Shown in pieces: positions 1 through 33,426 of a stretch of DNA of 33,426 bases. The number at the start of each line of letters is the position of its first letter. The stretch's first letter is position 1. Made by a program: the position numbers and the translations under genes. Source of the DNA: Bacteroidaceae bacterium (lineage in GTDB: Bacteria; Bacteroidota; Bacteroidia; Bacteroidales; Bacteroidaceae); assembly GCA_017442855.1 (NCBI GenBank), contig JAFSPM010000043.1:1-33426 (forward strand), in the 5' to 3' direction. Under the pieces are notes generated by a model. It had not been told where the DNA came from, searched no databases, and saw only the letters and a program-made list of their open reading frames with translations.

Positions 1-1
1 A

Positions 2-64
2 AGCGTCGCTTTTAAAGGCGTAGGAGATTCTGAACCAGGGGAAATTCTTCCTCCTGGTAAATAA
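2..64 (+). CDS. C-terminal tail of an unidentified upstream gene (partial)
   Basis: One frame is open from the left edge to a TAA at 62-64, giving a 20-residue tail that ends in EILPPGK. It is rich in Gly, Pro and Glu. No family can be recognised from so short a piece, and it may be chance. If real, it lies 89 nt upstream of the double-glycine peptide gene and could share its transcript, because no clear Bacteroidota promoter is visible between them. Confidence 0.3.
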   Translation, partial: SVAFKGVGDSEPGEILPPGK

Positions 65-153
65 TCGTATCGCTGGAGTGAAGGAAATCCCCTTGTGCTG
101 GCAGATTCGCAAAAACCATAGGCTTATATACGAAACTTAAATGCTAAAAGAAT

Positions 154-318
154 ATGGAAAAGAACAATGAAAAAAGAGTGTTGCGAGTAGAACTCGACAA
201 CGTGACAGGCGGTGGATTCGTTGATTTTTGGACTAAGGCAGGAGATTGGTTTGCAGAGGATGTCTTTGAACCAATTGGAGATTTTTTCCATAGTATTTTT
301 GGAGGGATTAAGATGTAA
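154..318 (+). CDS. Small peptide with double-glycine (GG) leader; candidate bacteriocin or signalling peptide precursor
   Basis: This 54-residue ORF is not recognised as a known named peptide. Residues 1-20 fit the consensus of double-glycine leaders cut by C39 peptidase ABC transporters: E13 and L14 sit at -8/-7, V17 at -4, and G19-G20 at -2/-1. A third glycine (G21) follows, so cleavage could fall after either. The predicted mature part (about 34 residues) is strongly aromatic (F22, F25, W26, W32, F33, F38, F44, F45, F49). It is acidic (six D/E against two K), has no cysteine, and carries a loose internal repeat (AGDWF then IGDFF). That composition fits an amphipathic exported peptide. No transporter, peptidase or modification enzyme is in the window, so export and function are inferred only from the leader. 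The start is an ATG inside AATATGGAAAAG, and no strong ribosome binding site is seen. A lipoprotein gene starts 59 nt downstream. Confidence 0.6.
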   Translation: MEKNNEKRVLRVELDNVTGGGFVDFWTKAGDWFAEDVFEPIGDFFHSIFGGIKM

Positions 319-377
319 TAGCTTATAGCAACTTTAACTAAAGAACAAGTTGAGCAGAAGATTCTGCATATAGTTGT

Positions 378-944
378 ATGAAAATGAAAACAAAAAGATT
401 TTATATAGTTGCACTCCTGATGTGTGCAATGAGTGTGTTTACCTCATGCTCAAAAGGCAGTGATAATAGTGGTGGTGGCAGCACTCCAGCTGCTCCAGAC
501 ACGACGCCCGTTTCGATTAAGTTTGTCTATATGGCAGGAGTCAGCCCTGATGTGGTGCAATATATGGATGCGGAAGTTGAGTACTTAGACGAGAGTGGCA
601 ATGTGAAAACGGAAAAGATAACCTCCGCAGAAACCTGGACGAAGGTGATAACATTCAAATTGCCTGCTAAGATGGGTGCAAGACTGCATCTGAAGAAGAA
701 AAGCGGTGTGGATTACGGAAAGATTGAAGGCTTGGTGAAGGTTGGCGCAACATTAGACCGCGCTTATACCTTGCTCAATAAATCCGGTGGACAGCTGAAT
801 ACTTTCAATGCCAATATCGTTATATCAACGCTCGATATGAAAGGCGAAAGTGTTGAAAAATACATCGAAGGCAAGGGAACAAACCATAAGTCATTCTATT
901 ATGAATTCGATGCCTCTGGCAAGGAGACTAAAGGCAGCTGGTAA
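378..944 (+). CDS. Lipoprotein of unknown function downstream of the GG peptide
   Basis: This 188-residue protein has a type II signal peptide (charged MKMKTKR start, hydrophobic core, lipobox FTSC with the lipidated cysteine at position 24). A Gly/Ser-rich linker follows (GSDNSGGGS). The rest, about residues 45-188, looks like a beta-rich domain with alternating hydrophobic residues. I do not recognise its family. It follows the GG-leader peptide by 59 nt with no TAnnTTTG promoter between them; only a short inverted repeat (GCAGAA/TTCTGC, 354-367) is there. Cotranscription is therefore likely but not shown. An immunity or peptide-binding role is possible but is only inferred from position. 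A strong terminator follows at 968-991. An in-frame ATG at 384 is an alternative start. Confidence 0.8.
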   Translation: MKMKTKRFYIVALLMCAMSVFTSCSKGSDNSGGGSTPAAPDTTPVSIKFVYMAGVSPDVVQYMDAEVEYLDESGNVKTEKITSAETWTKVITFKLPAKMGARLHLKKKSGVDYGKIEGLVKVGATLDRAYTLLNKSGGQLNTFNANIVISTLDMKGESVEKYIEGKGTNHKSFYYEFDASGKETKGSW

Positions 945-967
945 CCCGCAGTTTCGACATTAAAGAT

Positions 968-991
968 AAAAGCTCCCACATGGGAGCTTTT
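968..991 (+). terminator. Rho-independent terminator after the lipoprotein gene (palindrome copy 1)
   Basis: An 11-bp perfect stem (968-978 with 981-991, core GCTCCC/GGGAGC) is followed by a T-rich run. It sits 23 nt past the stop codon. The same 24 nt occur again at 1896-1919, on the far side of the toxin-antitoxin pair. Confidence 0.9.
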
Positions 992-1058
992 TCTTTGTCT
1001 TATTGAAGACTCCATGAAGATATTGAGGGGCAAGGGTTTGAAAAAAAACAAATAAATA

Positions 1059-1090
1059 TTTGGCGGTTTTAAAAATACTGCTTATATTTG
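1059..1090 (+). promoter_or_regulatory. Bacteroidota-type promoter of the toxin-antitoxin operon
   Basis: TTTG at 1059-1062, a spacer of exactly 20 nt, then TATATTTG at 1083-1090. This matches the -33/-7 consensus of the Bacteroidota primary sigma factor. Transcription should begin near 1097, giving a leader of about 45 nt before the antitoxin ATG at 1143. Confidence 0.75.
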
Positions 1091-1098
1091 CCATTGAA

Positions 1099-1120
1099 AT
1101 GATGGCATAATGATGTCATG
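1099..1120 (+). promoter_or_regulatory. Tandem 11-nt repeat, candidate antitoxin operator
   Basis: Two directly adjacent copies of ATGATGnCATn (1099-1109 and 1110-1120) lie just after the -7 element and cover the expected transcription start. RelB/DinJ antitoxins commonly repress their own promoters by binding repeated sites there, so this is a plausible operator. The repeats are seen; binding is inferred. Confidence 0.5.
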
Positions 1121-1142
1121 TTGTTACTAAAATAAGTTTGAT

Positions 1143-1451
1143 ATGGCACAATCGGCAGTTACAGTTAGATTAGACTCAGATATGAAGTCGCAGTTTGACG
1201 AACTCTGCGACCAGTTTGGAATGAGCGCAAATACAGCTTTTAATATCTTCGTTAAAGCAGTGGTCAGAAGTCGTAGTATCCCATTTGTCATCAGAGGTAA
1301 TGCTATGGATGCACCCAGTGCTCTCGACCTGTTTATGCAACAGCGGAATGCTGCGGAAGCCAGCAATGAGCCAGAGATGACACTGGATGAAATTAATGCG
1401 GAAATTCGTGCCGCAAGGAAAGAACGACGTAAAAAACAGCAGACCATATGA
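1143..1451 (+). CDS. RelB/DinJ family antitoxin
   Basis: This 102-residue protein opens with the ribbon-helix-helix pattern of RelB/DinJ antitoxins. A beta strand (SAVTVRLD, residues 3-10) is followed by helices carrying FDELCDQFGMSANTAFNIF and then the family signature IPFVI near residues 47-51. The C-terminal half, which in this family wraps the toxin, is acidic then very basic (RAARKERRKKQQ). It should neutralise the PIN toxin and repress the operon. Its TGA overlaps the toxin ATG by 4 nt (ATGA), the usual coupling in such pairs. A consensus promoter and a repeated operator-like site lie upstream. Pairing this antitoxin class with a PIN ribonuclease rather than RelE/YafQ is the less usual arrangement. 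Confidence 0.9.
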   Translation: MAQSAVTVRLDSDMKSQFDELCDQFGMSANTAFNIFVKAVVRSRSIPFVIRGNAMDAPSALDLFMQQRNAAEASNEPEMTLDEINAEIRAARKERRKKQQTI

Positions 1452-1867
1452 TATATGCTGTGATTGATATTAATGTGTTGGTATCGGCATTAATAACCCA
1501 CAATAAAGAGGCAGCTACTGCCATGGTGGTGAAACTTTTATTGGAAGAAAGTTTTATCCCTTTGTATGATGATGATATTATTGAGGAATACGTAGAAGTG
1601 CTACATCGGCCAAAGTTTAATCTGTTGTCAGGAGTTGCAGATTCTCTTATATCATATATTGTGGAACATGGCATTGAGACATCACGATCAACATTATTGG
1701 AATCTATGCCAGACGAAGATGATCGAGTGTTTTATGAAGTTGCACTGAGCAATTTGGAATCCTTTCTTGTTACAGGCAATTTGAAGCATTATCCTCAAAC
1801 ACCTAAAGTTGTTACTCCTGCAGACTTCGTTAATATGGTTGAGGGATTGCAGAAGAAAGAGAAATAA
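1448..1867 (+). CDS. PIN-domain toxin (putative toxin component, COG1569/TIGR00305-like)
   Basis: This 139-residue protein has PIN-domain nuclease features: D7 in the opening strand AVIDINVLVSA, an acidic residue in IIEEYVEVL (E46/E47), the cluster PDEDDRVFYEVAL (D89, D91, D92), and the closing strand FLVTGNLKHYP. These acidic residues would hold Mg2+ for RNA cleavage. The Asn in TGN, where many PIN proteins have Asp, is in my recollection usual for this subfamily and not a sign of inactivation. Start and antitoxin stop overlap by 4 nt, so expression is coupled. The target RNA cannot be told from the sequence. Transcription ends at the hairpin 1890-1925, shared with the convergent VOC gene. 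Confidence 0.88.
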   Translation: MIYAVIDINVLVSALITHNKEAATAMVVKLLLEESFIPLYDDDIIEEYVEVLHRPKFNLLSGVADSLISYIVEHGIETSRSTLLESMPDEDDRVFYEVALSNLESFLVTGNLKHYPQTPKVVTPADFVNMVEGLQKKEK

Positions 1868-1889
1868 ATTGATTAAGCTATGGAAGAGA

Positions 1890-1925
1890 AAACAGAAAAG
1901 CTCCCACATGGGAGCTTTTCTGTTT
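1890..1925. terminator. Bidirectional terminator between the toxin gene and the VOC gene (palindrome copy 2)
   Basis: A perfect 17-bp stem (1890-1906 with 1909-1925) with A-rich and T-rich ends serves both convergent transcripts. Its outer arm touches the TAA of the leftward VOC gene. Its central 24 nt (1896-1919) are identical to the terminator at 968-991. Confidence 0.9.
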
Positions 1926-2505
1926 ACCTTGCTGGCTTGATGTTCAGGTTGACACCTAAGACTTCTTCGCTATCAACTATCGTCCAGCTACTGCCGGTAT
2001 ATGCACCGAAGGTACGGTCGGTATTGAAGCCAAGACCTTGCAGCTCTTGGATGACCTCATCGCGCAGATCACCCACCTCAAAACCTAAGTGGTGAACGCC
2101 ATTGCCGTGCTTGTCGTAAAACTTACGGAACGAACTGCCTTTTTCGTCAGCTTGATGCAACTCCAATACCCAACTGCCCATATCTATGTCGCATACCAGC
2201 AGGTCGCAGGTGCTCGGCTCACCACGATAGGTGTAGGGGAACTCAGGCTTGTATTCCAAATGATTCGTCCTTACTTCAGGCAAAGGGATATTTAGCAAAG
2301 CAGCCCATGCCTTGGCTGCTTTATAGATGTCGCCCACCACTATATTAATCTGGATGAACTTGTCTTTTTTTAGCGGATTGGCCATAGGCTTGTAATCTGT
2401 ATCCTTGCTTTGCTGAACAGGTGGCTGCTCAGCAGCTTTCTCATGCGGTGCTGAACAAGCTGCTAAAGACAATACGGTAATTAGCAATAAATGGTTGATT
2501 TTCAT
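1924..2505 (-). CDS. VOC (glyoxalase/bleomycin-resistance fold) lipoprotein
   Basis: This 193-residue protein has a lipoprotein signal peptide (LAAC, lipidated C17) and a polar linker to about residue 45. A vicinal-oxygen-chelate domain follows, starting FIQINIVVGDIYKAAKAW and containing GVHHLGFEV and a closing strand GVNLNI. VOC proteins bind a metal and act as lyases, dioxygenases, epimerases or binding proteins, and the exact reaction cannot be told here. The paired HH in VHHLGF is a typical metal-ligand site. It is the last gene of a leftward operon (PepSY protein, esterase, GH95, VOC), 9 nt after the GH95 stop. A periplasmic lipoprotein VOC beside sugar-processing enzymes suggests a role in carbohydrate or aldehyde chemistry, which is inference. 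Confidence 0.8.
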   Translation of the reverse strand: MKINHLLLITVLSLAACSAPHEKAAEQPPVQQSKDTDYKPMANPLKKDKFIQINIVVGDIYKAAKAWAALLNIPLPEVRTNHLEYKPEFPYTYRGEPSTCDLLVCDIDMGSWVLELHQADEKGSSFRKFYDKHGNGVHHLGFEVGDLRDEVIQELQGLGFNTDRTFGAYTGSSWTIVDSEEVLGVNLNIKPAR

Positions 2506-2514
2506 AATAACTTT

Positions 2515-4926
2515 TTATAAGTTAATGATATTTGGATAGTTAGCTTTCAATTTGATTCTTTTATTCTTACCATTATAATGCAAGGTAGTTTGGCCTCCTT
2601 GACGAGCATGAATGGTGAGGCTTGTGACTTTACCCCCTTTCCATTGCATATCAACTATAAAACCACCACGGGCACAGATGCCTTTCACCTCGCCATCTGT
2701 CCATTGTGTAGGCAAGGCTGGCAACAGCCATATGTCCGTCATACTGGATTGTATGATCATCTCAGCCATACCGGCACAACCTCCAAAATTGCCATCTATT
2801 TGGAATGGGGAGTGTGCATCGAGCAGGTTAGGGTAGGTGCCTCCACCTCTACGAGCGTCCTTGCCCTGATAATTGTCAGGACTGACATAACGTAGCAATT
2901 TTTGGAATATTTTGTAGGCATTCGTGCTGTCCTGCAATCGTGCATAGAGGTTCACTCGCCAACCTGCACTCCAACCTGTGGTGTTAAATCCTCTTATTTC
3001 AAGTGTCTTGGCAGCAGCTTTGGCCAAATCTGGGGTTTCATTCATCGTGATGTGATGACCAGGATAGAGCCCAAATAAATGAGATTGATGACGGTGTGTA
3101 GGCTCTGCATCTTGCCAATCGTGATACCACTCTTGCAACTTGCTGTCTTTCCCTATGCGATAAGGCAAAAGTTTACTGATGGTTTGCGTCAATTGCTTCT
3201 GCAAATCCTTGTCTATGTTCAAAGTTTTTGCAGCTTCCGTAGCATTGAGCAAACACTCTTTTATCATAGCAAGGTCTGAGGTTGAACCATAAAGCGTGGC
3301 ACCTTTGAAGCCATCGTCTGTTATATAATGGTTTTCAGGAGATGTGCCAGGTGATGTCAGCAGATGTCCGTCTTTCTCCACAAGCCAATTCATGCAGAAC
3401 AATGCGGCATCTCTTAATAAAGGATAGTATTGCTTTAGGAAATCAATGTCTTGTGTAAACTGATAATGCTCCCAAATATGTGTTGCCATCCATGTACCAC
3501 CCATGTTCCAATTAGCCCAATTGGGATCACCCTTACGCAAACCCACGGGGTTGGTCATAGCCCAAATGTCAGAGTTGTGTGCCAGGCACCAACCTTGATT
3601 GATACCGTAATAGTTCTGAGCGGTGACGCGTCCTGTCTTACTTAAGTTTTCGATAAAGTCGAATAAGGGCTGATGCATCTCTGGAAGATTGGTCACCTCA
3701 GCTGCCCAATAGTTCTCTTCTAAATTTATATTTGTGGTGTAATTGCTACTCCAAGGAGGTAATAGATATTCGTTCCAAAGTCCCTGCAAGTTAGCAGGTA
3801 CCCCTTTCGTTCTTGAACAGGAAATGAGTAAATAGCGAGCGAATTGGAAATACAGTACTTCCAGTTCTGGATTGGCGATGCCTTTCTCAGAGTATTGTTT
3901 CAACTGTTCGTCAGTAGGCAAGGCTGCTATCTGGCTGTCCGTCTTGCCCAAGAATAGAGATACACGGTCGAAATAATGCTTGTAGTCGGTTGTATGTCTC
4001 TGCTTTAAATTCTCGTACGATAACCTACTTGCCTTATCAATACGTTGCTGAGCCAAAGCCTGATAAGGTTTTCCCTCACGTATAGGGTCTTTGTCGAAGC
4101 CATTGAAACTGGTGACATTCGTAATAACCAACATCACTTTGTGGCAATCCTCAATTTTCAAGTCGCCAGTAGGATATGCTTTAATGCTTCCATCTTGGGC
4201 GATAGCTTTAATGATAGTTCGGAAATGGATACCACGTTCTGGATCATAGAAATGCTTGTGGTCGTTGGGCAGGTCGTTATAATAGTTGGGAAAAGAATGA
4301 TAAGCTGCATAACCATCGGCAACGATTTCCTGATTGCTTGCGCTTATGGCACAAGGCAACTGAGATGCAAAAGAAAGTCTTGCATTGATACCTTCACTGG
4401 CATTTATCCTAATTATTAATACAGAATCAGGTGCGGAGGCAAAATACTCAGTAGTGATTTCATTGCGATCTTTAATATAGTGGGTGGAGGCAATAGCGTT
4501 ACTGATGTCGAGTGTACGCTTATAGTCACTAATGTTTTCTCCCTCCATACCGTAATCAATGGTAAGTTGTCCCAATGGTTGGTAGTTCTCGCTGTAGTGT
4601 CCTTGAATCTGCTTATTAGCTTCTTCTGCCCTTTTGTAATCCTCTTGGTCGAGTAGTTGGCGGATCTCTGGCAAGGCCTTATAAGCATCAGGTGTAGTAA
4701 CTTCCTTTTCTGGTTCGCCACTCCATAAGGTAATGTCGTTTAGTGAAATCTTGTCAATGCGAGTTCCACCATAGACGATACCACCCAAATTGCCGTTGCC
4801 AATCACCAACGCTTCCTCAAAAAAAGTGGCAGGACTATTGTAGTGCAGTGTTAAGGGAGTGTCCTGTGCGAACACCCCCATAGTCACTATGTATAGTAAT
4901 AATATTGTAAAGAATGTTTTTTTCAT
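2515..4926 (-). CDS. GH95 family glycoside hydrolase, probable alpha-L-fucosidase
   Basis: This 803-residue protein has a signal peptide cut near FAQ (residue 21). It has the full GH95 layout: an N-terminal beta domain (from about 25, with GNLGGIVYGG), an (alpha/alpha)6 barrel and a C-terminal beta domain. The catalytic residues known from the Bifidobacterium AfcA enzyme have clear matches: N399 and N401 in TTNINLEENYW, acid E531 in SPGTSPEN, and D711 in FQIDGNFGG. The family hydrolyses alpha-1,2-linked L-fucose by inversion, as found on host mucin and milk glycans; some members act on alpha-L-galactose in plant glycans, so the substrate is open. The signal peptide points to the periplasm. 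Its start overlaps the esterase stop by 4 nt, so the two are translationally coupled. Confidence 0.9.
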   Translation of the reverse strand: MKKTFFTILLLYIVTMGVFAQDTPLTLHYNSPATFFEEALVIGNGNLGGIVYGGTRIDKISLNDITLWSGEPEKEVTTPDAYKALPEIRQLLDQEDYKRAEEANKQIQGHYSENYQPLGQLTIDYGMEGENISDYKRTLDISNAIASTHYIKDRNEITTEYFASAPDSVLIIRINASEGINARLSFASQLPCAISASNQEIVADGYAAYHSFPNYYNDLPNDHKHFYDPERGIHFRTIIKAIAQDGSIKAYPTGDLKIEDCHKVMLVITNVTSFNGFDKDPIREGKPYQALAQQRIDKASRLSYENLKQRHTTDYKHYFDRVSLFLGKTDSQIAALPTDEQLKQYSEKGIANPELEVLYFQFARYLLISCSRTKGVPANLQGLWNEYLLPPWSSNYTTNINLEENYWAAEVTNLPEMHQPLFDFIENLSKTGRVTAQNYYGINQGWCLAHNSDIWAMTNPVGLRKGDPNWANWNMGGTWMATHIWEHYQFTQDIDFLKQYYPLLRDAALFCMNWLVEKDGHLLTSPGTSPENHYITDDGFKGATLYGSTSDLAMIKECLLNATEAAKTLNIDKDLQKQLTQTISKLLPYRIGKDSKLQEWYHDWQDAEPTHRHQSHLFGLYPGHHITMNETPDLAKAAAKTLEIRGFNTTGWSAGWRVNLYARLQDSTNAYKIFQKLLRYVSPDNYQGKDARRGGGTYPNLLDAHSPFQIDGNFGGCAGMAEMIIQSSMTDIWLLPALPTQWTDGEVKGICARGGFIVDMQWKGGKVTSLTIHARQGGQTTLHYNGKNKRIKLKANYPNIINL

Positions 4927-6296
4927 TTCACATCCAGATGCATGGTGAATGGATTCTCTTTTGTGTCAGCCTTCCACTCGCCATCTGTCTGGCCGTTCGG
5001 GTTGCCATACTTGGCGAAGTTAGTCCAATAGTCCATCATGCGGTCGCTCAGCTCATAGTCGGCAGCCGTGAAAGGACGACGGCTATTCTTCAGTGTCTTG
5101 AAGATAAACCACAACTCGGATGAGTGGTAAGCCGTGTTAGGCTCGCCAGGCAAGCGACGGTCAAAACGATAAGCATATACTGGGTGCTTGCTCTGTGTCT
5201 CACGCAGGAAAGCAAACTGGTCGATGCCCTCACCCATGGTAGGCATCATGTCGTCGAGGGTAGAGCCTAACATATAGGGCACGTCGGCAATAGTGTTGTC
5301 CTCTGCAGCTTGTGTAAAGGTCTTGCCCAACAGACGGCCATCAATATGAGGCACCATCATCAGGAAAGCCCTCTTCTCTACCATATACTTATTCAGTGCC
5401 TCACTCAGTTGCTGAGGGGTAGCGGCACGCATCGCCTCCAAGGTAGTAAGACCCGCCATATTCATAATCTCCTTGCCTTGTGCCTCGGCTACATCCTGTG
5501 CAGGACCAGGAATCAGTTCGCCTAAACCGCCGATGCTTTGGATGATGGCCTTGCTCACCAACTTCTTCGACTCGTTGGATGTGACCAGGTTCTTGATGCT
5601 GGCAGCTCCGGCACTCTGTCCGAATATCATGATGTTATCAGGGTCGCCTCCAAACTGAACGATGTTCTTCTTTACCCATTTCAACGCGGCTACCTGGTCC
5701 CAAGTGCCATAGTTGCCTGATACGCCATCTACATCCTCTTTAGACAATAGAGGATGTGACAGGAAGCCCAGTACGCCCAAGCGGTAGTTGATGGTCACGA
5801 GTATTACGCCACGTGTAGCCCATGCGTCGCCATCCATCGTGATTTCATGTCCCCAACCAGCAGAGTAGGCACCACCATGCACCCAGAAAGCCACAGGCAG
5901 CTTAGCATCTGTCTTACCCACGCTCTCAGCAGGTGCCCACACATTGAGGTAGAGGCAGTCTTCGCTGAATTCTGGGTCGCCACCGAAATAGAACTCCTCG
6001 GTATAGAACTCACCTGGCGTGTGAGCAGCCTGTACAGAAGCGGCACTGAAGGTGTCCATCACCTTTACGCCCTCCCAAGGCACTACTGGCTGTGGACGCT
6101 TCCAACGCAGGTCGCCCACAGGCGGAGCGGCATAAGGAATGCCCTTATACACCATCACGTTGGTAGAGTCGGTCAACACTCCCTGAATCTGACCACCCTC
6201 GATGGTCAGTACAGGATTTTCATTTGCTTCTGGCTGCGTTGTACAAGCAGTCAAAATGGCTGCAAAAGCAAAGCCTAATACACTTGTCTGTTTCAT
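4923..6296 (-). CDS. Type B carboxylesterase lipoprotein
   Basis: This 457-residue protein has a lipoprotein signal (LTAC, C18) and then an alpha/beta-hydrolase of the carboxylesterase type B family. The oxyanion-hole motif HGG is at 140-142, nucleophile S228 lies in GQSAG, and the catalytic histidine is H391 in YHSSELWF. The acid position reads STLDD (about D349) where many relatives have an acidic residue in a similar context. It is a little shorter than the usual 500-550 residues. It would cleave carboxylic esters at the periplasmic or surface face. Its operon with a GH95 enzyme suggests removal of acyl groups from glycans, which is inference. It follows the PepSY gene by 14 nt and overlaps the GH95 start by 4 nt. 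Confidence 0.88.
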   Translation of the reverse strand: MKQTSVLGFAFAAILTACTTQPEANENPVLTIEGGQIQGVLTDSTNVMVYKGIPYAAPPVGDLRWKRPQPVVPWEGVKVMDTFSAASVQAAHTPGEFYTEEFYFGGDPEFSEDCLYLNVWAPAESVGKTDAKLPVAFWVHGGAYSAGWGHEITMDGDAWATRGVILVTINYRLGVLGFLSHPLLSKEDVDGVSGNYGTWDQVAALKWVKKNIVQFGGDPDNIMIFGQSAGAASIKNLVTSNESKKLVSKAIIQSIGGLGELIPGPAQDVAEAQGKEIMNMAGLTTLEAMRAATPQQLSEALNKYMVEKRAFLMMVPHIDGRLLGKTFTQAAEDNTIADVPYMLGSTLDDMMPTMGEGIDQFAFLRETQSKHPVYAYRFDRRLPGEPNTAYHSSELWFIFKTLKNSRRPFTAADYELSDRMMDYWTNFAKYGNPNGQTDGEWKADTKENPFTMHLDVK

Positions 6297-6310
6297 AATT
6301 ATTGTTTTAC

Positions 6311-7249
6311 TTATATTCCTTTTTTGTTACACAGAATAATTTTATACATCCAAAAGGCACTCGATAGGAATGAAAGGATGAAGCCTGCTATCAGTACGCC
6401 CCACATGACTTGTGCCCATCGCTCAGGATGCTTAGCAAACAGCTTGTAGCGCAGGGTGTTGAAAGCGTAATGCTTCACGTAGTACCACCAGCTGTTGTTG
6501 GGGTAGCTACGGTAAGCCCCTGTGCGAGGATTTACGTAAAAGTTTCGGTCGTTGGTCACCACTCTCCACATAGGCAATGGCTCGTAGCGCTGCAAATCAA
6601 CGTAATAGTTGTCGTAGTCTGTTAGCAGTTCGGTGCTGACTGAATCCGCGCGACAGAAGTCCTTCACGGCTTCTCTCACCTGCGCCTCGTCCAAGTAGAA
6701 CGGCTTCACATAGGGCGTGGTAGCATTGATATAGATAGGTTCGTCGTGCCCCTCTAAACTGATGATATAGAGTGGGATGGTGTCGAAGCTGCTCCACTCG
6801 ATGCGACAAACTTGTCCGTCGTAGCGGGCAATGATGCGACGATAATCCAACGCATAGCGGTTCAACGGCATCGTGCCTCGCAACAATGAGTCGCTCCATG
6901 ATGATGCATCGGCAGGAGGTGCCACAAACACAGGGGGGATGGTGTCGGTGATGTGTGCAGGTATAGTCAGTGTGTCGTTACCCCTCACCACATCATACAG
7001 CGTGTGACCATCGTAGCGATAAGCCACAATAGCGGTAGTAGCTGTGCTATCGGCTGGCAGTCGGTCGTTCAGCAGCTTGTCTATCGATGTCAAACCACGG
7101 GGCAGCGGTCCCAAATCGGCATAGCGTATGGTGCGTTCAAGGGGCATCATCGACAGCAATGCCAGGTACATGCCATAGATGAAACACAGCAGACAAGACA
7201 GACTTAGTAGCAGTCCTACCCATCTTTTTATGTGAGAAAACCTAACCAT
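6311..7249 (-). CDS. PepSY domain membrane protein
   Basis: I start this 312-residue protein at the ATG giving MVRFSHIKRW. The longer reading frame (to 7321) would run through the divergent promoter region. An N-terminal membrane helix (about 10-32) leads to a periplasmic part. That part contains the PepSY-like pattern DYDNYYVDLQRYEPLPMW and FYVNPRTGAYR, and a second membrane helix sits near the C-terminus (VMWGVLIAGFILSFL). PepSY-TM proteins are common in Bacteroidota and are linked to iron/haem uptake or peptidase inhibition; the role here is unknown. It is the first gene of the leftward operon with the esterase, GH95 and VOC genes and is divergent from the GH43 gene. Confidence 0.72.
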   Translation of the reverse strand: MVRFSHIKRWVGLLLSLSCLLCFIYGMYLALLSMMPLERTIRYADLGPLPRGLTSIDKLLNDRLPADSTATTAIVAYRYDGHTLYDVVRGNDTLTIPAHITDTIPPVFVAPPADASSWSDSLLRGTMPLNRYALDYRRIIARYDGQVCRIEWSSFDTIPLYIISLEGHDEPIYINATTPYVKPFYLDEAQVREAVKDFCRADSVSTELLTDYDNYYVDLQRYEPLPMWRVVTNDRNFYVNPRTGAYRSYPNNSWWYYVKHYAFNTLRYKLFAKHPERWAQVMWGVLIAGFILSFLSSAFWMYKIILCNKKGI

Positions 7250-7257
7250 AATCGTCA

Positions 7258-7288
7258 CAAAATTAAAAAAAACTATGTTTGTGTCAAA
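7258..7288 (-). promoter_or_regulatory. Candidate leftward promoter of the PepSY-esterase-GH95-VOC operon
   Basis: Read on the minus strand, TTTG (7285-7288), a 19-nt spacer, then TAATTTTG (7258-7265). Spacing fits the Bacteroidota consensus, but the start site would fall almost at the ATG (7249), implying a very short leader. A second TAATTTTG at 7285-7292 would give a normal leader but lacks a well-spaced -33 box. Confidence 0.4.
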
Positions 7289-7305
7289 ATTAAGTGCTAC
7301 ATTTG
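7278..7305 (+). promoter_or_regulatory. Candidate promoter of the GH43 gene
   Basis: TACATTTG at 7298-7305 matches the -7 consensus. A TTTG at 7278-7281 lies 16 nt upstream, shorter than the usual 19-21. The -7 box lies inside a small palindrome (CTACA TT TGTAG, 7297-7308) that could serve a regulator. Confidence 0.4.
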
Positions 7306-7336
7306 TAGTGAGAACGAACAAATTAACCCCAAGGTT

Positions 7337-8473
7337 ATGAATTTATTTTACAGATTTTTTGCGATGCTAACCGCTTGTCTGTTGGTGGCATGTGGCTCTC
7401 AGAACAATACCACTACGGTGAGCAATCCCTTGACATTGACCGATGGATCACCTGTGGTGATGGGCGACCCCTTTATCCTTCGTGCCAGCAATGGGAAATA
7501 CTATGCTTATGGTACCACAGAGGGCAATATGGATGGCTTTAATGTATATGAGAGTCAGGACCTTGCCAGTTGGACACTGCTAGGACAATGTTACAAAGCC
7601 GACCCTAACGGGTGGACAACCGACTGCTTCTGGGCACCTGAAGTGTACGAGTGTGATGGCCAATTTTATATGCTCTTTTCCTCTAACTGGAAAGAGAACC
7701 CCACCAACGAGGGTGAGATCTTCCGCATTGGTGTGGCCGTGAGCGATAGTCCTACGGGGCCTTTCAAGGAGTTGTCCGATAAGCCCATCTTCGATCCAGG
7801 CTATCCCATTATTGATGCCAATCTCTACTTTGCCGATGATGGCAAGGTATATCTTTACTACTCCCGTTGCTGCTACAAGCATGCAGTGGAGAGCGAGTTG
7901 GCTACTAAGCTGAAGGCAGAAGGTAAGTATGATGAGATAGAAGAAAGCTGGATATATGGTGTGGAGATAAAACCCGACTTCAGTGGGGCGATAGGTGAGC
8001 CTGTGCTGTTGCTTTGTCCGCCCACCGATATGGGTGGCTTCCAGGAGTGGGAGAGTCGCAGTGCGATGGCAGGAGAGGCCAACCGTCGTTGGAACGAGGG
8101 CTCTTTCATCTTCAAGCATGGCGACACTTATTACATGATGTATAGTGCCAACTTCTACGGAGGGCCTTATTATGCAGTAGGTTATGCCACAAGTAAGTCG
8201 CCTTTGGGACCTTTTACCAAAGCGGCCAATAACCCCGTCCTAGAACGCAACAATGACAAAGGTGGTGAGGTATATTGCACAGGACACAATATGGTACTGA
8301 CCTTGCCTGATGGCACCCTTTTCACTGTTTATCATGGTCGCACGGAACGAACTGATGCCATTACCAACAAAGGTCGAGTGATGTTTATCGACCGTATGGA
8401 AATTTTGCCAGATGGGGAGCTTGTTGTGTATGGTCCTACTACCGAACCGAAACAGATTGTTAGTCAAGAATAA
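7337..8473 (+). CDS. GH43 family glycoside hydrolase lipoprotein
   Basis: I choose the ATG at 7337 (378 residues) because it begins a proper lipoprotein signal (MNLFYRFFAM, lipobox LVAC, C19). The longer frame from 7232 adds a non-signal stretch over the promoter. The mature part is a five-bladed beta-propeller of the GH43 type with the expected three acids: D44 in MGDPF (base), D160 in PIIDANLYF (pKa modulator) and E254 in RWNEGSF (acid). The family includes arabinofuranosidases, xylosidases and galactosidases acting on plant polysaccharides; the substrate cannot be fixed here. Its position divergent from a GH95-esterase operon supports a glycan-degrading locus. The metallophosphoesterase gene starts 21 nt downstream and is probably cotranscribed. 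Confidence 0.88.
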   Translation: MNLFYRFFAMLTACLLVACGSQNNTTTVSNPLTLTDGSPVVMGDPFILRASNGKYYAYGTTEGNMDGFNVYESQDLASWTLLGQCYKADPNGWTTDCFWAPEVYECDGQFYMLFSSNWKENPTNEGEIFRIGVAVSDSPTGPFKELSDKPIFDPGYPIIDANLYFADDGKVYLYYSRCCYKHAVESELATKLKAEGKYDEIEESWIYGVEIKPDFSGAIGEPVLLLCPPTDMGGFQEWESRSAMAGEANRRWNEGSFIFKHGDTYYMMYSANFYGGPYYAVGYATSKSPLGPFTKAANNPVLERNNDKGGEVYCTGHNMVLTLPDGTLFTVYHGRTERTDAITNKGRVMFIDRMEILPDGELVVYGPTTEPKQIVSQE

Positions 8474-8494
8474 CGAATAAACGAACCTAATACT

Positions 8495-9858
8495 ATGAAG
8501 AGACGTGACTTTATCAGAAATACGGCCTTGATGGCTGGTGCGGCAAGTATTGGTCAAAGAGCCTTTGCTGCTAATATTTCAATACCCAAATCAGCTGCAG
8601 AACAGTCTAAGACAGAAGGACCATTGATTGTTTCTGCCCCTATGTTGCAAAACTATGCAGAGACGTCGATGGGAGTTGCCTTTGCCGTGAGTGATCTTGC
8701 CAATGGTTATGTTATTTACGGACAACAACCTGACCTGAGTGATGGCAAGAAGGTGAAATGTGGCGGATACCGAACTACCGATATCAGTGACCGTGTGATA
8801 CAGGTAAGGTTGACCAACTTGCAGCCTAACACCACTTATTATTATAAGATAGGTGTGCCGACCGCATTCATTATGGAGGTGGCTACGACATGAAGATTCT
8901 TGGTAACGAGGAAGATCCACGCATCTATCGTTTTACCACAGCTGGCAGTGAGGCTCCTGCACACTTCTGTGTCATCAACGACACACACGTGAAGTGGGAA
9001 CCCTTTGGTTTGGCCATCAATAAGATAGCAACGCTTGCTCCGCAGTGTGTGATTTGGAATGGCGATACCAGCAATGTGGAAGAGACCATCGAAGCACAGA
9101 CACGCATCTTCCTGAAGCCTGAGATTGAACGTGCCGATTATGCCGCTGAGACACCTTATCTGTTCTGTCCGGGCAACCACGACTCACGAGGTATGGCCAA
9201 CCGTCATCTTGAAAAGGTGTGGATGTATCGTCAGCCAGAGGAACGTGCGTCACGTGACTGGGACTTAGGTCGTAACTTTGCCGTGAGGATGGGCGAGGTG
9301 GCGCTGATTGGTCTCGACACTGCCGAGGACAAGCTGGATACGAATCCACTGTTTGCGGGACTGTTCAACAGTGCTGCTTATCGTGAGGCACAGGTGACGT
9401 GGCTGAACGATGCCTTGCAACGTCCGGAGATAGCCAGTGCACCTTATCTGGTGGCTTTCTGCCACATTCCGCTCTTTGAGTCTAATCCTCGCTATAACCC
9501 GGGTGATGTGGCTCCTGCCGACAAAGACCCGCAGTACACCCACGACTTCGCCATGTGGCAACGCACTTGTGCTCAGCTATGGTGTCCACTGTTGGAGAAG
9601 GCTGGTTGCCAACTCATCATCACGGCTCATCAGCACCAGTATCGCTACGATGCGCCTACCCAGGAGCGTTGCTGGGCACAGATTATAGGCGGTGGTCCGG
9701 AGATGGGCTTCTCTGGCAGTGGCGAGAACCGCCGCGAAAGGCCTGAGCTATTCCCTACTGTGATAGAGGGCAGGGTGGTAAATGGAAAGCTTCTGGTGCA
9801 GATTCATAACCTCGTGTCAGGGAAAGTGCAAGATTCCTTCGAATTTACTCGAAGATAG
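8495..9858 (+). pseudogene. Purple-acid-phosphatase-like metallophosphoesterase split by a 1-nt frameshift
   Basis: Two reading frames join into one gene. The first (8495-8893) begins with a twin-arginine-type signal (MKRRDFIRNTALMAGAA) and an N-terminal Fn3-like domain ending NLQPNTTYYYKIG. The second (8890-9858) holds a complete calcineurin-like phosphoesterase domain: NDTHVK, WNGDTSN, PGNHDS, FCHIPLF and AHQHQYR. The second frame is open upstream of its ATG back to 8848, where it reads DRIHYGGGYDMKIL. That is exactly the linker the protein needs, so one base is missing near 8852-8860; restoring it gives about 454 residues. The two frames overlap as ATGA, so coupled translation of the catalytic half (without signal peptide) is conceivable. 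An assembly or sequencing error is also possible. The protein would hydrolyse phosphate esters in the periplasm. Confidence 0.85.
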
Positions 9859-9904
9859 AGTATTTGGAAAATGCTAGCAAAGGACTGGCTCCTTGTCACT
9901 AATA

Positions 9905-9932
9905 AAGATGGCTGCTTAAAGGCAGCCATCTT
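9905..9932. terminator. Bidirectional terminator between the phosphoesterase and S41 protease genes
   Basis: An 11-bp perfect stem (9905-9915 with 9922-9932, core GATGGCTGC/GCAGCCATC) with a 6-nt loop lies between convergent genes, followed by a T-rich stretch on the plus strand. It ends 6 nt from the stop of the leftward S41 gene. Confidence 0.85.
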
Positions 9933-9937
9933 CTGTT

Positions 9938-11437
9938 TTATTGTTCTTCAAGTTCTATTTTGGTGGGCAGTTGCTTAATGCGCTTACCAAACTTATACTT
10001 GTTGTGCAGCATCTTGATTTCCATCTGAGGGGTACTGCTCAACGCACGGGTAGTGGCAACAGATGTGTAACTCTTGCCAGCAGTCTGAAGAGCAGCTTTC
10101 AGCATAGTCTCGTTTTCATCGCCAAGGAGATGACCATCCATAGGATTGTCTTTTGCTTCTACATCTGGGTCTATGCCAACAGGACGAGCCAGATTCTTAT
10201 TATCACAATCGGCATAAGTGGTTATCATGACATAGATACCCCATTTAGAGATGGATGCAGGAGCCTTTTCGTAAACATCGTCAACACCCAGGATATAGCC
10301 TGTACAATATTTACCATAAGAACGCTGACCAATGGTTACGATATTGACATACGGACTAAGACCCACTAATACAGCCTCAGAAGCTGATGCTGTATTGCCT
10401 GTTACAATAGCGTATATCTTATTGAGTCCGATATTGGCATCCTTGGTAGATAACTTCTTCTTGTTGATTTCGTGGTTGAAAGTGAAGAAAGTCTTGTTGA
10501 AGTCCTCATCATCTTTGCTCCAAGCTTGGGTAAGTATGCTGTTATAGATTTCCTGTTGATAGAGGGCACCTTGCTCCACTTTGTCAGCAGGAGCCAACAG
10601 AGAAGCCAACAGGTTTTCGGTTAAGACATAGCCGCCACCGTTGTAACGCAGGTCGAGGATAAGTTCGGTTACGCCTTGATTCTTGAAATCCTTGAAAGTA
10701 TTGATGAGCTTCTCTGCCGAGTCAAGGTCGAAGCTGTCATACATCAAATAGCCCACCTTTTTACCTGCTACATCGAATACCTTGCTGCTAATGATTGGGT
10801 CGAGATACATCTTGACTGGGGTAAGTGTAACTTCTTCGCCTGTATCGGCAATACCTTCACCTGTCTGTACGGCCAACCCGTAGGTGGCAGTGGTCTCGCC
10901 ATAGTAGGCTGCATCAATGTTGGCCTCGGTAATGTCATTTCCATTGTAAGTGGTGATGAGATTGCCACGCTTGAGACCGGCTTTTGCTGCAGGACTGTCG
11001 TCATAGACAAAATTGACGATAAAGAAATACTCCTGGGGAGTTGTGTTGTTAAAAGCACCAACACTTAAACTCATGCCATTGGTGGTTTCTACACCTTGTA
11101 CTGACTCCAAGAAAGGGGTAACATCATCAAACAGCTGTGTCCAGCGATCCTCGTCTTGTTTGGAATCATATCCACCACCTTGTTTGTAGCGTATCTTTTT
11201 GACGGTAGCTATAGGGTCGGTGCAAGTGCTGGGGTTGAGGTCGCTGCTGATGGCACTGGCAATTTCTTTATTCCAAAGATAGTAATTTTCCAACACATCT
11301 TTAGTAAACTGCGTAGCATTCTGAATCTCGCTACCACCATTTCCTCCCGTTGGCGTTGGCTCGTAACTTTCTTTGCTGCAAGCAGCTGCCACCAGTAATA
11401 TGATGAATAATCCAAATAATCGTGTTATCTTCTTCAT
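9938..11437 (-). CDS. S41 family (C-terminal processing type) peptidase lipoprotein
   Basis: The chosen start (MKKITRLFGL) gives 499 residues with lipobox VAAAC (C20). An ATG four codons earlier (11449) is an alternative. The order is: an acidic/Gly linker, an N-terminal helical cap (about 40-120), a PDZ-like domain (about 125-215, with DDSPAAKAGLKRGNLI), and the S41 catalytic core. The core shows DLRYNGGGY (262-270), the serine region TGNTASASEAV (346-356) and lysine K376 in QRSYGK. These serve as a Ser/Lys dyad. Such lipoproteins cleave unstructured C-termini or degrade envelope proteins; the substrate is unknown. It follows the EEP gene by about 97 nt on the same strand, and the convergent terminator 9905-9932 ends it. 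Confidence 0.9.
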   Translation of the reverse strand: MKKITRLFGLFIILLVAAACSKESYEPTPTGGNGGSEIQNATQFTKDVLENYYLWNKEIASAISSDLNPSTCTDPIATVKKIRYKQGGGYDSKQDEDRWTQLFDDVTPFLESVQGVETTNGMSLSVGAFNNTTPQEYFFIVNFVYDDSPAAKAGLKRGNLITTYNGNDITEANIDAAYYGETTATYGLAVQTGEGIADTGEEVTLTPVKMYLDPIISSKVFDVAGKKVGYLMYDSFDLDSAEKLINTFKDFKNQGVTELILDLRYNGGGYVLTENLLASLLAPADKVEQGALYQQEIYNSILTQAWSKDDEDFNKTFFTFNHEINKKKLSTKDANIGLNKIYAIVTGNTASASEAVLVGLSPYVNIVTIGQRSYGKYCTGYILGVDDVYEKAPASISKWGIYVMITTYADCDNKNLARPVGIDPDVEAKDNPMDGHLLGDENETMLKAALQTAGKSYTSVATTRALSSTPQMEIKMLHNKYKFGKRIKQLPTKIELEEQ

Positions 11438-11534
11438 AAGATGTCGCATTTAAGTGAATATATTCTGCGAAGTAAACAAAAAAAAATGACATTTTGTGCT
11501 TTTAAAGTAAAAAGTTGTGTTGTTATGTACTTAT

Positions 11535-12587
11535 TCAGTATTTTAAGAGGAAATCGGCATAGATGGGCAGATGGTCGGAATAGCCTCCGTGGTACTTCAA
11601 ACCACTATAGGTGCGGAAAGGCAATTTGCCTCCATAACGGGTGTCTTCCTCCAACAGGAAGTCGGCACGGAACACATCGGCCTTAACCAGGAATGCATCG
11701 TCGGAGGTCATGATGTGGAAAGAGCCTTTCTGTCGTAACAAACGACCATTGACGATGAGGTGGTCGAGCGAGTTCCACTCACCCCGATAACGATAACTGC
11801 CATAGTCCTTCAATGCTTTTTCCTTAGCAGCCAACAGGTGATAGAGCTGCTGCTTGTCGGCCTTGAGGGTGGTGACAGGCTGGGCACCAACGACCTCTGT
11901 TACAGAACGGTTGTTATAGTAGTCGTTGAAGTCGCCCATGATGACTATCTGTGCTTTCTTGCGTACTTGCAATAGACTATCTACGGCCTGCTTCAACGTG
12001 CTTGCTGCCAATAGGCGATAGGGCTCGGTCTCTTTCTCGCCACCAGAGCGTGAGGGGAGGTGGCACACGAAAACGTCGAGCAGTGAGTGGTCGGGCAGCT
12101 CGCCTGTGACATGCAGGATGTCGCGTGTGGCATTCTTTTGCTTGGTGAGTGGCGGCACTCGGTAGGTGTTGATGCTGACGGGCTTGAACACTTCTCGCTG
12201 ATAGAGTAGGGCTACGTCGATGCCTCGTTGGTCGGGCGAGTTGGTCATGGCATAGCGGTAGCCTGCTTCTTTTAGTAGTGAGTGTTCGGTAAGGTCGGTG
12301 AGGCAATGCTCGTTCTCTACTTCACAGAGGCCTACCAAAGCTGGAGGTGTCCACTCGCCTGTAGCGATGATGACGCGTCCGAGGTCGTCGAGCTTCTTCT
12401 GGTATTTCTGGTAGTCCCAGTGGCGTTGGGCTTCTGGGAGGAACTCGTAGTCGTTCTTCAGTGAGTCGTGTTGGTAGTCGAATAGGTTCTCGACGTTATA
12501 GCTGACAATTCTGAAGCGGTAGCTGTCTTGGGCAAGGCAGCTACACGCTATTAGAAGCAGAATTATTATAATGTTAACTTTTTTCAT
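11535..12587 (-). CDS. Secreted endonuclease/exonuclease/phosphatase (EEP) family protein
   Basis: This 350-residue protein has a signal peptide (MKKVNIIIILLLIACSCLAQ). It carries all EEP catalytic motifs in order: N31 in SYNVENLFD, E89/E91 in GLCEVEN, H176 in VCHLPSR, D219 and N221 in GDFND, D275-H276 in SLDHL, and D338-H339 in YSDHLP. The family binds Mg2+ and cleaves phosphodiester bonds in DNA, RNA, lipids or inositol phosphates. The substrate here is not evident, and an extracytoplasmic nuclease is the simplest reading. The signal could be read as lipoprotein-like (IACSC) or as cut after LAQ. It lies 65 nt downstream of pepD with a strong hairpin (12604-12631) in its leader. Confidence 0.88.
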   Translation of the reverse strand: MKKVNIIIILLLIACSCLAQDSYRFRIVSYNVENLFDYQHDSLKNDYEFLPEAQRHWDYQKYQKKLDDLGRVIIATGEWTPPALVGLCEVENEHCLTDLTEHSLLKEAGYRYAMTNSPDQRGIDVALLYQREVFKPVSINTYRVPPLTKQKNATRDILHVTGELPDHSLLDVFVCHLPSRSGGEKETEPYRLLAASTLKQAVDSLLQVRKKAQIVIMGDFNDYYNNRSVTEVVGAQPVTTLKADKQQLYHLLAAKEKALKDYGSYRYRGEWNSLDHLIVNGRLLRQKGSFHIMTSDDAFLVKADVFRADFLLEEDTRYGGKLPFRTYSGLKYHGGYSDHLPIYADFLLKY

Positions 12588-12603
12588 AAAAACTCTAACA
12601 TCC

Positions 12604-12631
12604 GATGTAAAAAGGCCGTCCTTTTTACATC
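12604..12631. terminator. Strong hairpin between pepD and the EEP gene
   Basis: A perfect 12-bp stem (12604-12615 with 12620-12631) with a 4-nt loop. On the minus strand it follows pepD by 21 nt and precedes the EEP ATG by 16 nt. It has no T-run after the stem, so it may be a weak terminator, an mRNA processing signal or a leader structure for the EEP gene. Confidence 0.55.
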
Positions 12632-12638
12632 TAGATGT

Positions 12639-12666
12639 TCAACGGTCAATGTTCAACGGTCAACAT
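12639..12666. repeat. Heptanucleotide tandem repeat, locus 1 (3' end of pepD)
   Basis: Four 7-nt units in a row: TCAACGG, TCAATGT, TCAACGG, TCAACAT. The repeat contains the pepD stop codon, so it encodes the last residues (NVDR). Related arrays lie at 24148-24193 and 25777-25811. Confidence 0.75.
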
Positions 12667-14122
12667 TTTTCGGAACGTTTTTGAGAATATCCAGCAAATG
12701 TTGCCAGAACAGATCGACGGTAGGGATAAGCATTCGCTCATCGGGGGTATGGACACCACGTAGGGTGGGACCAAACGAAATCATGTCGAGTTTTGGATAT
12801 TTCTCCAAGAACAAACCGCACTCGAGACCAGCATGGATGGCTTTTACCTTAGGCTCCTTGTTGAAGAGGCGCTTGTAGCTCTCAACGGCTACTTGCAGAA
12901 TCTCGGAATGTGGGTTAGGCTTCCAACCAGGGTAGCCATCGCCGTGGGTCACTTCGGCACCACCCATCTCCAAGACGGTGCGTACCATCGTGGCGATATC
13001 TTCTTTAGACGACTCGGTAGAGCTACGCTGACTGGTACCTATTATAATATGGTGTTCGGCTGGGTTCATCTTGATGGTGGCCAGGTTGGTACTGGTCTCT
13101 ACCAGTCCTGGTACATCCTGACTCATGCAATAAACGCCGTGAGGCAGGGCATAAAGCGTTTGACATAAGCGCTTTGCTGTGTCGCAGTCGATGGCGGTCT
13201 TAGGCGTTGCAACGCTTTCCATCAGGATCTGCAATCCTGGATCGGTAACGTAGTACTCGGCCTGCACAGCAGCTGTAAACACATTGAGCAAGGCACGCAG
13301 ATTGTGCTTGTCGGACTCGGGCAAAGCCACTATGGCGTGAGCCACAGCAGGAATGGCATTGTGCAGACTTCCTCCGCTTATCTCACACAGATAGAGGTGA
13401 TATTGCTGAGCTGCTTGCATCAGGAAACGGTTGAGCACCTTATTGGCATTGGCACGCCCACGGATGATGTCGTCGCCTGAATGGCCACCCAACAAGCCTT
13501 TCACCTCGATGCGGCAAGCATAATAGTCAGCTGGCACTTCAACATCTTGGTAGGTGAAGGTTCCTACAGAGTCAACACCTCCTGCGCAACCAATGAAGAT
13601 TTCACCCTCGTCTTCTGAATCAAGGTTCAGCAGGATATCACCATGCATGAAACCGTCTTGAATTTCGAAAGCACCTGTCAAGCCAGTCTCTTCATCACGG
13701 GTAAAGAGGCACTCTATTGGACCATGCTCAATGCTGTCATCGGCTAATATAGCCAAACCAGTTGCTACACCAATGCCGTTGTCAGCCCCCAGGGTGGTAC
13801 CTTTGGCTTTCAGCCATTCACCATCAATCCATGTCTCAATGGGGTCTTTCAAGAAATCATGCTCAACATCCTTGCGCTTGTCGGGCACCATGTCCATGTG
13901 GGCTTGCAGCACCACCTTCTTGCGATTTTCCATGCCTGGGGTAGCCGGTTTTTCCAGCAAAATATTACCACAGGCATCGGTGGTGGTCTTTAAGTTGTAT
14001 TTCTTTCCAAACTCTTGCAGGTATGCAATAATCTTCTCCTCGTGCTTCGAGGGTCTTGGAATCTGACAAATTTCCTCAAAAAATCTGAAAACTCCAGTAG
14101 GTTTTAGCTCATTTTTTTCCAT
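12653..14122 (-). CDS. pepD: Aminoacyl-histidine dipeptidase (cytosol nonspecific dipeptidase)
   Basis: This 489-residue protein has no signal peptide. It is an M20 metallopeptidase with the two-zinc site of PepD: H75 and D77 in QAHMDM, D114 in LGADNG, E144-E145 in RDEETG and D168 in NLDSED. GLLGGHSGDDI marks the dimerisation/lid region, and GVHTPDERM near the C-terminus matches the substrate/metal loop. It splits dipeptides, including Xaa-His, in the cytoplasm for amino acid recycling. Length matches the family (about 485). The last codons and the stop fall inside a heptanucleotide repeat (12639-12666), so the extreme C-terminus (KNVDR) may be repeat-derived. Confidence 0.95.
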   Translation of the reverse strand: MEKNELKPTGVFRFFEEICQIPRPSKHEEKIIAYLQEFGKKYNLKTTTDACGNILLEKPATPGMENRKKVVLQAHMDMVPDKRKDVEHDFLKDPIETWIDGEWLKAKGTTLGADNGIGVATGLAILADDSIEHGPIECLFTRDEETGLTGAFEIQDGFMHGDILLNLDSEDEGEIFIGCAGGVDSVGTFTYQDVEVPADYYACRIEVKGLLGGHSGDDIIRGRANANKVLNRFLMQAAQQYHLYLCEISGGSLHNAIPAVAHAIVALPESDKHNLRALLNVFTAAVQAEYYVTDPGLQILMESVATPKTAIDCDTAKRLCQTLYALPHGVYCMSQDVPGLVETSTNLATIKMNPAEHHIIIGTSQRSSTESSKEDIATMVRTVLEMGGAEVTHGDGYPGWKPNPHSEILQVAVESYKRLFNKEPKVKAIHAGLECGLFLEKYPKLDMISFGPTLRGVHTPDERMLIPTVDLFWQHLLDILKNVPKNVDR

Positions 14123-14189
14123 ATTTAAATTAATATTGTAACTTTGAGGCCGCTAAAATAGACTGCAACTCAACAAAGTCCGAATAAAA

Positions 14190-14221
14190 TTTGGCTTTGT
14201 CTTCGATTTGCGCTATCTTTG
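14190..14221 (+). promoter_or_regulatory. Bacteroidota-type promoter of the small membrane protein-OmpH pair
   Basis: TTTG at 14190-14193, a 20-nt spacer, then TATCTTTG at 14214-14221: a full match to the -33/-7 consensus. The predicted start near 14228 leaves a leader of about 33 nt before the ATG at 14261. Confidence 0.75.
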
Positions 14222-14260
14222 CCGCGCAATTTTTGCAAATATAGAAAGTTTTTTTGAGAT

Positions 14261-14464
14261 ATGCTATATACGTTGCTCATAACTTTGGCTTTGGTGGGTG
14301 TTTGTGTGCTGTTGCTGGGCGTAAAGATATTTTTCACCAAAGTAGGGAAGTTTCCGCACTTCCACGTAAGTGGCAACAAAGAGATGATGAAACGGGGTAT
14401 CGACTGCGTGGAGTCGCAAGACAGGAATGCACGTAAGCCGTCGAGATTAGGTGTAAAAGAATGA
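14261..14464 (+). CDS. Small single-pass membrane protein, conserved-type, unknown function
   Basis: This 67-residue protein has one N-terminal membrane helix (LYTLLITLALVGVCVLLLGV). A short cytoplasmic or periplasmic tail carries the pattern KFPHFHVSGNKEMMKRGIDCVESQD. From memory, short proteins with this FP-H-H-NK...RGI-C-S-D layout recur in Bacteroidales, which supports a real gene. Function is unknown. H, H and C in the tail could bind a metal, but that is a guess. A consensus promoter lies 40 nt upstream, and the OmpH-like gene starts 28 nt downstream, so the two probably share a transcript. The overlapping frame starting at 14254 gives no sensible protein and was rejected. Confidence 0.75.
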   Translation: MLYTLLITLALVGVCVLLLGVKIFFTKVGKFPHFHVSGNKEMMKRGIDCVESQDRNARKPSRLGVKE

Positions 14465-14492
14465 AAATATAAAGAAATAATAAAAAGTGATT

Positions 14493-15092
14493 ATGAAGAA
14501 AATGAAGAATTTATTCATGGGTTTGGCAGCTTTGAGCTGCATCATGATGTTTGCACAATGTACTGCTAATAAAGGTGGTCAGGACACAGCAACTACTGAA
14601 GGACAGGGTGGATTGTCTGAAATGAAGGTGGCTTTTGTGGAGATTGATACCTTGTTGTCAAAGTATAATTTCTGCATCGACCTTAACGAGGCTTTGGTTA
14701 AGAAGAGCGAGAACGTTCGTCTTCAGCTTAACCAGAAGGCTCAGGATCTGCAGAAGCAGCAGCAGGAGTTTCAGACAAAGTACCAGAACAACGCTTTTCT
14801 TTCTGCAGAACGCGCACAGCAGGAGTACAACCGTATCAACAAGTTGAGCGAGGACTTGCAGACACTGAGCGACAAACTGCAGAGTGAACTGCAAGCTGAA
14901 AGTGACAAGAACAACATGCAGCTGTCTGACTCTATCAGGAACTTCCTGAAAGAGTATAACAAGACCAAGGGCTTTACGCTGATTATCAGCAATACCGGCA
15001 TGGATAATTTGCTGTACGCTGATGAGGCACTGAACATCACCCAAGAGGTGCTGGATGGTTTGAACGCTCGCTACTCAAAGCCTATTAATTGA
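14493..15092 (+). CDS. OmpH/Skp-like periplasmic chaperone, lipoprotein form
   Basis: This 199-residue protein starts at MKKMKNLFMG (an ATG two codons earlier is possible). It has a lipobox-like FAQC, so it is probably lipid-anchored. The mature part begins with the strand MKVAFVEIDTLLSKYNF. A long coiled coil follows (about residues 65-150, rich in Q, K, E and L), then a closing segment FTLIISNTGMDNLLYADEALNITQEVLDGLN. That order is typical of OmpH/Skp proteins, which hold unfolded outer-membrane proteins in the periplasm. Classic Skp is soluble, and lipid-anchored OmpH-like proteins are frequent in Bacteroidota. It is followed by a strong convergent terminator. Confidence 0.88.
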   Translation: MKKMKNLFMGLAALSCIMMFAQCTANKGGQDTATTEGQGGLSEMKVAFVEIDTLLSKYNFCIDLNEALVKKSENVRLQLNQKAQDLQKQQQEFQTKYQNNAFLSAERAQQEYNRINKLSEDLQTLSDKLQSELQAESDKNNMQLSDSIRNFLKEYNKTKGFTLIISNTGMDNLLYADEALNITQEVLDGLNARYSKPIN

Positions 15093-15110
15093 AGCATTGA
15101 ATAAATGATA

Positions 15111-15140
15111 ATTAAGGCTGCTCAATCGAGCAGCCTTAAT
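15111..15140. terminator. Bidirectional terminator between the OmpH-like and second S41 genes
   Basis: A perfect 13-bp stem (15111-15123 with 15128-15140, core GGCTGCTC/GAGCAGCC) with loop AATC and a following T-run on the plus strand. It ends 4 nt from the stop of the leftward gene at 15145. Confidence 0.9.
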
Positions 15141-15144
15141 TTTT

Positions 15145-16392
15145 TTATTTTATAAACTCCAGTGCTTTAGCAAGCAAGTTTTCTTGCGGATTACCGAAGG
15201 GAAGGATGCCTTCGATGGGCGAAAGCTGATTGACAACGTAATCAGGAGTGATGCCTGTATCCACATAGTCGGCATTGCCGTTGGCATCAGTTATATGGCA
15301 AGCTGCCAAGCGTAGTAGCTGGTCGCTGATGGGGTCACGGTAAGTCTCGCAGGCAACACCGATACCCTTGGTTTTTTGACCTATTACCACTACCTTCATT
15401 ACTGTCTGGAGACAATTGATGAGCATCTCAGCAGGACCGCTTGTGGCCGATGAAGTAAGTACATAAAGCGTACTCAGGTTGAGGTTAACGCCATTTTCTA
15501 ACTCACTGGCTGTAAGAAAGGGTAGGGAAGATTCGTGATGACGTGATTCAGCATACTGAACGGTTGCCAACTGATTGCCTAAAGCAGTGGAGGGAGCCAG
15601 CACAGAGGCCAGATACTGGAAACCACTCACATCGCCAGTAGCAGCATAACGCAAGTCGAGCACCATATCAGTGATACCACCAGCCAACAACGTTTGCGAA
15701 GCAGTAGCTACCTGATGCTGGTTCTCTTCGGCAATGTCATTGTACAGCATATAACCCACATGATTATTGACGATGGTTACCACAGGCAGGTCATTAGGGA
15801 AATAGCCTGATGCAGCTGGTAAGTTTACCATTCGGTCATAAATGACAACACCTTGTTCCTCCTCTTCATCAGAATCCCCTTCGTTGAGGTTGATAGTGGT
15901 ATAATGACCAATCATCAATTCGTGGGCATCGCCATCGCTCAGCAAACTCAGTCTTGCAGAAGTGATAAATTCACCATCTACCTTCATAATCCACTCCCCT
16001 CGTTGCAAACCAGCAGTAGAAGACACAGACATAGGCTCTGTATATGTAATCAATGCCATATAAGCTGTATCGTTCACCTGACTGGTAGCCAGTTCGTAGC
16101 CATAGTCGGTAATAGGTACTGAACAAGCCGTATCAACATAGCTCACAGGGTCGGAACCATATTTCATCTTCGCCAAGAAAGCAACTGAGTTCAAGAAATA
16201 AGTAGAGGTGATGTCGTCTTCATCTTCCAGTTCGTCGTTCCATAAGTAGTTGACACGCATTACACTATCAATCCAGAGACTATGACGTGTAACAGGATAA
16301 TAAGCCTCCCAGCGATCTTTACCACAAGAGGTAAAGAAGCTGGAAACCACCATGATGAGTAATAATATGATGACGCAATATTTGCTTTTCAT
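15145..16392 (-). CDS. Divergent S41 family peptidase lipoprotein
   Basis: I start at [10 protein letters not shown] (415 residues), because the longer frame to 16461 crosses a consensus promoter. Lipobox FTSC (C23) is followed by a helical cap, then a PDZ-like stretch ([18 protein letters not shown]). Next come an acidic insert ([10 protein letters not shown]) and an S41 core: [23 protein letters not shown] and GQKTKGIG. The Ser and Lys positions of the dyad are kept, but the usual NGGG after DLRY is changed to AATG and the serine motif is SGPAE rather than SASE. It is therefore a distant paralogue of the S41 gene at 9938-11437. It may be active with altered specificity or may bind rather than cut. 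Confidence 0.82.
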
Positions 16393-16415
16393 GCTTAATT
16401 CTTCAATTATTGATG

Positions 16416-16448
16416 CAAAGGTAAGGAAAAAAACCGTAAATTTGCAAA
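16416..16448 (-). promoter_or_regulatory. Bacteroidota-type promoter of the second S41 gene
   Basis: On the minus strand, TTTG (16445-16448), a 21-nt spacer, then TACCTTTG (16416-16423). The expected start is near 16409, 17 nt before the ATG at 16392. The site overlaps the candidate mnmA -7 box. Confidence 0.7.
16437..16444 (+). promoter_or_regulatory. Candidate -7 box for mnmA
   Basis: TAAATTTG matches the -7 consensus and lies about 33 nt before the mnmA ATG. No well-placed TTTG is seen upstream. It sits inside the divergent S41 promoter, so the two may compete. Confidence 0.4.
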
Positions 16449-16477
16449 ACAAATCTTGCAAGTATTACAATCTTGAC

Positions 16478-17536
16478 ATGGATATAGCCGTTTTAATATC
16501 AGGAGGTGTGGATAGCTCGGTGGTGGTACATCAGCTGTGCGAGCAGGGCCATAAGCCGTCGTTGTTCTATATACGTATAGGACGCGATGATGTGGATTAT
16601 ATGGACTGTACTGCCGAAGAAGATATGGAGATTTGTACAGCTGTGGCACATAAATATGGCTTGAAACTCGAGCTCATTGACCTGCATCGTGAATATTGGG
16701 ATAAGGTAGCAGTGTATGCCATCGACAAGATTCGTAACGGCTTTACGCCCAACCCTGATGTGATGTGCAATCGCTTGATTAAGTTTGGTTGCTTTGAGGA
16801 GAAGGTGGGCAAGGATTTTGATATAACCGCTACGGGGCATTATGCTACCACCCATGTGATTGATGGCAAGACATGGCTGGGTACGGCCGTTGATCCCGTG
16901 AAAGACCAGACTGACTTCCTTGCACAGATTACCTATATGCAAGTAAAGAAACTGATGTTTCCCATAGGAAACTTGATGAAGAGCGAAGTGCGGCAGATAG
17001 CTGCCAAGGCTGGTTTACCAAGTGCGAAAAGAAAAGACAGTCAGGGTATCTGCTTTCTGAACAATATTAATTACAACGACTTTGTACGTCGTTTCTTAGG
17101 TGAGCAGGAAGGTCCTATCGTAGAATTGGAAACAGGAAAGATTTTGGGTAAACACAAAGGATTCTGGTTCCATACCATTGGACAACGCAAGGGTTTGGGT
17201 CTGAGTGGTGGTCCTTGGTTCGTGATTCGGAAGGATGTGCAGCAAAACATTGTGTATGTATCTAATGGCTACGATTGCACGAAGCAGTATGGCGATACTT
17301 TCCGCCTGAAAGATTTCCATTTCATTACAGATAATCCTTGGCAGGAAGGCGAGCATGAGATATCTTTCAAGATTCGTCACACACCTGACTTCACTACAGG
17401 AAGCATCGTCAGGGATGGTGATAACTATTTGGTGAAATCAAACGAAATGCTACAAGGCATAGCCCCTGGGCAGTTTGGCGTGATTTATGACAAAAACCAT
17501 CGCTTGGTGATTGGCAGTGGTGAGATTTGCAATTAT
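16478..17536 (+). CDS. mnmA: tRNA-specific 2-thiouridylase MnmA
   Basis: The ATG at 16478 starts the conserved [14 protein letters not shown]. Codons upstream in the same frame are the promoter region and were dropped. The protein is 353 residues long, with the PP-loop SGGVDSS (8-14), catalytic C97 in NPDVMCNR and C192 in DSQGICF, followed by the central and C-terminal barrel domains ([11 protein letters not shown]). It activates U34 of tRNA Lys/Glu/Gln with ATP and inserts sulfur to give 2-thiouridine, taking persulfide from a cysteine desulfurase relay. It stands alone on the plus strand, and its translation ends at the TAA near 17537-17539. Length and motifs are standard for the family. 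Confidence 0.95.
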
Positions 17537-17572
17537 TAACGGACAGATGAACGATAACTGAAATCTTTTATC

Positions 17573-17580
17573 TAAATTTG
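17573..17580 (+). promoter_or_regulatory. Candidate -7 box for the lipoprotein-yip1-smpB-metH operon
   Basis: TAAATTTG matches the -7 consensus 27 nt upstream of the lipoprotein ATG. No good -33 TTTG is present at the right distance, so support is partial. Confidence 0.4.
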
Positions 17581-17607
17581 CCCAGAATTTTATAAAAAAA
17601 AGACGAC

Positions 17608-18357
17608 ATGAAACAGATTAGAATGATTGCCTTGATGGGCTTAACCCTGATGATGGGTGTATTAATGACTTCTTGCTTGGGCAGCAACGACGACGACAAC
17701 AAAACAACGCAAGATGTGGTGGCAGTGTATGAGAATAGTGTACTTCAGGACCTTTCTGGTGTAGTTTTGGAACCTACTAATCCCAGTTATCTGCCAGCTA
17801 CTAATGGTGTATATAATATTTCCATTGAATATGATCCAACTACCATAAGCGGCAATAAGTTGAGTGTGACGATTCTCGAAAAGCCTATTAACCTGACCAA
17901 TAATAATGTCATAAAGGGTGAAGGTGTTGGTAATATCAATCTTTATGCTGTAGAGTATACAAGTGGCTATACCAATTTGAGACCTGAGATGTGCAATCAG
18001 GACTATATTTTGATTCCTTGTATTTTCTGGATGGATGATGTAAGTTTGGAAGAGTATTCATCTGAAGTGGCAAAGCATCATTTTGGTTTATTTTATCCTG
18101 ATGACCTGACAAGTGCTGATGGTATTTTGAACCTGACCTTGATTGATATGGTGGATGACCCAACACTAAATCGTTACAAATATAATTATGTTTATCAGGC
18201 TTTCAATATTAAGAATGTAATTGCTGACTTCAAGGCAAAGAATGGAGATATTAACAAAATTCGCGTTTGGGCCTCCGTCAACAGAAATTCTTACGATCCT
18301 ACAGAGGCTACGACCACTAAGGAATATACAGAAGTTGATCTGACTGTATTTAAATAA
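17608..18357 (+). CDS. Putative surface lipoprotein of unknown function
   Basis: This 249-residue protein has a lipoprotein signal (MTSC, lipidated C23) followed at once by LGSNDDDN. An acidic run right after the cysteine resembles the Bacteroidota lipoprotein export signal that sends proteins to the outer face. The mature part alternates beta-like stretches and asparagine-rich turns. It has one clear motif-like segment (NQDYILIPCIFWMDDVSLEEY), and I do not recognise the domain. The Yip1-like gene begins 5 nt after its stop, so it is the first gene of a four-gene unit with yip1, smpB and metH. The functional link to these housekeeping genes is unclear. Confidence 0.8.
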   Translation: MKQIRMIALMGLTLMMGVLMTSCLGSNDDDNKTTQDVVAVYENSVLQDLSGVVLEPTNPSYLPATNGVYNISIEYDPTTISGNKLSVTILEKPINLTNNNVIKGEGVGNINLYAVEYTSGYTNLRPEMCNQDYILIPCIFWMDDVSLEEYSSEVAKHHFGLFYPDDLTSADGILNLTLIDMVDDPTLNRYKYNYVYQAFNIKNVIADFKAKNGDINKIRVWASVNRNSYDPTEATTTKEYTEVDLTVFK

Positions 18358-18362
18358 TCGCA

Positions 18363-18938
18363 TTGAGTTATAAGTTTCTAATACATATTGCTTTCTTGAT
18401 GATATCCAATCCTGCCAAAGCGTGGGAGGAAGTACGTATGCGCCCCAATATCCGTGAGGTGTCGTTCGAGTATGTCTATCCCATGATAGGTTTCTCTGCC
18501 CTTGCGGTTTTCATAGGTGCTATTTTTGAACGCGGATGGGGCAGTGCAGAGGACTACCAATATGCCATGATGCAGTGTGCAGCTGTGGTGGTGTCGTTGT
18601 TTGGCGCTTATTTTCTTTCGTCCTACCTAATTAATTTGGTAAGGATTCGTGTACTGGAACAGCGTGACGACATTCTGCTCTCTCAACAGTTTGCCGGCTA
18701 TAGTATGACGGTGACTTTCCTGTTGCAGATTCTGACAGGTATCTTACCCGATTTGGGCATCATCTCGATGATGTTGCAGTTCTACATTATCTATTTGGTG
18801 TGGGAAGGAAGCGAGAAGTTACTGGATGTGAGAGAAGACAAACGTACAGCGTTGACAATATTGGCATCATTGATTTTGCTGATTTGTCCGTCACTGATAC
18901 GTCTTGTGTTCGACAAACTCAATATTTTCTTGAACTGA
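18363..18938 (+). CDS. Yip1-like integral membrane protein (TTG start)
   Basis: This protein of about 191 residues has five or so hydrophobic segments (near 41-58, 66-90, 112-128, 131-146 and 163-180). Its opening, [19 protein letters not shown], is typical of bacterial Yip1-domain proteins. The start appears to be TTG at 18363, five bases after the previous stop. The first in-frame ATG (18399) would cut off the conserved opening helix, so TTG is preferred. Function is unknown; it is a cytoplasmic membrane protein, and homologues are common in Bacteroidales. It is 4 nt from smpB, so it is in the same operon. Confidence 0.78.
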
Positions 18939-18942
18939 ATAC

Positions 18943-19395
18943 ATGAAACAGGCTCCTATCAATATAAAAAACAAACGTGCCAGCCACGACTATGAGTTTA
19001 TTAATACTTATACGGCGGGTATGGTACTTACGGGTACGGAGATTAAATCCATCCGACAAGGAAAGGCGAGCCTGGTAGATACTTATTGTTTTTTCGACAA
19101 ACGTGAGCTGTGGGTGAAGAACATGCATATAGCCCAATATATGTATGGGACTTACAACAACCATGCTGCAACACGCGACCGAAAGCTGTTGCTGAACCGT
19201 AAGGAACTGAACAAACTACAGCGTGATGCTTTGAATCCAGGCTACACCATAGTGCCGGTAAGATTATTTCTCAATGAGAAAGGGTTAGCTAAGTTGGTCA
19301 TTGCTTTGGCGAAAGGAAAGAAGGAATACGACAAACGTCAGACGCTAAAGGAAAACGACGACAAACGCGAAATGGCGAGAATGTTTAAACAATAA
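18943..19395 (+). CDS. smpB: SsrA-binding protein SmpB
   Basis: This 150-residue protein matches SmpB throughout: the opening [10 protein letters not shown], the signature [21 protein letters not shown] (about 24-44), the [23 protein letters not shown] region, and a basic tail ending [20 protein letters not shown]. SmpB is the partner of tmRNA in trans-translation and rescues ribosomes stalled on broken mRNAs. The basic C-terminal tail enters the mRNA channel. It lies 4 nt after yip1 and 3 nt before metH. The tmRNA gene itself was not found in the window. Confidence 0.97.
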
Positions 19396-19398
19396 GCT

Positions 19399-22173
19399 AT
19401 GACCGAAAATTCAACATTCACGATGCTCGAAGCGCAAATCAAACAACGTGTTTTAGTACTCGATGGAGCATTGGGTACCATGATACAACAATATAACCTG
19501 ACTGAAAACGATTTCAGGGGGAATTTGTATGCCGATGTCTCGCAACAGCTCAAGGGCGACAATGATGTGCTGAACCTTACTCGTCCTGATATTATTGCTG
19601 AGATTCACGAGAAATACCTCCAGGCGGGAGCCGATATCATAGAAACCAACACATTTAATGCTACTGCTGTAAGTCAGGCCGACTACGGCATGCAAACCCA
19701 TGTGCGCGAGATGAACTTGGCAGGGGCTCGTTTGGCGCGTCAGTTGGCAGATTGCTACACCTCTCCCGAAAAACCTCGATTCGTAGCAGGATCAGTAGGA
19801 CCTACCAACAAGACCTGCTCGATGAGTCCCGATGTGAATGACCCTGCTTTCCGTTCGCTTACTTTCAACGAACTGGTGCTGGCCTACCAAGAACAGATGA
19901 CGGCTTTGCTGGAAGGTGGAGTAGATGCTTTGTTAATCGAAACCATCTTCGATACCTTGAATGCCAAAGCTGCCATTTATGCAGCTGAGAAGTCGATGAA
20001 GCTCATGGACAAGAAAGTGCCTTTGATGCTGTCTGTCACAGTGTCCGATGTGGCTGGTCGCACCCTCTCTGGTCAGACGCTCGATGCTTTCTTGGCATCC
20101 GTATCACACGCCGACATTTTCTCAGTGGGTCTGAACTGTTCGTTTGGAGCCGAGCAGATGAAGCCTTTTCTTCGTCAGCTGGCCGCTCGTGCACCTTATT
20201 ATATTAGTGTGTATCCTAATGCAGGATTGCCTAACAGTCTGGGACAATATGACGAGACACCCAGTCACATGGCTTCCGTTATCAAAACATATCTTGATGA
20301 TCAATTGGTGAATATCGTAGGTGGTTGTTGTGGTACTACCGATGAATATATTGCTGCTTATCAGCCGTTAGTAAAAGACGCTAAGCCCCATGAACCTGTA
20401 GCTCGTTCGCCTTATCTTCAACTATCTGGTTTGGAGTTGTTGGAGGTGAAGCCCGAAATCAATTTCGTCAATATTGGTGAACGATGCAATGTGGCAGGAT
20501 CTCGCAAGTTCCTTAGATTGATTAAGGAGAAAAACTATGACGAGGCATTGGACATTGCCCGCAAACAGGTGGAAGACGGTGCCCAGATGCTGGACATCAA
20601 TATGGATGATGGTTTGCTGGATGCCCGTGAAGAGATGAAGCATTTCTTGAACCTGTTGGCCTCAGAACCCGAAATTGCACGAGTGCCCGTGATGATTGAT
20701 TCGTCGAAGTGGGAGGTAATAGAAACCGGACTGCAATGCTTACAAGGCAAGTGTGTGGTAAATTCCATCTCACTGAAGGAAGGCGAAGAGAAGTTCCTCG
20801 GTTTTGCTCGCAAGCTTCGAGAATATGGGGCCGCTGTTGTGGTGATGGCTTTCGACGAACAAGGACAGGCTGATACTTATGAGCGCAAGATAGCTGTTTG
20901 TGAAAGGGCTTTCCGACTGCTTACCGAAAAGGTTGGCTTCCCGCCACAAGATATCATTTTCGACCCCAATATATTGGCGGTAGCTACAGGTATGCCTGAA
21001 CACGATAACTATGCTTTGGACTATATCAAAGCAACAGGCTGGATTCGTGAACATCTGAAAGGCAGTCATGTCAGTGGTGGCGTGAGCAACCTGTCGTTCT
21101 CATTCAGAGGCAACAATTATATTCGTGAGGCGATGCATGCTGTTTTTCTCTACCATGCCATCAATGCAGGTATGGATATGGGCATTGTGAATCCATCCAC
21201 CTCAGTACTGTATTCCGAGATTCCTGCCAATGTGTTGGAATGTATGGAGGATGTGGTGTTAAATCGTCGCAAAGATGCTGCCGACCGTTTAATTGCATTG
21301 GCTGAAGAAATAAAGCAGAGAGAGGAAGAAAAGAATTCTCCATCCTCGGTTGTAAAGCCTCCATTATCCGAGACCCACTCCTGGCGCCAAGCCACCGTTG
21401 AAGAACGTTTGAGATATGCTCTGACAAAAGGTGTGGATACCTATTTGGAAACCGATTTACAGGAAGCCCTGCAACAATACCCCAAGGCAGTGAACATTAT
21501 TGAAGGTCCACTGATGGATGGCATGAATCATGTGGGTGAACTGTTTGGATCGGGTAAGATGTTCTTGCCACAGGTGGTGAAAACGGCTCGTACTATGAAA
21601 AAAGCCGTTGGCATATTACAACCAGCCATTGAAGCCGAGAAACAATCAGGAACAAAATCAGTGGGAAAGGTATTGTTAGCTACCGTGAAGGGAGATGTTC
21701 ATGATATCGGTAAGAACATCGTATCAGTGGTGATGGCTTGCAACGGCTATGAAATCATTGACTTGGGAACGATGGTGCCAGCAGAAGAGATTGTACGTAC
21801 AGCTATTCGTGAAAAGGTAGATATGATAGGCTTGAGCGGACTGATTACTCCCTCACTTGATGAGATGGTGCAAGTAGCGATAGCGTTAGAGCGGGCAGGA
21901 CTTGACATTCCGCTGCTCATTGGTGGAGCTACTACTTCCCAGTTGCATACTGCTTTGAAGATAGCCCCTGTCTATCATGCCCCTGTAGTTCACCTCAAAG
22001 ATGCTTCCCAGAATCCTGCAGTAGCTGCCCGTTTGATGAATCCCCAGCTCAAGCATGAATTAGAAGATGACCTGAAAAAAGAATATGCGCATCTGCGAGT
22101 GGAGGCTTCTGATAGCCAACATAATATATTGTCTTTAGAGGAAGCACGAGAAAATAAATTAAAACTTTTTTAA
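19399..22173 (+). CDS. metH: Cobalamin-dependent methionine synthase, short form without activation domain
   Basis: This 924-residue protein has the first MetH modules in order. The homocysteine domain (1 to about 325) has zinc ligands C247, C310 and C311. The pterin/methyltetrahydrofolate domain spans about 350-610, with FVNIGERCNVAGSRKF. The helical B12 cap is about 660-740. The B12-binding domain is about 755-885, with DVHDIG (766-771, base-off ligand H768), SGLITPS and GGATTS. The C-terminal AdoMet activation domain of the 1200-residue enzyme is absent; the protein ends naturally after the B12 domain. In some Bacteroides the reactivation domain is on a separate protein, and the same is expected here. 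It methylates homocysteine from 5-methyltetrahydrofolate. It starts 3 nt after smpB and has no riboswitch-like leader of its own. Confidence 0.95.
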   Translation: MTENSTFTMLEAQIKQRVLVLDGALGTMIQQYNLTENDFRGNLYADVSQQLKGDNDVLNLTRPDIIAEIHEKYLQAGADIIETNTFNATAVSQADYGMQTHVREMNLAGARLARQLADCYTSPEKPRFVAGSVGPTNKTCSMSPDVNDPAFRSLTFNELVLAYQEQMTALLEGGVDALLIETIFDTLNAKAAIYAAEKSMKLMDKKVPLMLSVTVSDVAGRTLSGQTLDAFLASVSHADIFSVGLNCSFGAEQMKPFLRQLAARAPYYISVYPNAGLPNSLGQYDETPSHMASVIKTYLDDQLVNIVGGCCGTTDEYIAAYQPLVKDAKPHEPVARSPYLQLSGLELLEVKPEINFVNIGERCNVAGSRKFLRLIKEKNYDEALDIARKQVEDGAQMLDINMDDGLLDAREEMKHFLNLLASEPEIARVPVMIDSSKWEVIETGLQCLQGKCVVNSISLKEGEEKFLGFARKLREYGAAVVVMAFDEQGQADTYERKIAVCERAFRLLTEKVGFPPQDIIFDPNILAVATGMPEHDNYALDYIKATGWIREHLKGSHVSGGVSNLSFSFRGNNYIREAMHAVFLYHAINAGMDMGIVNPSTSVLYSEIPANVLECMEDVVLNRRKDAADRLIALAEEIKQREEEKNSPSSVVKPPLSETHSWRQATVEERLRYALTKGVDTYLETDLQEALQQYPKAVNIIEGPLMDGMNHVGELFGSGKMFLPQVVKTARTMKKAVGILQPAIEAEKQSGTKSVGKVLLATVKGDVHDIGKNIVSVVMACNGYEIIDLGTMVPAEEIVRTAIREKVDMIGLSGLITPSLDEMVQVAIALERAGLDIPLLIGGATTSQLHTALKIAPVYHAPVVHLKDASQNPAVAARLMNPQLKHELEDDLKKEYAHLRVEASDSQHNILSLEEARENKLKLF

Positions 22174-22178
22174 GAAAA

Positions 22179-22210
22179 GTTGTTTGATATATAAATAATT
22201 GTTATTTTTG
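22179..22210 (+). promoter_or_regulatory. Promoter of the small outer-membrane barrel gene
   Basis: TATTTTTG at 22203-22210 matches the -7 box. GTTG at 22179-22182 lies 20 nt upstream as a near-consensus -33 box. The leader is about 35 nt, to the ATG at 22252. Confidence 0.6.
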
Positions 22211-22251
22211 CAATGTGAATATCAATTAACTAACTAAAATAATTATTGGTT

Positions 22252-22716
22252 ATGAAAAAGTATTTATTTATCTTGGTTGCAATGTTCGCAATGAGCACTG
22301 CTGCATTTGCTCAGAAGGGTATAACTTCATTTGGCTTACAAGGTGCTTATGATGATTTTAACGGCCAATTTGGTGTTGGTGCTAAGCTCCAGTATGGTTT
22401 TGTTGACCAGTTCCGTGGTGAAGTGGGTGCTGATCTTTTCTTCAAGAAAAATGATCTTTCTATGTTTGATATCAATGCTAACTTCCACTTTGTAGTACCT
22501 GTAGTAGCAGATAAGTTTAATGTATATCCATTGGCTGGTGCTAATATTGCTTTCTTTAATCATGATATTCCAACCAGACTTGGTCTGAATTTAGGTGGTG
22601 GTCTTGAGTACTTTGTCACTGACAAAGTGAAGATTATTGGTGAAGCCAAGTATATTATTTCTGATAATGGCTTTAGCCGTTTCGGTGCTAATTTGGGCGT
22701 TGGTTTCTTATTCTAA
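22252..22716 (+). CDS. Small outer-membrane beta-barrel (porin-like) protein
   Basis: This 154-residue protein has a clear signal peptide (MKKYLFILVAMFAMSTAAFAQ). Alternating hydrophobic and polar strands follow (FGVGAKLQYGF, FRGEVGADLFF, FDINANFHFVVPV, LGLNLGGGLEYFV, VKIIGEAKYII), ending in FGANLGVGFLF. The terminal phenylalanine is the standard signal for outer-membrane barrel assembly. Eight strands fit the length. This is the OmpW/OmpX-sized barrel type; its ligand or role is unknown. It has its own promoter and terminator, so it is a single-gene unit. The TTG two codons earlier (22246) is an unlikely start. Confidence 0.87.
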   Translation: MKKYLFILVAMFAMSTAAFAQKGITSFGLQGAYDDFNGQFGVGAKLQYGFVDQFRGEVGADLFFKKNDLSMFDINANFHFVVPVVADKFNVYPLAGANIAFFNHDIPTRLGLNLGGGLEYFVTDKVKIIGEAKYIISDNGFSRFGANLGVGFLF

Positions 22717-22736
22717 AGAAAAAAAAGATTATGGAG

Positions 22737-22763
22737 GAGGCTGCAGAAATGCAGCCTCTTTTT
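22737..22763 (+). terminator. Terminator after the barrel gene
   Basis: A perfect 9-bp stem GAGGCTGCA/TGCAGCCTC (22737-22745 with 22750-22758), a stable GAAA tetraloop, and a run of six T. It also abuts the stop of the convergent mltF gene at 22763. Confidence 0.92.
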
Positions 22764-24145
22764 TATTCCTTTATTACTTCCTTGTAGCGATTGAAACGCT
22801 GGATGATGTCGCGTACGAAGTTGTAGGTTTCGATACCTCGGAAGTAACCATGCTTGCATACAGGGTCAGAGAAGTATTCTTCGTTGCTCTTGAGTAAAAT
22901 GTATTTCTCAACATTGTTGTCCCACACATATTTGTTGGCACCATATTTCTCAGCCAATGCCATCGCATCTGTGATGTGACCAGTACCTGAGTTATAGGCC
23001 GCTAAGATGAATTTGATACGTTCTGGCTCTGGGATAGATCTGAATGCACCTGAAGTGAGACCAATGTATTTCACTGCTCCCTTGATACTTTCTTCCGGAT
23101 TCTGTTCCTTGCCTTCTGGTACACCCATCGCTTTAGCCGTGCCGGGCATTAGTTGCATCAGTCCTTTGGCTCCAGCCCAAGAGACAGCGGTAGTGTCGAA
23201 ATTTGATTCGTTGTAAGCCAATGAAGCCAACAAACGCCAATCCCAACCAATCTCCTTGGCATATTGTCGAAACAGATTATCGTAAGGTGATATCTTTCCT
23301 TCCTTTATCGACATGATGGGGAAGAATATTTTGCTCTTGCTCAGTTCGTAATATCGTTTCATGCTGGCCGTATATCTGGGTGATGTCATGTTTTCTTCAT
23401 GCCATTTGTTTACTGCCTCTGCCAGTTGGGTACATTCCTTCCTCACTGCCCAAGAAGCCCGTTGGTCATGACTCACCGCCATACTCACTTCCAGGTTGGG
23501 GTAGTAGGTCTGGTTCAGTTTGGCTAAGTCGTTGTTAGCCACCGTATAGTCAATCTTTCCTTGTGCCACTTGGGTAATAAGGTCTTCCAACGAAAGACTG
23601 TCGCTTTCAACACAGTGAATGATAATGCCTCCTCCCACCTCCTGGTTCAGGTTGTTCATGCGTTGCAGGAACCTGCCAGGTTTCACATACACCTCCTTGC
23701 CAATCAGTTCGGTTACATCTTTCAGCGGTCTGGGGCGCCATCTGTTGCGTTGCACTAATACCTGGTGAGTAATGGCCTCTTCGCCACAATATTCCACAAT
23801 GTTTTTCCATTCATTGGTATAGGGCAAGGGGAACGCAATCAGGTCGCCTTCACCTTGCAACAACTTACTGGTCAATTCAGCTATATTATAGGCCACCACC
23901 ACTTCTATTTGCACTCCTAAGTACTCGGCAAACTGACTGGCCAATTCATAATGGAAGCCCATGTCCTGTCCGCGATACTGGAAGTAACTGGTTGAGCCGT
24001 AAAGTGTAATCACTCTCAGCACCCCACTGTCCACAATCTGTTCCAAATCGTACTTGACAGTAGTCTTCTTGTGCAGGAAGTCGCAACCCACAGCGACAGA
24101 CAACATTACTAGAATAAGCAATGCTGCAAGCAGACCCCTGCCCAT
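22763..24145 (-). CDS. mltF: Membrane-bound lytic murein transglycosylase F-like lipoprotein
   Basis: The start at 24145 (MGRGLLAALLILVM, 460 residues) gives a clean lipoprotein signal with lipobox VAVGC (C21). Starts further upstream (24202, 24193, 24172) would put heptanucleotide-repeat codons (VNGQ) in front. An N-terminal periplasmic-binding-protein type 3 domain (about 35-265, from VLRVITLYGS) is followed by an SLT lysozyme-like domain (about 300-430). The SLT domain has catalytic E in YNESNFDTTAVSWAGAKGLMQL and AAYNSGTGHI. That two-domain layout is MltF. It cleaves peptidoglycan glycan strands to anhydro-muropeptides at the envelope. It is just downstream of udk on the same strand; with the longest start the genes overlap by 8 nt. 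Confidence 0.9.
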   Translation of the reverse strand: MGRGLLAALLILVMLSVAVGCDFLHKKTTVKYDLEQIVDSGVLRVITLYGSTSYFQYRGQDMGFHYELASQFAEYLGVQIEVVVAYNIAELTSKLLQGEGDLIAFPLPYTNEWKNIVEYCGEEAITHQVLVQRNRWRPRPLKDVTELIGKEVYVKPGRFLQRMNNLNQEVGGGIIIHCVESDSLSLEDLITQVAQGKIDYTVANNDLAKLNQTYYPNLEVSMAVSHDQRASWAVRKECTQLAEAVNKWHEENMTSPRYTASMKRYYELSKSKIFFPIMSIKEGKISPYDNLFRQYAKEIGWDWRLLASLAYNESNFDTTAVSWAGAKGLMQLMPGTAKAMGVPEGKEQNPEESIKGAVKYIGLTSGAFRSIPEPERIKFILAAYNSGTGHITDAMALAEKYGANKYVWDNNVEKYILLKSNEEYFSDPVCKHGYFRGIETYNFVRDIIQRFNRYKEVIKE

Positions 24146-24147
24146 AA

Positions 24148-24193
24148 CCGTTAACCGTTGACCATTGACCATTGACCATTGACCGTTGACCAT
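24148..24193. repeat. Heptanucleotide tandem repeat, locus 2 (start of mltF)
   Basis: Six and a half 7-nt units, written on the plus strand CCGTTAA, CCGTTGA, three CCATTGA, CCGTTGA, CCAT (on the minus strand TCAACGG/TCAATGG). They fill the space between the udk stop and the probable mltF start. Each TCAATGG unit contains an ATG, so unit number changes which starts are in frame. Confidence 0.85.
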
Positions 24194-24194
24194 A

Positions 24195-24806
24195 TTAGTC
24201 ATTTACATGCTTCTTGATATACATCGTCAGAATCTTAATCGCCACTTTGTTTTGTCCACCCTGTGGCACAATTAAGTCGGCATAGCGCTTGGTAGGTTCG
24301 ATAAACTGCTCGTGCATGGGTTTGAGTACCCTTGTATAGCGCTCCATCACCGCCTGATAGGTCCTGCCGCGTGACACCACATCCCGTTCAATGTTACGTA
24401 TCAGTCGCTCGTCAGGGTCAGCATCCACAAACACTTTAAGGTCCATCATATCGCGTATCTCCTTGTCGTATAGCGACATGATACCCTCGAAGATGATTAC
24501 GTTCTTGGGCTCTATATGTATTGTTTCAGGCTGGCGTGTGCAAGTCAGGTAGTCGTAGATGGGCTGCTCAATGCACTTCCCTTCTCTAAGCAGGGCGATG
24601 TGTGAGCGAAGCAAATCCCAGTCAAAAGCGTTGGGATGGTCGAAGTTGATTTGCTGTCTTTTCTCGGGTGGCACATGACTACTGTCCTTGTAATAAGAGT
24701 CCAAGGGCAGCAGCACTACCTCGTCCTTGCTTAACTTCTCCATGATCTTTTTTACGACGGTGGTCTTTCCCGAACCTGTTCCGCCAGCGATACCAATAAT
24801 TAACAT
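24195..24806 (-). CDS. udk: Uridine kinase
   Basis: The 203-residue form starting at MLIIGIAGGTGSGKTT is the standard uridine kinase; a longer frame to 25115 runs antisense through the Dabb gene and is not used. Features: P-loop GGTGSGKT (8-15), LLPLDSYYKD (substrate aspartate region), INFDHPNAFDWDLL, IFEGIMSLY, and VSRGRTYQAVMERYTRVLKPMHEQFIEPTKRYADLIVP. It phosphorylates uridine and cytidine to UMP and CMP in pyrimidine salvage. Divergent from the Dabb gene with overlapping promoter boxes, and upstream of mltF in one transcript. Confidence 0.96.
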   Translation of the reverse strand: MLIIGIAGGTGSGKTTVVKKIMEKLSKDEVVLLPLDSYYKDSSHVPPEKRQQINFDHPNAFDWDLLRSHIALLREGKCIEQPIYDYLTCTRQPETIHIEPKNVIIFEGIMSLYDKEIRDMMDLKVFVDADPDERLIRNIERDVVSRGRTYQAVMERYTRVLKPMHEQFIEPTKRYADLIVPQGGQNKVAIKILTMYIKKHVND

Positions 24807-24837
24807 TTTCTTAAGGTTGAATGTCAGTAAATATTTA

Positions 24838-24856
24838 TATCTTTGCAACAAAGATA
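24838..24856. promoter_or_regulatory. Overlapping divergent -7 boxes in a perfect palindrome (udk / Dabb)
   Basis: TATCTTTG (24838-24845, plus strand) and its inverted copy CAAAGATA (24849-24856, a minus-strand TATCTTTG) are separated by CAA. Each is a full -7 box, one pointing to the Dabb gene and one to udk. A GTTG at 24816-24819 gives a partial -33 for the rightward one. The predicted starts lie within each other's core. Confidence 0.55.
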
Positions 24857-24881
24857 AATAAAATAATTTACAATTAGCATC

Positions 24882-25181
24882 ATGGTTAAGCACATTGTAC
24901 TTTTTAAGCTGAAAAATGATATATCTGAAGCAGAAAAACAGGCTGTAGCACTGAAATTTAAAGCTGCTATAGAAGCATTGCCACAGGTCATTTCCTTTAT
25001 CAAGCATGTGGAAGTGGGTATCAATATAAACCCCAATGAACAGTGGAATATTGCTCTTTATAGCGAGTTTAATACACTGGAGGAAGTAAAGGCTTATTCT
25101 GCTCATCCAGCCCATGTGGCAGCTGCCAAGTTGCTGGCAGAGGTGAAAGAAAGTCGCTCATGTGTGGACTACGAAAGTTGA
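24882..25181 (+). CDS. Dabb family (stress-responsive A/B barrel) protein
   Basis: This 99-residue protein has the Dabb ferredoxin-like barrel: opening strand MVKHIVLFKLK, helix AEKQAVALKFKAAIEALP, strand FIKHVEVGININ, strand WNIALYSEFNTLEEVKAYSAHPAHVAA and a C-terminal strand. The HP-H pattern in SAHPAHVAAAKLL is the family mark. These are small dimeric cytoplasmic proteins of mostly unknown role, some linked to stress or to small-molecule binding. It is 9 nt upstream of dsbD, so the two are probably cotranscribed, and divergent from udk. Confidence 0.9.
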   Translation: MVKHIVLFKLKNDISEAEKQAVALKFKAAIEALPQVISFIKHVEVGININPNEQWNIALYSEFNTLEEVKAYSAHPAHVAAAKLLAEVKESRSCVDYES

Positions 25182-25190
25182 AATTTTAAT

Positions 25191-27236
25191 ATGAAGAAAC
25201 TGCTGTTAGCTTTTGGGTTGCTCTTAGCAAGTCTGTTTGTACAGGCCCAGATACTGGACCCTGTATCGTTTCGTACCGAATTCAATAAAGTGTCCGATGA
25301 TGTGGCAGAGATAGTCTTTACTGCCCAAATTGATCCAGGATGGCATATCTATTCTACCGAACTGGGTGATGGTGGACCTATATCAGCCTCGTTCAACATA
25401 GATAGAATGACAGGTGCCCATGAGGATGGCAAGTTGCTTCCTGTGGGCAATGAGCAAGCTGTGTTCGACAAGTTATTCAATATGGAGGTGCGCTACTTTG
25501 AGAAGACAGCCAAGTTTGTACAACGCGTCCGACTGGAAGGAGGTGCCTACCGACTGGAAGGTTATCTTGAATATGCTGCTTGCAATGACCAGAATTGTCT
25601 GCCTCCCAGCGAAGTTCCCTTCATGTTTACTGGCACTGCCGATATTGCTGCATCGCAAGAAAATGCCACAGATTACAACTCTCCTGACACTCAACAGAAC
25701 CTGGACAACGGACAATCGTCACTTTCTGGAGCAGCGAGCACCGAAGATACTGGCACCGACTCTCAACAGGATCTGGGTAACGGTCAACGGTCAACGGTCA
25801 ATGGCCAATGGTGGTCTCCCGTTATCAGCGAACTCCGTTCCTTTGGCGAGTCAACAGGCACCACCGATCGTTCATGGCTCTACATCTTCTTCACCGGTTT
25901 CTTAGGCGGTTTGTTGGCATTGTTCACCCCTTGTGTATGGCCCATCATCCCTATGACGGTGAGCTTCTTCCTCAAACGTAGTAAGGACAAGAAGAAAGGT
26001 ATAGCCGATGCGATGACCTATGGTTTGGCTATTGTGGTGATTTATGTGGCTTTAGGCTTGTTGGTGACACTGCTCTTCGGAGCCAGTGCGCTCAATGCCC
26101 TCTCCACCAATGCCATCTTCAACATCTTCTTCTTCCTGATGTTGGTAGTCTTTGCCATTTCCTTCTTTGGCGCTTTCGAAATTACCCTGCCTTCGTCGTG
26201 GAGCAATGCTGTAGATAGCAAGGCCGAGCGTACTACAGGATTGCTGAGTATCTTCCTCATGGCATTCACCTTAGCGCTGGTATCTTTCTCTTGTACAGGT
26301 CCTATCATCGGCTTCCTATTGGTAGAGGTTTCTACTTCAGGCAGTATCGTAGCTCCAGCTATTGGTATGCTGGGCTTTGCCATCGCCTTGGCGTTGCCTT
26401 TCACCCTTTTTGCCCTCTTCCCATCGTGGCTCAAGCAAATGCCTAAGTCAGGCGGATGGATGAATGTTATCAAGGTGTCGCTGGGCTTCATCGAACTGGC
26501 TTTTGCCTTGAAGTTCTTATCGGTAGCCGATTTGGCATACGGGTGGCATATACTCGATAGGGAAACATTCCTCTCATTGTGGATTGTGCTCTTTGCCTTG
26601 CTGGGTATTTATCTGTTGGGCAAGATCAAATTCCCGCACGACGATGATGATACCCATGTCTCTGTACCACGTTTCTTCCTGGCACTGGCCTCTTTGGCTT
26701 TTTCCATCTATATGGTACCTGGCCTATGGGGTGCCCCACTGAAGGCGGTAAGTGCATTCGCTCCTCCTATGTACACACAAGATTTTAACCTCTATAAGAA
26801 TGAGGTGAGGGCGCAGTTTGACGACTATGACTTAGGTATGGAATATGCCCAAAGGGTAGGGAAGCCCGTGATGCTCGACTTCACCGGTTACGGATGTGTG
26901 AATTGTCGTAAGATGGAACTGGCGGTGTGGACCGACCCCACGGTAGGTAGTATGATGAACGACGACTATGTACTGATTACCCTGTATGTAGATAATAAGA
27001 CCAAACTGCCAGAGCCTATCAAGGTGATGGAGAATGGCAAGGAACGCACATTGCGTACGTTGGGTGACAAGTGGAGCTACCTGCAAAGGGTGAAGTTTGG
27101 TGCCAATGCGCAACCATTCTACATACTCATTGATAATGAGGGCAAACCACTGAATAAGTCGTATGCCTATGATGAGGATATTGAAAAATATGTAGAATTC
27201 TTGCAGACGGGATTACGAAATTACCAAAAAAAATGA
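25191..27236 (+). CDS. dsbD: Thiol:disulfide interchange protein DsbD (cytochrome c biogenesis/thioredoxin fusion)
   Basis: This 681-residue protein has a signal peptide (to about residue 20). The N-terminal DsbD alpha-type domain has C131 and C136 (AACNDQNC). A low-complexity linker (about 152-225) follows, then eight membrane helices with C248 (FTPCVWP) and C368 (FSCTGP). The C-terminal thioredoxin domain has the CVNC motif (C569, C572). Electrons pass from cytoplasmic thioredoxin through the membrane cysteines to periplasmic partners. The linker is odd: it has an imperfect duplication (DTQQNLDNGQSS at 166-177, DSQQDLGNGQRS at 190-201) and contains five heptanucleotide units (25777-25811), so part of it derives from repeat DNA. 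The frame stays open throughout. Confidence 0.95.
   Translation: MKKLLLAFGLLLASLFVQAQILDPVSFRTEFNKVSDDVAEIVFTAQIDPGWHIYSTELGDGGPISASFNIDRMTGAHEDGKLLPVGNEQAVFDKLFNMEVRYFEKTAKFVQRVRLEGGAYRLEGYLEYAACNDQNCLPPSEVPFMFTGTADIAASQENATDYNSPDTQQNLDNGQSSLSGAASTEDTGTDSQQDLGNGQRSTVNGQWWSPVISELRSFGESTGTTDRSWLYIFFTGFLGGLLALFTPCVWPIIPMTVSFFLKRSKDKKKGIADAMTYGLAIVVIYVALGLLVTLLFGASALNALSTNAIFNIFFFLMLVVFAISFFGAFEITLPSSWSNAVDSKAERTTGLLSIFLMAFTLALVSFSCTGPIIGFLLVEVSTSGSIVAPAIGMLGFAIALALPFTLFALFPSWLKQMPKSGGWMNVIKVSLGFIELAFALKFLSVADLAYGWHILDRETFLSLWIVLFALLGIYLLGKIKFPHDDDDTHVSVPRFFLALASLAFSIYMVPGLWGAPLKAVSAFAPPMYTQDFNLYKNEVRAQFDDYDLGMEYAQRVGKPVMLDFTGYGCVNCRKMELAVWTDPTVGSMMNDDYVLITLYVDNKTKLPEPIKVMENGKERTLRTLGDKWSYLQRVKFGANAQPFYILIDNEGKPLNKSYAYDEDIEKYVEFLQTGLRNYQKK
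25686..25793 (+). repeat. Imperfect 72-nt-spaced duplication in the dsbD linker
   Basis: Two similar segments, 25686-25721 and 25758-25793, encode D(T/S)QQ(N/D)L(D/G)NGQ(S/R)S. Both contain ACAACGG or TAACGG heptamer-like sequence, as though a repeat-bearing piece had been duplicated and one copy had decayed. Confidence 0.6.
25777..25811. repeat. Heptanucleotide tandem repeat, locus 3 (inside dsbD)
   Basis: Five 7-nt units: GTAACGG, TCAACGG, TCAACGG, TCAATGG, CCAATGG. They are read in frame as GNGQRSTVNGQW. Because 7 is not a multiple of 3, gain or loss of one unit would shift the dsbD frame. Confidence 0.85.
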
Positions 27237-27249
27237 CTATCTTTACACC

Positions 27250-27266
27250 CTCAATCGAAGATTGAG
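27250..27266 (+). other. Short hairpin in the leader of the purF-like gene
   Basis: CTCAATC (27250-27256), loop GAA, GATTGAG (27260-27266). A 7-bp stem without a T-run, 28 nt before the ATG. It may be a minor mRNA structure; no known riboswitch is recognised. Confidence 0.35.
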
Positions 27267-27293
27267 ACTAAACAATATAAATATACTACATTT

Positions 27294-28703
27294 ATGGGAG
27301 GTTTTTTTGGCACTATTGCTAAGCATCGTTGCACGGCCGACTTGTTTTACGGAACCGACTACAATTCCCATCTCGGTACCCGCAGTGGAGGTATAGTAAC
27401 CTACAATCAAGATGATGGCTCTTTCGCACGATCCATCCACAATCTGGACAGTTCTTATTTCAGAACAAAATTCGAAGATGAATTAGACAAATTCAAGGGC
27501 AACTCAGGTATTGGCGTTATCAGCGATACCGACCCACAACCCATCATATTCAATTCTCACTTAGGCAGGTTTGCCATCGTTACAGTAGCTAAGGTCAGCA
27601 ATATGGCCGAACTGGAGCAGGAAATGCTGGATAAGAATTTGCATTTTGCTGAGCTGAACTCGGGCAAGACCAACCAGACCGAGCTGATAGCTTTACTCAT
27701 TATACAAGGCAAGACCTGGGTGGAAGGTATAGAGTATATGTTCAGTAAGATCAAGGGTTCATGCTCTATGCTGATTCTTACTGAAGACGGTATCATCGCT
27801 GCTCGTGACAAGTGGGGACGTACCCCAATCATTATTGGTAAGAAAGAGGATGCTTATGCCATCTCCAGCGAGACGAGCAGCTTCCCCAACCTCGATTATA
27901 CCATCGACAAATACTTGGGCCCCAACGAGATTGTACGCGTACGTGCCGATGGGGTAGAGCAGATGCGCAAGGCCGATGAACCTATGCAGATTTGTTCGTT
28001 CCTGTGGATATACTATGGTTTCCCCACTTCTTCTTACGAGAATATCAATGTTGAGTCCGTACGTTTCAGTCTGGGTATGCAGATGGGACAACACGACGAT
28101 GCCGACGTAGATTGTGTTTGCGGTATTCCATCATCAGGTGTAGGTATGGCTATGGGCTATGCTGAAGGCAAGAATGTGCCTTACCATCGTGCCATTTCGA
28201 AATACACACCAACCTGGCCTCGTAGCTTTACCCCTGCCAACCAGGAGATGCGTAACTTGGTGGCAAAGATGAAGCTTATCCCCAACCGTGCTATGTTGGA
28301 AGGACACAAGGTGGTGTTCTGCGATGACTCTATCGTTCGTGGCACCCAGTTGCACGACAACGTAAGAACATTCTACGAATACGGTGCCAAGGAGGTACAT
28401 ATCCGCATTAGTTGTCCACCGTTGATCTATTCTTGTCCGTTTGTGGGTTACACTGCTTCCAAGGGCGACTTGGAGTTGCTGACACGTCGTATCATCAAGG
28501 ATGTGGAGGGCGATCCTAATGCCAAGCTCGACAAGTATGCTACTGCAAATACGCCTGAGTACAACAAGATGGTGGAGATAATGCGACAGAAGTTTGGCTT
28601 GAATACGTTGAAGTTTAATACGGTGGATAATGTGGTGAGGGCCATTGGCTTGCCGAAGTGCAAGATCTGCACCCATTGCTTCGACGGAAGCAGTCACTTC
28701 TAA
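27294..28703 (+). CDS. PurF-like amidophosphoribosyltransferase lacking the catalytic N-terminal cysteine
   Basis: This 469-residue protein aligns along its length with glutamine PRPP amidotransferase (PurF): an Ntn-type N-terminal domain (1 to about 230) and a PRTase domain with the PRPP loop [10 protein letters not shown] (343-352). Cysteines fit the Fe-S cluster of the B. subtilis type (C234, C381, C459, C462). In PurF the processed protein begins with cysteine, the glutaminase nucleophile; here the sequence reads MGGFFGT, with glycine in its place. The HRGQE glutamine-site motif is replaced by HLGTRSGG. It therefore should not hydrolyse glutamine. It may use ammonia, have another role, or be regulatory; a canonical PurF is expected elsewhere. 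It sits 57 nt after dsbD and 14 nt before pepT. Confidence 0.85.
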
Positions 28704-28717
28704 AAAACAATAATATC

Positions 28718-29968
28718 ATGGAAAAACTGATTGAAAGATTTTTGAAGTATGTCAGCTTCGAGACAACCTCTGACGAGGAAGCGGGTGTAACCCCGTCAAC
28801 CCCCGGACAGATGGTGCTGGCCAAGTACTTGAAAGAAGAGCTGGAGAGCCTCGGTTTGCAAGAGGTCTTTCTGGATGATAACGGTTACCTCTATGCTACA
28901 TTACCAGCCAATATCGACCAACAAGTACCTGTTGTAGGTTTCATTGCTCACATGGATACTGCTCCCGATATGAGTGGAAAGAATGTGACGCCTCGCATTG
29001 TGCAGAACTACGACGGTGGTGACATCGTGCTCAATGCAGCTGAAAGTATCGTGCTGAGCCCGTCACAGTTCCCAGAACTGAAGAACCATGTGGGCGAAGA
29101 CCTCATCGTTACCGATGGCAACACCTTGCTGGGTGCCGACGATAAAGCAGGCATCGCCGAAATCATCTCAGGTGTGGAATACCTGATGCAGCATCCTGAA
29201 ATCGAGCATGGAAAGATTCGTATTGCTTTCAATCCCGACGAGGAGATTGGCTTGGGTGCCCATAAGTTTGATGTAGAACGTTTCGGTTGCGACTTCGCCT
29301 ATACTTTCGATGGTGGTGAGGTAGGAGAGTTGGAGTTCGAGAACTTCAACGCTGCTGCTGCCAAGCTTACCTTCACAGGTCGTAACGTGCATCCTGGCAC
29401 CGCCAAGAACAAGATGATCAACTCCATCCGTGTGGCCAACCACTTCATCTCTATGTTGCCTTCTCACGAAACACCTGAGCATACAGAGGGTTACGAAGGG
29501 TTCTACCATGTCATTAGCTTCAATGGTACAGTCGAACAGACTGTAGTCAACTATATCATCCGCGACCATAGTCGTGAGCGCTTCGAGAGTCGCAAGCGTG
29601 AATTCCAGCACCTCACCAACAAGATCAATGCCGAGTATGGTGAGGGTACTCTCAAGTTGGAGTTGCGCGACCAGTATTATAACATGCGTGAGAAGATTGA
29701 ACCAGTGATGTATGTCATCGATATTGCCAAAGAGGCCATGTTGGCTTCCGATGTGCAACCTGTGGTTAAGGCCATTCGTGGTGGTACCGATGGCGCCCAG
29801 CTTTCGTTCAAGGGTCTGCCTTGTCCGAATATCTTTGCAGGTGGCATGAACATGCACGGACGCTTCGAGTATGTACCTATCCCCAGCATGGAGAAGGCCA
29901 TGAAGGTGATGGTGAAGATTGCCGAACTAACAGCTAAGAGATCAACTAACCTAACTAAACTAACCTAA
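28718..29968 (+). CDS. pepT: Peptidase T (tripeptidase)
   Basis: Starts at [20 protein letters not shown] (416 residues); the longer frame from 28658 runs back into the purF-like gene. This is an M20 peptidase with the PepT zinc ligands: H78 and D80 (AHMDTAPD), D141 (LLGADDKAG), E175-E176 (NPDEEIGLG), D198 (TFDGGEVG), and a C-terminal histidine in [12 protein letters not shown]. It removes the N-terminal residue from tripeptides in the cytoplasm. Length and numbering match the Salmonella enzyme closely. It is flanked by the purF-like gene (14 nt) and gcvT (4 nt) in one operon. Confidence 0.96.
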
Positions 29969-29972
29969 TGAT

Positions 29973-31061
29973 ATGAAAAACACTCCGTTTACCGAAAAGC
30001 ATATAGCACTAGGTGCAAAGATGCATGAGTTTGCAGGCTACAACATGCCTATCGAATATCCTACTGGTATCATACAGGAACACATGACAGTAGTCAATGG
30101 CGTGGGCGTGTTCGATGTTTCCCACATGGGCGAGTTCTGGGTGAAAGGCCCTAAGGCATTGCCTTTCCTGCAGCAGATTACTTCTAACAATGTAGAGGCA
30201 TTGACTTTAGGTCAGGCACAATATAGCTGCTTCCCCAATGAGCAGGGTGGTATTGTTGACGACCTTATCGTGTATTATTACGAACCCGAGAAATACCTGT
30301 TGGTAGTCAATGCGGCCAATATCGAAAAGGACTGGAACTGGTGTGTGTCGCACAACCAGATAGGTGCCGAGTTGCAGAACTCGTCCGATAATACCGCCCA
30401 GTTGGCCGTACAAGGTCCTAAGGCATTGGCAACTTTGCAGAAGCTTACCCCCATCGACCTCAGTGCCATTCCTTATTATCATTTCACCCACGGCGAGTTT
30501 GCTGGTGTGAAAGATGTGATTATCTCCAACACAGGCTATACCGGTGCCGGTGGCTTCGAGATTTATTTCTATCCACAGGATGCCGAGCAGATATGGAATG
30601 CCGTGTTCGAGGCAGGTGCTGAGTTTGGCATTGCCCCCATTGGCTTGGGTGCTCGTGATACCCTTCGCCTGGAGATGGGCTTCTGTCTTTATGGCAACGA
30701 CCTCAACGACACCACTTCACCTATCGAGGCAGGATTGGGTTGGATTACCAAGTTTGTAGATGGCAAGAACTTCACCAACCGAGCTGAATTGGAGCGCCAG
30801 AAGAAGGAAGGTGTGAGCCGCAAGCTGGTAGGCTTTGAGATGATCGACCGTGGCATCCCTCGTGAGCACTATAAGTTACTCAATACCGATGGTGAGGAGA
30901 TTGGTGAGGTTACCAGCGGCACCATGTCGCCCACCCGTAAGATTGGCATCGGCTTGGGGTATGTAAAGCCCGAATACAGCAAGACAGGTACTGATATCCT
31001 TATCGATATGCGAGGCCGCAAGCTGAAGGCTGTTGTTCAGAAACCGCCTTTCAGGAAATGA
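29973..31061 (+). CDS. gcvT: Glycine cleavage system T protein (aminomethyltransferase)
   Basis: This 362-residue protein matches Gcv[22 protein letters not shown], then [15 protein letters not shown] (with the folate-contact Asp near residue 48). Further along are [43 protein letters not shown] and C-terminal [20 protein letters not shown]. It transfers the methylene group from the H protein's lipoyl arm to tetrahydrofolate and releases ammonia. The other glycine-cleavage genes (gcvP, gcvH) are not in this window. No glycine riboswitch precedes the operon. It follows pepT by 4 nt. Confidence 0.97.
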
Positions 31062-31146
31062 TATAAAACCTTCCGTCCTTCGGACAACCTCCTAATAAAG
31101 ATAATAGTTGATGGGGATTGTTCCCCGAACAAAAGGCTAAGATGTA

Positions 31147-31185
31147 AAACAAACTGCCTCCCTAAAACAGGGAGGCGGTTTGTTT
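31147..31185 (+). terminator. Terminator of the purF-like-pepT-gcvT operon
   Basis: A 17-bp stem with one G-U pair (31147-31163 with 31169-31185, core GCCTCCCT/AGGGAGGC) and a 5-nt loop, 85 nt after the gcvT stop and upstream of the convergent esterase stop. The remaining 31062-31146 contains no feature I recognise. Confidence 0.88.
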
Positions 31186-31222
31186 ATGTCAGATGAGCAG
31201 GGATCCCTGCTCTTCTGTTATT

Positions 31223-32341
31223 TTACTTGAACAACCTTGGAGCAAAATCCTTCAGATTATTGCGCCAGGTACTCCAACTATGGCCCGTCTGGTAAGGCTC
31301 GCTATACTCATACTTGATGCCATACTTGTCAAAGATATTATTGGTGTTCGTACCACTGCGGTAGGTCATGTCAGAAGGACCACCCTGGGTGTGGGCAAAC
31401 AACTTGAAGCTCTTGTTGATCTTGGCTGCATTCTCCTTGAGGTGGAAGCGCTCTGCTTGCTGCTCGTAATCGATGTTAGGGTTGAAGCCACTGCTCAGCA
31501 CAAACACATAGCTAAACTTGTCGATGTTCTGCAGACAGATTTCCAATGTCTGTATGCCACCCATTGACAAACCACCGATAGCACGATGATCCTTGTCAGT
31601 CAGACAGCGATAGTTGCTCTCGATAAACGGAATGATGCTACCCATCAGGTCGTTGGTGAAGTTATCCATCAGGTCGCTCATGTCACGCTTCTGTGCAGGG
31701 ATGTTGGCATTCGGCATCACCACAATCATAGGCTTGATCTTACCCTCAGCCAACAGGTTGTCCAGGATGAATCCTGCACGACCTACGGTTGGCCAACCGT
31801 TGTCGGTATCGCCACCACCGTGAATCAGGTAAAGCACTGGCAGCTTCTCCTTCGAGTTCTCATAGCCCGCAGGTGTCCACACATGCATGCGGCGCGTGGT
31901 GTTCAGCACCTTGCTATAATAGTAACGTTGTGCCATCGCTCCGTGAGGCACATCTTTCATAGAGAAGAACTCGTTGCCATCTTCAATCTCGGCAACGGCC
32001 GATGTCTCGCTGGCCAAAGGTCCTTTTGGGTCATACACATTCACACCATCCACCACAAAATGATAGCGGTAAGAGCCTGGTTGCACATCCTTTACGGTGA
32101 TGTTCCACACGCCATTGGCATTCTCCTTTACCTCGGGTTGTGAGCCCCAGGAAATTATGTCACCAGCCACTGCCACCGTTCTTGCCTTCGGTGCATAGAT
32201 GCTGAATACCACACTGCCATCCGCCTGTTGGCGTACCGATTGCAACGTGTCATTAGGGGTAGGGGTGCGTTGCCACTGAGCATTGGCAGTCATGCTGCCC
32301 ATTGCCAAAATACTTGCTAAAAATAGAATTCTGTATTTCAT
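31223..32341 (-). CDS. CE1-type esterase with N-terminal E-set (CBM48-like) domain
   Basis: The start is at MKYRILFLAS (372 residues), giving a signal peptide cut near NAQ (residue 22); the longer frame to 32371 enters the upstream terminator. Residues 25-115 form an immunoglobulin-like E-set domain of the glycogen-branching/CBM48 type (VVFSIYAPKARTVAVAGD, GSYRYHFVVDG). The alpha/beta-hydrolase domain (about 140-372) has nucleophile S259 in GGLSMGG, probable acid D324 and H354 in TGHSWSTWR. Similar secreted proteins are xylan feruloyl/acetyl esterases of Bacteroidota, and this is the best guess. It removes ester groups from plant glycan in the periplasm or outside. No other xylan genes are adjacent. 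Confidence 0.88.
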   Translation of the reverse strand: MKYRILFLASILAMGSMTANAQWQRTPTPNDTLQSVRQQADGSVVFSIYAPKARTVAVAGDIISWGSQPEVKENANGVWNITVKDVQPGSYRYHFVVDGVNVYDPKGPLASETSAVAEIEDGNEFFSMKDVPHGAMAQRYYYSKVLNTTRRMHVWTPAGYENSKEKLPVLYLIHGGGDTDNGWPTVGRAGFILDNLLAEGKIKPMIVVMPNANIPAQKRDMSDLMDNFTNDLMGSIIPFIESNYRCLTDKDHRAIGGLSMGGIQTLEICLQNIDKFSYVFVLSSGFNPNIDYEQQAERFHLKENAAKINKSFKLFAHTQGGPSDMTYRSGTNTNNIFDKYGIKYEYSEPYQTGHSWSTWRNNLKDFAPRLFK

Positions 32342-32359
32342 GATAATAATAGAGGTAAA

Positions 32360-32387
32360 AAAACAGCCCACACGAGTGGGCTGTTTT
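32360..32387 (-). terminator. Terminator of gapA
   Basis: A perfect 12-bp stem (32360-32371 with 32376-32387, core CAGCCCAC/GTGGGCTG) with loop ACGA. Read leftward it ends in a run of T, the direction needed for gapA, and lies 19 nt upstream of the esterase ATG. Confidence 0.88.
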
Positions 32388-32424
32388 AGAATTTAGGGTT
32401 TAAAGTGACAAAAACTAAATTGTA

Positions 32425-33426
32425 TTATTTCAGTTCTGCCAAGTACTTGATAGTACGAACCATCTGAGAAGTATAAGAGTTCTCATTGTCGTACCAAGAA
32501 ACAACCTGTACCTGATAGGTATCGTCATCAATCTTAGATACCATGGTCTGAGTTGCATCGAACAGTGAACCGAACTTCATGCCGATAACGTCAGAAGAAA
32601 CGATCTGATCCTCAGTGTAACCAAAGCTCTCAGTACCAGCAGCCTTCATGGCAGCGTTGATACCTTCCTTAGTAACGTCCTTACCCTTAACAACAGCTAC
32701 CAGGATAGTAGTTGAACCAGTAGGAGTAGGAACACGCTGTGCAGAACCGATCAGCTTACCATTCAGCTCAGGGATAACCAAACCGATAGCCTTAGCAGCA
32801 CCAGTTGAGTTAGGAACGATGTTCTGAGCACCAGCACGGCTACGACGCAGGTCACCCTTGCGCTGTGGGCCATCCAGAATCATCTGGTCACCAGTGTAAG
32901 CGTGGATGGTTGACATGATACCGCTCACGATAGGAGCATACTTGTTCAGAGCGTCAGCCATAGGAGCCAAGCAGTTAGTGGTGCAAGATGCAGCAGAGAT
33001 AACTGTATCGGCAGGAGTCAGAGTCTTATGGTTCACATTGTAAACGATAGTAGGCAGGTCGTTGCCAGCAGGAGCAGAGATAACCACCTTCTTAGCGCCA
33101 GCTACCAAGTGAGCAGAAGCCTTTTCCTTAGAAGTATAGAAACCGGTGCACTCCAGAACAACGTCAACACCCAGCTCACCCCAAGGCAGCTCAGCTGCGT
33201 TAGGCTTAGCGTAGATAGTGATCTTCTTGCCATCAACTACGATGTAGTCTTCACCAGCCTCTACAGTGTGCTTGTTCTCACCGAACTTGCCAGCGAAGCC
33301 ACCCTGAGCGGTGTCATACTTCAACAGGTGAGCGAGCATCTTAGGACTAGTCAAGTCGTTGATAGCTACTACTTCATAACCTTCAGCCTCGAACATCTGA
33401 CGGAAAGCGAGGCGACCGATACGGCC
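32425..33426 (-). CDS. gapA: Glyceraldehyde-3-phosphate dehydrogenase (5' end outside the window)
   Basis: The frame is open to the right edge, where it reads [11 protein letters not shown], the NAD-binding GRIGR motif, so only a few N-terminal residues are missing. The visible 333 residues include the catalytic cysteine in [13 protein letters not shown], the [28 protein letters not shown] region and [13 protein letters not shown] near the C-terminus. It oxidises glyceraldehyde-3-phosphate to 1,3-bisphosphoglycerate with NAD in glycolysis. The ATG inside the window at 33396 is internal and not the start. The smooth codon use fits a highly expressed gene. Transcription ends at 32360-32387. Confidence 0.97.

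Follow-up and report, generated by a model that had tools for sequence, protein, structure and literature searches.

A Bacteroidaceae Double-Glycine Peptide Gene With the Pattern of a Mosaic Between Two Leader Types

The Small Open Reading Frame and Its Surroundings

Close to the start of a contig from a Bacteroidaceae genome lies a small open reading frame with an apparent double-glycine export leader, and the question it raises is whether the frame encodes an exported peptide and, if so, where its leader comes from, which transporter would carry it, and what it might do outside the cell. The window, meaning the whole stretch of 33,426 nucleotides that was analyzed, is the complete contig (C35), so the upstream view is limited to 153 bases; the genome itself comprises 2.76 Mb and is estimated to be 80% complete. 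The frame runs from ATG to TAA over 54 codons without an internal stop, and its product consists of a leader, MEKNNEKRVLRVELDNVTGG, and a core, GFVDFWTKAGDWFAEDVFEPIGDFFHSIFGGIKM (Table 1). The first-pass annotation, made from the letters of the window, had read the leader residues as E-8, L-7, V-4, G-2, and G-1, which a second reading confirmed, and V-12 adds a further position relevant to C39 peptidases. Its description of the mature part also holds: 34 residues, nine of them aromatic, no cysteine, a balance of K/R minus D/E of -4, and a GDWF/GDFF repeat with a spacing of 12 residues as read from the sequence.

The strict C39 motif is found in just one of the 285 small open reading frames (30-110 aa) of the window, with a mean of 0.025 and a maximum of 1 in 40 block-shuffled windows, and the small peptide looks real. 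Among the matches listed for bases 1-153, none falls in the fetched loci apart from the match to itself. Directly 3′ of the gene, a putative lipoprotein of 188 aa (378-944) shows no significant Pfam family. Farther along, positions 1143-1867 of the window hold a RelB/DinJ-type antitoxin gene followed by a gene for a PIN-domain toxin.

Table 1. Features at the beginning of the window, with the basis of each assignment.
Feature	Position	Strand	Basis
Precursor peptide gene with a 20-residue double-glycine leader	154..318	+	Open frame and leader family
Predicted mature core, 34 aa, aromatic, amphipathic, Cys-free	214..315	+	Composition and hydrophobic moment
Type-A-derived head, reaching to the bases immediately 5′ of the start codon	147..202	+	DNA match
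Type-B-like cleavage-motif end (ELDNVTGG), putative recombination joint	190..213	+	Mismatch counts
Type-B precursor start remnant, ATG changed to ATA at 325-327	323..361	+	DNA match
Speculative end of an upstream precursor (frame already open at the contig edge, SVAFKGVGDSEPGEILPPGK, stop)	2..64	+	By eye

Two Leader Types With Variable Cores

The leader belongs to a family that is repeated throughout its own genome, where about 30 other places carry one of two leader types. A search of this genome with the whole peptide (E 10) returns the gene itself and 11 other places, and 10 of these 11 matches cover leader residues 1-17 only, at 71-82% identity and with individually weak E values (0.05-2.2). 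A hidden Markov model of the type-A leader, built without the frame in question, recovers it at E 7.5e-6 among the open reading frames of 163 loci. Type A has the form KRVLRVELDNEVKKVSITG...DLDQATGG, with a leader approximately 49 aa long (KRVLRVELDNEVKKVSITGxDxDEKVVMRQELSEDDLDQATGG) and mostly short, Cys-containing cores that differ from gene to gene; across 15 members, 16 positions are invariant, and all of them lie within the leader. Type B has the form MATLTNEQIEQKKQ...ELDSVTGG, its leader reading MATLTNEQIEQKKQ...ELSDEELDSVTGG, and its cores vary, are nearly free of Cys, and are in some cases aromatic. Among parsed precursors, cysteine occurs in the core of 79 of 91 type-A members versus 1 of 17 type-B members. 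At two loci (L036 and L040), a type-B gene comes immediately after a type-A gene. The contrast between leader and core is clearest in tandem copies: over 17 pairs from three arrays, leader DNA identity is 89-99%, while core identity is 13-67% in 16 pairs and 96% in the remaining one.

Neither leader type is described by a specific Pfam or NCBIfam model at its cut-off. The only NCBIfam model seen at cut-off, and in some members only, is TIGR01847, a generic bacteriocin signal of 15 positions; the other best NCBIfam matches (CTB family, lactococcin G) stay below cut-off and lie mainly over the end of the leader. In Pfam, no type-A member (0/15) has a match at E 0.01, and type B yields scattered weak matches, the best of them to a DUF (E 5e-4).

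The distribution of the family is narrow. Seven of the 158 genus genomes contain matches to the type-A model A1 (E 1e-3): 24 places in the genome studied here (counting the window gene along with two truncated copies and some genes with short leaders), 23, 19, 15, 8, and 7 places in five others, and one weak match in G006; among 93 high-quality genomes there is none. With the first type-B model, the own genome shows seven type-B places, and G006 and G008 each have a single strong match; the remaining matches are weak. In the family-level sample of 399 genomes, which includes the own genome, A1 matches in two at E 1e-6 and the type-B alignment A3 in three at E 1e-4. Among GTDB contigs, 33 loci encoding type A come from MAG records with titles naming Prevotellaceae, Prevotella, Bacteroidaceae, or Bacteroidales, including a RUG series that we take to be rumen MAGs and two SRR-series records whose titles name no source. 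Five isolate titles among the type-A loci name yak omasum (two), sheep rumen, goat reticulum, and water-buffalo rumen, and the relatives of the host genome are ruminant Prevotellaceae/Bacteroidaceae MAGs.

A Type-A Head Joined to a Type-B-Like End

The DNA of the gene divides into two parts with different relatives. The head matches a type-A gene (L040, 7213-6998, minus strand) at 87.5% over 56 nt, and codons 1-16 agree with four type-A genes of the own genome at 42, 41, 40, and 40 of 48 nt; a fifth, offset by a 3-nt gap, agrees at 25 of 48 in the ungapped comparison. Leader ends were assigned to a type by sequence pattern in a script, and on this basis the ELDNVTGG end differs from three own-genome type-B ends by 4, 4, and 5 mismatches in 24 nt and from all 18 type-A ends compared by at least 8, with the other type-B ends as distant as type A and a type-B mean of 6.9 (n = 7).

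The type-A head (codons 1-16) meets the type-B-like ELDxVTGG end at a stretch common to both, AGAACTCGAC. Here, the longest exact match between an A and a B gene is 11 nt (AGAACTCGACA), in the same frame, and other A-B combinations share 4-10 nt; in the A-B pair at L036, the two joint points are about 330 bases apart. A single crossover or deletion at this joint, by which a type-A leader head would have recombined with a type-B cleavage motif and core end, could give the leader seen in the window. Because the joint falls in the common ELD-coding stretch, the reading frame would be kept. A deletion within one type-A gene as the sole origin is less likely, since the ELDNVTGG DNA is nearer to the three type-B ends than to the 18 type-A ends.

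The surroundings also bear traces of breakage. Just downstream of the gene, the remnant of a type-B start shares 89.7% identity with the type-B starts of L036 and L040 across 39 nt. Elsewhere in the genome, two truncated type-A genes on different contigs (L037 7173-7283 and L039 7325-7435) have the same end (GEEKVDAIR, then a stop) and the same 3′ flank. The broken start beside the gene and the truncated genes elsewhere imply that decay is common in this genome, and a neighborhood in which family genes recombine and break fits a new functional gene and decay alike. The earlier reading of a double-glycine leader stands as to its residues; the two-type mosaic and the broken type-B start lay outside what a single sequence could reveal.

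The Shortened Leader and C39 Recognition

Nearly all leaders of the family are longer than the mosaic one. For LahT150, a C39 domain, the 13 residues at the end of the leader suffice, with positions -4, -7, and -12 mattering and -8 and -5 not (PMC6363468). The 20 residues of the window leader contain V-4, L-7, V-12, and the GG pair, in agreement with the C39 double-glycine pattern; family members almost always have Leu at -12 and at -7. Since these positions are retained, the peptide is probably cleaved after Gly-20, the predicted site, and exported. Shortened leaders occur in other open precursors as well (L055, L146, L153, L080 2864, and L206 591 and 807), of which the one at L206 591 matches only positions 1-15 and 37-49 of the leader model.

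An NHLP-Type Exporter

A candidate for the transport of these peptides is encoded on another contig of the same genome. Contig C32 carries genes for an HlyD-type protein, a C39 ABC transporter, a second ABC protein, a second HlyD-type lipoprotein, and a TolC-type protein. The C39 ABC transporter (L046 7697-9838, minus strand) scores 869.9 bits against TIGR03796 (cut-off 853.3) and the second ABC protein 718.9 bits against TIGR03797 (cut-off 709.4); the match of the HlyD protein to TIGR03794 stays under the cut-off. The same order of five genes, next to a gene that is presumably of the leuB type, recurs in G008, G142, G006, G013, and G141, and no maturase was recognized beside the exporter in the ORF lists of these genus genomes, which were read by eye.

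Exporter and leader occur together. Of the 158 genus genomes, 9 reach at least 590 bits against TIGR03797, and among these are all seven that are positive for type A (G006 by its weak type-A match); four of the nine exceed the curated cut-off, and the best remaining genus genome reaches 361 bits. The exporter is thus present in 7/7 type-A-positive genomes versus 2/151 others (Fisher p 8e-11, uncorrected for shared descent), the latter two being G177 and G181, with the exporter and without type A. The prediction was then checked outside the genus: both genomes from other genera with leader matches carry TIGR03797, at 708.6 and 698.6 bits (just under cut-off), and in both the exporter and type-B-like genes lie on one contig within about 15 kb.

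The first-pass annotation had suggested looking for a C39 transporter and an HlyD partner near homologues of the peptide. Such genes do stand on one contig with type-B genes in the two other genera, but none lies within the window, and in the own genome the window and the exporter are on different contigs (C35 versus C32). There are three C39 matches over cut-off in this genome, two to proteins on C12, one of which adjoins a radical-SAM/TIGR04149 cluster, and one to the exporter protein on C32. Reading the leader as a signal for C39/double-glycine export draws good support from the leader family, the genome-encoded exporter, their co-occurrence, and their location on the same contig in two other genera. 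Judged from these sequences, the five-gene system on C32 is the likely exporter of the leader-family peptides, which some rumen bacteria would probably secrete through one dedicated pump.

The Core and Its Possible Modification

Of 5000 shuffled versions of the core, about 0.2% attain its best helical hydrophobic moment (p 0.002). Amphipathicity is shared by three of the own genome's four aromatic type-B cores (p 0.008, 0.013, and 0.028), the exception being the L036 core (p 0.67), and 3 of 52 type-A cores fall under p 0.05; these figures exclude 12 sequences without a parse (11 A, 1 B) and all matches with E > 1e-3, so that the peptides of L146 and L037 5005 stand outside the counts. Four of the five best similarity scores of the core are to aromatic type-B cores. 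This order is suggestive of a relationship in sequence, but the best p of 0.09 is not significant, and the proposal was set aside.

The first-pass annotation would have taken the lack of in-frame homologues in related genomes as evidence against the peptide. The leader has many such homologues; for the whole peptide or the core, none was found. In 99 other genomes, whole-peptide matches (E 0.03-0.9) are partial and mostly within long frames, and those in G008, G013, and G142 cover the leader only (residues 1-17/18). In eight genomes of the genus with the exporter, a set that partly overlaps the 99, the core region gave nothing beyond one match at chance level. Among viral contigs there are eight pattern matches to the peptide, none confirmed; plasmids returned only 15 Streptomyces records (E 0.09), phages no relative of the peptide, and the PDB no match to the core. 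The peptide matches no family in Pfam or NCBIfam, curated bacteriocin models included, and no conserved neighbor or immunity gene is evident beside the precursors of the own genome. The lipoprotein gene at 378-944 was considered as an immunity gene and set aside: its sole similar match after a family gene is a signal-peptide stretch (L149). An acidic core, the absence of curated matches, and the lack of a conserved immunity gene argue against a classical bacteriocin.

Two loci from other genera, L206 255-18271 (G405:C100) and L207 1032-19382 (G423:C54), combine an NHLP-type exporter and type-B-like precursors on one contig, with the precursors interleaved with tandem GT8 glycosyltransferases, GT2, UDP-galactopyranose mutase, and a methyltransferase. 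They may represent secreted glycopeptide clusters, and their setting makes sugar modification possible in relatives. The GT8 proteins of both loci have no tblastn match in the own-genome loci, which are part of that genome. In the seven carrier genomes (59-89% complete), YcaO is found in none and a LanC-like protein in two, with the own LanC-like match on C12, which is also the site of the radical-SAM cluster. An oddity at L206 is that the methyltransferase at 1116-2159 (PF13578), a possible maturase, has a C-terminal stretch like a type-B leader without GG (E 1e-4 for the whole frame, 787 frames searched).

Weighing the Explanations

The explanation that accounts best for these data, to which we assign a probability of about 0.55, is that of an exported, cleaved A × B mosaic peptide with an antagonistic role and NHLP-type export. 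The gene would be a short-leader member of a multi-copy precursor family; if expressed, it would yield an acidic, aromatic, amphipathic peptide passing through the HlyD protein, the C39/ABC1 and ABC2 proteins, the membrane-fusion lipoprotein, and TolC, and acting outside the cell most likely on the membranes or envelopes of competitors. The antagonistic role, taken alone, is put forward tentatively, at clearly less than even odds. That 54-residue frames are common by chance could suggest a fortuitous reading frame, but leader homology at both the DNA and the protein level and the rarity of the motif rule this out for practical purposes, and the existence of the family contradicts it for the leader half; we give it almost no weight. 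The main rival, rather unlikely though to be taken seriously, treats the frame as a by-product of a decaying precursor array, left behind by an A × B deletion and neither made nor exported. It would explain the broken type-B start, the truncated type-A genes with their common 3′ break, and a core without homologues, but it leaves unexplained why the frame is open, the start codon preserved, and every C39 contact position kept, why the core is amphipathic beyond its shuffles, and why other precursors with shortened leaders are open as well.

Two further accounts concern the fate of the peptide. One accepts the export steps of the antagonist reading, with which it overlaps, and makes the product a signal or a biofilm/matrix peptide. 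The acidic core, the lack of a conserved immunity gene near own-genome precursors, and the dispersal of precursors alongside a single exporter speak for it, as do the double-glycine peptides of Synechococcus elongatus, a biofilm-related precedent in the accessible part of PMC4997328; extreme variability of the core would be more usual for antagonists than for signals, and we regard this account as quite unlikely. According to the other, to which we attach little probability, the core would be glycosylated or otherwise matured before export, as the glycosyltransferase, methyltransferase, and mutase genes around the precursors of L206 and L207 might suggest. Against it stand the missing GT8 matches in the own-genome loci, the YcaO and LanC-like counts, and a core with no Cys and few Ser/Thr. 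The amphipathic core and the lactococcin G matches (below cut-off) of a tandem gene pair on C28 incline us toward an unmodified membrane-active peptide, and the product of the window gene is most likely exported, unmodified, and membrane-active or antagonistic.

Relation to Known Systems

The closest parallel is the NHLP/Nif11 group, with which, in the portion of PMC2887384 available, the present family has in common a conserved GG leader, a hypervariable core, paralogous expansion, precursors distant from the exporter, and an exporter of the same models. In that system, precursors are described by TIGR03793/03795/03798 and the NHLM exporter by TIGR03794/03796/03797, and intragenic recombination is proposed there too (PMC2887384, same portion). 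However, leaders A and B match neither NHLP nor Nif11 leader models: members found with A1 and A3 give no match at E 0.01 to the three precursor models and none to Nif11 in Pfam, and the short-leader peptide of L146 reaches E 0.085 against TIGR03793. The present system also differs in that no maturase is recognized beside the exporter in this genus and in that the window leader is a 20-residue mosaic.

Bacteroidetocins, as far as the accessible text of PMC6671954 describes them, likewise come from Bacteroidales and have a short GG leader (15-16 aa) and a C39 transporter. Unlike the window peptide, whose core lacks Cys and whose gene shows no such linked genes beside it, they contain at least two Cys and are linked to a TM protein, the C39 transporter, and mostly a thiol oxidoreductase (PMC6671954, same text). 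Two-peptide class II bacteriocins of the lactococcin G type also combine a GG leader with an amphipathic helical core, but the window peptide matches no such model and is acidic rather than cationic. The tandem type-B genes on C28 of the own genome (L145 3222-3873), which have nearly identical leaders and aromatic cores that begin alike and then diverge, could form a two-peptide system; their matches to lactococcin G models are below cut-off and mostly over the leader. The radical-SAM targets of TIGR04149 are Bacteroidales peptides with a GG-type leader, and the C12 cluster of the own genome includes a C39 transporter, but neither the window peptide nor leaders A and B match that model.

The literature search on Prevotella and rumen leader families with hypervariable cores, which lay mostly outside subscription journals, found no description of leaders A and B, and the accessible portions of two mining papers mention neither NHLP nor Nif11 (PMC13289728, PMC10352776). 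The exporter and the general style are thus known from NHLP/Nif11, and what is apparently new are the two leader families, the host group, and the mosaic; the window peptide would be a mosaic representative of a sizable and seemingly undescribed set with constant leaders and variable cores. As a broader and more speculative picture, possible rather than probable, rumen Bacteroidales may hold a combinatorial repertoire of secreted peptides in which two near-constant leader types front diverging cores, recombination at leader repeats shifts cores from one leader to another, and one NHLP-type exporter serves all of them from a fixed position on the chromosome, with no dedicated maturases in the genus and glycosyltransferases in related genera; the window gene would be a leader swap with both parental types in the genome.

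If this is true, the genomes of certain uncultured rumen bacteria each encode dozens of distinct secreted small peptides that escape present family models and may be overlooked by standard gene callers. The mosaic gene offers a natural test of the minimal leader for a C39 exporter and of whether recombination at leader repeats yields new secreted peptides, and the family provides synthesizable candidates for peptides acting among rumen Bacteroidales. As a separate observation, the own genome encodes a second NHLP-type ABC pair (G000:C37:121080-124896, L164 9033-12903), the first subunit of which is without a C39 domain.
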